Part shown: positions 1 through 64,000 of the stretch, piece after piece
Layout: each line of letters opens with the position of its first letter
Position numbering within the stretch: the stretch's first letter is position 1
From: Schizochytrium sp. TIO01
Lineage: Eukaryota; Sar; Bigyra; Thraustochytrida; Thraustochytriidae
NCBI GenBank assembly: GCA_004764695.1
Contig: SMSO01000006.1
Span: forward strand, 1,158,859 to 1,222,858
DNA: 64,000 nt
Direction: 5' to 3'
Position numbers and translations under genes: made by a program
Notes under the pieces: generated by a model
What the model was told of the DNA's origin: nothing
Seen by the model: the letters and a program-made list of their open reading frames with translations, nothing else
Database searches by the model: none

Positions 1-2
1 CC

Positions 3-140
3 TCCAAGAAGTGGGGCTTCACCAAGTATGATACCGCTGAGTACGTGCGCATGCGCAAGGAGGGCCTCCTCATCCCCGACGGAAACCAGGTCAAGTACGT
101 GCCCAAGCACGGCCCTCTTAATGTTCCCGGCGAGGAGTAA
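3..140 (+). CDS. RPL10: 60S ribosomal protein L10 (uL16), C-terminal part
   Basis: The last 45 codons of a gene that starts left of the window. The peptide begins [11 protein letters not shown], contains [18 protein letters not shown] and stops at TAA 138-140. This matches the C-terminus of eukaryotic uL16/QM protein (KKWGFTK, LIPDG, VKYIP, RGPL). uL16 is a structural protein of the large cytosolic ribosomal subunit, loaded late in 60S maturation near the peptidyl-transferase centre. The C-terminus ends NVPGEE, unlike the animal tail. Codons are strongly GC3-biased, as expected for a highly expressed gene. Only the end is visible, so the start and any introns cannot be judged. Confidence 0.93.
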
Positions 141-513
141 GAAGAGGAATTATTGATTTGATTTTCTGCTTTTTTACACATTCTCTCCCTTTTTCACCAT
201 ATCATCCTCAATTTTTCTTGTCCTTTACAAGTTGCTCATTCCCAAGAGCTTGTTTGTCCCACGACCCAGTCCCGGCAGCTAAGTAGAGCCATTTTCAATT
301 GTTTATTTATCAAGACATACGGGTGGCTTTAGTGAGTGGAATAAGAGTCACCTTCCCGTGTCAAGAAAAGGTTTCTTTTGTTGAACAAGATAGTTTGAAG
401 AAATCAACTTAATCGTTTGGTTTTCATTATCTACTGTACACTTGAGCTCGGGGTTTTAGAAACGTCTTTACATGCATAATTGTGTTATGCTGTTGTTCAT
501 CTGCGAACATTAT
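141..513. other. intergenic, convergent 3' ends
   Basis: T-rich sequence between the RPL10 stop and the stop of the convergent coiled-coil gene. It presumably holds both 3' UTRs. I see no coding signal here. Confidence 0.6.
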
Positions 514-2475
514 TCATGCCATGGAGCGCTGCAAAGAAGCAATCTCTTGATGAAGAGAATCCAAATTCGCGCGCAAAGTGCTGGCAAGCTCAGAGTCAAC
601 CGGTTCATTGAAGGCGAACGCATCATCAAGGATACCGTCCCCACGGGCATCCTGCCCTCCAGTCGAAGGTGGTACTCCAAAAATCCTAATATCGTCTTCA
701 TAACCCAGATTCAAAGGAGTGTGCTTAAATTGTGCATCCCCAAAATTCAGTTCTGTACCCGTAACTGGCCGAGAATGAGTTTGGATATCTGGAGTGTATG
801 CTTGATCTAGGCCATCGATGTTTCCCATGGTACCGAAGTTGAACTCATCCAAGCTTTGCGAGTATGGAGTCCGGGGCGCTGTAAAGGGGCGATCGATTGT
901 CAAAAAATCATCACCAAGTTCCCGCTTCGTAACGTTTACTTCTTCCCTCACAGCAGAACTAGGAGCAGTTTCACTTGTATACACGCCGCGTTCCCGGTGC
1001 ATAGACTCCAGAAATTGACGTCGGCGTTGTGCACCGAGTTCTAAATCATTTAATTTGGCTAATAAGCGTGCCGTCTCTTGCTCCATTCTACTTGCTTTTG
1101 TCTCTGCTTGTTGACGACGAAGTCGGTCATTATCACGTTGACGAGCCAGCTCCTCAATATGCTCCTTCTGGCTACGTACTTGCTCTTCCATGCTTGTCAA
1201 TTGCTCATTTTGGCGAAGCATCTTTTCATGCATAGAGTGTACTTGGGCCTTCGCGCGAACAATTGCAACACGGTATTTGGAAACAAGGTTTGCAGATGAA
1301 GATTTTGCAGCTGCGGCATCAAGCTCAAGCTGCGCACTTTCTAGTTTGGATGTTAATTGCCCATTTCTACGCTCAAGGTCTTGGCATAGCGAGCACAGGT
1401 CGCGTACTAGTTTACGGGTTTCAGAGGATGAGCTCAATTCAGCAGCATATCCTCGTTCAGCCAGGGTACCATCTGTTGCAGCAAGCAAAAGTGCTGCTTG
1501 TGAAGCTTTTGACTTCACAGCACTAATTCGCCCACGCCTACCACCAGCTACTAAATTTGATGTAGAGTTGGACTTGAGACTATTTTCTCCCTTTGAAATA
1601 AAACATTCTCCGCCTAAGAGACTATCCTTTAAGAGCGCGCGGTCAACTGCGTCTTCATCATCACTATCCTCACCGTCTAAGTCAAAGTCCTCACCATTTT
1701 CATCAAATTGTTTGCCATAGAACCCTTGTCGTTTCTTTGATCTATTAAATACAGGAGAAAACTCATCATCATCACTGCACCGATTCTTAGCTTCGTTTCC
1801 CCCATCAATCAACAAGCCAGCAGCTTTGGCATCTTCTTGCCCTGGCAGGAGAGCCGCTCGTCCTAGTTTGTTTGAAGCATCGCAAATTTTTGACATTAAT
1901 CGTTTTGCTGTATGCGAGTTTACAGCATGGAACCCACCTGCGCCAAGGTGCCTGCGCAGATCGATTACTGTTTTCTGAATGGCTCGTGTAGCCTCTTGAA
2001 GCTTCTCACCACGTTCAAGAGCGGCTTGTTCAGTAGCTTCCAGGGATTCTGCAAATCGTTCTAAGCGAGCATTTGCGCGATACTTAGATGTACGTAGTGC
2101 TTCTGATTTCCGCTGTAATTCTTTATTCAGACAGCTGATTTTGTATTCAGCTTCACGAAGTTTATCACGCACATCGGTAGTTTCTGACTGCTTCGCGAGT
2201 TCGCGTGTTTCAATATTCTGTAACTTTGCCTTGAACGCTGCATCCTCTTCATACCGCGCATCGAGCTCCACTTTAAGTTTTGCAGCTTGTCTTACTGCCG
2301 CAACAGCTCGAGTTTGCGCATGCTTTAGAGCGCGCTCTAGGTTGGGACACCGGTCGCATTCCTTTAGCTTTTGTGAACTTACATTAGCTCTTGGTGGAGA
2401 GACCTCCTGAAATTGGGTTTTGCCGCCTAAGCTGTCGCCGTCGTCGTCCCACTGTAGATCATTGTCAAAGGGCAT
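514..2475 (-). CDS. hypothetical coiled-coil protein, 653 aa
   Basis: A single open frame from ATG 2475 with MPFDNDLQWDDDGDSL at the start. Residues about 35-180 are a continuous heptad-rich coiled coil (many E/K/R/L/A, little Pro), including a CDRCPNLE motif near 41-48. An acidic linker with several DDDE/DSDDED runs lies around residues 235-280. A second coiled coil follows from about 350 to 500, and the last ~150 residues are low-complexity and Pro/Thr/Asp-rich. No catalytic domain or membrane segment is visible. Such an architecture is common in cytoskeletal, centrosomal or ciliary scaffold proteins, but I recognise no family and assign no function. It is head-to-head with the EF-hand gene at 3666, with about 1.2 kb between them. 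Confidence 0.8.
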   Translation of the reverse strand: MPFDNDLQWDDDGDSLGGKTQFQEVSPPRANVSSQKLKECDRCPNLERALKHAQTRAVAAVRQAAKLKVELDARYEEDAAFKAKLQNIETRELAKQSETTDVRDKLREAEYKISCLNKELQRKSEALRTSKYRANARLERFAESLEATEQAALERGEKLQEATRAIQKTVIDLRRHLGAGGFHAVNSHTAKRLMSKICDASNKLGRAALLPGQEDAKAAGLLIDGGNEAKNRCSDDDEFSPVFNRSKKRQGFYGKQFDENGEDFDLDGEDSDDEDAVDRALLKDSLLGGECFISKGENSLKSNSTSNLVAGGRRGRISAVKSKASQAALLLAATDGTLAERGYAAELSSSSETRKLVRDLCSLCQDLERRNGQLTSKLESAQLELDAAAAKSSSANLVSKYRVAIVRAKAQVHSMHEKMLRQNEQLTSMEEQVRSQKEHIEELARQRDNDRLRRQQAETKASRMEQETARLLAKLNDLELGAQRRRQFLESMHRERGVYTSETAPSSAVREEVNVTKRELGDDFLTIDRPFTAPRTPYSQSLDEFNFGTMGNIDGLDQAYTPDIQTHSRPVTGTELNFGDAQFKHTPLNLGYEDDIRIFGVPPSTGGQDARGDGILDDAFAFNEPVDSELASTLRANLDSLHQEIASLQRSMA

Positions 2476-3665
2476 TTTGTTACACTGTCCAGGGTCCCTT
2501 CTAGCCTAGGTAGGATCAGTCAATTTCACTTGTGTCTAATTCTGGTGCTTTCAGACCTTCACAATTTCCAGTGCTCTTATGGTAAAGCTAAAACTACAAT
2601 TTGACTTCCATGTAGGGTGTCTTCAGCCCAGATGTATATCGTGCTGCACGATTTGTTTCTTCACACGAGGCACCCACCCAGAATCCCAGGTATTGGCCTG
2701 CGCTTGAACTCGGCAGTTAGATGACAATATTGGATGCTGTGACTGATAAGCAAGCCAGCAAGCCAGCAAGCTCCACAATGGCTCTCGCCAGTTCCAGACT
2801 CTTTGGGGGGGGGGGGGAGGGGGGCGGGTGGCAAGTCCTGTCAATGGGGCCCGCGCGGCCTTATTCACAGCACAATGTGACGTTGATCGCCGATTGGGCT
2901 CTCCTTAATAGTAAAATACTACAAAGGGTAAAAAACTCAGGCGACAAAAATCTGCAACGACCGCATTCCCCATGTTCCCATACCGCTATCCGTTACACAT
3001 GCGATCGCGGTATCAGTTGTGTGCTTGCACGATGCTATTTGAAGTGCCGGGGAGGCCTACGGTGTGAGAGGCCATTGAGCGTAGAATTTCGAAGCGCGAA
3101 AATGGCTCTGGTTTGGTGGAGGTTAGGATGGATTTCGTCCCGGCTGACTAGTTTTGTCCGGTGTGGCAGGATGATAATGAGTTTCGTGGTGGATACGGAT
3201 ACGTTGCAGCAAGAATGTCCACTTCAAAGATGTGAAAGTCTTTGGGAAAGGCAAATGACTTTCACATGGTAATTTTGATCGTTTCGCCCTTGTGAGAGCA
3301 GTAAGATAAATACATATTTCATGAACATGACCTCCATATAACATTTTAGGTCTAGTCTCGCACAGGGACACAACTAACAATCGTGAGTACGTAGGCTTAT
3401 ATATTAACTAAGAACACACCCGTGAACATAAAAAGGACAAAAATTGTAAATAAGCCATTCGTTCGTTTTTATTTACTCATTTAGTTAACAGAACCTTAAA
3501 CTTCGAAAAGTGGCTCAGCGGGGCGCTAGGATTTGATCAGGACGCAACGCTGCAGCCTGCAGCGTGGAGAATGAGCGTCGTAGAGCAACCTCAGTCAGTC
3601 AGTTTGCTCTTCTGATTTCTTGAATTATTGTTGCTGTGCATAGCACCAGCTGCTTGGAAAGGGCA
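2476..3665. other. divergent intergenic region
   Basis: A 1.2 kb gap between two divergent genes, presumably holding both promoters. It contains a G-run (listed separately). Short open frames on both strands lack similarity or consistent codon usage. Confidence 0.5.
2805..2832 (+). repeat. G-run with quadruplex potential
   Basis: Thirteen G in a row, one A, six G, C, GGG, T, GG. Several runs of three or more G with one-base loops could fold as a G-quadruplex. The run lies about 330-360 bp upstream of the coiled-coil gene start and 830 bp upstream of the EF-hand gene. Confidence 0.6.
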
Positions 3666-4829
3666 ATGGGCACAGCCGTTTCGCGGACAAAGCTGCCTCC
3701 AGAAGCGTTAGAGCATATGCCCACGTTTCGAAAGATAGGTTTACAAGAGAAACACCTTCGAAAGCTTTACAAAACATTTGCACACATTGATAAGGACCAC
3801 AGTGGAGAACTTGATCTGTATGAGGTCTTGGACTACCTCAAGGTTGCAAAGACACCATTCACTCAGCGAGTCTTTAGAATTTTTGATGAGGACGGCTCAG
3901 GGCAGATCGACTTTCGAGAATTTGTATTGAGTACGTGGAACTACGCAACTTTAACCAAGAGCTCTCTCGTTCTTTTTGCTTTTGACCTTTATGATGAGGA
4001 TGGGAGTGGCTCCATTGAAACGGAGGAAATTATTAACATGTGTAAAGATGTCTATGGAGAAGAATATAACAAGTCAAGATTAGCGATGCAAATCTTGGAA
4101 AAAATACACAAGCTCAGTGATCCGTCTCGGGGTTCTGGCGTGATTTCGATTGACAAATTTGCAACTTTTTGTGATCATCACCCCGGTCTACTTTATCCTG
4201 CATTTCAATTTCAAAACGCTTTACAAAAGGCGATTCTTGGACACGCATACTGGCACAAACTATCCAAGGAGCGCCTTGTAATGGCCAATGGAGTACAAGT
4301 TAGCATAAAGGAAATCCTTACAGCACATATTGACGAACGCAAATTTAAAGAGCTTGCTACATATGACAACCCAGATAGTGAGGCTATACTTCCTGAAAAG
4401 ATGCAACGTGAGGCCCGAAAGACTTTGATGCAGCGTAGAGACACGACTGATTTTAGAGAAATTATTAACGTTACAGGGACAGTGGCACAGCGCCGCAGTA
4501 CAGCAAGCGCACAGTTGCAAAGCGCAACTACTAAGTTATCTGCAGCAAGGGCTTTGCAAAATTCTCGTCGAGAAATCCGCCCATCAATGCAGCAAGCGCC
4601 TGGGCGACATGGTGCACGAATGTCGCGAACACCAAGTTCACGAAACCAAAATGTATTAAGGTCACATTCATCTCGAGATGCACTGAGGACTGGTGCGAAT
4701 GGTCCTAGTGCAATGCCTCGGGCGAGCGTGGCTGCAAAATTACCAAGGCGTAGTGAGACAGGTTTAAAATCTAGGCAGGTCCAACCCAACTTATCCACAG
4801 CCAAAAGACCACCACCGATTATTACATAG
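3666..4829 (+). CDS. EF-hand calcium-binding protein with basic C-terminal tail, probably N-myristoylated
   Basis: Start chosen at ATG 3666 because it gives MGTAVSR, a good N-myristoylation signal (Gly2, Ser6); the open frame upstream begins only at a GTG. Three canonical EF-hand loops are visible: DKDHSGELDLYE (residues 42-53), DEDGSGQIDFRE (74-85) and DEDGSGSIETEE (110-121). A degenerate fourth loop lies near 152-163. The first ~190 residues resemble calcineurin-B/CBL/NCS-type calcium sensors. The last ~150 residues are rich in Arg, Ser, Gln and Ala, with no recognised domain; such tails often bind partners or membranes. Likely a membrane-attached calcium sensor; the target is unknown. Length 387 aa, about twice a typical calcineurin-B-like protein. 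Confidence 0.85.
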   Translation: MGTAVSRTKLPPEALEHMPTFRKIGLQEKHLRKLYKTFAHIDKDHSGELDLYEVLDYLKVAKTPFTQRVFRIFDEDGSGQIDFREFVLSTWNYATLTKSSLVLFAFDLYDEDGSGSIETEEIINMCKDVYGEEYNKSRLAMQILEKIHKLSDPSRGSGVISIDKFATFCDHHPGLLYPAFQFQNALQKAILGHAYWHKLSKERLVMANGVQVSIKEILTAHIDERKFKELATYDNPDSEAILPEKMQREARKTLMQRRDTTDFREIINVTGTVAQRRSTASAQLQSATTKLSAARALQNSRREIRPSMQQAPGRHGARMSRTPSSRNQNVLRSHSSRDALRTGANGPSAMPRASVAAKLPRRSETGLKSRQVQPNLSTAKRPPPIIT

Positions 4830-5236
4830 CTTTGCAAAGGACTCTATTATTTTTGCATAGTGCTAAACTTGTATATTAGCTCCGTAAGAGCAGTTTGCAT
4901 ATCGAAAATTTTCATATCCTATTTTCTTTTTTAACGTTTTATAAAAAGCGCAGATTGAAATCCTGTGTAAAAGTCATTCTGACAAATACATTTGAAGTTG
5001 TAGACTCCTTCCTTGTCCAGTTTGCATTCTCCTGTTCTTCATTTAGATTATCTTTGTTACATACTCCAGCGTATAACTGCCCTGATGTAAGACTAAAGAA
5101 TCAAAGTTAGAGAAGGCCAGGGTTTAGCAGAATATAGAGGACAAGTCAATGTAGCGGGAAAATGATTAATATGACCTTTTGCACGAATGTAAAGCACTGC
5201 TTGGACCACATGATGTTATTTCAAAGCTGCATCAAT
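4830..5236. other. convergent intergenic region
   Basis: AT-rich 3' flanks of the EF-hand gene and the convergent UFD2 gene. I see no further coding signal. Confidence 0.5.
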
Positions 5237-8200
5237 TCACTTTTGGCCTTGGCGCCAAGCTTCGATTCGAGCTTTCAGCTCAGACTGAGGCTTCAACATA
5301 TCGCGAGTAAGTGGAGCACGGTTGAACGGATCGGTCTGGTCGTTGAGAAGGTGCTGTTCAATTACAGATCGGTCAATGACAGTGTTTGAGGTAGGCAGCA
5401 GAACTGGATCTGTCATGACTTCCTGCATAAGAGGATCAAGGAATTCATCAGGTGCCTCGCCGAGATCTGCCTCAGCTTCTAGAATTCGTTTGGATTCCTC
5501 TTCTGCATCCTTGTTCATTTTGTCGAAGCAATCAGTTACATCTAGTGGCAGAGTGCCAAACTTTTTTACAGTTTTGGAAGCCTTGTCAAAATCTGCAAAT
5601 TTGTAGTATGCACAAGAAGCAACTGCGCTTGTGAAGGAGTATCCACCTCCATAGTAAAAACGGGCCATGGTTTGATATACGCTTGAGAGAAGCTCTTGAG
5701 GGTGAAAATTATACTTTGCAGGATCATCAATCTTGAAGTTAACGCCGCGTGGCCCAGAAAGGCTGACAAGAATGCTGCTAAGCATACCGGCAAGGCGGCT
5801 ACCAAGGCCAGAGCTTACGAACGCTTTAACATATACGGGGTCAAGAGATAGGTACCGCATCATACCAATAACCTCGCCGGCAAGCAAGAGTGCACTTGAT
5901 ACGAAACGTTCATTGTCTTGAAGACCTTGCTCTCGCTGGCGACGATCTTCATCGGACATTTGATTCCATGCAGGCTCACGACGATCAAGCTGTACCTGAC
6001 GAATCTCTCGCAATCGTTGCAAGGAATCAGCCACACCATCATTAGTCTGGTTAATGATACCATTGGCAAATTTCACAAAGCGCTGCGGCGTAGAGCTGGC
6101 AAACGAATGGAATGCTTCTTTATGAGCATCCTGCTGCCAAATATACTTTAGAAGTAATGCAATATGTTGGCGGTAGCCAATGGCCTCGTAATGACCACAG
6201 GCTTCCACATCACCATAAAGCTCAAGGAGGCCAGGGGCCAGGTATTTGCAAATCAGGGGAGATCCGGCTAGCAAACTACCCCGGATGTTTTGGGGCCCCA
6301 AGTCTCCGCCAGAACGGCGTTCATTGCCCTTCTCGGCATCCGGCAGGAATGCTGCAAAAAGAGTTTCAGCAAAATTAGCGCGAAGATGAGGACTGTGAAC
6401 AACCTTTGGGCTGGCCATGAAGGCGACGAACGCACCAACCAAAGTTCGCAAAGTTTCTGGATCTGCGGCATCTAAACGAGAGGGTGCATAGTATGCCAAG
6501 GATTTCAGCAAGTGCGTGGCATCATCGAGGATATGCTCTGGGGTAGATTGAAGTTCTTTGGCTGGTGATGGATCTGTGCGCAGCGGCAATTCAAGATCAT
6601 CAAGTGCCTCCAAGTTGTTGACTCCCTGAGCTTTGCTTAGAAGCCAACGGCAGTACAAAGCATATAGAAGGAGGGAATCCTGGGTCATCGAGTGTTCAAA
6701 AGCGAGGCACTGGGTGGCGTAAAGTTGTTGAAGCAATGCTGAAAATTCATCCTTCTCCTTACTTGGGGGTGCCATGGGGCTCAATGCTTCAGCGCCAAGT
6801 GAACGTTGCATAAACGATAAATGACGCTCATAACTATCAATGCGACGGGTGCATGAGATAGATCCTAGATGCACTGCACGTAGGGCGTAGAAAAAGCAAC
6901 GCGTGACAAAGTTATAGTCGCTCTCTGGCTTAACTTCCCCTGCTTCTGACATTTCCACATCACTACCGCCAGTGAGCTTTGTAAGATCATTGGGAAAAGC
7001 ACGAGTTTTGAACGAACCATCAATGAGGCCCATTTTGTTCGCTCCTGGCTTCAAAAATGGCTTACAGAGCTGAAGCAGGACAGAGGCCAAGTTGACAGAG
7101 AATCCGTCTGAAGCAACTTCGTGCCGATTCGGTTGCATTTGAGCACGCGCTTTGTTCAGCTCAAGGGCACGTGACACCCAATCCATCATAAGATTGCGTG
7201 TCTCAGGCCCAGCACGACACACGTTCAATACTGCTTGGCCTGTGCCACTTGTAACACCGGCAAGTTGTACCTGTAGGGTATTTTGTATGCTACGGATGTC
7301 AGTGGGAGCACGTGTGAGCGGGTTCGAGAAAAAATCACGCATCACTGCTGGTCCTGTTGGGGATGGGTGGAGAAAGGCGCCCCAGAAGGACTCGAGCTCC
7401 ACCCGACGTCCATTCTTCGTGGGCTCGCCTTGACTGCGAAGCATCTGCATCATCATGTTGTACATGGGATGACTCGGATCTATACCAGGAGGCATAGGTG
7501 GGTTATTCGAACGGATAACGCGCACCTCATCATATGGCGATTTGCCATCCCGTGTCTCAGCATCGTTCACCCAAATAGCAAGAACCTTGCTGAAAGGTTT
7601 CTGGGCGCACAAAGCTCTCAACACACTCACTGGTCCTATAGCAAAGGGAGTAGCAGTTTCCGATGCAGATCTCATATCACTTTCAATTTTGATCAGCATA
7701 GGCTCTAGGATGCGGCTGACGCACTCTTGACGAACAGCTTCCTCTGCGAGAAACTCTAACATTTGGCGTGCAGCACTAGCCCTAGAATCGGAACCAGAGG
7801 AGCCTTCAAGTGCAGAGACAAGAGAATGCATGGGCGAAGCACTAGACTCTGTGCTCGGAAACATTTCTGGCTCAAGCATAACAGTGACAGCGTAAGAGAC
7901 TATGAACTTCTGACACTCATCAAGCAACTTGAGGATTGTCTCGTCGCCGGCTCTGTTGCGTCGGATTTGATCAAGGCGATCAAAAGACGAGATTAAGTAT
8001 TCCAAAGGTGATTCGTGTCTGGCAAAATCTGGAAGATCGATTGGAAGCATAGCCAAGCGAATGTACAAAGCCTCCTCGATGTTTTCAGCATTGAGGTCTT
8101 CATTCCCCTCGCCTTCCATCTCGGTCAGTCGCACCGTGGTGGATCCAGCTCCTCTCCGATCTCCGATACACATTGCGAATACCCTTGATAAAACATCATC

Positions 8201-8728
8201 TTCAGGCTTCATATTGAGTTTCTTCTTCTTATTTGTATTCTCCGAAACAGGTCCTGTTGAATTGGTTGCCTCGACTGGAACACCTTCTGTATCTGTTGCA
8301 GATTTTTCCGTTGGTGTTCCTTGAGGGGCTACTGGGCTCTCCTGCGCACTCTTTAATACTGATGAGCCTAAATCGCTCGACAGTGGTGCTGCCTCTGGTG
8401 ATCTCGTTGTCATCTTTTCTTGGAGCCCGTTTTGAGATTCTAATCCCACTCCGGATCCAGGTGTTGTTGCAGAATTGTCACTTGACTTTGTGCCTGCCTG
8501 GACAGTTGTAGCATCTTTTAGAGTCTCTGACTGAGAATTTTCGCTTTCGTCTTTAGGAGATGTTCCTTTTGCTTGCTCTAGCCTTTGCAAATGTGCAAGT
8601 CTTCTGGCTCTCATCTCTTCAGGCGTCAGCGTCGGCGCCGCTGGAGCGGACTCTTCTTGCTGTTGGTTCTCATCGTTGTTGCCGTCGTTGTTGTCGTTGC
8701 GAACCGCAAGGTTCCGCAGGAAGTTCAT
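5237..8728 (-). CDS. UFD2: ubiquitin conjugation factor E4 (UFD2/UBE4 family)
   Basis: A 1163-residue protein starting at ATG 8728 ([11 protein letters not shown]); the frame upstream has only a TTG. The N-terminal ~190 residues are low-complexity and acidic/Ser-rich. The middle is the helical UFD2 core, and the last ~70 residues are a U-box ([16 protein letters not shown], then [12 protein letters not shown] and DPFNRAPL). The U-box is the E2-docking, RING-like fold without zinc. UFD2/UBE4 proteins extend ubiquitin chains on already ubiquitinated substrates and work with Cdc48/p97 in the proteasome and ER-associated degradation pathways. Length fits the family (961 aa in yeast, longer in animals). 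The gene is one uninterrupted frame, convergent with the EF-hand gene and divergent from the hydrolase gene at 10456. Confidence 0.95.
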
Positions 8729-10455
8729 CGCGACCTCTCGTGGCAAACTAGCTACTCAGACCCAGCCCAGCGAGGCCCCCCGTACTTGAGTATCCGTCAA
8801 GGCGGTGTCGTGATCCTCCCCGGCGGCAATCCCGTTTTCAAGTTTTGATCTTCTCTGTCCTTCTTCCGCCTTCTATTCCTTCAACATTCAATCTTTTTCT
8901 GATCTTTTGCCTCTTCTATCTATTTATCATAACTTTTCGCTCTGTTTTGGACACGAGCAATAGTACCTATTATGATGAGACCCCCAATTTTGGACGCGCT
9001 TGCAATTAAAATACAGCGATATTCGCGAACATAGTAGATAGGTAGGCACCGGTAATAGAAGGTATACTTGCGATTGTGAGCAAATGTGTACGTATCATTC
9101 TGAGGAGAGTGCCTCTAGAGATTAAAAGTACATCCAAAAGAGTAAAAGCCCGCGTATATTGGAGCAATGCAGAGTAGAAGCTGAAGCTATGTGGGAAGCG
9201 TAGGATAAGGGAAGGCCAAAAGGAAGACATCTATAAACACAAATATTGTTTATATTTGAGGAGAGGCGCCTAGGAATTAGGCATCACGTAAATCTTGGCA
9301 GTAAGATGGCTGGGTTTAGTTCCCGAAATTGGGCCACCGTCTTGGCCCGAAGTGATGCAGAAACGTCTCATTAAAATATGTTGCACAAGTCAGCATAATA
9401 GATACAATCGAAGAACTGGGTATTTGGAGTATCGCTAGTACTCCTACAAACCACATCCTTCTATTTTATGGCAGCACACAAAATGGGGAATCCGCAAGTT
9501 CTGCAGCCGCTTCTCAAAGTACCGAAGCATATCTTAGGCTCTGCTTTCTTGAAAGAATGTGCATTATTATCAGACAAATCTAAAGCATCGGGCACATTTA
9601 AAATTGACATGCATCGTCATCTGGCGAAATTATAACGTGGCAAATGCTTCTGTGGTTATTATACGCTACCAGCTCAAAAGGCACCACATTCCACTACGCC
9701 TGTCTTATAAATTACCTAGTACTGCCTTCATTAGCATAGCTTACTTCTCAGTATCGTCAAGCTTCAAAGCCGCCTCTATTCACGCTGCTGAACAGGTTTA
9801 GACCTTTGAGTTGCTTACTGTTTAGCTAAGAGTGGCATGCAATATTGCAATATGCAACTTGCAATAAAGTCATACCACGCCAAGACGCTGCAGCAAAGAC
9901 ATACGTAAGCAAGCCGTGCTCTTGGACTTGAGGCTGTGCAAGGTATCACGAACTAGAGTCGGGTGAGGAAGCTAGAGTGACGAGTTTGTCTTGCCAGCGA
10001 GGATCAGAGCTCCTGGGTCGGTATATACGACGAAACAAGCAGTGAAAGTCAGAAGGTAAGTAGGCACAAGTGCTAGTTCTTCCTTGTCCACTTTCACTTC
10101 TCCGCAACAGCAGCTTCGTGAAAAAAGTGGGTGACTTCGGTGACATTGCGGAGGGCTTCTTCCATAACTGTGAGCCACATTTGGGAGTGAACGAAAGCCT
10201 GTCTTACTTACTTTCCTTCCACTCTAGGTGGGCTGCCCCGTTTGCGTTTGACGCACGCCTTCAAGTGAGACTTGCTCTTGAGGGCAGAACCTGATCGTCC
10301 CTGATTGCTTTAAGTTGGACGGAGGGTGTAGCAAGCAGAGTCAGACAACAACGACAGCAAGAGCGGCAGCAGCAGCATAGTTGGCGAGAGTAGGGAATAG
10401 AAATAGTTGTTGCTTTCGAGAGGGAGGATACTTGTAGTTCACTGTGAACAGGGTC
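8729..10455. other. divergent intergenic region
   Basis: A 1.7 kb gap between UFD2 (minus) and the ABHD-type hydrolase (plus). Around 9.95-10.32 kb both strands show short stretches that read like protein and carry splice-like sites (minus donor GTAAGTAAG near 10210; plus acceptor CTCTAG near 10228). I cannot decide on a model and do not call a gene. The rest shows nothing. Confidence 0.4.
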
Positions 10456-11628
10456 ATGATGTCAGCAACAACGTTGGTGCTAGCTCTTGTTGCGGCAAGA
10501 TTTTTGCATGTGCATCGAAAGAAGTACAACGAGATTGTCTTTAATCCCGCGAGCAGTACATCTAACCGGATTTTTAGGAGCATCAAGAGCATTGCGGAAA
10601 CTTATGTGGCACCATGGTGGGCACCGACTGGTGTTTTTCAGACAATCATTCCAGACATGATCATGACGACTGAAGAGGATCTCGCGAAGATGTTTCGACG
10701 CGAAGAGATTCCTCTTCCTGAGATGAAAAAGCGGGCTGAGTCTACATGCTGCCCTGACGTTGTGCCTGAGGGTCTTGTTTCCCTGGATTGGCTGGACACT
10801 GAGGACAGGGATGGCCCCATTATTCTTCTCGTGCCTGGGCTGACTGGTAGCAGTCGAAGTGGATTTATTCGCCGTGTCGCGAAACAGTTGTACCAAGCAG
10901 GATTCCGGGTGGCATGCTATAACCCTCGAGGCCGAGGCGGCAATGAACTTAAGACTCCGTTTCTCTACAGCGTAGGCTACACCGAAGACCTGCGCCGCGT
11001 TGTGAAGCATATCCGCGAGGAATATCCTCAGGCAAAACGTTTCTACGCCGCTGGATACTCTCTAGGCAGCAATTACCTTGCCAAGTTTGTGGGTGAAGAA
11101 GGTGAGGACTGCTTGCTTGATGGTGCAGCAAGTCTTGCTTGCCCGGTCGACTGCTTGAGCATTTCTCACTCATTAAACACAACCCTAGGTGGTCGTTTGA
11201 TGAACCCTGTACTTGTCTATTTTGTAAAGAAAATGGCAAAGGAATACCGTGATGTGCTTGGACAAGCACCAGACTGGTTCGATTTCGATGGCATGCAAGA
11301 GGCTAAGACAATGCATCAGTTCGACGGCAAAATGACAGCGCCTGCGTTTGGCTTTCCTACTGCTTCTGACTATTATCGCAACTCAAGTAGTGGACTCGTT
11401 TTGCATAAAATTGCGCGGCCAATGCTCTTTGTCTCAGCTCGCAATGATCCCATTTGCCCAGGCTCTAGTATTCACATGGACAACTTTGAGCAAAATGAAA
11501 ATCTTATTTCTGTCCGCACTCAGTCTGGTGGACACAGCATGGATTGGCCTACTGCCACATTGCAGCCCTGGTCTGCTAAGCTCCTTGTAACGTACTTTAC
11601 AACTCTCAATAGCCTTACTAATGAATAA
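10456..11628 (+). CDS. alpha/beta hydrolase, ABHD1/ABHD3 (YheT/EEB1) type, membrane-anchored
   Basis: 390 residues from ATG 10456. A hydrophobic segment at residues ~4-19 (TTLVLALVAARFLHV) looks like an N-terminal membrane anchor. The hydrolase fold shows the oxyanion/HG region ILLVPGLTGSSRSG, the nucleophile elbow GYSLGSN with Ser202, an acid in SARNDPICPG (Asp331) and the histidine in SGGHSMDW (His360). This is a complete Ser-Asp-His triad with the G-x-S-L-G-x-N signature of the ABHD1/2/3 and yeast EEB1/EHT1/YMR210w group. Those enzymes act on medium-chain esters, acylglycerols or phospholipids at membranes; the actual substrate cannot be read from sequence. An alternative start is the next codon (ATG 10459). 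Confidence 0.9.
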   Translation: MMSATTLVLALVAARFLHVHRKKYNEIVFNPASSTSNRIFRSIKSIAETYVAPWWAPTGVFQTIIPDMIMTTEEDLAKMFRREEIPLPEMKKRAESTCCPDVVPEGLVSLDWLDTEDRDGPIILLVPGLTGSSRSGFIRRVAKQLYQAGFRVACYNPRGRGGNELKTPFLYSVGYTEDLRRVVKHIREEYPQAKRFYAAGYSLGSNYLAKFVGEEGEDCLLDGAASLACPVDCLSISHSLNTTLGGRLMNPVLVYFVKKMAKEYRDVLGQAPDWFDFDGMQEAKTMHQFDGKMTAPAFGFPTASDYYRNSSSGLVLHKIARPMLFVSARNDPICPGSSIHMDNFEQNENLISVRTQSGGHSMDWPTATLQPWSAKLLVTYFTTLNSLTNE

Positions 11629-12556
11629 AACAATGAACCTCTTTTCATTTCAATTCTTCTTTTCTAATTTTATAGATGAAAGATCACCTTATCAGTTGAG
11701 AAAGAGAAGAACAAGAAAAGGAAAAAGAAAAAGTCAGCGAAGCAAGGAACCTCGCCTTCTTCGTGGAAAAGCAAGAGAAACATTTGATTCAAATCCATTT
11801 TGTTTTTGTATCATGGTGTACTATTGCTCCATGCTTCACTCGTTGTAAAGACCTTTAATTTTCTGGATTGAACCAAATCAACGCAAATCAATACTAGTGT
11901 TATGTGAAAAGTTGTGTTTAGATTTAAGTGAGGGGGTGGAAGATGAACCAACACACAAGTGGGAATTAACCATAAAAAGAAGTAATAAAAGAACCATATC
12001 AGAAGCGGATAGTTACGAACATTCTCTCTTTAAAAGAGATAACGAGTCAATTTCAGCTGGACTTATACGGTTGAACACTTTTTGGTTCCTTTGCAGAGAG
12101 ACAAGACCATCCATGCTCTTTTAGTTCGCAAGTATACAGAGGGCTCCACCGAAGTAGAGGATCCATCTACACGCGAAAGTACAAGCATGGCAATACGAGT
12201 TTCATGAGCTGGCTCGCTACAGGCAAATGTACTAGTCCACTGTGCAGGTCCACATAGAGAACGCCTATGTTCCGTAAGAAAGAAGATTGCAAACTTTTCC
12301 CGAGACGGCATAAGCATCCAAATCAATTTTGCTTGTTTATTGAAAGAGGATGTAGTTTGTGATAAACGGACTAGAGGAGGGAGCTAGATGATTGTGATAG
12401 TGGTGACGATATGGACTACGCGGAACAGGCTTACTCCATCATGAGGAGGGTTCGAAGGAACCGACCTGATGTGTCCTTGAAGTAAAAATTTATGTGCGCG
12501 CGATCACACAATCGTTCACCTGATAATGAAAGCAGCACCTATCTATGTGAGAGAGC
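11629..12556. other. convergent intergenic region
   Basis: 3' flanks of the hydrolase gene and of the convergent small two-exon gene. Purine-rich around 11690-11760. A minus-strand open stretch at 12063-12326 has no ATG with context and no similarity I recognise. No gene called. Confidence 0.4.
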
Positions 12557-13336
12557 TTAGTTGGTGCGAACCTTCTTCCGCCTCTCACGGCGGCCGTGGT
12601 GGCTGCAAGGGCGCTTTCCGTGGTTTGCCTGTGTCAATTAATTTCGGTCTATTTGTTAGTGAAACTTGTACGTTGCATGCATACTCTTTTTTACTCCTTC
12701 TCAACTGGCTCATTCCTTCATCAATACTCATTGTCAAGACCATACTGCAAAAGTTAAAGTGTTCTAAAGATAATAACTTCTTCATCTTCTTGCACTTGAT
12801 TAGCAAGTGTGGCATGTATGTACAGCAAATATGAAGATTTCGACAAGGATTCTATACTCGGCACATTTTAATAAGAAATGTAGGCCATCACAGAGCATAA
12901 AGCTTGACACCGTACCAAGAGTCCTTCAGGATCTCAGCCGCAATCACTTCAACTTAGCTTCGCCATTTGCGAGTGTATTTGAAATGACCTCTGTAATGAC
13001 ATGTGCAGTTCTATGTAATGCATATATGCCCAACAACATCAACAAATTGACCAATTATTATCACATTGTGCTCATATGTCTTACCTTCTTGGGCTTGCGC
13101 GCGTTACGGTTCATCATCTGGAGAGTATCGGCCTCAGCCACGAGGCCGAAGGAAACCTGCTTCGCCTGGGCAGCCTCGCGGAGGACACGGAGCGCCTGGA
13201 AGTGCTGGGCAGCGCCGCAATCCATGGCGATGGGGGCCTGCATCTGCAGCGGCTGCACGGTCTTGAGGACCGGGGCGGGGGCGCTGCTCACACGCATGGC
13301 AGAGCGGGCGGCGACGGCGGCGGCGGTGCGGAACAT
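12557..13336 (-). CDS. short basic protein with RNARKPKK-ANHGKRPCS motif, probably mitochondrial; two exons
   Basis: Exon 1 is 13336-13085 and exon 2 is 12628-12557, joined in phase 0 across a 456-base GT-AG intron (donor AAGAAG|GTAAGA, acceptor CAG|GCAAAC). The product is 107 aa. It starts MFRTAAAVAARSAMRVSS, an Arg/Ala/Ser-rich amphipathic stretch typical of a mitochondrial presequence. It ends with MNRNARKPKK joined to ANHGKRPCSHHGRRERRKK and a short tail. The junction restores a continuous basic motif, which is strong evidence for the splice model. The highly basic C-terminus suggests RNA or ribosome binding, and a mitochondrial ribosomal or associated protein is my inference. I cannot name the family with certainty. 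Without splicing, the last 23 codons would be missed. Confidence 0.75.
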
Positions 13337-14368
13337 TGTGCAGAAAACGAGGTGATTGCGGAAATGCCTCGCGACCACTGCGACAGCAACGATGGAAATG
13401 AAACAATAGAAAGACAATTAATGACAGCCGTGAAAGAACGGAACGGAACACTTTAGAACAAGCTCACTACGACCACTTAAGAGGCTAATAGTGCATGTAA
13501 TGCAAATTTGCACAGAAAGAACACTGGGCAGCCATCCATACTATGATTTATATTAAGTAGAGAGTCTTAGTCTTAGCGCTGCTATTGCGGACGGTGAGAG
13601 CACGGGCAGTGAGAACGAAATATGGTATTTAGTAAACTATACTAAATTTAGCGTTAATATGGTTGTTGAAATGGGGGCTGTAGGGAGCAGAGGCAGAGCG
13701 CAGTGCATTTATTTATTTTGTGGGGAGAGCAAACAGAAGCACTTTCTTGCTACACAAATAGATGCGTTTGCTTCCATGTAAAGACTCGAGTAAATTGCTC
13801 AGGAAGGAAATTCGAAGACCAGACTTCAAGTTAAATCAAAAGCATAACTGCATGCTAGTGGAGGGAAACATAATTCAACAATTAGTGCTAAGTCTATTTG
13901 GCGTAGCGAACAGAAGAGGATTAACCTCTTTCTCTCACATATAAAGAGAAATTAGTTCTCTTTGTTATACGAGATTTGACGGCAGAGAAGAATTAGTGCG
14001 GAGCAATTCTTTTCTGACTCTCTGTTTGTATATCTTCTATTCTATTTATGTTGTTGGTTTTCGATATTTTCAAGAGGTGCCAAGGTGGTCAGAAAACATA
14101 GGTTATTATTAAAGGAGTAGTAGCAGGTCTAAGAAAGCGAACTAGAGGCTCGATGATTGAGAAATTCATTCATTTGCCTAAATTCAATTTCGCGCTCTGC
14201 AAAATCACACACATGTGACATGCTCGAAGAGAGCCAGGTTTTATAATTTGGCCTTACGCAAATGCAGGAGTGTTGTAGCGTGCATATTCCCATGCGTCAA
14301 TTGAAAGTAATGAATGTGGGGTTAAAATTATCAAGAAAAGGGATGCTCAGGCTGGATTTGCCTACCCT
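13337..14368. other. intergenic, same-strand gap
   Basis: A 1 kb AT-rich gap between the promoter of the small two-exon gene and the stop of the DGQHR gene. No coding or RNA signal seen. Confidence 0.5.
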
Positions 14369-15448
14369 TCAGTTCCACCCATTGTCAAGGCCCAGGAAGA
14401 AGCTGTTCTTGCGAGCCTTGGTGAGCGCGGTTCTGAGCGTCTTCCCACTCTTGACCCTGGCAGACGGCGCCGTGAGCCATTCATCTTCACTTCTTTGGGC
14501 CAGTTCTTCGTTCTTTTCCATGAGCCAATTCATAAGTTTCTCCTCAACCTTCTCTTCCCCGTCTCCACTGGCTACTGCCTCTTGCAGGAGTTTTCTAGCA
14601 TTTTCACTGTCCCATAGTTCCTGTCTGAAGTTGTCCACATTCAAGTGAGGTGGCCTGCACCTGAGTGATGGCTTGAACATTTCCGCAAATTGTTCCGCAA
14701 GTTTCTCGCTCACCCCGTTGATAGCGTCCCTTTCGCCCTCTCTCTCGAGCCCCGCCGCGCCCGGTAAGTCCATTTCTGCTACGGGCTGGCTCTGATTAAT
14801 CTCCGCGAAGAGGTCGTTCACAGGCACGTCGTCGTCACCGCACGCGTAAACCTCTGTGAGTACATGTTTGTCGTCCTCCCATGTGCCTTCTCTGAGCATA
14901 ACCTCAAGACTGCCAACGCGGTGCTGGCCGTCAACAATGCCTCTCTTGTCTGGGGCGTCGAGGTCGAAAATAGTGATAACGCCAGGCAAGCCAAAACGGG
15001 CGTCTGCACGTTTGGCATCCGCGATCTGACGGGCGCGCTCAGGTCTAAAGATGCGTTGTTTCTCCCAGACGGGCACGACGGCTTTGTTCACGAGCTTCTT
15101 GGGCTCCGTCGCAAAAACCTTCTTGTAGCCAAAATCGTGTAGTAACTTGCCATAGATAGGATGGAAGTCCTCCCGACGCCGATCGCGGCGTTCAGCCAAC
15201 AGCTGATCGCGGGCCTCTGCTGTGTTACGTTCCGAGACCTCTAGACGCTCTCGAAGAGACGCAAGCGATGCTCGAGCGGTGGCAGCATCAGCCTCGGCGG
15301 AGGCAAGTTGAGCATGGGCGGAAGCAAGCGCCGCAGAAGCACGGGCTGCAGCGGATTCGGCCTCAGCTCGGAGAGCTTCTAATGCTCGCTTCTCGGCAGA
15401 GACCTCGCCACTGCTCTGGGCGAGGAGTCGAGAGACAGACTTGAGCAT
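14369..15448 (-). CDS. DGQHR-domain protein with N-terminal coiled coil
   Basis: Start taken at ATG 15448 (MLKSVSRLLAQ), giving 359 aa; the upstream open frame begins without ATG. Residues ~15-90 are a very Ala/Glu/Arg-rich coiled coil. From ~95 comes a globular domain with IVDGQHRVGSLEV (DGQHR at 173-177) and FAEINQSQPV (214-223). The DGQHR signature defines a family best known from bacterial DndB (phosphorothioate DNA-modification regulator) and ParB/sulfiredoxin-fold relatives. Eukaryotic members exist and are uncharacterised. The C-terminus (to NGWN) is helical, and TAPSARVKSGKTLRTALTKA looks like a nucleic-acid-binding basic patch. Possible ancient transfer from bacteria is an inference. 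A donor-like GTGAGTAC at 15540-15533 leaves room for an upstream exon. Confidence 0.75.
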   Translation of the reverse strand: MLKSVSRLLAQSSGEVSAEKRALEALRAEAESAAARASAALASAHAQLASAEADAATARASLASLRERLEVSERNTAEARDQLLAERRDRRREDFHPIYGKLLHDFGYKKVFATEPKKLVNKAVVPVWEKQRIFRPERARQIADAKRADARFGLPGVITIFDLDAPDKRGIVDGQHRVGSLEVMLREGTWEDDKHVLTEVYACGDDDVPVNDLFAEINQSQPVAEMDLPGAAGLEREGERDAINGVSEKLAEQFAEMFKPSLRCRPPHLNVDNFRQELWDSENARKLLQEAVASGDGEEKVEEKLMNWLMEKNEELAQRSEDEWLTAPSARVKSGKTLRTALTKARKNSFFLGLDNGWN

Positions 15449-17543
15449 CGGGATTCTTCGGGATGAGACTTCTTTGGATGACGACTCAGTGAACCAAAGA
15501 ACTGGGGAAGAATCGGACGAGGCGGCCGAGAAGTACTCACGAAAGACGAAACAGGTCGCCGACGCTCCCGAGTGTTCTGATTGCAGCTGAAAGCTAAAGT
15601 CTCTGATATCTCCCCGCACACGCGGCTCGAAATGGTTCTGCAAAACTCACTCTTCGTTATCACCGCTCTCGGCGGTTTAATCCAAGCAAGCTCCAGTGCA
15701 GAACCACTCCAACGACAAGCGTAGGGGCAAGGAGGTGCTGGAGACACACGCGAGTCGCCGATACGGCGGACGAAAGTTTGGAGGGCTCTGGCAGGCCAAG
15801 GGACTGCATCAGAATCGAAGGAGCCCAGATTTGCCCATCATCAAATCATTGCTACTGTAGTGCGTACTATGTGCAATGAAAGCGATCATTACCACTTATC
15901 TACTTCTAAAGATAGATGGCAAAATGAAACTTTTATTCCTCTTTCCCACTTCTCGCTTTGCAAGAGACACAGAACCCTTCGCTCTTTCAGGAGATCGAGC
16001 GAGTACGAAAGACCAATGAGCGAGGCCCTCGTTGAGTAATTTCCAAGTCTCCTTCGACGTCTATCGCGATTCCAGTCGATGGACGGGGTGCTATGAAATG
16101 ACGACGACGACGTCCACTTCAACAGGAATTCTGCTGCCTAGTCTCTGGTTTCTTGCATAGCGATAGAGAAATAAAATGTGCGCAGACCTGCTGTGCGCTG
16201 ATGCTTAGATTCAGAGTTTTACCGAAGCCGTCAGAGATCTCGCGGTCGTCAAAGATGATATTCCTGGCAGCACTAAAAAGGCCAATGAGTTCACTTGTAC
16301 AGTTTACATCTGGGAGAGAAAACTATTGTCAAAAGAGCCGCGATGGTTTCGACGATCGATGGGCGACGGTGAATCATGAAGGCAGAACCAGCACTACGTC
16401 GAGTAATGTAAATTACAAATCATAGCAGTGGGGAAGCAATCACTGGCGGAGATGAAATCGACCCATGTAGGTGGGGAAGGGGAAGAACACCTTGTGGGAA
16501 GCGCAGCGAGTGGACACGAAGACATCACGACCACAATGAAAATAGCTGATAAAAGCAAGTCAACCACAGAAGGTTGAAGAGCACTGCCGACTTTCAGAGC
16601 CCAGAATCACAGTGGTCTTTGCAGCAATGCGGAAGGCGTCGCTGTTGGTTAGAGAGGGGTAAGAGGGATTCTTCATTGGAACATTGGAACAAAGAGTGAT
16701 TTTTGTAGCTTGTTTGTTTTTTCAACCTTTTTCTTCAGCGCGTATTCAATATGAAGATGGTCGCCATAGAGGTAGAAACATAAACAGGTGAAGAAAAGGA
16801 ATCAGAGACGATCTCCTCTGATGAGAAGGTCTTCAAATAAGAAAAGGTTGTGCAGAATTTCTCAGTAGGCAGTGGGTAGATACACTCGTCTCCCTTCCTT
16901 CATTTTATAAAAAGTGAGCAAACTAATTAAATTTAAATAAAAAAAAGAAAGGTAATAGCAAAGAGGGAAAACGACAAACGTAAACACTATATGCGATGCA
17001 GGGTCCTCGCGTATGAGGAACTTTAGGTATTCTGTAGAGCGACGATAAAGGCCATTGCTGGGCGGTAGGTAATATTGTCGATATCATGCAGTGTCAAATG
17101 GTGACAACCAGAAACCGTAGGGTTGGGCTAAAGGAGCACACGCAGTGTACCTACCTACCTACCAGTAAATACTATTTCAAGAGGCGACTTGGGAGAATGG
17201 AGACTTTGTTTTTGTTTTTTAATAATCATAAAATTATTAAAATCCTTCCGGTTGATTAGTTCTGCATCGTTTCGCAGGATTGCAAGTGTTATCATGTATG
17301 ATAAGACATCATGTAAGCATAGCATTTGCGTTTAAGTATTCACATACAGTACGCGGAAAACCTTCACAACCAGTTTATGACATGAAAAAAATACGGCATT
17401 CTTGCTTTGTCCAAATGTGGGCGTCGGACTGCAGTGCTGATGGAATGAAAATAAATAAAGCACAACACAACACAACACAACAAATAAAACAAAATAGAAA
17501 TCTAAATACTCATTTATAGTAACAGATTGAAATTTGAGACCTA
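15449..17543. other. 2.1 kb intergenic region
   Basis: Upstream flank of the DGQHR gene and downstream flank of ribokinase. It holds a short CACAA repeat near 17460-17480 and AT-rich stretches around 16910-16960. No open frame with convincing protein character. Confidence 0.45.
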
Positions 17544-18584
17544 TCATACTAATTCTAGGTTATCTCGTACATACGTGTAAGATGCTACACAGCCACGGTG
17601 CTGAATACTGAGAGCGCCAGCATCGCAGGCTAGTGAGGCGGCAGAACAAAGAGCATCATGCGCAAGATCAGAATCGCCTTGCTTTCCATGCAAACGAGCT
17701 AACTCCAATGCAAAAACTCCAGCAAAGCAATCCCCAGCCCCAGTTGTATCTATGACCTTGTCCTTGGAAACCTTAATGCGAGTCGATGCCCATGTGAGCT
17801 TTTCATGAGACGCAACAATAGCTCCAAGTGCACCAGCTGTAAGCACAATAGCTACCCTGTGATCAAGTGCTGCAGCCAATCGTCCTGCTATCCTTTCAAG
17901 AGAAGCTTTAGGGTCACCTGAGTTCTCTACCATATCTTGGTCCATACTCTCAACCTTGAGATGAGCTTGAAGGGTCGTCATAGCTTCAGTCTCGTTTACT
18001 AGCAAAACAGAGCATGACTCAAAGATCTCACGAGGAACATGTGTTCTCGCTGCAGGTGCAAAATTCCACAGGGCCAGCTTGCCCTCCTTTTTAGCCTCTA
18101 ACAAGGCTTTACCAGTGACTTCAAGAGGGATTTCATTTTGGCAGAGTACGAGGCTAGTTTGCTGCCACATATTATTTGTTTCAATAAGCTCTTGCAAGTG
18201 CTGCGTCGAGAGCTCAAAATTCGCACCAGGGTGCACTACAATTGTGTTCTCACCGTGCTTATCCACTGTAATTGCTGCAGACCCAGACCTAATCTCAGAT
18301 CCGAGTTTACGCACTGTGTCGGTATGTACACCGTGGTTAGCTAAGGTTTGCACGAGCACTTGACCTTGGCTATCGCCGCCAACACATCCAAGCATTGCGA
18401 CCCCAAGTTCGCCTTTTAGCTTTTGCGCCCACAAACCTGCCATCGCGGCTTGATTGCAACCCTTTCCCCCAACACCTTCTTCAAAGTTCGCAGCAGACAC
18501 CGTTTCGCCTGGCTTCGGCAGCTCGTCGACGTATCTGAAGCTATCCATGTTCAGGCTGCCCACGATGAGGACAGTTTGCTTCAT
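17544..18584 (-). CDS. RBKS: ribokinase (PfkB family)
   Basis: 346 aa from ATG 18584. It begins VLIVGSLNMDSFRYVDELPK (the N-[ML]-D substrate motif) and has the first PfkB signature GGKGCNQAA (39-47). The NETE motif is at 197-200 and the second signature DTTGAGDCFAG at 279-289, with Asp285 the catalytic base and the GAGD anion hole. These are the ribokinase-specific features: Mg-ATP binding and phosphorylation of D-ribose at O5, feeding ribose into nucleotide and pentose-phosphate metabolism. Length fits the family (about 310-350). No targeting signal, so cytosolic. Single exon. Confidence 0.93.
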   Translation of the reverse strand: MKQTVLIVGSLNMDSFRYVDELPKPGETVSAANFEEGVGGKGCNQAAMAGLWAQKLKGELGVAMLGCVGGDSQGQVLVQTLANHGVHTDTVRKLGSEIRSGSAAITVDKHGENTIVVHPGANFELSTQHLQELIETNNMWQQTSLVLCQNEIPLEVTGKALLEAKKEGKLALWNFAPAARTHVPREIFESCSVLLVNETEAMTTLQAHLKVESMDQDMVENSGDPKASLERIAGRLAAALDHRVAIVLTAGALGAIVASHEKLTWASTRIKVSKDKVIDTTGAGDCFAGVFALELARLHGKQGDSDLAHDALCSAASLACDAGALSIQHRGCVASYTYVRDNLELV

Positions 18585-19871
18585 CGTATTCTAGTGAATA
18601 TATCCGTGCGAGAAACGAAGATCTTTTGCTCTAGCTCCTCGCACGGCGAAGCTCTTTGTGCTTTAGGTCTTCGACACAGCTCAAGGGTACTGGGTATGCG
18701 AAGATTGCCAAGGCAATTCTGCTCGAAGACGGATAAAGTAAAAAATCTTTCAGGTTTTGTTTATTAAACCCTGGAGTTGATTCAATCCGGCTAATCTTTG
18801 CTTTGAGGTTAATTTCAGATATATGAAGTCTCAAACGTTGGAACATTTTCGCCTTGGTAAGGATTGAGCATTGTATACTTATGGGTAGAACTTAAAATAT
18901 AATTTGTTTTTTCTATTGACCTTCACCTTAACATATATAGTTACTGGTTTTGTTAAACAAGACGCTAAATTTAGAACCGGGAAGTCTTATACATCTAACC
19001 TCTTTGGGGGCTTGGCTCCATCGAGACGTATGGATTACATGAAGCGCTTTCTGGATAGGTATTGCCTCCAATGTTAATTGCCAAGGTACAATTTTCATTG
19101 GATTATACGAGAGTGGAGCTAGCTCAATACGGTGTGGCGTTCAATTCAAACGTCGCACAAACTCGAATTTACAAGTGCCGATCGAAGCCACTTTACATGA
19201 CATTGTCCACCAGATTTTCACCATTCTCAATAGTAACCGTTCCCAGATGATTATTATTTATTATGTTGGAGGATAGTGAATGTTAGTACATTTACAACTT
19301 TTAAACTAGTCCAAACTTCTCTTTCCATGACCCAATTTCCAAATACTTTACGAAGTACACTACCTTAAAACCTCTGATTGGACATATTACTATAAATCTT
19401 TACGCTACTTCAGCCTTTTCTCTCGAACAACCACAGCAACGATAACATCAACAGCAACAATATCAGAATCATTGTCATCTGTTTCTTTGAAGTTATGTTT
19501 ATTCTAAACAAAGACACATGGTTTCGGTCCCAAGTCCCTTTGTTCCCTCATTTATATAAACCTATATAATTACTACTAGATAAAAATTGGGTTGTTCATC
19601 GGGTTGTGCAGTCTGCGAGACCCGTGGGTGGCCTGGCGACCACCGCTTGTCATGGTTCTGGGCCTGAGTATTAACTCGCGTGCCAATTCCATCTGAGCGG
19701 AGACGCCAATTCATACGCTGTCCTCTTGAGTAAAGGCAGGGGGCAAGAGTTCCTGCCATCAAGTCGGTCTTGGCCGCATAATCTTTCTGCGTCCGGTTTG
19801 GCTAGTTTCGACTCGTCTCCGGTCTTCGTCCTCGTTTAGTTTCGTCAAATCCACTTTAATCTAGACTCATC
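18585..19871. other. divergent intergenic region
   Basis: A 1.3 kb gap between ribokinase (minus) and RPF2 (plus), holding both promoters. The last ~280 bases before RPF2 are more GC-rich and are probably its 5' UTR. No coding signal. Confidence 0.5.
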
Positions 19872-20822
19872 ATGGGCAAGCCTCTGGTTGGTAAGCGCGA
19901 GCGCGGACATGTGATCCGTCGCCGTAAGGATCGTGAGGCGAAGGTAGAGGAGCGCGAGAAGAAGTGCCTCCTGGTTCGCGGCAACAAGGTTGGTCCTTTC
20001 GGCCTTGAGCTGCTCCGCGACCTCCGTCGTCTGCGTGGGGCTGATAACACGACCTTGTTTTCTCGTAAGAACGATGTCCTTCCCTTCGAGGACGAGACCC
20101 GCATGGAGTTTTTGTGTGACAAGAACGACTGCGGCATTTTCGCGGTGGCCACGCACTCGAAGAAGCGGCCCAACAACATCGTACTTGGCCGCATTTACGA
20201 TAACCAGACACTCGATATGGTGGAGATTGGTGTTACGGGCTACGAGTCCTTCGAGGACGTGCTTAAGCGCACCAAGCTTGCCAAGGCTGTTGGTAGCCAG
20301 AGCGCCGTGATGTTTCTCGGTGATGACTTTGACAAGAACCAGGACATGCAGACTGTGCGCAGCATGTTGCTCGACCTCTTCAGGGAGCGCCAGGTTGACC
20401 AGGTTGACCTCACCACGCTCGACCACATTGTCTGCTGCAGTGCTGTCGATAACAAGGTCTACATCAGAAACTACGTTGTTGCTTTTGCACCCGACGCCAG
20501 CAAGAGTTCCAACGAGAACACAAACAAGGATGAGCCCAAACGTGTGGGTGTGGTTGATGTGCTTGGTCAACGCATTCCCAACCTGCAGCTCATCGACATG
20601 GGGCCAAACTTCAACTTCGTCGTGCGTAGGACACGCCTCCCGAGCCCTCAGCTCGAGAAGCTTGCCGTGCGCCAGGCCAAGTCTACACGCGGATTCAAGA
20701 AGGTCAAGAACGTCACTCACGACGCTCTGGAAGGCAAGATCGGCCGCGTGCACATGAAAAAACAGGACACAAACAAACTCGTCACGCGCAGCCGCTTCAA
20801 GAAGGCACTCAAGCGCAACTAA
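19872..20822 (+). CDS. RPF2: ribosome biogenesis protein RPF2 (Brix domain)
   Basis: 316 aa from ATG 19872 (context ATCATGG). A basic N-terminus (GKRERGHVIRRRKDREAK) is followed by a Brix domain from ~30 to ~240. Conserved blocks include HSKKRPNNIVLGRIYDNQ, MFLGDDFDKNQDM and IDMGPNFNFVVRR, and the C-terminal tail has GRIHM-like GRVHMKKQD and a KKALKRN end. These match RPF2, which with RRS1 brings 5S rRNA, uL5 and uL18 into pre-60S particles in the nucleolus. GC3-rich codons fit a growth-related gene. The antisense strand is also open for its whole length, a by-product of codon bias. Confidence 0.96.
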   Translation: MGKPLVGKRERGHVIRRRKDREAKVEEREKKCLLVRGNKVGPFGLELLRDLRRLRGADNTTLFSRKNDVLPFEDETRMEFLCDKNDCGIFAVATHSKKRPNNIVLGRIYDNQTLDMVEIGVTGYESFEDVLKRTKLAKAVGSQSAVMFLGDDFDKNQDMQTVRSMLLDLFRERQVDQVDLTTLDHIVCCSAVDNKVYIRNYVVAFAPDASKSSNENTNKDEPKRVGVVDVLGQRIPNLQLIDMGPNFNFVVRRTRLPSPQLEKLAVRQAKSTRGFKKVKNVTHDALEGKIGRVHMKKQDTNKLVTRSRFKKALKRN

Positions 20823-22074
20823 GCGCATGTTCTTTCTTTATACGCATCACACTACGAATCAACCGCCACAAATACTCTTGCCTCTTCATCTACACCTTAA
20901 TACTTGCTTTTCATAGTTCATACCCAATCTTCATCAGCCAACCTATGTTCTTCAACCTTTTTGTCGCATTCACAATTATCCTTTTCTTTAAACTTTGCCT
21001 CTTGTTTTTTTTTGAGTGGAGGCTCACTTATTCTTCTCTTGAGTGTACTGTATAGTGGAATCCGTTGTGCATTTAGATGGTGATTTGTGAGATATCTCTT
21101 GTTTTGAACCGAAGTAATAACGATGCATAACAGCAGAGGAGGCTCTTCAATGTCTTTGCCTATAAATACATTGATATAGGCTAAACTATGAAACACATAA
21201 CTACCACATAGGGAAGATATTGGATTAAAAACTCGTCTCAAGCGTACGGAGTATTTCAATCGATCAGACTTCATCGAATTCTTTGCGTAGATCTCAAGAG
21301 AAAAAGTATCCTATAGAAGAACAAACAAATGAATCATTGCGTAGTGACAATGGTGTCCGCGCAGTCACGATTGCAACAGACCTGAATACCCACAAGCAGA
21401 GATTTACCTTACAGAGAAAATTGCAAATTACATTTAGCTCTCAATAATCCCTCGAGGTTAAACTTCGCATGTCTGAACAAAGCGACACAATGACATGCTG
21501 ATAACAGAGGACTAATATAGAAATTCTCAAATTCTAATTCCCAAAACGAAAAAGTAATACACAGTTCAGGACAAAAAGAGTATCCTGGTGAGGAACAAGA
21601 AACAAATAAGAAATAAAAGGAGGCAGCCTTCGAAAACAAGAATGTTAGATGGTTCAAGAAAGTCACAAGTACTCACAAACTCATTGCAAGGATTGTACAT
21701 AGTGAGTAAATATAATAACAAGAAAGGAAACAAGCTTATCTGCCTCTAACCATGAGAAATAAAGGATTTCTCAAAATTCACATCTTCAGGAAAATCCGCT
21801 TACTTGCAAACATGTTATAAAACCCTAACCTAAATGTCACCGACTCGGAAAGGAGGCAAGAAGATGGAGAGGGGAAAACGTGATCAGCAAGGGATAAACA
21901 TGAAAAAGAATAGTCATATACCCGAGGCAGCTCAGAAGATTATTATCTCCAGAAAAGCATTACTACTCTAGCTAGCTATGAGCTACGAAGATAATAATCA
22001 CAGCAAATGAATAGTGTCCCACCGCGAGAATATTAGTTTCTTTACGTCAAGAGGAGAAGTAGAAGACAAACGCC
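20823..22074. other. convergent intergenic region
   Basis: A 1.25 kb AT-rich gap between the convergent RPF2 and RPL38 genes. No gene, RNA or repeat recognised. Confidence 0.5.
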
Positions 22075-23013
22075 TTACTGGATCTCCTCGCGCTTGAGAC
22101 CAGGGGGAAGGGACTGGGTGAGCTTGTCGGCCTTCTGCATGTCAGGGACGCTGAGGGTGTAGAGGTAGCGAGAGCAGCGGATCTTGAACTTGGTCTTGTT
22201 GTTCTTGTCCTTCTTGATCGTCACCTTCTTGGCATCGGCACGTCGTGCCTTCTGGAGGAAGTCACGGATGTCCTTGATTTCCTTGGGCTGTTTATTCATC
22301 AATCAACGAGCAATATGTACTGTTAGTCATCTCCTGTTCCTTTAAAACATTGACATTTTATTTTCGGGGACCACATAGGACACGCCAGCAACCATGGAAT
22401 TCAACTAGAGGGAATATATCAACAGAGATACCTTCAGAATCGACAAAACTAAGCCGTCCGTCTTTTATAACATAAACAAATAAGAGGCTCGGCTTCTTTT
22501 TGAGAGAAAATAACCTCCCTTCGGCGTCAATCAACAGACACAGTAAAACCACCATCGCAGTGAATCCCATTCTTCTCGCGATGAGGTTTTATACATCTGT
22601 AAATGTTCATCATATGACCGGCTGTGCCTCTATGTCGAGGTTCTTCTTCACAAATAGCATAAACAAAGAAAAAGAAAGAAGAAAGCAATGGTGGTCTCGA
22701 TGTCCGAAGGTGAATTTCCCATCAAAGAAAGGTTTTTCAAACGTCGTCTCAAGGTATCTCCGAGCTTGTTGGATTTGTCTCATCCCATGCGGCAGTTGAT
22801 ATCCTCATCCTCGAGTCTCCTCTGAGGATCACTCTAGTAGGTAAACAATAAAGGGCGGTCCTGGCCTCGGTGTCCTCATGATCATCCTCATCAACGCAAT
22901 GTGACACCAGAAAGCCTCCTGTACGCCTTCAAGCGAAGGGAGGGGCTTCTGGCATCGCAGCGGGGTCCTCAGCAGCTGCACGAAGCAGCATCGGGCTGTA
23001 CGCCACGTACCAT
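22075..23013 (-). CDS. RPL38: 60S ribosomal protein L38 (eL38), two exons, first coding exon is only the ATG
   Basis: Exon 2 (22287-22075) encodes [20 protein letters not shown], then [19 protein letters not shown] and [13 protein letters not shown], all 70 residues of eL38 after the initiator Met. It begins exactly at an acceptor (AATAAACAG|CCC), and no ATG in frame fits immediately upstream. The best exon 1 is the lone ATG at 23013-23011, with strong context (GCCACCATGG) directly followed by a donor (GTACGT). The intron would be 723 bases in phase 0 and gives M-P-K-E-I, matching the M-P-R-K-I-E start of eL38. eL38 is a small protein of the large ribosomal subunit surface. Exon 2 is certain; the exon 1 position is inferred, with weaker candidate ATG-GT sites at 22395 and 22555. 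Confidence 0.88.
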
Positions 23014-23863
23014 GGTGGCAAGAAAGTTGGCGCGTCTCCTCTCGCGTCTGCGGTGGGTCGTGTTCTGCCGCTCTTCGCTGCCTCTCGTTCAAGTTCCCTC
23101 TATTCCCCTCTTTCGCTATTCCCGCTGTTCCCCTATGTTGTCCCTCTCATCCATTAAAGGTCCCTGTGTTCCCCTCAGAAGGCGTGGAGGGGTGGCCAAG
23201 AGATACTGCGGCGCTGAGATGCGCCGGAACTATGGTAGACCCAACCCTGGTGTGGAAGAAGTGGATGCGGGGACGGGGTGTGTGAAAACTTGGGAGGTGT
23301 GTAGTAGGTTATGGGGAACCGGGGACTGATTTGGGGATCTTGGAGTGGTTTCAATAACGGGTTACAGGGAAGGAGGTTAGCGTTGTGATGGGGATCTGCC
23401 GCACGAGCAGCTCAGTGCCCAAGGGCTTCAACCTTCAAACAACCTTCAAGTCAGTGAATAGATTGCTAGGGAGGGAATAAGTGTACTATAGATGTGTCTG
23501 TATCAAAGATGAGTTCACGTGTCAGGAAGGTTTACTGAAATTCTGCGCCTGCCCATGTATGTATTTAAGGACTCGGAGGCCAAGATTGACATGGAATTGC
23601 TTGATATAATATATTTCTAAAAGTGAACAGGAAAAAAATAAGAAGATTGGAACGTATGGCAACATAAGGTGTAGAGGGAAATAAAAATCTAGAGAAGAAA
23701 TCCATGATTGTTTTTTTAATATTATTAAAATGAAAGGGAAAGGAGAGAAAGTTGCAAGAAGAGTTCTACCAAAAAAAAACAAAAATCATACAGCGCCGAG
23801 TTAGAAAACAAGAGAGGATACGGCCATGAAGATGAAGAAGGACAGAAACCAAACCTTACGCCT
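23014..23863. other. intergenic, RPL38 promoter side
   Basis: The proximal ~150 bases (plus strand 23090-23180) contain repeated TTCCC pyrimidine blocks (CTATTCCCCT, CTATTCCCGC, GTTCCCCTAT, TGTTCCCCTC), reminiscent of ribosomal-protein promoter tracts. The rest is AT-rich 3' flank of the SANT gene. An open stretch on the plus strand across 22901-23329 overlaps the RPL38 first exon and is not believed. Confidence 0.45.
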
Positions 23864-24764
23864 CTACTCGGCATAGTAAGACCGCTTCCAAACCTTGTAG
23901 TTGTCAGTCTTCTTCCAAACATAGTAGAAATCTATTACCTCACGGGTGTTCTTCGAACGGATCATCTTTTGGATAGCATGGAATTTCTTTCCATATGCAC
24001 AAATTCCTGCTTCAAAAATAGCGATTTCACGACTAGACCAAAGCTCCTCAACACGAGGCCTATACAAAGGGCTGACAAGAAGCCCAAGGGAGTTATGGTG
24101 CTGGATGCCCGCAAGGCGTACATCTGATTGTTTGGCGCGGCTCTTTTTGTTGCTCGCTTTTGGCTGAGACGACATCAGCAATGCCGATGTCCGTAGCTTC
24201 AGTGAAGGTCCATTTACGTCATTGGGATGAGCTGGAAACTTTTGTTTGTGCACAACTGTAAGAGTTTCGCTGAGATCTGCCTGGGGGTCCTTGGGATTTT
24301 CTGGGCGGGGCTTGATACTTGAGAAGAGTGTGGGCGAACATGGTCGCTGAAATTTACGTGGGATGTTGCTAGTAGAGTTGCTGTTCGACTCCCCACGCCT
24401 CCGCTTTGAGCTCGTTGTATTCTGTTGTTGATCAGGTCCCTCATAGAGTACCTGCGGGATACATGTTTCGCATTGAGCAGGAGTACCAAGATTGTCAGTT
24501 AAGTCATCCTTACAGAAGCATTCTACGCATTACACATCGCGTAGCAAGACCTCCCCCTTCTCCAAAAATTTGCTTGCATCGACGAGCTTTCTCTATCCAT
24601 CTCTCACTTACGTCACGGAGTGCTAAGACTTCTGACTTTTGCTGCAAGTTTTCGGGGACCTTAAGCAGCGGGTCCTGAGCCAGCCGCTTTAAGAAGTCTA
24701 AGCTTTCATCCACCGTTGGTCTGCGCCGCTTGCCATTCTTTGTCTGGTCGTCACCTGTCCTCAT
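23864..24764 (-). CDS. SANT/Myb-domain protein (MIER/RCOR-like SANT), two exons
   Basis: Exon 1 (24764-24612) starts MRTGDDQTKNGKRRRPTVDE and ends LALRD at the donor GAC|GTAAGT. Exon 2 (24451-23864) begins at CCGCAG|GTACTC (VLYEGPDQQQ). The join is phase 0 over a 160-base intron, total 246 aa. The C-terminal region has a SANT domain: ELWSSREIAIFEAGICAYGK, KKFHAIQKMI, then TREVIDFYYVWKKTDNYKVW. The FYY-WKK signature is that of SANT domains in MIER, MTA and RCOR corepressor subunits, which bind histone deacetylases and histone tails. I see no ELM2 domain. Basic KRRR clusters suggest nuclear localisation. Further upstream exons are possible (see findings). Confidence 0.75.
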
Positions 24765-26063
24765 TCAATTAAGAAAAGTGTTCGCGACAAGCAAGAAGAC
24801 CGACCGTACGTACGGATAGATGCATACATGCGTGCCACCGTCGTCAACACTTAACTCTCGTCAGTCATCTGCGTGGTCCTGCATCCTACACTCAATAATT
24901 CCAACCCATAACACTGCTTCACCCGGGTCCTTGCACCTGGAAACCCCTTGCTCAAGCCCACAGGCTTCACGAGCTTCATCTTCAAGCTTTTCCGCGAACG
25001 AAGATGTCCTTTCTCCACCATCAATCATATCATCTTGGTCGAAACCTTTCCTGACTACCATAGTCCTCTAAAAAAAACTTACGGCCAGAGGCTCCGTCAG
25101 ACGTCATCGTAGCCAAATCGAGCTGCTTTGGGGCTCTCTCGGCAGCTAAATTGCTCCTCGGAGAGCGAGAAGCCGGAGGGACTCGGGTCTGCCAAGGCCA
25201 GGACAAGGGGATGGGTAGGTAAGTAATCTAAGGGAACAAACAGTCATCCTCCTGAAGATAGATAGCATATTAGTATACATACCTCCGCTCGTGCAAGATA
25301 GCATACTAGTATGCGTATTCAGGACTGTTGAGAGCGTAGGTGCCGAAGTTTGAGAAATGGGCGGTTTCCCATAGACAATTACATTTATCACTGGAGGTGC
25401 CCAAAATACCTACGCAGGCACTCTGACCGTTGCGCGGGCCCTGCTGCCTCTGTAGAAGTCCTGCGTTTTCTGCCGTGAATTGGCGGGTTCGTATTCGCGA
25501 TTGAGATCGTCTTGAAGCACTGCCGTGGTGACCAGCGATAAGCTGTACAAAAAGAAAAGCAACCCTTGCTACGGTCATATCGCAACCCCCAAAAGAACTC
25601 GCTCCCGTGCTACGTACCTGGAGACCTAAACTATGAGCTGCAGTCTTTCGTAAAGGAGGGGCTTCTGCTCCTCTTGTACTTCACTGCGCTCTGCTGTGCG
25701 CGTGCATCAAGGAACCGGGCAGATCCCGCCCGAGCGCCCTGTAAGAACCCGATGTTTGCCAAGCAAGCAAGCAAGTCATCCAAGTCTTCAAGGTCCGCAC
25801 CAACAGCAGGCATGGCCATGCCGCAGCACCGCGATCAATAACCAACATCATGTGCACGCCCTCCGCCAGCGTTGACAAGCGCGAGATGTCAGCCTTCGAA
25901 TTGCAAACCAGGCTGTGCCTTGAGCCTGTGGAGACGCATACTGCTGCAACACGTGCCGTCGAAGAAGCGCTCGAAGGCACATCCGTACGAGGCAGCCAAT
26001 ATCAGCCATCTCAGCCCAAGCCTCAGCCGAAGAGCACGAGCTGCTGAGCCTCCGTCCACGCCC
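24765..26063. other. intergenic or unresolved upstream exons
   Basis: A 1.3 kb stretch without a confident gene. A minus-strand open segment (25054-24861) and an ATG-donor pair (ATG 25114, GTAAGT near 25089) could be 5' exons of the SANT gene. A minus-strand frame at 25578 starts with a signal-peptide-like MTVARVAFLFVQLIAG, with no other support. Confidence 0.35.
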
Positions 26064-26468
26064 ATGGAGACCACCTCGTGGAAACCAATTGGCGCATCCG
26101 GACTTGGAAGCGGAGTCCCAGATCATGCCAACTTCAAGCGCAGCGACGACTCGTGCATAAGCTGCTGCGAAAAGCACGCCTTGTCCTTGTCCTCACGAGT
26201 GTGCCACGATAGCGAGCGCTGGTTGAGCAGCTGTCTGTCTGGGCAGGCAGGCATTGAGTTCATGGAATTCGATGATGGCCAGCGAGATGTAAGAGGCAGG
26301 CACTACGAAAGAGCGAGCCTCGCTGACCTCAGATCGGGTGGCCACGCATCGCTTGACCGGAAATTGCAGCTGGGTCACGACGACGCAGGCCTTGATGATA
26401 TTCTGGTAGACCCTCAGCTAGCTTGGACTCCGCCTTGGACCAGATCAGCGCAGACGGCAGCGATGTAA
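26064..26468 (+). CDS. hypothetical protein, low confidence
   Basis: A 134-codon open frame from ATG 26064 (CCCATGG) in a locally GC-rich stretch, METTSWKPIGASGLGS to RSAQTAAM. It is Ser/Cys/Asp-rich with no recognisable domain, signal peptide or membrane segment. A preceding small frame (ATG 25850, 65 codons) ends 17 bases upstream. Both may be chance open frames or exons of one spliced gene: a donor-like GTAAGC overlaps the stop. I report it because it fills an otherwise empty 2.5 kb. Confidence 0.2.
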   Translation: METTSWKPIGASGLGSGVPDHANFKRSDDSCISCCEKHALSLSSRVCHDSERWLSSCLSGQAGIEFMEFDDGQRDVRGRHYERASLADLRSGGHASLDRKLQLGHDDAGLDDILVDPQLAWTPPWTRSAQTAAM

Positions 26469-27345
26469 GCCCTGGTTTTGGATGATGGTGTTCCTTAATA
26501 ATTGATTTATATGCTCACTCAATATCTCTCGATTGTAATGTTGTATTCCTGCGTTTAGGGAAGGCGGGCCACTGATGCATTGAACGTGGTCTCGTAAGGG
26601 CTTGAGGCCATGCACAATGGTCGTTTGGCACACAAAGCTCGCAGGCTCGCGAAGTATTGTTCGACTCTTGATGATGATAGATTGATTCTTTCTATTCCAC
26701 GGTTGATTCTTTCGTTCTTTCTCACAAGTTCTTTCCATTGCTGATAAGGGTGTTAGTTCTATACACTACTATAGTTTACGCTAAGAGATAAGCAGTGGAG
26801 GCACTAAAAAATGAAAAAGTTGGTACCACTACCTACATAGCAAGAGCCTAGCGTAACGCAAAGGGCCGCGATCATTCAATCATCCCATTGCTGCTTCGCC
26901 TCGCCCAAATTGGCTTCGCTCGTCTCCTGAACCTTGACTGACAGCAACCTCTGGGCTCCGTGGAACTGGCCACGCAGAACGCCTCTGGTTACAGGCAGCA
27001 CCACCAGCTACGATCGCCTCGTGTGCTAAGAGCTCTGTTCTAGCTTCCTCTGGACCTCATCCTCAGGTTTCTCGCCTGCATCAGTGATACACCAAAAAGG
27101 CTAACCCCGGCGTTCGCAAAAGACTCCACTGGATTATTATTGGGTCATAATTGCTTCGAGCTGCTAGATTGTTTTTATTTCCACAGGTTATTTGCAAGTT
27201 TCAGACCAAGGTCGCTTGGGACTCGCTCAGGCGTGGCTTCTGTATCTCTCACCATAAACCATTTCCTACTGTATTCGCCAAAGTCGAATTCCATAGAGCT
27301 TGGCTGCTTTCGTGTCTCCTCTCTACCTTTGAGAGCTCTACCGAG
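26469..27345. other. intergenic and 5' region of HEMK1-like gene
   Basis: No confident gene. A good acceptor (TTTTTATTTCCACAG) ends at 27186, and the frame of the methyltransferase is open from there. An intron in the 5' UTR or a missing first coding exon is therefore likely upstream, but no matching donor with ATG was identified. Confidence 0.4.
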
Positions 27346-28251
27346 ATGGTTCACAAAGTGGCTCGCGAACTGGCCTCTACATTATTTCCTCGACTAGAAC
27401 GTGGTCTTGCAGGCCGCGTAAGTGAGATGCGCGCGTGGGAAGAGGCACGTCTTTTGGCAGACTACTTACATGAGACCGGGCACACCTCTGATCGTGACGT
27501 AGGGGAAGTATTAAGGCGTAGGATTGAACTAGATGAGCCTGTGGCGTACATCACTAGCAAAGCCTTCTTTTGGACCTTGGACCTTCGTGTGAGTCGCGAT
27601 GTTCTCATTCCAAGGCCTTGTTCTGAGGTCCTTGTTGACACTGCAGTAAGCCATCTCCGCCAGACTACCGGGTCAACGAATTGTGAAACTAGTAGCAACG
27701 CAATTGTTGACCTTGGGACTGGCAGCGGTTGTCTGCTTCTTGCTACACTGAGCGAGTGCCGAAGAGCTGTTGGCGTGGGTGTTGACGTCTCAAAGGGTGC
27801 TCTTGCAGTTGCCAAAGACAATGCTCGCACCAATAAGCTTTCTGATAGGACTCGATTTCTACTCCACGACTTTACACAGGACTCGCTAGCAGATTCTTTG
27901 CTTGAGGCAATCACGCCTCACCACCCTGCACAGGTTTTACTTAGCAACCCGCCTTACATCCGCCAAGCTGAGATCCAAGACCTCGCGCCTGCTGTGAAGA
28001 AGTTTGAGCCCCATCTGGCGCTTGTTGGTGGTGAAGATGGTCTTGACTGCTATCGTGCCATCGCACGTCAGGTTGACCCTCTCCTTGAGGTTGGCATTCT
28101 CGATAAGGGTAGTGCGCTCATTCTTGAAGCTGGAGACACCCAGGCGGCCGACATCGCAGATATCATGAAGGGTCAAGTGCCAGCAAGCACAATTGATATC
28201 ATAAAGGACCTGGCAGGCTTTGACCGTTGTGTCAAGGTGACCTTGAAGTAA
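27346..28251 (+). CDS. HEMK1: HemK/PrmC-type N5-glutamine methyltransferase
   Basis: 301 aa from ATG 27346. The N-terminal helical domain has the PrmC sequence RDVLIPRPCSEVLVD (usually LIPRPDTE). The SAM-binding Rossmann fold shows the motif VDLGTGSGC (121-129), and the catalytic NPPY is at 201-204 followed by IRQAEI. Family members methylate the glutamine of the GGQ motif in release factors. The HEMK1 branch acts on mitochondrial release factors, N6AMT1/HEMK2 on cytosolic eRF1. The full PrmC N-terminal domain points to the mitochondrial type. No clear presequence follows the chosen ATG, but the frame is open 53 codons further up to an acceptor at 27186, and FQTKVAWDSLRRGFCISHH there could be part of one. 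Confidence 0.9.
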   Translation: MVHKVARELASTLFPRLERGLAGRVSEMRAWEEARLLADYLHETGHTSDRDVGEVLRRRIELDEPVAYITSKAFFWTLDLRVSRDVLIPRPCSEVLVDTAVSHLRQTTGSTNCETSSNAIVDLGTGSGCLLLATLSECRRAVGVGVDVSKGALAVAKDNARTNKLSDRTRFLLHDFTQDSLADSLLEAITPHHPAQVLLSNPPYIRQAEIQDLAPAVKKFEPHLALVGGEDGLDCYRAIARQVDPLLEVGILDKGSALILEAGDTQAADIADIMKGQVPASTIDIIKDLAGFDRCVKVTLK

Positions 28252-29109
28252 CGAGGATGCTCATTACCTGCTACACATACCTGGACTGTACAGATTATCG
28301 AACTCACCCCCCTGTGCACCTGGCGATAGTCTGCGAATAGCTAGTAATGCACCCACTTAACTTACGTGGGTGCTGATTTCCGCAAACTTTCTTGGTAATC
28401 TCTACATTGTTTCATCAAGGTTCTTTGATTGTCAGTTTACTTGCTAGCTGGCTCGCAAAGCCTGATGTATCTGTGCGAGCATTGGGAGACAAATCTGCCT
28501 TTCGTATTTACTCACAAATGTCCGATTTGCAAACGAGAATAAGGGAATTGAATTCGGCAAGTGGCAAGCTCTCAGCAGGAGCTGAGTAAGGCAGTGAGGC
28601 TTGTTGTTCAAACATCCGTACTATTTCACCCACTTACTTGCAGAGAATTCGCACTATAATATCCGCTGCGTACTCTTGAAATGAAAGGATACAGAATTCT
28701 TCAACGAGTACTATAGTGAATTCTTTGAGGGTATACACTTCATATTTTCTATGCTTGGAAAATGTTGCGATTAATCATGCTACACGCTAAAATAAAATAA
28801 GTAAACTAGTCTTTTATTTGCACAAAACATTACCTCATATATCCCTTTTTCCTTCAGTCAAAGTATCGATTTGCATATACGAGATTCGCAAGAATTGAAA
28901 TAGCAATTGGACCCGAAAGATTAAACGTTTTTTTAATGATAATTAATGATTTAGTTTACCTAGATGTAATAGAAAAGGTGAGCCGACCTCTTAGAGACAT
29001 TGACACCTAAGGTATCATCATTTGAAAGAAATTTAGATTGGTGCAATACATTATTTCAATGATTAAGTCAGCATATTTTACAAGAAGAAAAAATCAGAAA
29101 CATCAGTCG
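28252..29109. other. convergent intergenic region
   Basis: An AT-rich gap between convergent genes. No gene or RNA seen. Confidence 0.5.
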
Positions 29110-30540
29110 TTATGCAGACTTTGGGCGCAGACGTGCTAAATAGGCTTCAGCTGCATCTGCACGCTTCTTGGCCTCGAGGCGTCGGTTTAGTTCTGCACGT
29201 TTAGCACTAACCAAGCGCTCAGCCCGAATTCTCTGTTTTTGCATCCATGCTAGAGACTCCCGCACATTCTGTAGATCTTGAGTTAATGCTCGTGAGAACC
29301 GGGTATGACTTGCAAACTCAAAAGCGAGTTTATTGTAGACATCAAATTCTCCTTTGATCTCCTCTAAAAACCGATCAAGGAACACGGAATACTCTGGACG
29401 TCCACGTTGTTCTAGCTCTTCAGCATATTCATCAATGAGTACGTTTGCCAGATTGGCAACAATGTCAAGGCATGTGGCACGAGGTTTTACGAGCTTGAAC
29501 TCTGCTCTGCCTTCGGTTCGTCCTTGCTCAGACCCGTCTTCCTCATTCTCTTGTCTTCGCTTCTTTCTCGCGCGTCTGCGCTGTCTGCGCCCTTCACTTT
29601 CATGAGAGGAGTCTGACAAGTCAGACTCAGCCTCAGAGACGCTCGAATCGGATTCAGGCTCGAGGCGTCGCTGTTGTTTCTTGTGAACCTGGCTAAGTGG
29701 AGTGTATTTATTATTCTTACGTCCACGAAGTCCTGCTGATCTTGCTGGTGTTGATGTTCTGGAGTTTGCACCAGTGTCAGAGTCCAGATCCGAATCAGAG
29801 TCAGAGCCTCCATCTTCTTCACGTTGATTTGTTCGCTTAAACAATGGTCGTTTAATTTTCTTTTTAGTGGAAGACAAAAGCCACTCCGATTTGATATCAG
29901 CAGCTTCCTGCTGTTTACGCCGTCGTGGAGTTGTATCGACTGCGACCATTCCTGCCATCGAGTCTTCCATGTTGAAGTTTGTCATTGTAGCTGTTCTTGA
30001 CCCAATTTTGGATTTTTGTGGTGTTGCCCGCCGTCTCGGTGCCTCCAAGCTGTCCATGTCGCTCTCGGCCTCATCTTGATCGTCATCTTCAACTTGTCCT
30101 CCCTCGCCCGAGCTATTATCATTTGCCATAATGTCGTTCCCAGTATCATCGTCATCATTGGCGTCAACGTCTTCGCCATTCCCAAAATTTTCTTCATCGC
30201 TATCATGATCGTTGTTGTCATCTTGAAAAGGATCTTCACTACCGTTATCGTTTCCAATCTCGTTGTCTTCATCATCGTCATCGTCAAAATCAATATCTTG
30301 ACCATTCTCGGCCTGATTTAAACCAGCTTTGCGTGCGCTAGAGGCCGCCATGGAGGCGTCTGGATCATCTTCAAGGCCGCTCGCGAGAGACCGAATCTTT
30401 GCGCGGCGCCGCTGTCGACTCAGGTCATCAGGCCGTCGCTGTCGCGCCCTGCGCAGATTCGAGGTTGCATTGCGCCGCCGCGGTGCGAGCTCCTGTACAA
30501 ACGGCGTGGCAGCGCCGTTCGAACTGGGTTCATCAGCCAT
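29110..30540 (-). CDS. hypothetical acidic/basic nuclear-type protein, 476 aa
   Basis: Start at ATG 30540 (MADEPSSNGAA). The first ~70 residues are Arg-rich. Residues ~75-165 are extremely acidic with Asp runs (DFDDDDDED and similar). The middle alternates Ser/Asp-rich and Arg/Lys-rich stretches (KKKIKRPLFKR, RRQRRRARKKRRQ). Only the last ~130 residues look folded: CLDIVANLANVLIDEYAEEL and a helical region through ESLAWMQKQRIRAERL to the end. The basic clusters suggest nuclear or nucleolar location. The helical end could be a kinetochore or chromatin interaction module, but I recognise no family. Single exon, tail-to-tail with HEMK1. Confidence 0.75.
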   Translation of the reverse strand: MADEPSSNGAATPFVQELAPRRRNATSNLRRARQRRPDDLSRQRRRAKIRSLASGLEDDPDASMAASSARKAGLNQAENGQDIDFDDDDDEDNEIGNDNGSEDPFQDDNNDHDSDEENFGNGEDVDANDDDDTGNDIMANDNSSGEGGQVEDDDQDEAESDMDSLEAPRRRATPQKSKIGSRTATMTNFNMEDSMAGMVAVDTTPRRRKQQEAADIKSEWLLSSTKKKIKRPLFKRTNQREEDGGSDSDSDLDSDTGANSRTSTPARSAGLRGRKNNKYTPLSQVHKKQQRRLEPESDSSVSEAESDLSDSSHESEGRRQRRRARKKRRQENEEDGSEQGRTEGRAEFKLVKPRATCLDIVANLANVLIDEYAEELEQRGRPEYSVFLDRFLEEIKGEFDVYNKLAFEFASHTRFSRALTQDLQNVRESLAWMQKQRIRAERLVSAKRAELNRRLEAKKRADAAEAYLARLRPKSA

Positions 30541-31322
30541 TGCAAATTGCTTAGATTCGTTTAGAGCGAAAATTCTATTCCAAACCTGCCGATGGGACCA
30601 GAAACTCCAAACCTCGATCGAGTTGATCGCGATTCGTTCTTGTTTTTCATTTATTGGGAAAAAGAGAAGTCTTACAAAATGTTGAATAACATTAATAATA
30701 TAACGACCAAATAGAGTCAATTAGAGTGGGACTAGGAAGGTAGTCTTGAGAACAGAAGTTCCTGAATTGGGGAGAAAGAGAAACGATGCTGATAAAGCGA
30801 AACACGCATGACTATGCCACATGTCTTCTATGGAATGTGGATAATATATGCAGCACCAGAAGACGCTATGCGTTTGATTTGATTTGATCTATTATCCTTT
30901 ACAAATGAGGCCCTTGTTATAATTCAAATTTGTATACTTCATTTAGAACAAAGGGACTTGAAACCCAAATGTCCGCGCGAAGAGAGGAATTCGTCGTCTT
31001 ATAACATAATGATTTCAACAGATGAAGTTGCTAAGCAACACACTCTTTGATTTTGTTATCTTGATTTGTTTTTCAATTTGTTTTATCTTACACATTTAAT
31101 AAGCAATAAGACTGTCCATGCCTTGACAGTTTGGATTATAGTGATTCTGCTACGCTAACTCCAAATTCTGGCGCTATATCATGAAGCACGCACAAGAGAA
31201 AGCCCATGTCTTTTGACTTATTGAAGGTATAATCGAATGAAAAGGATCAGCAGGAATTAAAAGTCCCTACCAACTTAAAGAAAAGCAAACGGATGTGTAA
31301 AACGATTCGAACAAAATGTCAT
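30541..31322. other. intergenic, same-strand gap
   Basis: AT-rich 780 bases between the acidic protein's promoter and the stop of the FAIM-like gene. Nothing recognised. Confidence 0.5.
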
Positions 31323-32777
31323 TTAATATGGGCTTGGGTTATTGTACGAATACTGCGTTGAGTGAGGCTGCTGCGGTTGCTGTGGCTGTTGGTATTGCTG
31401 CGAGTACGACGGATGTTGTACGCCCGGGGGTCCCTGCGCATACGTGGCCGAATAAGGCGCAGACGGCGCTGTACCATATGAAGAAGCAGCGCTACTACTG
31501 CCATGCACTGAAGTGGGGCTTGTGGAATACTGCTGGGCAGGAGAATTGTACATGTGTCCCGAACTTTGGCTAGCAGGAGCCGTGTAACTACTTGCCAGGT
31601 GTGACGAAGGGTATTGAGAGTAAGTCTGCGACGGGGTGGAGGCAGGAAGAGGCATCGTAGAAGTGGTGCTACTGGTGTTGTACAAAGATGTAATTGACTG
31701 AGGGTCAAAAGGAGGTGTCGGGGATGAAGGAGGAGGAGTATAGGTACTTGAAGGAGCAGCATAGCTATCAAAAGGGTTAGATCCGTTCGAAGATGAGTAC
31801 AGGTTGTCATAGGAATGACTCGGGGCTGATGAAGCCATCATCGAAGGAGATGTAGCTGAAGGAGTAGAAGAAGTCAGGTGCATGGAGCCCATAGTCGACG
31901 AAAGGTAATTCACATCAGAGCCAGCACCGTATGAAGCAGAAGCCGAGGGAGCACTGTAGTGTGAGGGAGGTGCTTGCGGTGCAGGAGTGCTGTAGTAAGA
32001 GTCATTTCCAAGATTTGAGCGTGTTGACGCGCTTGCAGCCCAGTTGAACTCTCCATTTGTAGGTACTGTAGCAGTTAAGGTGTTTGCTGACGCGGTTGTC
32101 GCAATGGAAGGACTGAAAGAAGGCTGCGATGAGCTCGCAAATGGGTCTTCTCCACCCCAACCAGAATATGAAGCTGCCACAGGGGCCGCAGCCTGAGCAA
32201 TTGCCTTACCAGTAGGCGCACCTGACTTTTTGCGCTGAGCTTGGAAATCTTTCCACAAGGCCTCTTCGTCGCCTTCGTCATCATCATCACTTGAGTCTCC
32301 ACGAGCAGAGGGTGCGGTCTTATCAGGTTTGTTACCAACGAAATCGTTAAAGCTCATGCGTTTCACATCGCTCGTATCTGCTGCACGCTCAGCATCGCGT
32401 TTGCTCCTGCGCATTTCCTCAAGCTGCTCGAGATTGATGCGTTGAAGGCGATGGAAGGGCACACCATCTACATTAAGATCATAAATGTAGCCCTCGAAAT
32501 GATCACGGATAAAGACCTCCAGAAGCCGACCCCCTGCTCGAAATTGATGATTAAAGTCACCAGTGAACATTTTCTTCTTGTGCAGAACAAGCTGATTGTT
32601 CAACTTAATCTCACGCTTACCACGCACCAAAGAGTGCTTGAGTTCAACCTCATTGGTTTTTAGATCCGGAAGGCACGCAAATTTCCACGTCACTTTAACC
32701 TTGGACCCTTTGACACGCTTGCCAACGTACTCCTTCTCCACGTAAAAGCCAAAAACATCTCCTGACCCACGGCTCAT
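31323..32777 (-). CDS. FAIM-like N-terminal domain with long Ser/Pro/Gln/Tyr-rich tail
   Basis: 484 aa from ATG 32777. Residues ~25-112 form a beta-rich domain: VKVTWKFACLPDL, EVELKHSLVRGKREIKLN, then LLEVFIRDHFEGYIYDLNVD and GVPFHRL. The pattern W-F, V-L-x-H-S-x-x-S/R-GKR, D-x-x-V-DG-V-F resembles the Fas-apoptosis-inhibitory-molecule (FAIM1) beta domain, including its protist versions. This is family resemblance by eye. Residues ~113-190 are charged and helical (EEMRRSKRDAER, EGDEEALWKDFQAQ). The remaining ~290 residues are low-complexity Ser/Ala/Tyr/Pro/Gln, ending in Gln-Pro repeats; such tails are disordered and often aggregation- or condensate-prone. Function unknown. Confidence 0.65.
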   Translation of the reverse strand: MSRGSGDVFGFYVEKEYVGKRVKGSKVKVTWKFACLPDLKTNEVELKHSLVRGKREIKLNNQLVLHKKKMFTGDFNHQFRAGGRLLEVFIRDHFEGYIYDLNVDGVPFHRLQRINLEQLEEMRRSKRDAERAADTSDVKRMSFNDFVGNKPDKTAPSARGDSSDDDDEGDEEALWKDFQAQRKKSGAPTGKAIAQAAAPVAASYSGWGGEDPFASSSQPSFSPSIATTASANTLTATVPTNGEFNWAASASTRSNLGNDSYYSTPAPQAPPSHYSAPSASASYGAGSDVNYLSSTMGSMHLTSSTPSATSPSMMASSAPSHSYDNLYSSSNGSNPFDSYAAPSSTYTPPPSSPTPPFDPQSITSLYNTSSTTSTMPLPASTPSQTYSQYPSSHLASSYTAPASQSSGHMYNSPAQQYSTSPTSVHGSSSAASSYGTAPSAPYSATYAQGPPGVQHPSYSQQYQQPQQPQQPHSTQYSYNNPSPY

Positions 32778-33293
32778 GATGCCTTGAAGATTTGTCTACG
32801 CTAGCTACTAATGACAAAGATGTAGAGTTGTCGAAGATGCAGATATGCTCGAGGTCGCTGGCTAGCGACTTGGCTATCTACTTTTCTTCTTTGGATTAGC
32901 GCGCTCGCTTCTTCTCGTTTGCTAACCTGCTTCTTTTTTTTCTTTTTCTTTTTCTACCGATCTCCGCTGCCAGGCTGGTGCCTCGACGATATTCCTCGGT
33001 CTAGCAGGCCTCCTTCCGCAGAAGGTGATCTCCCGAGAGATGGAGTTTGTTCTGTGCTCGTCGATTGCGCGGCCTTTGGCTCCAGGCAGGCGCGGCGATG
33101 GACGATCCGAATTGAACGATCAGGCATTTGTAATCGTGCCTTTGTCTCCATCATCGTCATCCTTTAATCTTATTAGGAGCCTATGTTTTATTTCTATTTT
33201 GTAGTAATGTACAAACAACAAAGCGCTATTATTATAGCGGTACTTGTTCTCTTTTTCCTTTTCGTTTTCTTTCAAACTTAAAGATTATCGCTC
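32778..33293. other. intergenic, left flank of transposon
   Basis: Promoter side of the FAIM-like gene (T-rich tract near 32932-32957) followed by AT-rich sequence up to the transposon end. No gene. Confidence 0.5.
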
Positions 33294-33306
33294 ATATCCC
33301 TGGCTA
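33294..33306 (+). repeat. left terminal inverted repeat with flanking ATAT
   Basis: ATAT followed by CCCTGGCTA. Exact reverse complement of 37778-37790. The transposase stop lies about 450 bases inside this end. Confidence 0.8.
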
Positions 33307-33538
33307 AATTCAAAATGTCCCGAATTATGTCCGCAAAATATTTTTGACTAAAATCGCCAGAAAACCCTGTAAAGATCTAAAATCGTAAATTTGATTGTAT
33401 GATCATGTTGAAACAACTGTTTCCCTAAACTGAGCACGATTTCTTTGCAGAAGCAAGCGTATTGAGCTCACGCTACTCGTCCAAAAATTGGCTCACAACC
33501 TCGATAAAACGGCCTAATAGGGCAAATAGGCCTTTAGA

Positions 33539-33565
33539 TTTTCAGGACGTAATACGTCCTGAAAA
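33539..33565. repeat. left subterminal palindrome, 27 bp
   Basis: A perfect palindrome centred on A33552, with core CAGGACGTAATACGTCCTG and TTT/AAA arms. It shares the ACGTAATACGT centre with the right-end palindromes. Probable transposase-binding site, or an element regulating it. Confidence 0.7.
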
Positions 33566-33758
33566 ACTGAACTTTGCATTAGCGAAAACGTATAAGAGTT
33601 TGGGTATTTTGGTTAGTTTAATAGTTTAGTTAATATAAACAATAGTAGTTTATTTTTGCGTTGCTCAAGTCGGAGAAACATCTAAAGATGAAGATTTCGC
33701 GATAAATGAAGATTTTATATAAGCTAAATGTAATATTAATTTTTTGTGTGGATAATTT

Positions 33759-36700
33759 TTATGTATGGAAATGAGGAATCGTAATTTGCTCCTCGCTATG
33801 AAATTTGATATTGCAATGCTTACAAATGTAAGCATTGCAAGTTTGGCACCATCGAGTGGTCTTCCGTGGATTACGATATGGATGGTCTGGCGCCGATCCC
33901 CGTTCGCAATCAACACAACACATAATGCAGGCTCCCCTCTTCTTGAACTTGCCCACGCATTCATGCTGTCCAACTAAACGAGTTTGTAGAAGTTCTGGGA
34001 GTCGTGACTTACTGTATTGATACTGTTGCGGCGATTCTAGCGAGGCTGTAGAAGTAGGCGAAATGGTGTTATCAGTTGCTCTCCAGCAGAATTCTATGTC
34101 AGACATGGAACAAGTATTGTCAAATGGGTAAAGGGATTCCATTGAGACAACCCTAATTTCTTCTGCGAGACTACTTAGATAGCCTCTATAGCAGCACAGA
34201 TTTTTGCGTAGCATTGACCATTCCGTAATTGTTTTACACTTCGATGTGAGGTTCCGATGCTCCATTGAGAGGAGCTGATACGCTCGAAACGAGTTGTATA
34301 AAATATAGTCAATGAATGTTAAACAAACCAAAGCATTAGGAGTCAGCTTTGAAGTACGAATGCTCGCTCCATTGATAGTTTTTCTAGTGATATCAACTCC
34401 GCCCATCATCTTATTCCAGACACTAACAGTCAAAGGCAGTAGGCGTTTGCAAGGCGGTGGGGTTCCGTTGACCAGCACGTCGTCACTATGCCTCCGCCAA
34501 AGCTGCAAAGCGAGTTCGGCACTGTGTAAATCCACAGCATAACCCCAGTCTGGTGATTGGTCTGGTGCAAAACGAGGAAACCTACCAAGTTGATTGCCAT
34601 AAGCAAAGCCCATGTATTCATCACTCAACGCTTTGAAATACTCACGCCATGACTGGCGCTGGGCACATGAGACTTTGATTAGCACTCCTTGCATGATTTC
34701 CTCAGTTGTGGCATATATAAGGAGGGTGTAAGGGACATCTAAAGTAGCTGCATGATGGATACACTGAGTTCGAAACGACGGATTTGGGACTAACGACTCG
34801 AACTCACTTGTTCCACATTTGCATTCGTGCCACGCACTCTGACCAGCAACTCGAGACTTTAACTCATCTATAGTTTTGGCATTTGTACTTGTTTTGATTT
34901 CTAAGGCAAATACATCATCTATAACAAAATTGTTTCCTTCTAGCTCTGTATTCCTCAAAAGAACAGCTGCACCGTCGGGTGAGTCTGCTACAAATTGGAC
35001 TTCCCGATTAATAATCAGACCATATTTGCGTAGCTGGAGAATACAGAATTTATTGGAACTTGCTTTCTTAACCCATCTGGAAAGATCTTTCGCCACGTCT
35101 GCCTCATTTTCAATCCCCAAAGCCAGTGGGTTTTTATGATTCGAAAACCCATTTTGAATAGGCTTCATAAACCAACTTGGTGTGATTGTTCTAAGAAATG
35201 ATTTCTGGCGTTCCTCGAAAGTGCATGTATGGTTATCATCAATCGTTTCAGAATTGTGCAAGGGAAAGCTGTCCCCAATGTCACTACTGTCACTCATTTC
35301 CAGCAGGTCTTGAGTAGTGGACTCCTGAGATGCATGCTGAGGGTGTATGTCTTCCTGTAAGGAAGATAGTTCTCCGTTTGAGACCGTTTCATGATCTATA
35401 GTTCTTGATAGGATGTCTACGATCCGCTTGGCTAGTTCGATCTTTTTGCCATCAGTCTTTGCACCTACATCCAAAGAAAGTAACTTTTGGATAAGCTCAT
35501 TTTTGTTCATACGTTGCATCCAGTATGTATATTCAAGAATAAGACCCTCCCCTTGACGCTTCCTTTTATATTGCTTCTGAGCTCCTTCAGATGAATAAGA
35601 AGAACGCTTATTAGGACGGGGGAATAATGAGATAATTCGTTGCGGGTCAAGACAAGCGAACGATTTCACATCGTGGTGTAAGGCCATAAGCTCATCCGAA
35701 TGAACGAATGGAGCATTTTTAAAGTTGATACAGGTAAAAGCACCGGTGCTTGTAATTCTAAATTGCCGAGCCATAAACCAGTCAGGTGTTCTTTGGGAAA
35801 TTGTCATTGAGAAGATATTGGCGTTCACAAGGTTAATTTTATGATTAGCTTGTGCCTTCATCTTATATGTACTCATGTCACACGGCTCTATCTCAATCTC
35901 AGCATGTGGAACGCGCTTTACACCACCTGGTGAGTTCCAATCTACTCCAGCAGGAAGTACTTCGTAACTCCAAACTTGGTCAGCCAAACAACGGTCGTTC
36001 GTGATGAGTTGTGCAACTCTATGCTTTCCCGCACCGTGACGCATCATCATCGCAGCAACAAAATCGCCATTCTGGTATCTTTGAGCGGTGTAGGTGCTTC
36101 GACGGCCATTCCTGTTAATGATAGTTTGACTTCCCCTCACAGGCGTAGCAGGAACTGGTCCTTCAACATCTATAAACGGGAATGACGAGGTCTTGCGACA
36201 AGTTCCAAGAAATTTGACTCCCTTTGACTGAAGAATTTGAGTTATGTTTGTTGCACGATCCATATCCTGAGGTTTCGATAATGCCAGATAACCACGATCA
36301 ATGAATACACGAAGCTCTGAAGACACAGACGCATCAGGGCTTTCTCCTGACTCCCCCTCATTCAGAAAATCTATTGCCTTGCTTACAATTTTATGAACAG
36401 GTGAGTGGGAAGTCTCTAACCGTGGTACTAGGAGCAGACCTGTACCCACAGAGCACACAAGATGTATCACGGGTTTCTGTTTTTTTGTTTTCGTTGGAAT
36501 GGTACGAATTCCAAAATTCTCCCACTGAGGAGAACCATAGGGAAGCTTGTCGTCATCAAGATCGATCCAAGTGGTTTTAGGGACAAAGAACATCTTCACC
36601 CAATGGCGCTGAGCAGCACCTCCCATTTCATGGATGATCGGACTTGAGGAGCATACTCTAGCCTCGCGTGACCCTTTTGTTGCCCGATTGGACTTGTCCA

Positions 36701-37274
36701 GGCTCATTGCCTTTCGAACTTTTGAATAGGATACCGTATGGGCTAGATTCCAATGACCTGGTGGGTCCTCAAGACACTCCGAGAACGACTTTCCTGCAAC
36801 TCGCAGAGAAATTTCAACGAGAAGGTAGGCACGGAAATCTTGATCCGTGATAGAAAATGGCGGAGATGCGTTTGAGCTAAGACTATTCAACCATTCCTTA
36901 ACTGCAATCACCCAGCCTGGCGGCAAACAAATCTTGAAACTATCAAGCCTGGTAAATTTGTAGTTATTGTCAACACGAAGAACCTTTCGAATCCTTTTAG
37001 TAATCTCCGAACTTTCTTGTTGAACCTTGGGGAGCATTAATTCGCTTGAGCAATTGTACTTGAGTTGGACTGCGTTCATGCCAAGTTGAGACCCAGATAG
37101 GTTGCTGTGGTACTTTGCGCCTTCAGTGGAGTAAGATTGAAAGGTCCAGTTTTCATGGCCAGGAGTACTTGCCGATGAACACTCATAGAGATCGTTCTCG
37201 TCTTCATCAGAAGAAGACTCATCAGAGGAAATGTAGATTGAGTCCTTGTCATTCTCGACGTCATCTAGAGACAT
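33759..37274 (-). CDS. piggyBac-like transposase with inserted SAP and YqaJ-type nuclease domains, 1171 aa
   Basis: One frame from ATG 37274. Residues ~210-380 are the first part of a DDE_Tnp_1_7 core: DLDDDKLPYGS (first Asp ~238-242), HLVCSVGTGLLL, and VFIDRGYLALS (second Asp326). The third catalytic Asp961 is in VWNKMMGGVDITRK, the piggyBac N-K-x-MGGVD signature. Between them lie QRTPDWFMARQFRITST (494-510, YqaJ entry motif), a SAP-like helix pair NKNELIQKLLSLDVGAKTDG to RIVDIL (591-621), and the PD-(D/E)XK site DSPDG (764-768) with ALEIKTS (790-796). The C-terminus has a Cys/His domain (CIMCCVDC, CQTCNAYICKHC, FH; 1116-1159), as in piggyBac transposases. It should cut and paste the element; the nuclease role is unknown. 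All expected catalytic acids are present, so it could be active. Confidence 0.88.
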   Translation of the reverse strand: MSLDDVENDKDSIYISSDESSSDEDENDLYECSSASTPGHENWTFQSYSTEGAKYHSNLSGSQLGMNAVQLKYNCSSELMLPKVQQESSEITKRIRKVLRVDNNYKFTRLDSFKICLPPGWVIAVKEWLNSLSSNASPPFSITDQDFRAYLLVEISLRVAGKSFSECLEDPPGHWNLAHTVSYSKVRKAMSLDKSNRATKGSREARVCSSSPIIHEMGGAAQRHWVKMFFVPKTTWIDLDDDKLPYGSPQWENFGIRTIPTKTKKQKPVIHLVCSVGTGLLLVPRLETSHSPVHKIVSKAIDFLNEGESGESPDASVSSELRVFIDRGYLALSKPQDMDRATNITQILQSKGVKFLGTCRKTSSFPFIDVEGPVPATPVRGSQTIINRNGRRSTYTAQRYQNGDFVAAMMMRHGAGKHRVAQLITNDRCLADQVWSYEVLPAGVDWNSPGGVKRVPHAEIEIEPCDMSTYKMKAQANHKINLVNANIFSMTISQRTPDWFMARQFRITSTGAFTCINFKNAPFVHSDELMALHHDVKSFACLDPQRIISLFPRPNKRSSYSSEGAQKQYKRKRQGEGLILEYTYWMQRMNKNELIQKLLSLDVGAKTDGKKIELAKRIVDILSRTIDHETVSNGELSSLQEDIHPQHASQESTTQDLLEMSDSSDIGDSFPLHNSETIDDNHTCTFEERQKSFLRTITPSWFMKPIQNGFSNHKNPLALGIENEADVAKDLSRWVKKASSNKFCILQLRKYGLIINREVQFVADSPDGAAVLLRNTELEGNNFVIDDVFALEIKTSTNAKTIDELKSRVAGQSAWHECKCGTSEFESLVPNPSFRTQCIHHAATLDVPYTLLIYATTEEIMQGVLIKVSCAQRQSWREYFKALSDEYMGFAYGNQLGRFPRFAPDQSPDWGYAVDLHSAELALQLWRRHSDDVLVNGTPPPCKRLLPLTVSVWNKMMGGVDITRKTINGASIRTSKLTPNALVCLTFIDYILYNSFRAYQLLSMEHRNLTSKCKTITEWSMLRKNLCCYRGYLSSLAEEIRVVSMESLYPFDNTCSMSDIEFCWRATDNTISPTSTASLESPQQYQYSKSRLPELLQTRLVGQHECVGKFKKRGACIMCCVDCERGSAPDHPYRNPRKTTRWCQTCNAYICKHCNIKFHSEEQITIPHFHT

Positions 37275-37690
37275 GACACACAGCTGACGTTAAACTCAAG
37301 CGCCAATGGACCTCTTCGCTGAGGGAAGTGCTGATAGATCCCAAGTAGACTAGCAAGTGGACGATGAAGTAAGGTATGATGTACTTTTGTTGGTACTGCT
37401 GGCACTACATGCTGGCGCAAGATATTATTGATGTTTATCAGTATTAATTGTCTGGTAGAACAGGTACCGTGGGAGAACCTAACGACCATGTGTCAAATAC
37501 CTGTTAACCTAACCACCACCTAACCGCCACTGAGAATGTCATTGTTTGGTCCTAAACTCAACTATCAATCGGAGAATCATGAGAACATGATAACATATGG
37601 ACAGGTGAGGTCGGGGAGGGTAAACTAAACGAGTTTCATCCCGAACAGAGCTAGACTGTTGAATTGATCAATGACTCAAGTAGGTACATA

Positions 37691-37717
37691 TTTTTCGGGA
37701 CGTAATAAGTCCTTAAA
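37691..37717. repeat. degenerate copy of the right palindrome
   Basis: TTTTTCGGGACGTAATAAGT followed by CCTTAAA, an imperfect version of the 31-base palindrome that lies about 30 bases to its right. Confidence 0.6.
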
Positions 37718-37747
37718 TACTCTACCGGGAAAATTAAAGTTTATCCG

Positions 37748-37778
37748 ATTTTTCGGGACGTAATACGTCCCGAAAAAT
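37748..37778. repeat. right subterminal palindrome, 31 bp
   Basis: A perfect palindrome centred on A37763, with core CGGGACGTAATACGTCCCG and T-rich/A-rich arms. It abuts the right terminal inverted repeat. Same centre as the left palindrome. Confidence 0.75.
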
Positions 37779-37790
37779 AGCCAGGGATAT
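37778..37790 (-). repeat. right terminal inverted repeat with flanking ATAT
   Basis: TAGCCAGGG followed by ATAT, the exact inverse of the left end. Confidence 0.8.
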
Positions 37791-39936
37791 TGCTACTGCT
37801 ATCTTCTCAGAACTTGAAGTTCATTTTAAAAGAAAAAAAGAAAAAAGATATCGCTCGATTCGTACTAGTATGATAGAACTATTCGAATTGCTACGGTCAA
37901 AGAGAGATCAGAACGGAAAGAAAAGAAAAGGAAAGGAACGCGAAAAGCAAAGAGTGAAGAAAACAAAACAAAAAGGAACTAGACACTGGACTCTCTTTGT
38001 CCTCCATGCCCATTCCTTTTCATACAAGTTACAGGAAAGCAACTTCAACTCTTTTTATCAATTGCTAATTGTGATAGGCTTGTGAAACTTGTATTAACCC
38101 AAAGTGGTCATCTAACATTTAAGGAGGGCTCTCACCAATAAGGTATATTATAGACCTTTTTAATGATGAACAAGCGCGACTGAAAAGGCCTATTTGCCCG
38201 GTCGGCTCTACGTAAATTGAAAAGGAAGAAAAGCATTGATAAAGAAAACTAAAGAGATAAAAGGCTTTTTTAATTAAGTTAATTAATTCATGAAACATTC
38301 ACAAGAGGCGATAGTGCATCCAATTTGATCTCCGGGTCGATTTGATTTCTGGTGGAGTTGATTTGCATTTTTGGACATGCCTGAATTCATCATGGATCAC
38401 GTAATAACTGGGAAGAATCTATTATTGCTTTATTCGCCATGGCAAAGCTACGCTAACCTTTGCTGAGAGCAAAAGCCTAAGTTCATCAGCGATTGAAATT
38501 AATTCAACCCAGGCTGAGGGAGGAGGCATTGCAATCATGAATTGAAGATTGGTGCAGGAACCTGATTGCACAGACAATTGTTGCGGTATATCTGATGAAA
38601 TGGGAGCACTTCGAAAGCTCGCATGTGATCGAATGAGCGTCTTCACGCATGCACGGATGAAAGGAAATGAGCCATTTGAGGTTGAAACTGAAACCGTAGG
38701 ATCCTACGATCTAGCAGGTGATGAATGAGTAAATGAAAGACTCTACATGGACAAATATTTATCTCCCCAATCGTATTTATTCACTCAGATAGAGACCGCA
38801 TCAGTCTCTAAGTTTCAATTCTTCGGGTTGTTTCTACGGCCACAAACTAGTAAAGCATGATCGACCTTGAGTGGTGAAGCAATTTACTTATTCTAATGAT
38901 TGCTGTCGAGTCTTTCACGTGCCCTCCTGATCACATCTGTCGTGAGCTGCGCATGGATGTTGATTAGATTTGCGGAAGGCCATCGATGGATGAGTAGGGA
39001 ACTGAGCTGTCACTATTGCGCGTATAAATGCATGAAGAGATGGTGTACGAAGGAATGGAGTCAAGCTACGTCAAGAGGTCTCAGCTTTGTTTGAGGATGT
39101 CTTCCAATTGACTACTACTTTCTCTTTCTTTTTCGTGTTGACTCGCGCCGATGTTAACTTTTAACATTTCTGCAGGTACTAGTACGAGTAGGTAGTCATT
39201 AGGTAAAACTACAGAAGAAAAAACAACACTTATGAGAGAAAAACCAATTAAAAGAAGAGCACAGTCAAATCGCTCACATTCAATCCATCTGTGCGAGCAA
39301 GCCAACTTCGGCTGCGCTGCTGCGTGTGGCGACCTTCAGGTACGTTCGAAGCTTAGCCAAGCATGATTGAGAGAAGTCTGGAGACCCTTGTAGCTAGTCT
39401 CGCTGAACCTCGGGCGTCTGCAACACGATGTTGATGTTGCATCCAAGGATGTAGGCATGGACTGTGAGTCCAGCTGCATAGAAACCCTCAGAGCACATCG
39501 ACACTGAGCTTGCAATGATGCAAAAATTCATAGGATGTGAATGTCATGATGACTAACAGCATGCTTCTGACCAACGTCTGGACTACGAAAATATATTAAT
39601 TTTCACAGGAGTTCTGATCCGGGTGACCAACGTGTAATACAGCCAGACAGCAAAGGAGCTGGACAAAACCTGGCATTATCAGGATAGAATAGCACAGTGT
39701 ATTCAGATTTCGATATCGTCTAGAGCATAAGCATACTATCTTCATCCGTGCGTGAAATCCTTCGCACCAAGAAGTAAAGAAGATCATACTTACTTCACAT
39801 TACTCTGGGGAGCCGTTCTCAAAGCCTTTGCACATGTGCTTGCGAGCAGGCTGACCCGTGCGACGATAACGCAGCTGGACCTTGACGTGTTGCCTTCTGG
39901 AGATAATCTTGGAACTCACTCAAGGAGTGTGATATT
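37791..39936. other. 2.1 kb intergenic region, right flank of transposon
   Basis: AT-rich. A 15-base word at 38185-38199 (AAGGCCTATTTGCCC) is the exact reverse complement of 33520-33534 inside the transposon. The last ~150 bases before 39937 are the transporter's 5' flank. No gene recognised. Confidence 0.45.
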
Positions 39937-41808
39937 ATGCTCTTCTCTTCGAGCGCTCGTGTAGAAGACTCGGGAAATCCATCATCCGATGGAGGCTCTT
40001 CGATTGGCTGGGGCAATGCAGGTCACCTTGATGGAATTCACGTCCGTCGACGTGTGAGCAGCAATGGTACGCGTAATTCATCTAGCGACTACGGAGACAT
40101 CCACAACCCGCATCCATTTCATCACCACGGTGAACATAATGGCCACCACGGGGAGGTAGATCTGCATCATGTTGGGACAAGCTCCCACCGCAACGGATTC
40201 ACTGAAGTCAACCTGCATGATGAAGACGCATCATCTGTTTTTGGCGACCATGTGCACGCTATTGACACGAACGAGACCAAGCAGGGCTTGAACATGTGGC
40301 GGCTTGCAGCGCTAACTTTTTTTACCGTCTCTGGCGGTCCGTACGGTCTGGAACCGCTAATTATGACTGTTGGACCCTATTACAGTATTATTGGCCTGTT
40401 GCTAGTACCATGGGTTTGGGGTATGCCGTGCGCATTAATGACAGCAGAGTTGGCTTCAGCCATTCCAGAAATGGGTGGTTATATCTCGTGGGTGCAGCGT
40501 ACAATGGGTGACTTTTGGGCCTTTCAGAACGGTATTTGGAACATCTTTAGCAACACGTTGGATAACACTTTGTACCCAGTCATGTTCGTTGATTATATTG
40601 AAGAGATGATGGGCCCAACCTTTGAGTTTAGTTTTATGACACGATTTCTGATCGGCTCAATCATGGTTATCTTTCTCGGGTTTGTGAATGTTATTGGTGT
40701 TGATGTGGTGGGAGATGGTGCCAGTGTTTTCGGTGTGTTTGTGATTTTGCCATTTCTTGTAATGGTTATAATCGGTTTTGCTTCTGGCGAAGTGGAGCCT
40801 AGTGATTGGGGTAAATCTACGCCAAGTCTCGACTTTGGTCTTTATGTTTCCATGCTTTTGTGGAACACCTGTGGCTACGATTCAGCCGGTACGTGTGCTG
40901 CCGAAGTAGAGAATCCAGGTAAAATTTACCCCCGTGCTATGCTTTTGACAATCGTCTCTACCACTTTGCTCTATGTTCTTCCAATTATGGTCGGTGTTTC
41001 TTTTGCAACGGACTACTCAGCTTGGGATGACGGTCATTTTGTTACGATTGGTGAATTGATCGGAGGTAAATTTCTCAAAATCTTTGTCCTTGTTGCAGGT
41101 TGTGTATCTTCGCTGGGTCTGCTAAACTCTACAATGTGCACGTCATCACGTGCACTGGCATGCATTGCTGGATTTGGCTATGCCCCCAAAGTTGTAGCCC
41201 GTATCCATCCTAAATATGGAACACCAGTTGTGGCTATCTTTCTTAATTCAATCTCCATCATTGCCTTGGTGGCTACAGGTCTTGACTTCGAGTCTATTGC
41301 ACAAATGTCCATGTGGCTCTATGCACTTACCCTATCGTTTGAGTTTTTTGCGCTCATGCTACTGCGCACGCAAGAGCCCGAACTTGAGCGGCCTTACCGG
41401 ATTCCTCTTGGCTACTGGTCGTTGTGGGTGATGTGCTCCCTTCCTTTGGGGTGCTGTGTCTTTCTTCTCGTACTTTCGGAGGCCCAAACCTGGTACATTT
41501 GCACAGGTATTCTAATTTTTGGTCTTATCATGCTTATCCCATATTATATCACTAGTGGCAAGCCAGTTATCTTGCCCAGGCCTCTCCAGGGCCTGTGCTA
41601 CTTGTGTTGCCGCTGCAATGCATTTCGTCCAGTCAAGGTTGACGAGCAAGATGCGGACGCAACTGAGATCCCAGATACAAAATTCACCACAGATAATGCT
41701 GCAGAGGTTCAAATGACCGACCTCAACCTTAGTGCTGCGAGGCGAAAAGAGCATACCTCTTTTGATGAAGAGGATGAGAATGACTTAGAACCACTGCAAT
41801 TTACCTGA
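39937..41808 (+). CDS. amino acid/polyamine permease (APC superfamily, PUT/LAT-like)
   Basis: 623 aa from ATG 39937. A ~115-residue cytosolic N-terminus is His/Ser/Asp-rich (several HH pairs). The transmembrane core begins LAALTFFTVSGGPYGLEPL, whose GGPYGLE is the TM1 substrate-backbone motif typical of plant/protist polyamine uptake transporters (GGPFGxE). About 12 hydrophobic segments follow, including PWVWGMPCALMTAELASAIP with EMGGYISWV (TM2-3) and WNTCGYDSAGTCAAEVENPG (TM6 and conserved loop). The C-terminal ~75 residues are hydrophilic and acidic. Likely imports polyamines or amino acids across the plasma membrane or an endomembrane; substrate not determinable. Single exon. Confidence 0.9.
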   Translation: MLFSSSARVEDSGNPSSDGGSSIGWGNAGHLDGIHVRRRVSSNGTRNSSSDYGDIHNPHPFHHHGEHNGHHGEVDLHHVGTSSHRNGFTEVNLHDEDASSVFGDHVHAIDTNETKQGLNMWRLAALTFFTVSGGPYGLEPLIMTVGPYYSIIGLLLVPWVWGMPCALMTAELASAIPEMGGYISWVQRTMGDFWAFQNGIWNIFSNTLDNTLYPVMFVDYIEEMMGPTFEFSFMTRFLIGSIMVIFLGFVNVIGVDVVGDGASVFGVFVILPFLVMVIIGFASGEVEPSDWGKSTPSLDFGLYVSMLLWNTCGYDSAGTCAAEVENPGKIYPRAMLLTIVSTTLLYVLPIMVGVSFATDYSAWDDGHFVTIGELIGGKFLKIFVLVAGCVSSLGLLNSTMCTSSRALACIAGFGYAPKVVARIHPKYGTPVVAIFLNSISIIALVATGLDFESIAQMSMWLYALTLSFEFFALMLLRTQEPELERPYRIPLGYWSLWVMCSLPLGCCVFLLVLSEAQTWYICTGILIFGLIMLIPYYITSGKPVILPRPLQGLCYLCCRCNAFRPVKVDEQDADATEIPDTKFTTDNAAEVQMTDLNLSAARRKEHTSFDEEDENDLEPLQFT

Positions 41809-42881
41809 GAAAGAGGATTTACTGATGAAGAAAGCTCTCGTTTACAAGTGTCTGTCACATCTCTTCTCCGTGCCTCTTGAGCCTTGGTTCTCCTGTAGTC
41901 TCCCTCAATTTACAGCAATTGCTTTAAGGAATTAGCCTTTAATCTTCAGCACTATAAAATACTGCAGTAAAGGGGAAAAGTCCAAAGGCTTAAAAATAAA
42001 GAGGTCTGCCTTTGCATAGAACTGCTTGCGCAGTCCCATATCGGAATTAAGAAGAAAGCCTTCAGTTACCAGGGGTTTTGCCTTGCTGTTGAAATACCTT
42101 TGGTTTGGGCCTCCCTTACGACAATACTCAAGATAATGGAAATGAACTATATGTTTACTATTATTGCCAAAACTTTACTATACCCTTTTAGTCACATGAG
42201 ACTAAACAGATTTGTATTTAGCTTTCCTGCAAATGTGGAAGAGAACAAAAGATTCGTTCTTTTTTCTTCTTTTTCCTATTTCCTCTTGTCCTAATGTAAG
42301 TGAGGGAGGTTTTGTGCTCACCTCATGAACATACTATCTTCTCCAAGATTTTGAGAAAACAGTTGTTAATACATGTAAAGTTGACACTCATTTCCATATG
42401 AGTGGACATTCATTAGTATGTAACTTGACATTCACGTATGAATGATAAGCTTTCATTTTAATATGTAGAGCAAGAGTTTATTGGATTATGTATCAATAGT
42501 ATAATAAATATCATCTATTTTGTATGAAAAGTAGATATTCCTTTATATATGTAAAGTTGACATATATGTATGGTAGACATATCTTAATATATAAAGACGT
42601 CCATTTATGTGTGTAGTGTAGTCATTCGTTTAAATACATTCGTTTTTAGAACATAGGTAGTATAAACATTTAACAATATGTAAATTATACTAAACATGAA
42701 GTCTGAACAACGCAATTATGATATTCTATTCCTCTATAGCACAATAACATGTAAATATTCTTGAGAAAAGCAAAGCAAAACATCAGATTAAACCCAGTAT
42801 ACAGTCAAGTATGGGTTTGGTTCTGACTAACTTGAGGGATTTTATGTTTTAAATCAACTACGATGATGTTCATTGCTCTAG
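41809..42881. other. AT-rich convergent intergenic region with a diffuse repeat
   Basis: Between the convergent transporter and BSD genes. From about 42370 to 42650 the words TGTAAAGTTGACA (42376-42388 and 42550-42562), TGGACATTCAT and CTTGACATTCA recur, as if a short minisatellite had decayed. No gene. Confidence 0.4.
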
Positions 42882-44012
42882 CTACAGAGGAACCATAGCT
42901 GCGAGCTGCTCAATTGCCTCATCCATGACCTTATGAAAATAGTGATTCCAGAAGCGTCCCTTGCTCAGGTGATGAGGGATAAGCTCACGAAAGGGTGCAC
43001 CGAGGTTAGGGTCAAGTGCCCATGCAGCTTGGACGGCCTCCCGGTCCCTGGCCATATCGAACTGGAAATTATTAGCGGCCTGGAAGATAGCAACATAAGA
43101 CTCCTGACCTTTAGAGGTTGGGTTGAGAAGCTCAAGGTCCGTAAAGGTTTCTACTCGTGAAGAAAGGGAAAGAATACGATATTTCAACATGACCCAAAAC
43201 TTATCAGGGATACCCGGGCCTTTATGAGCAGCTACCTCTTCAAGCAGGACGCTCAAGAAAGTGGGCGCTGAAATCCTAAGCACGTCCATGACGAGTTTCT
43301 TATCCCCCTCAGACAAGTCACCTGCTTCAGCTGCAGACAACTTTAGTGATGGACCAGGTTTTGCAGGTTTTGCCTGAGCAATAAAGGCTGCTAGCTCTGA
43401 GTAGGACTTAAAGGAGAGTCCCGATAACTGTTTTGTAGCAGAGACGTAGGTCTTGCCATCAACAGCAAAGAACCCATCGGGAATATTGTCAGAACTTAAA
43501 TGGTGAGAGAACATGGTTTTTAGGGCTTCATCATCAATACCAGAAAAGAGCCAATGGCGAAGATGAGCAATGTGTGTAAAGTAGTTCTTGAAAAACTCTA
43601 GCTCAGAAAGTTGATTTGCGCGAACTAGCTGCGGCTTGACCTTGGACAGCCGAGAGTCAAGCTCGCATGCTGCGAGAACAGCATCACGGTCCAGTGGGTC
43701 CGTAAGATCAAACTGGAATCCACTTGTGGACACTCTATGGATAACGCCTGGGTCAGGTTGACGAAATGGAGCAAATCGCATTTTCTTGCCTTCGGCAGGC
43801 TCCGTCAGCGCAAGGAATTTAGTATAGAATTCTGCCAGCCTCTGAACATCTTTCTTACAGATCTCGGCGATCCAACGGTACGAGGGGACATCGGTGCAGT
43901 CTCCATGAAATCGCAGCAAGCGTGTCAAAGGACCAACTTCGCTTCGCAAAAGGTCTGACTGCGTCTCGGTACCCGTTGCAATGGGTGCAGCTGTAGAGGA
44001 GTTAGCGCCCAT
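42882..44012 (-). CDS. tandem BSD-domain protein, probably N-myristoylated
   Basis: 376 aa from ATG 44012. It starts MGANSSTAAP, a strong myristoylation signal (Gly2, Ser5/6). Two BSD-like domains are visible. At ~98-148 are FQFDLTDPLDRDAVLAACEL and SELEFFKNYFTHI. Near the C-terminus are FQFDMARDREAVQAAWALDP and LSKGRFWNHYFHKV. The phi-F-D and L-S-x-x-x-F-W-x-x-Y-F pattern defines BSD domains, found in TFIIH p62, synapse-associated proteins and BSDC1-type proteins. A predicted myristoyl anchor argues for a membrane-linked rather than nuclear role. The intervening ~160 residues are helical with no known motif. Divergent from PPIH. Confidence 0.75.
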   Translation of the reverse strand: MGANSSTAAPIATGTETQSDLLRSEVGPLTRLLRFHGDCTDVPSYRWIAEICKKDVQRLAEFYTKFLALTEPAEGKKMRFAPFRQPDPGVIHRVSTSGFQFDLTDPLDRDAVLAACELDSRLSKVKPQLVRANQLSELEFFKNYFTHIAHLRHWLFSGIDDEALKTMFSHHLSSDNIPDGFFAVDGKTYVSATKQLSGLSFKSYSELAAFIAQAKPAKPGPSLKLSAAEAGDLSEGDKKLVMDVLRISAPTFLSVLLEEVAAHKGPGIPDKFWVMLKYRILSLSSRVETFTDLELLNPTSKGQESYVAIFQAANNFQFDMARDREAVQAAWALDPNLGAPFRELIPHHLSKGRFWNHYFHKVMDEAIEQLAAMVPL

Positions 44013-44786
44013 CTTGCGCTTGCCAACTTGGACTGTCCAACGTCACAGTCAATGTTGGCTTTTTCTGAAGTAACCAAATAATGCTACAAACGCGAGAGTG
44101 GAGACTTTCACGATGAATTTATATTGTAAGCCCTTCACGAGAGACTCAAGCAACTACGCAATTGCTACCGTCAAGGTCGAGGAGTCGATCGAAAGAAGAT
44201 TGATCTCCTTGTTTCTTATCTGTTTGAAGTTAATACAAGCTTATATAGTTTCTGCTAATGCGCCGTTAAAATTAACTCTACTTGGTCCCATGGTACCCAA
44301 TATGGTCCCATCTCATGACGTATAAGTTTCTAAATCTCCCAGTTTTCTAGTTTCTCATCATGCTAGGATATCCCCGCGAAATTCTCAGGCTGGAAGTATA
44401 TACCTACATTTGTTTTAAAAATTCACTGATTTTTAAGATGGCCCAACGCTCCATATGACTCTGTATCGAAAATCTGATGAAGCGATTGAAACCTATTTGA
44501 TGGAAAAAATTTACTTTGATGGTTGCATATTAGGCCCTTACTTCTATGAACTACCTGTTTGTTATTATTATTTATTACTATGAGGCAAACATTTGAGAGA
44601 GCCTTGTTCGCTCGCTGTCTGGTCATGCAAAGTGAGCGAGAAAGAGAGCAAAGCGCGATATTCGCGACGCATCGAGAATCTCGGTGTGTCACAGGGGTCG
44701 GAAGCGAGGCGACTAGAGAAACACATTTGTTCATAGCCTAAGATTTTGTCAACCGTCTTGATTGGGTTTTTCCTTTGTTCTTCAAG
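44013..44786. other. divergent intergenic region
   Basis: A 774-base gap between the BSD gene and PPIH, holding both promoters. No other signal. Confidence 0.5.
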
Positions 44787-45335
44787 ATGGATCCGCTCCT
44801 GAGTGCCGCCTTAAAGCGTGGAAACCCAGTGGTCTTCATGGACGTCTCAATTGGAGGGCAGCCTCAGGGCAGACTCCGATTCGAGCTTCGCAAGGACGTT
44901 GTGCCACGGACTACAGAGAACTTTAGACAGCTCTGCACTGGCGAGATGCGTAAAGATGGCTTTCCAGTTGGCTACAAGGGTGCCAAGTTTCATCGGATCA
45001 TCAAGGATTTCATGGTGCAGGGTGGAGACTTTTTAAATGGGGACGGGACGGGTAGCACCTCCATTTATGGCACCCGCTTCGATGACGAGAACTTTGAGCT
45101 CAAACATGATGGTCCAGGGCTTTTGTCAATGGCTAATTCGGGCCCAAACACGAATGGGTGTCAGTTTTTCATTACCTGCGCAAAGTGTGAGTGGCTAGAT
45201 GGCAAACATGTCGTCTTTGGCAAACTTCTTGCTGATGAAGAGTCCTCGCTGCTTCTGAGAAAACTGGAAAATGTCCGCACAAAGGCTCAGAGTCCGCAAC
45301 TTGAGTGTCTGGTCACTGAGTGTGGCGAGCTCTAA
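44787..45335 (+). CDS. PPIH: peptidyl-prolyl cis-trans isomerase H (cyclophilin, U4/U6-associated)
   Basis: 182 aa from ATG 44787; the frame upstream offers only TTG. It is a single cyclophilin domain: [33 protein letters not shown] with catalytic Arg70, [18 protein letters not shown], and [13 protein letters not shown] with the cyclosporin-contact Trp136. The [16 protein letters not shown] block and the CGEL end are specific to the PPIH group. PPIH binds PRPF4 in the U4/U6 snRNP and catalyses proline isomerisation in the spliceosome. The catalytic residues look complete. An extra short N-terminus ([12 protein letters not shown]) replaces the animal one. Confidence 0.94.
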
Positions 45336-46060
45336 GCACTTTTTCTTCTTCTGTCATTGCTGGGTGCGTGTTATACCTGGCGATATCAAGTAGTACCAGT
45401 ACCAAAAAGTGCATGAAATAGTACTCTACAGATGCTGTCCCCGCCATTTGTGTACCCTCCCCCCTCGAATATCCGATACTACCTGCTATCGGATACCAAA
45501 TCGAAACCCGGCGTATATATTTTTTATAATCCAATGAAGCAAGTGTCTTTCTCCCTTTCAAACAATTCAAAACTGACCTGAGACAATTCTATAGTATACA
45601 CTTCATATTTTCATTTGGCTGTTGATGATTCTCCTCATCTGTAGTCTATGAATTCTTTAAAATATGCGAACGCATATGATAAAGAAGACAGTTTCTGCCG
45701 AATAAACTACTTCTGCTAATTCGTTGTAGGGCGAAAGTTTGCCTATGCTGACTTAATCGCGACAAAAATATGACTCTAGCTTTTATGTTGTGACTTAGGG
45801 TAATTTGGCCAACTCAAGCAGCTGCCCATGCTGCTACACGAGAGGTTCATTCTGTATGGGTCTGAATAAATGGAGTTATGAAGTAAGGCTTACACTCTTT
45901 CATAGTAACGGAGAAACCTCGCACATGATCAATTCTGTTTACGAAGCGAAAGGGCTGAGCCACCGCTGCAACAACAATTACTCAGTCGAAGGAGTAAACA
46001 AAAGAAAGAAGAAAACAAACAAAAGAACAAACAAACAAAAAAGCCAAGGTAGTATAACAT
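45336..46060. other. convergent intergenic region
   Basis: 3' flanks of PPIH and of the PP2C gene. A/C-rich AAACAAAC tracts lie near 46005-46040. No gene. Confidence 0.5.
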
Positions 46061-47311
46061 TCACACAACATAGCATAGGATAGCAGTCATGTTGTCTGCT
46101 TGGTTTCCGAAATGGGCGTGCGCGAGGCGCATGTTCACAGACATGAGTGCTTGGGCAGCCGGTTTACAGTCACCAGACTTGACGGTTGGATCAACAAGAT
46201 CTTCGCGTAGGGCCTCAACAACAACATCAGGATATTTGAAGTTATCCCACACACCATCTGTGCAGACAAGAAGGCATGATGGACCGGAGCTAGACTTGTG
46301 GAGATCGGCCAAGTTAATATCGCGAATCTCTGGCACACAACTTACACCAAAGCTGTTAAGATGATAATCAGCAAGGGATCGGGTAAAGGCCAAAGCGTCT
46401 TGAAAACGTGCCATTGGGCTGGGTGGTGTTGTGACGAGTGTCGCAAACTCGCTGCGAACATTTTTGAAATAGGAACCTCCATTAGTACGTCTGATTGAGT
46501 CGAAGTCTTCCTCGTCTACCTCGAAAATGGGAGGGCAGGTAGCCTTGCTCATGGAGGATGCATCGTAAACAAAGCGAAGCTGGGGCATACGGCCCGTATC
46601 ATCAGGTCTAAAGTTACGAATACGTTTGAACTCATCAACATTCTCTGGCGAGTGCTCAGCAGAGAGCTCTTCGTACAAAGGTTGACCATCGTGATCAAGA
46701 CCTCCCCAAAGCGCAGTAGAATCGCCAACATTGGCAACAATCATACGATTACTACCTCCAAACACAATCACAACCGTTGCTGTGGTACCACCGTGGGTGC
46801 ACGACCAGGCACTAGCGCTAGACTTCCGTTTGATCAAGTAGCCCTCCTCAGTTTCCTGAACCTGCCAGCCTGCCTTGAGATACTTCTCACGAAACTGATC
46901 TCGAATATTATCGTGAGCGGCGCGGAAGACCTTCGTGAGTGCAGCCTCAGGGTCCTCTGAGATTTTTTCCATGGTCTCTATCTGACTGAGGTGTTCATGA
47001 AATGTGTTACGCGCAATTTCAGCGGCCAACTCACCAAGCTCGCGACCGTGACCATCAAAGACGGCCATGACAAGGTTTTGTTCAACCATGAAAAAGTCGA
47101 ACTTGTCCTGATTCACAGCACCACCGCCAATATCAGTAGCAGAGGAGACAAGAAGACGAAGCCCAGAGGCAGCGCCGGCCTTGCCATCATCCTGGACAAA
47201 GGCCTGGTGTTCAACACCTTCTAGGGCAGCAAGATCATCAACAAACTGGTCAAAGTTCGAGGTCAGCTGCCTTGTAAGGGGCGCTGGGGGTTTTGGCATC
47301 TCATCCGACAT
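46061..47311 (-). CDS. PP2C-type protein phosphatase (PPM family)
   Basis: 416 aa from ATG 47311 (MSDEMPKPPAP); the frame upstream has no ATG. PP2C motifs occur in order: VNQDKFDFF (67-74), AVFDGHGRELGELA (83-96), GGTTATVVIVF (174-184), ANVGDSTALWGG (193-204), LLVCTDGVWDNF (347-358) and DNMTAILCYVV at the C-terminus. The metal-binding Asp residues of DGHG, TDG and DNMT are all present, so it should be an active Mg/Mn-dependent Ser/Thr phosphatase. An insertion around 215-330 lengthens the flap region compared with minimal PP2C. No targeting signal. Substrates unknown. Confidence 0.92.
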   Translation of the reverse strand: MSDEMPKPPAPLTRQLTSNFDQFVDDLAALEGVEHQAFVQDDGKAGAASGLRLLVSSATDIGGGAVNQDKFDFFMVEQNLVMAVFDGHGRELGELAAEIARNTFHEHLSQIETMEKISEDPEAALTKVFRAAHDNIRDQFREKYLKAGWQVQETEEGYLIKRKSSASAWSCTHGGTTATVVIVFGGSNRMIVANVGDSTALWGGLDHDGQPLYEELSAEHSPENVDEFKRIRNFRPDDTGRMPQLRFVYDASSMSKATCPPIFEVDEEDFDSIRRTNGGSYFKNVRSEFATLVTTPPSPMARFQDALAFTRSLADYHLNSFGVSCVPEIRDINLADLHKSSSGPSCLLVCTDGVWDNFKYPDVVVEALREDLVDPTVKSGDCKPAAQALMSVNMRLAHAHFGNQADNMTAILCYVV

Positions 47312-49391
47312 GGTGTCCGGGGTTGGATTAGGCGTGGGTGCAGACCTTGTCTTTTTGCCAGTAGTCTTCCGGCAAGAAAACAAGGTAGCAAAAACGGGAG
47401 GACGGAAGTGATAAATGGAGGAGTCCCGAAAGGATTCACAGAAAGGAAATAGGAGAATCCGCAAGCAAGCGGACCTCTGTTTCTTTCTCTCCCGTTAAAG
47501 ATTGGGAATCAGTACCTCTTTAGCTTGAATTCAAGCACACGGTTAGACTCCCAAGAGTACCCTCAGAAGCTATATAGATAGTTCTCTGGCGGCGTTATCT
47601 ATCTGACTGCGTTTGCTAACAGTTGATCTAAGAAGAATAACAATGAACAAGGGCAAATTCGGATCCAGCAACAACGAAGGTGATCACAATGATCGTAACG
47701 AAATGTCAAATCAACTCAAAGAGCAAGACCCAACAGTAGCAACAATAATCTGAGCAAAAGGCAGATCACTAAATAAAGAGGCCCTCACTAGCTTTGAGAA
47801 ACCACGGACCCTCCGCAGTTTATTATCAAGTCAAACTTGAAACCTAGGCTGTAGCGCTATCCGTCTGTGTTGCAGGAAAGAAACCACGAATGCTTTCGTC
47901 ACCCGCGGTCAACGAAAGAGCAATAAAAGAAACTGCTCCTAAACTTTCAACGTGTCTACTTTATGTGCACAAACAATTCAATAACAAAGGTCAGTCAGCA
48001 AGTCCTTGGCGGAAAATTTAATCCAACAAAGAAAAAAAGAGGTGATGCAAGCAACAAAGCTTGGACGTCTTCCCAGTGAATTCTGGAGAGTTTTGAGTAC
48101 GTAATCCTTTCGTCAGACGCCAATTCACCGAACCTAGAGGGACGTACGAGTCGCTCGAAGTAAGCTCGTGCTGTTCCTTTTCCTAGCTACTCACTTTTTC
48201 AGCAAGTAAGAAAGTAAGTGCGTGAAAGAGTGTGAATGAGCAAATGAACGAGCGATGGACTTGCGGCCGTACTCAGGGATAGCCTCAGAACTCGCGTCTG
48301 GCACCTTTGACAGTTAATTATTCGAATGGCTTGCGTATGGGCGGCGCTCTCGACCAGGGCTGTCTCTGTAAGAGAGACTGAAGAGGAGGATGGATGCCTG
48401 TCCAAGTGAGCGAATGGAAATCCCTCACTCAAGCAACGAACGAGCAGGAGGACTATACCTCAACGACCGAACGAGCGCAGTCAGAGTCTCTGGGCACGAG
48501 GCCGAACCCCTGCGCAGAATCACGTACACGTACACGTACCCGCAGAGAGCGAGCAACCAAGCGACTGAGCAAGCGTAGCACGCCGGCCCCGTCGCTGCTG
48601 ATTCAAGTCTGGAGCGAAGGAGGCTCTGGCGTGGCAATCGTTGCTTAGTATACTCTACTTGTGGCGCCTTTTTGTTCTACTGTAACCCACCCCACTACAC
48701 TGCACTATACATACCGCAAGTCAACTACTCCAGAGGGGATAGCGCCCTAGGGCCCGCCTACTCCTGCACTAGGGCACCTGGGAAAAAGGGGAAAGAAAAG
48801 AAAAGGAAAGAAGAAACAAAGATATTTATTAGGCCTAGTATGCAAGCACGCCGAGGCCTAGCGATACCGCTAGGAGGGCCCTACGCGCCATAACAAACCG
48901 CGACGCGAGGCAGTTAGCGTGGGCCTAGCAGGTCTTAGGCGGTAGTTAGCAGTACTTGGGACTAAGCACTCGGGGAAAAAAGAAAAAGAAAAGAAGTCAA
49001 AGCGAAACAACTTTTAGAAGTTAAACTCGAAGAAAGATCGCAATGATCCTCTCCGCATGCTAATAAACCACTAGTGCCCACTAGTGCCTACCTACATGCC
49101 TCGATAGGTAATAGATACCTACCTACCTGCTAATAAGCACCCGCTCCTAGACGTTCTTCGTAGGTAGCTCGTAGCAGCGGCAACAGCTGAGATGATAGGT
49201 ATTATGGTCTAGATAGTGATAGTGACAATGATAGTGATAGAGATGAAGTACAATTTATCTAATGATGAGATATCGCTCAATCCTAAACAACCCAGCCAAG
49301 CATAAGCGACTCCTAGAGAGGCCTATGCTTCGACTGAGGTCAGAGCCGCATAGAGATAACTATGGATCACCTCTTGAGAGACTAATTAGAG

Positions 49392-49417
49392 ACATACATA
49401 CATACATACATACATAC
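49392..49417 (+). repeat. (ACAT)n microsatellite
   Basis: Six uninterrupted ACAT units followed by AC, with further copies interspersed at 49460-49490. Confidence 0.9.
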
Positions 49418-50642
49418 TATCACTTAGTAAAGAGCGATCGAAGAGTTCATTTAACTCATCACATACATTACATACATACAGACAAACATATGTACTATCG
49501 CTGTGGCTTGCAACTCACCGCGACTAATTTGAAGGCTGACTAGGAAGGCAGCTGCTACGAGTGGCTGTCTCGCGTTCTTGCTGCCGTGGAATTAATCAAA
49601 CAATCTCTTCAGAGCTCAGCAGTTTAGTGCGTAGTTACTCCACTAATCTTGCAGGATGTAGTAGTTAGGCAACAACAAGTGATTCCGTGCTAGGACCCCG
49701 CCTACTGTTCCTAAAACCATGGCGAAAGAGAACGCAGAACGCACCTCCATTGTCCTTAATAGATAGAAAGTAAGCAGTGCTCAGGCTGTTTAACCTTACT
49801 GCAAGCCCTAGCAGGCAGTAGTGGTGGTAATTGTAGCAGTAGCAGTAACGAGGATAATGATAATACGGCAAGACTAGAAGGGTATAAAAGACGTGCATAA
49901 CCAGTGGTGGCTAAGACTGGTGGTCAAGGTTATTAAGATGGATGAGCATGGTGCCATACTCTAGACTGGAGGTAGAAGAAGCAGTATCTTGCTTTGTGAA
50001 ACTTGGCAATGCTTAGAAGGTCTACTACTCTTGTTCTGTTCAAGTCTACTTTTCGTTTTCTCTCACTTCACCCTTTCGTAAGACACTCTGTGGCACTACG
50101 TATAGGAAAACAAGCTATAGACTAGGTATTCCATTCTCATATTACTGTCAGTAGTAATACTCTTGAGCATTGTGCGATCAATCTCAGAGAGAGCTGTAGC
50201 TAGGAGCAACCTTTTGCTCAGAATTGGGCTTGACCCCTTCCGAAGGTACCAAGGCTTTGAGCACCAAACCGAAAAACACCGCATACGCTTTGAAGGGTCC
50301 AATCGCACATGGACGTAGCGTGATAGCGTGGACAGGTAAAACGAACTCAGGAGAGACCAGCTTCACTAGATTAGCTTAGCTTAGGTTAGCTGAGGTTAGC
50401 TTAGATTGCCCCCAAGACGCTCCCGGTTTGGGGAGTGGCGTTCTTTGGCTGCGGCTTTAGCTACGGCTGCTGATCTTGCTGCGATGAGTAGCCAAGCAGC
50501 CAAGCAACCAGAGAGCTTGACGGAGTATCCACTGACTCCAAGGAGCGATTCTCTGGTCACGTTTGATTCACAGGGTTAGTGCACGTGCACAGCTCACAAC
50601 CGATTGACGAACTCATTTATTCATTCATTCGCTCATAAATGT

Positions 50643-50663
50643 ATGCATGCATGCATGCATGCA
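50643..50663 (+). repeat. (ATGC)n microsatellite
   Basis: Five ATGC units, self-complementary. Confidence 0.9.
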
Positions 50664-51702
50664 ACGGAGTGGCAATTTGATGGTTTGAGTTAATTGAGTT
50701 ATTGCAAGAGCGGCTTGCTGGGCAAACTTGCGACGAGGAGTCGGCTGTGAAGAGCTGGGTAGCTAGAGCATCACTTGTCAAGGTGGATCATGATGGTCTG
50801 TTCGCGGATTTCCTCGCTGTTCAATCGATTGCCCGAGGCCTCCCTCAGAAGGACTTGGATTTGCTCGCCGTCACCAGCCTCAATTGGGGTTTGTGGCAGA
50901 GCCAGGTAGCTATTTGCTCAACCAATCCAACGGTGTCATTGATGTTTGCCAGGTGTGCTCTGTTCTGATGACGCCGACGAATTGCAAAATTCGGCGTGAG
51001 GACTTGCTTCCCTGTAAAGAAAGAAGGCGCAATCGCCAAGCCAAATCCGCGGATTCGAGGAAGCCCGCTGGGTAGCGTTCGCAATCATCGTGCCTGAACA
51101 TACCGAAGATTCCATGAGCGATTGCACCAGCAATGCCTGGCAACGCCACTTGGCCCCATTCAGCGGGCTATAAATTGCGAGTTTGCAATCTCACTCGCGC
51201 CATCCACATCTCCACGCGTCCCAAACGCCACACCGTTGAAGAGATCGTTGTCTCGTTCGTTCGAGTGCTCCTCCACAGACAATGCCAAGCGCTAGCACTC
51301 CAATACACACCTTTCGCGCATTTCTTGCCTCATTTCTCCAACCCTTCGCTAAGATCTTCATTTCTTCGACTCTGCCCAGGCTGTTATAAAGAGGCCAAGA
51401 ATCCAAGAACTGAGGCCTGTCCTGTGCAGGTGGATGCTGCCTCCCCTCAGAAGCAGAGCCCTTTCGAAAAGATCCCTCGCCCTTGAAGGATGTAAACCTT
51501 CTCATCGTCGCAGCAATCGTAGCTGATACGATACTTATTACGAAGGGCCCTCAGTAGGCACCCCTAATAGTCACTAGGCGCCTAGTATGGCGTAATCATC
51601 CCTTTGTTCCTCCTTCTTTGTGAACTGCCCAATGCTATTACTTACTTACTAACTAACTAACTAACGCACTAAACGCCCCTCATAGGGACAACGATAGCAA
51701 TA

Positions 51703-51760
51703 GGAATTGGAACAGGAACAGGAACAGGAACAGGAACAGGAATTAGAACAGGAATAGGAA
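51703..51760 (+). repeat. (GGAACA)n hexanucleotide repeat
   Basis: About nine GGAACA/GGAATT-type units with a few substitutions. Confidence 0.85.
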
Positions 51761-51833
51761 TATTGAAAGAGATCGCCATTGAGGACAGACAACAAACAAT
51801 CGATCCCAGTCTCGCGAGGGTCGCGCGCGAGAT

Positions 51834-51868
51834 AGCAAGCAAGCAAGCAAGCAAGCAAGCGAGCAAGG
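51834..51868 (+). repeat. (AGCA)n microsatellite
   Basis: About eight AGCA units with one G substitution near the right end. Confidence 0.85.
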
Positions 51869-52360
51869 AGGCAAGGGAGGTACGCAAGCGCCGTCAGCCA
51901 GTGTGGCGGCGATCGAGCCTGCTGAGCCTGGCGATCTCGCGGAGATGGGGGCCGCGAGGTAGGTCACAAAGTCCTGCGGAGTCTTCCGTAGCGTGGCCCA
52001 AAAATCAGGATTCGTCCAAGATTTGTGTTCTTTATTTAGTTGTTCTTTATTTTATTTGTATACGGAGGGACTAAGAGAGAGAAAGAGAGAGAGTGCTTTT
52101 AGTGATCTGTTTAGTTATTTATTTATTTATTTGTCTATTCAGTCATTCAGTCATTGAATAACTGCATTGGCGCTACTGTGAAGGATACCATTTTTGTTTG
52201 TTTCTGTGTATGCTTTGTTTGGAAGGCATTCATATTCGTCCATGCGATAGTAAATTGCAGACACACTGTGAAGAAATTGTTTTACTCACTTGACTCATTG
52301 AAAAACCAACTGCGCCAAGCTCCAGGTAGAGAAAGGCCTAGCACCCGCTTAGTGCCTGCG

Positions 52361-52403
52361 AGGAAAGAAAGAAAGAGAGAAAGAAAGAGAGAGAGAAAGA
52401 AAG
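52361..52403 (+). repeat. purine microsatellite (GAAA/GAGA)
   Basis: GAAAGAAAGAAAGAGAGAAA-type tract of 43 purines, with no pyrimidine on this strand. Confidence 0.85.
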
Positions 52404-53132
52404 CTGAGAGGATCATGGTTATTAAGCTCTCTGTGGAGAGATGTGCGCAGACGATTTTGTTTCAGGATTCCTGCTCAATGCTCGGCTGGGCCTGAGAACC
52501 GAGATTAGAAGATTGATGGCCGACTTCAAAGAAGCAGGCCTGTCTGTCTGCAAGCTCAGGCGGGAAGAAGCCGCTGGAAACTCAGAGGAGAGAGCTTTTT
52601 AAGACGCCCAGCCTCAGTCCTCGAAGGCCTCCCTGTCTTTTGATAATTATGACCAAAGTGTAAAGGTGGGTTAAACTGCTTCTGGTGCCGTGTCACTGTT
52701 ACAAGACATCGAGACATCAAGAAAGGACTTTTTAACAGTATCTAGGAATGAGAGAGAGAGGAGTGAGTACAAATCGTAAGCAAACTCGAAGAGCAGACCC
52801 CAAATCCAGACGACACAAAGTTTATTGCAAAGGCTAGCGACAGTAAGTTCTGCTCACTGCGACAGACAGATCAAAGGCCCAGCTAAGTGAGGGCAGGATG
52901 ATGAGCTTGCGTGTGGTGGAACTGCGTGCGAGCGAACTCTAGAGCATGCGTGACCCAGGTCCGCTCTTGGCGAGGCGAGACGAAAATTCAGGCCAGTTCA
53001 CTAACGAAAAGCTCTTTTGTCTTTTGCTCTGTCTACTTCAACTTTGGCTTGACCTGTGCTCTTTTGTTTGTGTAAATACGCTACGCCAACATATAGCTTC
53101 GAAAGAGAATTTTCATAGTTCTAAATTCCAAG

Positions 53133-54389
53133 ATGATGATGCTCAACACTTCGGTCCGCAAGGGCGCCAAGAACCTCCTTGCCAAGGCTTCCCAGCAGCA
53201 GCGTGCCCTGGGAAGTACCCCATTCGACCTGTACAACCCTACCGATGAGCACCGTGCTCTGCGTCAGATGGTCCGGAAGTTCGCCGAGGATGAGGTGGAC
53301 CCGCAGGCACTGGAGTTTAACCGTCAGGAGAAGTTCAACATCGATCTCTACAGAAAGCTCGGAGATCTTGGTCTCCTCGGTCTGACCGTTCCGACCAAAT
53401 ACGGTGGTTCTGAGATGGACTGCACTGCCGTCTGTACTGTGCACGAAGAGTTGGCTGCCTCTGATCCTGCATTCTGCTTGAGCTACTTGGCCCATTCGTT
53501 GCTCTTTGTGAACAACCTCACGCGCAACGGCAGTGAGGAGCAGAAGCAAAAATGGCTCCCGGATTCTTGCAGCGGCAAGATCATTGGTGGTATGGGCATG
53601 TCTGAGCCTAACCACGGCACTGACGTTCTCGGACTCCAGACCTCTGCCACGAAGGACGGTGATGACTACATTCTCAAGGGATCAAAAATGTGGATCACAA
53701 ACGGATGCGTCGACGATAACACCCTCGGAGATATCTTCCTTGTCTACGCACGAACTGGACCCCGCGCCATCTCCCTCTTCCTTGTAGAGAAGGGTATGCC
53801 TGGATTCAGTCTCGGCCAGCGTATCAAGGACAAGTGTGGTATGCGCGCTAGTGCCACTGCCGAACTTGTTTTTGATGAGGTTCGTGTCCCTGCTGCCAAC
53901 CTCGTCGGAGAAGAGGGCGGCGCTGTCCTTTGCATGATGCGCAACCTCGAGGTTGAGCGCATCGCACTCGGTGCAATGAGCTGTGGTATCGCTCGCCGCA
54001 GCTTTGAGATCATGAACCAGTATGCCAAGGACCGCGTTGCCTTTGGTCAGCCCCTCACTGCCTTTGGACAGATTCAGAAGTACATTGGCGAGAGCTACTC
54101 TCAATACATGGCTGGCCGCGCCTACACCTACGATGTGGCGCAGCAAATCGATCTTGACAACTCTGGTAACCGTCTTGCCACCGATGGCGTCAAACTCTTC
54201 ACCACCACCATGGGTAAGATCGTTGCAGACAATGCTATTCAGGTCCTTGGTGGCGCCGGCTACATTGGAGATTACCAAGTCGAGCGTCTCTGGCGCGATG
54301 CTAAGCTTCTTGAAATCGGCGGCGGAACCCTGGAGTCTCATCACAAGAACATGGTGCGCGAGCTTTCCAAGATTAGCAAAATTGAGTAA
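53133..54389 (+). CDS. IVD: isovaleryl-CoA dehydrogenase-like acyl-CoA dehydrogenase
   Basis: 418 aa from ATG 53133. The N-terminus MMMLNTSVRKGAKNLLAKAS is basic and amphipathic, a likely mitochondrial presequence. The acyl-CoA dehydrogenase fold shows GGMGMSEPNHGTDVLGLQT (FAD/substrate loop), MWITNG, and RVAFGQPLTAFGQIQ. The catalytic Glu is in the IVD position (NLEVERIAL, Glu275, cf. LDLER in IVD). The site used by other ACADs reads LLEIGGGTLE, matching the YEIGAGTSE of IVD. This relocation of the base is diagnostic for IVD, which oxidises isovaleryl-CoA in leucine breakdown and passes electrons to ETF. Strong GC3 bias suggests high expression. Single exon. Confidence 0.9.
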   Translation: MMMLNTSVRKGAKNLLAKASQQQRALGSTPFDLYNPTDEHRALRQMVRKFAEDEVDPQALEFNRQEKFNIDLYRKLGDLGLLGLTVPTKYGGSEMDCTAVCTVHEELAASDPAFCLSYLAHSLLFVNNLTRNGSEEQKQKWLPDSCSGKIIGGMGMSEPNHGTDVLGLQTSATKDGDDYILKGSKMWITNGCVDDNTLGDIFLVYARTGPRAISLFLVEKGMPGFSLGQRIKDKCGMRASATAELVFDEVRVPAANLVGEEGGAVLCMMRNLEVERIALGAMSCGIARRSFEIMNQYAKDRVAFGQPLTAFGQIQKYIGESYSQYMAGRAYTYDVAQQIDLDNSGNRLATDGVKLFTTTMGKIVADNAIQVLGGAGYIGDYQVERLWRDAKLLEIGGGTLESHHKNMVRELSKISKIE

Positions 54390-55328
54390 ACAAGCGAGTT
54401 GAAAAGCACACAAACAAACAACGAGCCGATGTCCCTCCTCATTTAAGTTCCTTACCTCTGTAACAGTTAGCTCTTTGCCTCTTCAAATATATTGTGCTGT
54501 TGTATGCTACCGTAACACACGCTAGGAGCCTACTGCAAACATGCCGAGCATCGTTCTCAAGATGTCTAATGCGGATCACCTCAGTATTTTCCCTTTCATG
54601 ATTTATTGTGAGATTCCCCTGAATGAATGCACACACAACATAGTTTATTTTCTCTCCACCTCTCTATTCCACATTTATATACAGCTCACGCGTAATGTTG
54701 CTGATCACATCCGTCATGAACCTGTGTTCCAGTTCTGCATCTTGCTTTTGGACTATGTTTCTTTCTTGATTCGCTGAAGATCCAAGTTTACCCAAAGCTT
54801 TTCTAAAGAAAAGGATATGACTTTAATTGACACAAAAGAGAGCATTTTAACGCACTTTTTCTAGAGGTGTCTCATCACGTGTTTCTTCCTATGAGCAGTC
54901 TTAGACATTGACAAACCCGCTAACAGAAATAGTAAAATAACTACAAACATCAGACGTATTGCTTTTATAGGCAATCTTATGAATTATGTTTGTAAATTGC
55001 CAAGTTCGTCTGCAAAAAGTCGTACTTATCGAAATGTGTGATCCCAGGATGATCCAGTTTACGAGAATTTTTTAGGAATTCATGTGACACGATTGAACTT
55101 TCATAAAGAAGTATCTCACAGCGTAGACGTAAAGAGCTCACAGTAGGTAGAGAAAATAGAAAAGAAAAGAAATATTATTTATATCAGGTCTGCACAATCA
55201 GAACTGAGTACGGATGATAATTGTACATGCATGCATCAAGGGGAACAGGAAATTGTCTAGCAACTTCTTCTTACAGATAAAGAATCCATTCAAAGAAGGC
55301 ACTAAGCATGAACGCATGCTTTTAGGTC
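54390..55328. other. convergent intergenic region
   Basis: A 940-base AT-rich gap between IVD and CTF8 stops. No gene or RNA recognised. Confidence 0.5.
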
Positions 55329-55844
55329 TCAAACAAAGCGCGTCCTTTTACCCACAAGTGGTTTCGGACGTGTCTTGAAGAGAAGCTTCTGGCGTACAAT
55401 GCCCCGAATCGCAAAACGCGCACCACCTGCTGGCACCGAAGGTAAATCATCCGATGATGTACTTTCCACACGCTCCATGATCGCAAATGGTTTAGGAATC
55501 TTGACCACCTTGCCCTCCAAACGGTGTACACCAATCTCAAGAATTGGCAACCCGTTCTCAAATGTGAGGGCACCAAGTGTCTGGCCTGCAAGGCCTTCAT
55601 GCTGAAGCTTAATAACCTGCGTCTTCTTCACAGTTTCCTCATCTTCATTTGTCCGATCATTAGGAGAACCAATGTCCATATCACCAGAGTGATCTACCCC
55701 GCCCTCATCCAATTCATCGCGTTTTGCTACCGCTAGGGTGCCCTGGAGTTCTACCATGGCCCATTCAGGAGGACCCAACTCTGAGGATTGCCCATCAGCA
55801 GGCCATTGGCACAACGCCGTCGTCAGCGGTTGTGGCGCGGGCAT
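55329..55844 (-). CDS. CTF8: chromosome transmission fidelity protein 8
   Basis: 171 aa from ATG 55844 (MPAPQPLTTALCQWP); the frame upstream lacks ATG. CTF8 family blocks: EWAMVELQGTLAV near the N-terminus, LAGQTLGALTFENGLPILEI, GVHRLEGKVVKIPKPFAIM, and a C-terminal RQKLLFKTRPKPLVG, almost identical to the animal KDKILFKTRPKPI. CTF8 forms with DCC1 and CTF18 the alternative clamp loader that loads PCNA and supports sister-chromatid cohesion. A ~45-residue acidic insert (GGVDHSGDMDIGSPNDRTNE region) between the first two blocks is longer than in animals. Head-to-head with VMA12. Confidence 0.9.
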   Translation of the reverse strand: MPAPQPLTTALCQWPADGQSSELGPPEWAMVELQGTLAVAKRDELDEGGVDHSGDMDIGSPNDRTNEDEETVKKTQVIKLQHEGLAGQTLGALTFENGLPILEIGVHRLEGKVVKIPKPFAIMERVESTSSDDLPSVPAGGARFAIRGIVRQKLLFKTRPKPLVGKRTRFV

Positions 55845-56435
55845 TTTAATCCTACGTAGGAATGCCAGTACCCCCAAAACGCCAAGGAGCAATCGTCTTA
55901 AGGAAAGGTTTTGTTGCAAGCGCAAAGAAGCGCAGTTAGCTCATGCTCCAACTTACTTTGAAGCAGAAGTCTTTACAGTTAAGCAAATATGGCGCAAAGA
56001 AGCGCCGAGTTATAAAATACTCCCGTAAATAAGGGTTGCGCAGAGTTTAGTAAATAACCTTTTCAAGTTTGGGGAGTAAAAATATAGAGGACGTGGCAAA
56101 CTTCGATCAAGCTCCGGACGCGAGGACGCGAGAACGCGAGAACGCGAGAGCGTAAGAGCTTGGGACCACCCGATAAGCAGCGACTGGAGAGTAGCTCATG
56201 AAGGTGGAGACCCCATAGGGGCTGAAATCTGAGCTAAGTCTAACTCACAGCCTGCTGATTGAAGATCTTTATTGGAAAGGAGGTAAACTTTTTGAAAGGC
56301 GTATCTTCAGTAGGATCGCCAGCACAGATAAATTGTCTGCGTAGAAAACCATTTCATTGCAAGTGTCAAGCATCAGTTTGAGAATAGATCCTGCGCAAAT
56401 TAGGCATTGAATTCATAAATCTCATCTCGGCCGAC
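55845..56435. other. divergent promoter region CTF8/VMA12
   Basis: 591 bases shared by the two start sites. It contains a short GCGAGAAC repeat (about 56115-56150: GACGCGAGAACGCGAGAACG). No coding signal. Confidence 0.5.
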
Positions 56436-57188
56436 ATGTCTGAGGCCGAAGAAATCAAGTTGCCCCCAGTAAGGCTAGCCCTTTCTCCGGGACTCCAGAC
56501 CGAAATCGAAAGCCTCCTGCAGCACAAAAACGAATTAGAAATCAAAGAAGATGACACGAAAATTTTAGAGCAGGTTCTTGATCAAGGGGGGCTTGGGAGT
56601 AAGGATCTTGCAGTGATCCTTCGTCTTCGTAAGAAGAAAGCAACTTCTTCAGGAAACTCAGAATCAAAAGCATCCCCTCGGAAAGGCCTCCTAGGACTAC
56701 TGAAAGTAGACAAGGGCAAAGGAGGTCTTATATTTCCTAAGCTTCCAGAGGCCAAGCCTAATCCAGAGCTTGAAAAGCGCCGAGCTTTGCTGATCGCTCG
56801 CCAGCAACGACGTGATTACGATGCTAGCGTCAAGAACGTTCGAGGTAAACAGCCTTCTCAAACAATGCGCGAGAGTATTTCTGAGGTCAGGCAAACTATG
56901 CGGGAGCTTTCAGTAGGATTTATGATGATCCTTGTCTGCGTAGCTGTATTTCTAGCTCTTAAGATGGTTGCTGATGCCCAAGGTCGCCCCCCTCATGTTG
57001 GCCTTCAGTGGGGGCTCTTTGGTGGATCCGCGATGCTTTTCGTGGAAATGATTCTCTATGCCATCCGCGCCACCCGTGCGGAGACATATTCACGCCAAGA
57101 GAAGGCTTTTCTGGACAGCCAGCCAACAAATATTTCACAATTTCCAATATTGCCCCGTAAAACCAACAACAAATCAAAGTCTTCTTAG
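56436..57188 (+). CDS. VMA12: V-ATPase assembly factor VMA12/TMEM199
   Basis: 250 aa from ATG 56436 (CGACATGTCTG). The family pattern is NPELEKRRALLIARQQRRDYDASVKNV (residues ~109-135), a cytosolic helix with SISEVRQTMRELSVG, then two membrane helices (about 159-178 and 191-210) separated by a short lumenal loop, and a polar C-terminus ending in Lys/Ser. This is the VMA12/TMEM199 domain. The protein sits in the ER membrane and helps assemble the V0 sector of the vacuolar H+-ATPase with VMA22/CCDC115 and VMA21. No terminal di-lysine, but the Lys-rich tail may serve retention. The stop (TAG 57186-57188) overlaps that of the convergent gene. Confidence 0.88.
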   Translation: MSEAEEIKLPPVRLALSPGLQTEIESLLQHKNELEIKEDDTKILEQVLDQGGLGSKDLAVILRLRKKKATSSGNSESKASPRKGLLGLLKVDKGKGGLIFPKLPEAKPNPELEKRRALLIARQQRRDYDASVKNVRGKQPSQTMRESISEVRQTMRELSVGFMMILVCVAVFLALKMVADAQGRPPHVGLQWGLFGGSAMLFVEMILYAIRATRAETYSRQEKAFLDSQPTNISQFPILPRKTNNKSKSS

Positions 57189-57699
57189 TTAGCTTTGTGC
57201 CGTGCATCTGCTAATTGCTCACGTGTGTCTTTAATAATTTGATCTTTTCGTTCGATTTCAAGTTTGGCTGTATCGTACAAACAGCACAGGTTTCGTTCAA
57301 GCGTGGAGCTTAACTCTTCAAGCTGCTGGGCCTATTTTGATATTTTGGTATTTGTTAATTTGATATCATCATTGAAAGAAGCCACTAGGGTTAGACGTAT
57401 TGTCGTAAACAAAAGATCATGAGAAGTAGAGAGCCCAACTTACCTTTGCTTGTGACTCAGCATATGCATCCTTTAATTGATCATATTCTTTCAAAAGAGC
57501 TTCATATTTGTCCTTGTACTGTATCACCAAAAAATCATTGAACTTCAAATGTTAAAATCTTCGATACTGCATTTCAACCTAGAGTAAACATGGTTACATC
57601 ATGGAGTCCAAAGTTTGAATGTATTTTGCGTACCTCAAGGTTTTCTACGTCAGCGTCTCCTGCGCCGAGGTCTCCATACAAGTCATCATGGTCAGTCAT
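57185..57699 (-). CDS. small coiled-coil protein, three exons, similar to the FLASH/CASP8AP2 N-terminus
   Basis: Exons 57699-57634 (22 codons, MTDHDDLYGDLGAGDADVEN then LE), 57518-57444 (25 codons, YKDKYEALLKEYDQLKDAYA then ESQAK) and 57331-57185 (48 codons plus stop, AQQLEELSSTL to ADARHKAN). All joins are phase 0 with GT-AG borders (donors GTACGC and GTAAGT). The 95-aa product is an acidic start with LYGDL followed by a continuous coiled coil containing LYDTAKLEIERKDQIIKD. The pattern LY-x-L, then a heptad coil, then N-x-x-x-L-x-x-TA-[KR]-x-EI-x-RKDE resembles the N-terminal dimerisation coil of FLASH, a histone pre-mRNA processing factor. The family link is tentative; the gene model itself is well supported by reading-frame continuity. 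Confidence 0.75.
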
Positions 57700-58523
57700 G
57701 TTCCAACCTAGAGTTTGTGTCTATAGTTTTTTATACACACAAAAAAGAGCCACTGAGGCGGGTGCTTACGGCACACGCCAGCTGCAGCTATAAGCTGTGC
57801 ACCGCGTATAGCAGCAGTTGGTTGGTACTGTCAAAAGAAAGCGTTATTCCTCCACAACTGCTCACAGCGCGAGAAAGGCTCTTGTTGATTAGTTCTGCTT
57901 ACTAGCTTTTAATCCAAGTCTGTTATTTTTCACCTACCCCCTCTAAAAATTTTAATAATTAATTTTTTGAATCGTAGCTAGGTAGCTAAAAAAGAGTTCT
58001 GAAGGCAACTTGAAGCATGAGCTTATTTTGAAAATCCAACGACGCTTGATCTATATAGAGGTATGGATATAGCATATAGACTTATTCAAAAAATTGCCTG
58101 ATATCCCTGACCTAGGCCCTGCATAAAGATATATACTTCTTCGCAGGTTATTGACTGTATGCACATAGTGTTTGTTTGTTTTTCTTCTAAAAGTAAGCTC
58201 CATCAAATTAACACGCGACCATTGACATGAACAATGTAATACTTTGCTTTGTGGGCCAGCAGAGAACTTCTCTCCTCTAGCAAATGAAGTTCTTTTTGTT
58301 AGGTTACCCAGGATCGCTGATGCCAGCCAGTGCTTGAGATAAAATACTTTCCCCAAAAAGATTTGAAGATGTAAGAAAAGAGAGCTTTAAGATTCTTTCT
58401 TCTTTGGCAGTTAAGATACATTCTTTCAATAAATTGCCAATGTGGTTCTAATTCTTTGCTTATTTCTTTATGAAAAAGAAAAGTCGCGGTCATAATATTA
58501 CACTAAAATTTCATCAAAATTGT
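57700..58523. other. intergenic, same-strand gap
   Basis: Promoter side of the small coiled-coil gene and 3' flank of the tyrosinase gene. AT-rich, nothing recognised with confidence. Confidence 0.5.
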
Positions 58524-60572
58524 TTAGGCTTGTGTGATCGCACCCATTTCTACAGAGGCGTTTTCTGTTTCGCCAATCGCAGTATATTGAACTTGGCCCC
58601 TTCTACATGGGCAACACGAGCGCAGAAAAATAACCAAGATCAGAACGGCGACGATACCGGTCGATGCAATACCTGTTCCCACTGGTAAGGCAACCAACTG
58701 AGGTACTTTGCGTTGCGTCTCCTCACGAAATTCTAAATTGCGAGATCGAAACTTCTCAGCGTCACAGCTACACTCCCGTGATGGTACATCTGAAGGCCTT
58801 GGCTCGGAGCAAACTCCAGAAGAGATTGCTTCACCCTGGACATGTGGATTTACTGAGGTCTCGGACATACCTACGTCTCGGATAATCTCTTTGCTTGGCA
58901 CACAAACAAATCCCCCAATAAAACGTTCATCATCAGTTAAGCCTTGATCACTTCGGGTTCCCCCACATGCAAAGTCAAGGGTGCACTTTTCTGTAGGCTC
59001 AACTGGTCGCCATACAGCATCGAATGCGAGCACATCATAAGTATAAGGCAAAGTGGGTTTCTCGGAAAGGCTGAGGTTAGAGTGTGTTGGAACTTGTAGA
59101 TTCAAAATGTCAAGATGAGTAAGACATGTCTCTTGGCTATGCAAAGCATTCAAAGGGGTTTTTCCTTCACCAGAAGCAAGCAATTCGTCTATACCAATGT
59201 CAGAAGCAGAGAAACAAAACTCCTCAGAAATATCATCATCCAGCGCCAAGCCTGGACACTGGCCTATTGGAGGGAAGCCAGCGTATAGGTCCGTACCAGG
59301 ATGAGACGTAACCCATTGCAAATGCATGAGGTCTGTGAACGCATGCGTGCTATAGAAGAAATTTTCATTCAACGAGAAAGCCCCATCCCAGTAATCAGCT
59401 CCTTTGAAGCCACATGTGTAATGTCCCGTGGTACATTCACAAGTAAAGTCATCTGAATTGTTCTCTGTACAAAGTCCAGAGGAAGGGCAAGTCAGGTTGC
59501 CATTTCGCCATTCTACACCACGAAAATCAATACTGCGACGCTTGTATGTCTCATACAACCAACGAACATGTAAAGAGGCGCCACTAATGCCAATAATAGC
59601 AGCATGCATTGCCGGCGCAACCAAACAGCCAATGATAGCTAAACTGGTAAGAATCGTAAGGAGCCAAACCAACTTGCCAGGACTTGTACATTCCTCCCCT
59701 TTGACTTCAGCTCGGAATTTACTCATGCATGCTGTAAACATACAGTTACTTGACAAGATTCCGAGAGAAAGGATCGTCAGCATTACAATAAACACATCAG
59801 CGCCAACTTGACCATCATCGAACGTGCCCATGCTCACATGGGGAGCATTGTGTGGACCGATGTCCGGACCAAACCTCGTAAATCCCCGACCTTGCATACA
59901 GATCATAAAGGCAGTATAGTTTCCCGTAGCCTGGCAACTACGGAAGTGTTCACCAAGATCAGTCGGAGCCCCCAAAACCCACCCTGGATTTCTTGTCAGC
60001 CCTGGGCATTGGGCCTGGTTCCAAGGACTGCGCCAGAACCCATATCCATTACCCATTACAAAGTTGTTATCCTCGTAGATTTCAGAAATGAGCTTTTGCA
60101 ACTCAGGCACTCGGCCACGCTCGACCTTAGTCTCAAAAACCGGGTCATGGATGCAAAATTCATTATCAGGATCTCCGAATGGAGATCCCCAATATTTCCA
60201 CAACGATCCAGACCACCAATCACCCGTTTGCGCAATATCGGTTGCAAAATCCCAGTAAGGCAACGCGTCCAGACCAGCTTCGGGTGCATCTCGATCCGTG
60301 ATGGCCAGAATCGAGGCCTCTGCCTCAAGAAGAAGAGCCCGATGGAATGTCATTTGGTTCTCTACTTCATGACCTTGATCCACGCACGGATGCAAAGCAG
60401 ACGTCGCGTGCTTGAGGAGGAGATACGCATGCGAGCGGTAGGCCTTGCCAAAGCGAGTTTGGCCATCTTCCAGAGATGTGCTGCGCATGGTTCGCAGCGC
60501 AGCGAAGTATGCTTGTCGCTGAGCTTCCGACAATGTGCGAATTTCGCGCCGTATACGCCTTGAACCCGTCAT
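58524..60572 (-). CDS. tyrosinase-like copper protein with internal membrane helices, 682 aa
   Basis: Start taken at ATG 60572 (MTGSRRIRREIRTLSEAQRQ), which matches the usual R-R-E-I-x-x-L entry of tyrosinase domains. CuA candidates are His55, His61 (LHPC) and His77 (TFHRALLLEAE), followed by LPYWDF (104-109). CuB begins with GPHNAPHVSMG (His241, His245), but the third ligand, FFYSTHAFTDLMHLQW (His410), is 165 residues later instead of the usual ~25. In between are two hydrophobic helices (about 258-280 and 301-328) and a Cys-rich EGF-like stretch (CPSSGLC, CECTTGHYTC). A C-terminal membrane helix (627-650) is followed by CCPCRRG. No signal peptide follows the chosen start, so an upstream exon may be missing. 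Activity is uncertain. Confidence 0.78.
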   Translation of the reverse strand: MTGSRRIRREIRTLSEAQRQAYFAALRTMRSTSLEDGQTRFGKAYRSHAYLLLKHATSALHPCVDQGHEVENQMTFHRALLLEAEASILAITDRDAPEAGLDALPYWDFATDIAQTGDWWSGSLWKYWGSPFGDPDNEFCIHDPVFETKVERGRVPELQKLISEIYEDNNFVMGNGYGFWRSPWNQAQCPGLTRNPGWVLGAPTDLGEHFRSCQATGNYTAFMICMQGRGFTRFGPDIGPHNAPHVSMGTFDDGQVGADVFIVMLTILSLGILSSNCMFTACMSKFRAEVKGEECTSPGKLVWLLTILTSLAIIGCLVAPAMHAAIIGISGASLHVRWLYETYKRRSIDFRGVEWRNGNLTCPSSGLCTENNSDDFTCECTTGHYTCGFKGADYWDGAFSLNENFFYSTHAFTDLMHLQWVTSHPGTDLYAGFPPIGQCPGLALDDDISEEFCFSASDIGIDELLASGEGKTPLNALHSQETCLTHLDILNLQVPTHSNLSLSEKPTLPYTYDVLAFDAVWRPVEPTEKCTLDFACGGTRSDQGLTDDERFIGGFVCVPSKEIIRDVGMSETSVNPHVQGEAISSGVCSEPRPSDVPSRECSCDAEKFRSRNLEFREETQRKVPQLVALPVGTGIASTGIVAVLILVIFLRSCCPCRRGQVQYTAIGETENASVEMGAITQA

Positions 60573-61111
60573 AGTGGCAAAGTCGAATCGGAGTTGGCTC
60601 GAACCCAATGTTATAGTTCGAGGTTTGCCCCATTTGAAGATGTAAAAGGGACGTACTACTCCTACGCAAACGCCTATTCCCGGTTATTAAGATCTTGGAA
60701 AGGTCGGAGAAGAGAACCAACATAGCTACGAAAGATTTTAGAGAGTAGAATAAAGTGTATGTGCAATTCTTGGGAACTTTACCTGGACAGCGCAGAAGGA
60801 CGACAGACTTATTTACTTTCTTATTCTACAAAATGTTGTAGGGTACAGAAGATGTGATGCGAAACTGGTGACCTGGGAGATAACTTTCCAAAATAGTTGG
60901 TAGTAATATGCAAATGATGTCTGTAAATGTCTACCTCAAGTAGAGGATTGGGCTGGTGTGATTTTAACGATCAAGGAGACAAATTATCTAAGTTTTAATG
61001 AGCTACGATAACTATCCTACACTACCAGGACAAAAATAATAGAACTATCGATACACTATTTTTATATTGCTAATTAACTTCTTATAGCACTTGAAGTTTG
61101 CATTCTTGATA
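60573..61111. other. intergenic, same-strand gap
   Basis: 5' flank of the tyrosinase gene and 3' flank of the FERM gene. An open frame continues in another phase from ATG 60723 toward the tyrosinase start, possibly part of an upstream exon. Not called. Confidence 0.4.
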
Positions 61112-64000
61112 TCACCCAAGCATTGCTTTGCGCGCTATGTTTAGATCTGTGTGACATTCATGCTCAAGCTCAGTAATGGACTGCTGGCATCTAGCAAGAC
61201 GCAGACGAAGGTCCCAGAGCTCTTTTCCCTTAGAACCAAGCTGGCTAATTCTTTGATCTTGAACATGATGACTCAAATTCGCGACTGTCCCGCGAGAACG
61301 TGCTGATGCAAATGAAGCAAAGCTTGATACAGAGCTATTGTCTGATTTCGTTTCTTCTAACTCAAGAGAAGGTGCACGAGATTTATTCGTCATTGGTGAT
61401 CCTAGATAAAGCACCATCTGTCTCCACCTTGCAAGAGCAACACGAAGGACATCATGCTCACTATGTTGTCGGAAGAAATCAACAATTCGATCGATTGCCC
61501 ATGTATATTCAATTGTACGCAACATATCATAACGTTTCCAGGCTTCGAAGGCGTGTCTTATAGTAATACGGGTCACTACATCACCTAAATACTGACCTTG
61601 CATCTGATTTTTCCATGCATCGAAGGCTTGACTCAGTGCATATGTTTTGGTACGCTTCAAGTGTGCGGTAAAGGCTTCTGTAATAAGAACAAGAGCATAA
61701 GAGCATTCAACATTACGAGTGACAACGAATCGTTTCCAGCCTTCAATACCACGCCTCATTTGGTGGTGAGAGAGGGTATTTCCAATAGCCGACTGCAGTG
61801 CTGTAAGGCCAGCCCAGCGTCTCCACAAAGTAAAAGCTTTATTAAGCTTTGTATGTAGAGTGTCATGCTCGTAGTGTACGAAAATATCTGTAATTGTGCT
61901 GATGGCATAGCTCACCTCCATGTTCCGTATCATAATAAACTTTTTCCAGCGGCTTAAAGAAGACTGTAGTCGGTTTCGCGTGATAACCTGATGCACCAAC
62001 CGCATGAAAATTGCAGCATTACTTGCAGCATAGGCTTCTTTGAAACGATCCCAAGCTTTTCTTAGAGAATATTGTGAGACAAATTGTTCTAAGGCCACGA
62101 GAGCAGAACTTTGTTCGAGCATAAGAACCATAATAAACTGCTTCCATCGATCAAACCCCCGTTGTAAGCTTATCCGGCTCCAAACACGAGAAACCACATC
62201 TTGCAATGTGTGGGAGGCTGTATTGATTTTAGCATGTTTGTACCATATATCGAAAGAGTCGCGTAGACAATATCTGTTTCGACCTTGGCTAAGACGACGC
62301 AGTTGTTTTCGAACTCGAACATTCAATGTCCAGCAGTCCCAAGCTACTGCAATTGACCGCCAGCGATATCTTCGAAACCACATATAGACTTTCCAGCTGC
62401 TCCAAGCACCTAGGAGTCGTGAGCGTCTTAGAATAGGGTCCATAGCAAGTTCTGAAGCAACGAACGCAAGCCATAATCCCCATGCTCGGCGGATGAAACG
62501 AAACTGAATTGCTTGAACAACTACATAAACCCTAGTAATAGCTTTAGAGCGCAAGAGATGTTTCTGAAGAGAAGCTCCGGATTCTTCTTGCTTGATTTCT
62601 GTTTGAAATCTCTCTCTCCACCTGCAGAAATAAAAATTCAAGACTTTGAATCTCTTGCTGCGTAGAAACATACGAATCAAAGCAGTGCGAGCCTTAGCAA
62701 GCATATCTAGATTCCCAGCGCTACGTCTAGACTCGTGCCTATGACTCGGGCTGACACAATCTTCTGAAGTTTCACTAAACAATCTTGTTTGCGTACCCAT
62801 GCCGGAATTATGATAACACCCCCCTGCTTCTCGATGGTGAAAGGAACATGAATCGTGCTGAGGAATGCATGGTTGGGTTTTCCTTTTGCAGTAGCTTGTA
62901 TTCGGTGTGTTAAAATGACAACCATCACCACTGGAGGGAAATTGAGTAGTATGATGAAAGCCACACGAACAACACATCGTGTTAAGCTGAGATCTAGGAC
63001 AACTGCAAGATTGCTTATATGCACAGCCCTCGTACGCTCTGCTGGATTCCTTACTCTGGGCCATTAAAGGGTCATGAGTTATCGACGTGTAAGAAGGTTC
63101 GTCAACTGTTGGCGAAGATGCACATACACGGATATCTGCACGACAAGTTGTTGATATAGGCGCACCATGTAACTCGTTGAATATAATACGTAAACCATTT
63201 GGAGAGGAGGCACTTGCTTGAACGGCAGTGATGTAAAGACTCAAAAGGGTCACAGCGGCTTCAGCGCCTCGATTTAGAATTCCAGACAAATGAAGCATTC
63301 GTTCCTCGGATAAAGCAAATGCGAGTACTCCTCCATCTGCAGAGCTTGTCCAGGATTCAATCTCAGAAAGTTTGATGTTTATAACTTCACGGCTGACTGT
63401 ACAAATATGAATGCCTCCTAAGTTAATTGCAAACCATAACACGGAGGTAGGCGAAGCAATATCATCAGATGCAGGGTATCCGTAGACAAAATTGCTTGTC
63501 AGTTCAATATTTCCCATTCGTCTATTATCACTGTGGAAAGGAGCTGCTGAGTTCTTTGACGACTTTTCATCTCTTTCTTTCTGTGAAATTGATGTTCCTT
63601 GAGTCAAAGGCCAACTTGCGTGCACACGATCCGCATAAAAGAAGTCAGCAGCCCAGAGGGAGTCAAATAATCGTTGAGATGTCTGAACAAATAGATTCCT
63701 TCGACCTTGATAATCTGAGCACAACCGTGGATAAAGTTCACCATATGAGCCAAGAGCTTGAGATAGTACTGCAGGGAGGCCAGCACGTCCACAAAGTGCT
63801 TCCGGATCAAATTCTGACGAAAAAGAATACAAAACTCCAGCTGCATATTGGGGTAAGACCAATTCAACATCACTCGTCGCACCCAGATAGGCAAGCGCCA
63901 ATAGCTCACCGGCATGTATAACCTGTGAAGCTCTAAAGTGCCCGTGTTGCAGACGGAAGAGAGCCTCTCGAAACATAAGCTCGGTATGTACCTTCGCTGA
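61112..64000 (-). CDS. FERM-domain protein with about 13 SFI1-type repeats, 5' end outside the window
   Basis: The frame is open to the right edge, and the codons before the first ATG (63976) read SAKVHTEL, so the start probably lies outside. The first ~260 residues look like a FERM domain: LFRLQHGHFRASQVIHAGEL (helical lobe), LFDSLWAADFFYADRVH, and VLWFAINLGGIHICT with LSEIESWTSS (C lobe). A His/Cys-rich linker (CSCPRSQLNTMCCSCGFHH) follows. Residues ~430-860 carry repeated A-x7-W-K/R units, e.g. FDRWKQFIM, LSRWKKFIM, GIEGWKRFVV, AFDAWKNQMQ and AFEAWKRYDM. These are SFI1 repeats that bind centrin at centrosomes, basal bodies or contractile fibres. A membrane-to-centrin-fibre linker is the inferred role. 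Confidence 0.8.
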   Translation of the reverse strand, partial: SAKVHTELMFREALFRLQHGHFRASQVIHAGELLALAYLGATSDVELVLPQYAAGVLYSFSSEFDPEALCGRAGLPAVLSQALGSYGELYPRLCSDYQGRRNLFVQTSQRLFDSLWAADFFYADRVHASWPLTQGTSISQKERDEKSSKNSAAPFHSDNRRMGNIELTSNFVYGYPASDDIASPTSVLWFAINLGGIHICTVSREVINIKLSEIESWTSSADGGVLAFALSEERMLHLSGILNRGAEAAVTLLSLYITAVQASASSPNGLRIIFNELHGAPISTTCRADIRVCASSPTVDEPSYTSITHDPLMAQSKESSRAYEGCAYKQSCSCPRSQLNTMCCSCGFHHTTQFPSSGDGCHFNTPNTSYCKRKTQPCIPQHDSCSFHHREAGGCYHNSGMGTQTRLFSETSEDCVSPSHRHESRRSAGNLDMLAKARTALIRMFLRSKRFKVLNFYFCRWRERFQTEIKQEESGASLQKHLLRSKAITRVYVVVQAIQFRFIRRAWGLWLAFVASELAMDPILRRSRLLGAWSSWKVYMWFRRYRWRSIAVAWDCWTLNVRVRKQLRRLSQGRNRYCLRDSFDIWYKHAKINTASHTLQDVVSRVWSRISLQRGFDRWKQFIMVLMLEQSSALVALEQFVSQYSLRKAWDRFKEAYAASNAAIFMRLVHQVITRNRLQSSLSRWKKFIMIRNMEVSYAISTITDIFVHYEHDTLHTKLNKAFTLWRRWAGLTALQSAIGNTLSHHQMRRGIEGWKRFVVTRNVECSYALVLITEAFTAHLKRTKTYALSQAFDAWKNQMQGQYLGDVVTRITIRHAFEAWKRYDMLRTIEYTWAIDRIVDFFRQHSEHDVLRVALARWRQMVLYLGSPMTNKSRAPSLELEETKSDNSSVSSFASFASARSRGTVANLSHHVQDQRISQLGSKGKELWDLRLRLARCQQSITELEHECHTDLNIARKAMLG

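Follow-up and report, generated by a model that had tools for sequence, protein, structure and literature searches.

The window, the whole stretch of 64,000 nucleotides that was analysed, contains a 1171-aa ORF which was found to be part of a complete DNA transposon of 4489 bp. The transposon was delimited by comparing its copies, and its features outside the protein are as follows.

33298-37786, minus strand: whole transposon of 4489 bp, with its left end, 5' of the ORF, at 37786; limits set by seven 100% identical copies with unrelated flanks
33759-37274, minus strand: single intronless ORF for the 1171-aa transposase-nuclease, with an ATG start and free of internal stops
37778-37786, minus strand: left terminal inverted repeat CCCTGGCTA, from the end comparison of copies
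33298-33306, plus strand: right terminal inverted repeat, CCCTGGCTA as read on the plus strand
37787-37790, no strand: target site duplication (TSD) ATAT, left copy
33294-33297, no strand: TSD ATAT, right copy
37748-37778, no strand: 31-bp perfect palindrome ATTTTTCGGGACGTATTACGTCCCGAAAAAT with 15-bp arms and a 1-nt centre, behind the left tip (element positions 9-39)
33539-33565, no strand: 27-bp palindrome TTTTCAGGACGTATTACGTCCTGAAAA, 241 bp inward of the right tip

Seven full copies are present in the host genome, spread over six contigs, and their DNA is identical across the entire 4489 bp with zero differences. Each copy is bounded by the 9-bp inverted repeats and its own perfect 4-bp TSD, and no tip base has been lost in any of the seven. 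Besides these, the window family comprises one degraded copy, two lone ends and nothing else, and probing with either end revealed no MITEs (short copies with internal deletions) of this family. A second mobile family (L034/L033) encodes a protein that is 40% identical with the same order of domains; it has CCCTGGATA inverted repeats, TSDs of CTAA and CTAG, and a palindrome of different sequence at the same place behind the left tip. All nine TSDs of the two families are 4 bp of the form N-TA-N, only one being TTAA, and a central TA in nine of nine would be expected by chance with a probability of 2.7e-12 (TA frequency in the window 0.052). The domain order also recurs in several diverged relatives, again as single ORFs. 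The sequence-only reading had named a join of two separate genes by assembly error or missed introns as a danger to its interpretation. Misassembly and a missed intron are refuted by the seven identical copies and the single-ORF relatives, and an artefact of any such kind, including a unique insertion event in a dead transposon, is extremely improbable even though standard models recognise neither half of the protein at cut-off.

The protein was divided into the following parts, all encoded on the minus strand.

36600-37040, minus strand: residues 79-225, place of the piggyBac dimerization and DNA-binding domain (DDBD), assigned by position relative to the first catalytic Asp (D1)
36195-36599, minus strand: residues 226-360, first RNase H-like core part, with the codons of D242 (36549-36551) and D326 (36297-36299)
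35835-36194, minus strand: residues 361-480, where piggyBac has its beta-stranded insertion domain, from a by-eye alignment of VYLLSS with AQLITN (PMC7351741)
34470-35834, minus strand: residues 481-935, extra segment between the second and third catalytic Asp (D2 and D3)
35745-35795, minus strand: residues 494-510, YqaJ entry motif QRTPDWFMARQFRITST, by motif comparison
35355-35552, minus strand: residues about 575-640, SAP-like stretch (Pfam SAP below cut-off)
34575-35222, minus strand: residues 685-900, YqaJ-like PD-(D/E)XK core with G720-x3-E724, D767, E792-x-K794 and Q837, by hhalign against a phage YqaJ profile
34245-34469, minus strand: residues 936-1010, helix carrying D3 in GGVD961 (codon 34392-34394); P=1.4e-4 in hhalign with piggyBac/piggyBat, equalled by 0 of 80 shuffles
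33762-33944, minus strand: residues 1111-1171, C-terminal Cys/His zinc domain of CRD type, its ten ligands invariant in five members

The second and third catalytic aspartates, which had been placed at about 326 and at 961 from the letters alone, were found as D326 in FIDRGYLA and D961 in WNKMMGGVD. The gap between them is indeed 635 residues, against 101 in piggyBac (D346-D447; PMC7351741), and it is this gap that holds the YqaJ-like nuclease. The first catalytic Asp is most likely D242, since it is invariant across the four longest family members and lies 20 residues ahead of the IPTK lysine, where the piggyBac equivalent is 19.

The element shares several features with the piggyBac superfamily (T. 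ni piggyBac, piggyBat and Pokey). These are the DDD triad with its third Asp in GGVD, a C-terminal cross-brace-type Cys/His domain, an internal palindromic repeat close to the left tip, 4-bp TSDs with TA in the centre and CCCT tips, the tip of piggyBac itself being CCCTAGAAAG (PMC7351741). The 31-bp palindrome is proposed as a putative binding site of a zinc-domain dimer. TTAA, the rule in piggyBac, is the exception here. At the position of piggyBac Y283, whose stacking partner is the outer A of TTAA, the window protein has T258 and the second family L, while the reader of the inner A, N440, is conserved as N954. For Pokey and piggyBac, too, a minority of insertions is reported to have relaxed outer positions around a fixed middle TA, and such non-TTAA sites form about 10% of Pokey insertions (PMC3849761).

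Pfam scans of the window protein, whole and piecewise, returned nothing reaching cut-off, and DDE_Tnp_1_7 matched neither the full-length protein nor a version with the extra segment excised. A zf-Tnp_2 match was found in the paralog L031 (E=6.5e-5, 23.8 bits against a cut-off of 24), with the window copy itself unmatched. PDB sequence searches with the single protein and with a four-member profile gave chance matches only. In hhalign profile comparisons both halves of the protein outscored all column-shuffled controls, at probabilities that are modest (27-65%) because the profiles are shallow. The part preceding the extra segment alone gave no score against piggyBac (P=0.28), and the piggyBac assignment therefore rests on D3, the CRD and the element ends. 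This result, the silence of DDE_Tnp_1_7 and the single TTAA would suit a separate DDD superfamily that acquired its CCC terminus and 4-bp TA-centred duplications by convergence. We regard such a superfamily as unlikely: the D3 block, (Y/W)N...GGVD plus the next helix, outscores all shuffles, the CRD-type zinc domain, CCCT tip and tip-adjacent palindrome occur together with it, and the middle-TA rule is common to Pokey and piggyBac.

Within the extra segment, the entry motif QRTPDWFMARQFRITS (494-509), SPDG (765-768) and LEIKT (791-795) all lie where the sequence-only reading had put them. The motif order of the YqaJ family (WxxxR, GxxxE, PDG, E-x-K and Q) is present in full. When the core was compared with a phage YqaJ profile by hhalign, 0 of 80 and 0 of 60 shuffles did as well, with a score of 37.5 against 18.1 for the highest of the 60; the match spans SPDG, E-x-K and the Q motif, followed by downstream strands and a helix. 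The best PF09588 match, below cut-off, was in the paralog L034, where it was the sole Pfam match of the core (E=0.0095, 16.6 bits against a cut-off of 22); the window copy gave no PF09588 match. The best PHROG for the L034 core was a RecE-like exonuclease (E=0.045). The SAP-like stretch claimed for the gap is weak (PF02037, residues about 604-619, 13.9 bits against a cut-off of 23.9, E=0.043). AlphaFold run without an alignment gave pLDDT values of 33.5 for the whole protein and 39.8 for the core, too low to inform on the fold; the predicted helix-strand order of these models (pLDDT 33-40) is compatible with PD-(D/E)XK, and Foldseek with the low-confidence core model found nothing. Given these models and the sub-cut-off Pfam matches, a PD-(D/E)XK fold of residues 481-935 stays putative. 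Chance is excluded as the source of this arrangement by the seven identical copies, the same order in a mobile family of 40% identity and the scores of both halves against shuffled controls. Motif order, profile comparison, two-family conservation and element ends support the anatomy that had been read from the letters, a piggyBac-type transposase with a YqaJ-type nuclease and a possible SAP between D2 and D3, and it is very probably correct.

Both mobile families retain every catalytic nuclease residue (E, D, E-x-K and Q). Six long relatives for which no TIRs were detected, apparently immobile, have all lost the E-x-K site, a contrast that involves small numbers and does not isolate the nuclease, as D3 is also gone from most of them. 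Between the two mobile families dN is 0.51 for the nuclease core and 0.55 for the RNase H core, compared with about 0.9-1.1 for the linkers and SAP region (dS is saturated); judged by these values the nuclease core is constrained as strongly as the RNase H core. Values of dN/dS for mobile versus freshly dead copies were so noisy that they do not support conclusions on single domains. At the level of sequence, mobility and domain order are established, and so is the fact that two mobile families conserve both catalytic sites. The segment could instead be a catalytically idle DNA-binding or architectural module, similar to an enlarged insertion domain, in which SAP aids binding. The sub-cut-off PF09588 and SAP matches would fit this, as would the persistence of several long relatives lacking the nuclease residues, among them L031, which retains the DDD aspartates. 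However, the nuclease residues have survived in both mobile families despite 40% overall identity and the core has evolved as slowly as the RNase H core, so that an idle module appears rather unlikely.

We consider it probable that this is an autonomous, recently active eukaryotic transposon of the piggyBac group in which a YqaJ-type nuclease is set into the core and would act on transposition ends. The chances that the nuclease is active in transposition are about even. Members of the piggyBac superfamily excise seamlessly through 4-nt hairpins, and the piggyBac break carries 5' overhangs. In the proposed mechanism, the RNase H-type DDD site (D242, D326 and D961) would cut and paste at 4-bp N-TA-N targets, while the YqaJ-type nuclease, housed in a core loop that normally has only a small insertion domain, would act in cis on the DNA ends generated during transposition. 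Relatives of YqaJ and lambda exonuclease degrade with 5' to 3' polarity, and this polarity together with the 5' overhangs would favour the 5'-ended strands of the donor break as substrate. A gap that could have been religated seamlessly would, after resection, be repaired from the sister copy, which would restore the element at the donor site and raise its copy number. Donor resection as the specific role is a tentative proposal. Equally tentative is the wider scenario in which a piggyBac-group lineage internalised a 5'-3' YqaJ exonuclease, turned cut-and-paste into net copy gain via homologous repair and seeded the host with single-copy, catalytically reduced derivative genes.

The sequence-only reading had suggested that excised or donor ends might be trimmed; in favour of this putative function, nuclease residues are retained in mobile families and lost in immobile relatives. 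In an alternative to donor resection, an active nuclease would trim the transposon's own ends (4-nt 5' flaps or hairpin-derived overhangs remaining at transposon-target junctions) and leave donor repair to the host. PiggyBac chemistry does produce a 4-nt 5' flap, and the extra segment adjoins the insertion domain, which lines the hairpin/target channel in piggyBac (PMC7351741); the Dada authors likewise suggested end processing as the role of the exonuclease that sits in this gap there (PMC3706591). Yet no such enzyme is required by piggyBac, where the flap is dispensable in vitro (PMC7351741), and the perfect TSDs and complete tips in seven of seven copies mean that trimming, if any, is exact. 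This alternative is rather unlikely.

The closest architectural precedent found is Dada (Laccaria bicolor and Ectocarpus siliculosus), where some transposases carry a nuclease domain past the second catalytic Asp, in the D2-E3 gap (PMC3706591). Its nuclease is a DEDDy 3'-5' exonuclease of unrelated fold in another transposase superfamily that targets small RNA genes; membership in Dada was rejected on the PD-(D/E)XK motifs and the 4-bp TA-centred sites. ISL2EU of the PHIS superfamily is likewise a eukaryotic cut-and-paste transposon encoding a YqaJ exonuclease domain (PMC4482050). ISL2EU elements, however, encode YqaJ in a second ORF apart from that of their PIF/Harbinger-like transposase with THAP, and they have AT as TSD and GG at the start of their TIRs; the 4-bp NTAN TSD, single ORF and CCC tips led us to reject this assignment too. 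Phage YqaJ, lambda exonuclease and mimivirus R354 (PF09588) show the same order of QxxxWxxxR, GxxxE, (S)PDG, E-x-K and Q motif, but they are stand-alone proteins, whereas here the domain is housed inside a transposase and about 200 additional residues, including the SAP-like stretch, separate the entry motif from the core. In scans of IMG/VR neither the fusion nor stand-alone YqaJ nor piggyBac had any relative, and no published description of a piggyBac-YqaJ fusion was found.

The textbook transposon for seamless departure from the donor site is piggyBac, whose need for a nuclease is met by its own DDD site. If the present reading is true, one protein may excise the element and also process the resulting DNA ends, and a naturally mobile piggyBac member equipped with an exonuclease-type domain could be used to test directly how transposons steer the repair of their own breaks. 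Seen alongside ISL2EU, with its YqaJ in trans, and Dada, whose DEDDy nuclease occupies the same gap, the element would point to repeated recruitment of end-processing nucleases, and recruitment into the D2-D3 gap would then have occurred twice. With this element, a naturally occurring relative of piggyBac whose targeting is relaxed (NTAN) may also be at hand.

The 1171-aa ORF at 33759-37274 (minus strand) begins with ATG and contains no introns or internal stops. A translated search of the host genome (eukaryotic, 64 Mb in 37 contigs) with this ORF as query returned seven copies that cover its full length and are 100% identical in protein. Base-by-base comparison showed that all seven are identical over a 4489-bp element (33298-37786 in the window), immediately outside of which their flanks diverge. 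Each copy carries the 9-bp terminal inverted repeat (TIR) CCCTGGCTA and its own perfect 4-bp target site duplication (TSD), namely ATAT, TTAT, TTAA, CTAA, TTAT, ATAG and TTAG. Each copy thus goes back to a separate and very recent insertion by a mobile element, which rules out assembly error or missed introns, a concern raised in the sequence-only reading, as the source of the fusion. The element is adjoined by an ORF (31323-32777) that encodes a FAIM1 domain (E=5.8e-6); on its other side lies a gene for an amino acid permease (39937-41808). An older relative of the window element is represented by a lone left end (87%; G000:C33:399322-399516) and a lone right end (85%; G000:C31:2011616-2011913).

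A second mobile family (family 2) includes L034, a 4389-bp element with TIR CCCTGGATA and TSD CTAA, whose 1175-aa protein is 40% identical to the window protein with the motif order unchanged. Its degenerate partner L033 (97-98% identical) has the same TIR and the TSD CTAG.

The second and third catalytic aspartates are located where the sequence-only reading had placed them, D326 within FIDRGYLA and D961 within WNKMMGGVD, and the first is likely to be D242. The D961 block aligned to piggyBac (6x67) and piggyBat (9c0f) with P=1.4e-4, above all 80 column shuffles. The region upstream of the extra segment, compared alone with the piggyBac profile, did not score and its assignment is therefore by motif, where IRTIPTKTKK corresponds to FRMYIPNKPSK of piggyBac and GVKFLGTCRK to LTIVGTVRSN. 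Ten ligands of the C-terminal Cys/His zinc domain (CRD) are invariant across five members, and this domain in the paralog L031 matched zf-Tnp_2 (E=6.5e-5, 0.2 bits below the cut-off). Two related palindromes were observed in the window element:

Element positions 9-39: 31-bp perfect palindrome
241 bp inward of the right tip: 27-bp palindrome

At the corresponding place, family 2 carries a palindromic pair that differs from this one, TTGTCTACG-AAATA-CGTAGACAA. The CRD dimer of piggyBac binds a 19-bp palindromic internal repeat that is near the tip on the left and deeper on the right (PMC7351741). The element resembles piggyBac in its tips, its third-Asp motif, its zinc domain and palindrome, and the length and centre of its TSD, but not in its Pfam score or the D2-D3 distance, which is 635 residues against 101 in piggyBac, much as first estimated (635 against about 100).

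Insertion domains of DDE/D transposases occupy one topological place (PMC7351741), and it is there, after the final strand of the usual beta-stranded insertion domain, that the extra segment (about 481-935) lies. It contains, in YqaJ order, QxTxDWFxAR (494-503), G720-x3-E724, SPDG (D767), E792-x-K794 and R/TQ-x2-HH (Q837). When the nuclease-core profile was compared with one built from phage YqaJ exonucleases, mimivirus R354 and 3syy, none of 80 shuffles was as good; the seven-member core profile scored 37.5 (shuffled maximum 18.1), with a match that begins at SPDG and reaches the helix behind the last strands. The sole Pfam match of the L034 core was PF09588 (E=0.0095, 16.6 bits, cut-off 22) and its best PHROG match was a RecE-like exonuclease family (E=0.045). 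Of the proposed SAP and YqaJ domains nested in the DDD core, the YqaJ part is supported by motifs and profile while the SAP-like stretch scores only weakly (E=0.043). AlphaFold predictions without alignment were uninformative (pLDDT 33.5 and 39.8); the secondary-structure order drawn for the core, to which we give little weight, appears compatible with PD-(D/E)XK. The element is mobile and TIR-bounded with 4-bp TA-centred TSDs, and its single protein holds both sets of catalytic residues.

YqaJ in eukaryotic transposons and a nuclease after the second Asp are already known. ISL2EU encodes YqaJ, but as a second ORF rather than inside the transposase (PMC4482050), and two Dada transposases encode a nuclease after the second catalytic Asp which, unlike the YqaJ type here, is a DEDDy 3'-5' exonuclease (PMC3706591). 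No description of piggyBac with YqaJ, or of a transposase-YqaJ fusion, was found in the literature searched, relative to which the combination in one protein is new; an uncommented Repbase, Dfam or eukaryotic-proteome entry may exist.

The TSDs of both families are N-TA-N in 9/9 cases, with a chance of 2.7e-12 given 5.2% TA among window dinucleotides, whereas the piggyBac target TTAA was observed once in nine. About 12% of insertions of the piggyBac element Pokey are at TTAT, ATAA or CTAA, and its authors concluded that the middle T and A alone are essential; in bat and human cells, 7.2% and 2.4% of piggyBac insertions are likewise at non-TTAA sites (PMC3849761). Both families look like an extreme case of this relaxed targeting. 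Two piggyBac residues engage TTAA, Y283 by stacking on its outer A and N440 by reading its inner A (PMC7351741). In our alignment Y283 is replaced by T258 (L in family 2) and N440 is kept as N954, a pattern that would fit a target whose TA core is fixed and whose outer positions are free.

Three observations suggest that the nuclease is in use. Both mobile families, at a mere 40% identity, retain every one of its catalytic positions. Constraint between these families is as strong in the nuclease core (dN 0.51) as in the first RNase H part (0.55), against about 1.1 in the SAP region and linkers and 0.94 in the dimerization and DNA-binding domain (synonymous sites are saturated). The E-x-K site is lost in six long-ORF relatives, an argument weak by itself because most of these lack D3 too, with L031 retaining the DDD aspartates. 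The alternative that the segment is an idle architectural module seems rather unlikely. The six relatives are:

L031, C30:1.54M: ORF 2789-6715
L032, C30:2.81M: ORF 1348-5085
L035, C6:1.87M: ORF 2740-6540
L065, C6:2.39M: ORF 173-3694 (minus strand)
L066, C13:4.23M: ORF 1-3666 (minus strand)
L067, C36:4.00M: ORF 238-1863 (minus strand)

Their identity is about 20-35%, their open frames are 542-1309 aa long and their nuclease motifs are degraded. A check for CCC-type TIRs flanked by a matching TSD found none at L035, L031 and L032; for the other three the check covered short flanks. Without selection, ORFs of >1100 codons would not have remained open in sequences this diverged, and the six are candidate domesticated genes. 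Single ORFs with DDE_Tnp_1_7 matches at L037:1467-4424, L038:2691-5228 and L039:2135-5314, where no TIRs were found and the catalytic aspartates are apparently lost, are probably domesticated from ordinary piggyBac.

A family-2-like relic (L019, L021, L026; G000:C31:3016818-3018259) lacks residues 358-984, and with them the insertion domain, the nuclease and D3; the deletion has a single junction, NVSFLG|NTLYNAFR. At L040:4053-5336 (minus strand; G000:C36:4.089M), a gene for a YqaJ-type nuclease of 428 aa (PF09588, E=4.4e-22) stands alone, with no transposase ORF recognised beside it; its product resembles phage exonucleases and mimivirus R354 (5yeu).

Enzymes of the YqaJ/lambda exonuclease family carry out metal-dependent degradation from 5' ends, an activity the YqaJ-like domain may share. 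By analogy with piggyBac, transposition would proceed by 3' nicking, 4-nt hairpins and integration with 5' flaps, leaving a donor break with complementary 5' overhangs (PMC7351741). Since both lines point to 5' ends, we suggest that the domain meets 5'-ended strands, either donor overhangs or junction flaps. Trimming of 5' flaps at new junctions is one suggestion; piggyBac, however, requires no help with its flaps. For this reason, and because steered donor repair would raise copy number, we tentatively favour resection at the donor, although its probability is still low: the overhangs would be resected and the break repaired from the sister copy, which would give the element a net gain of copies.
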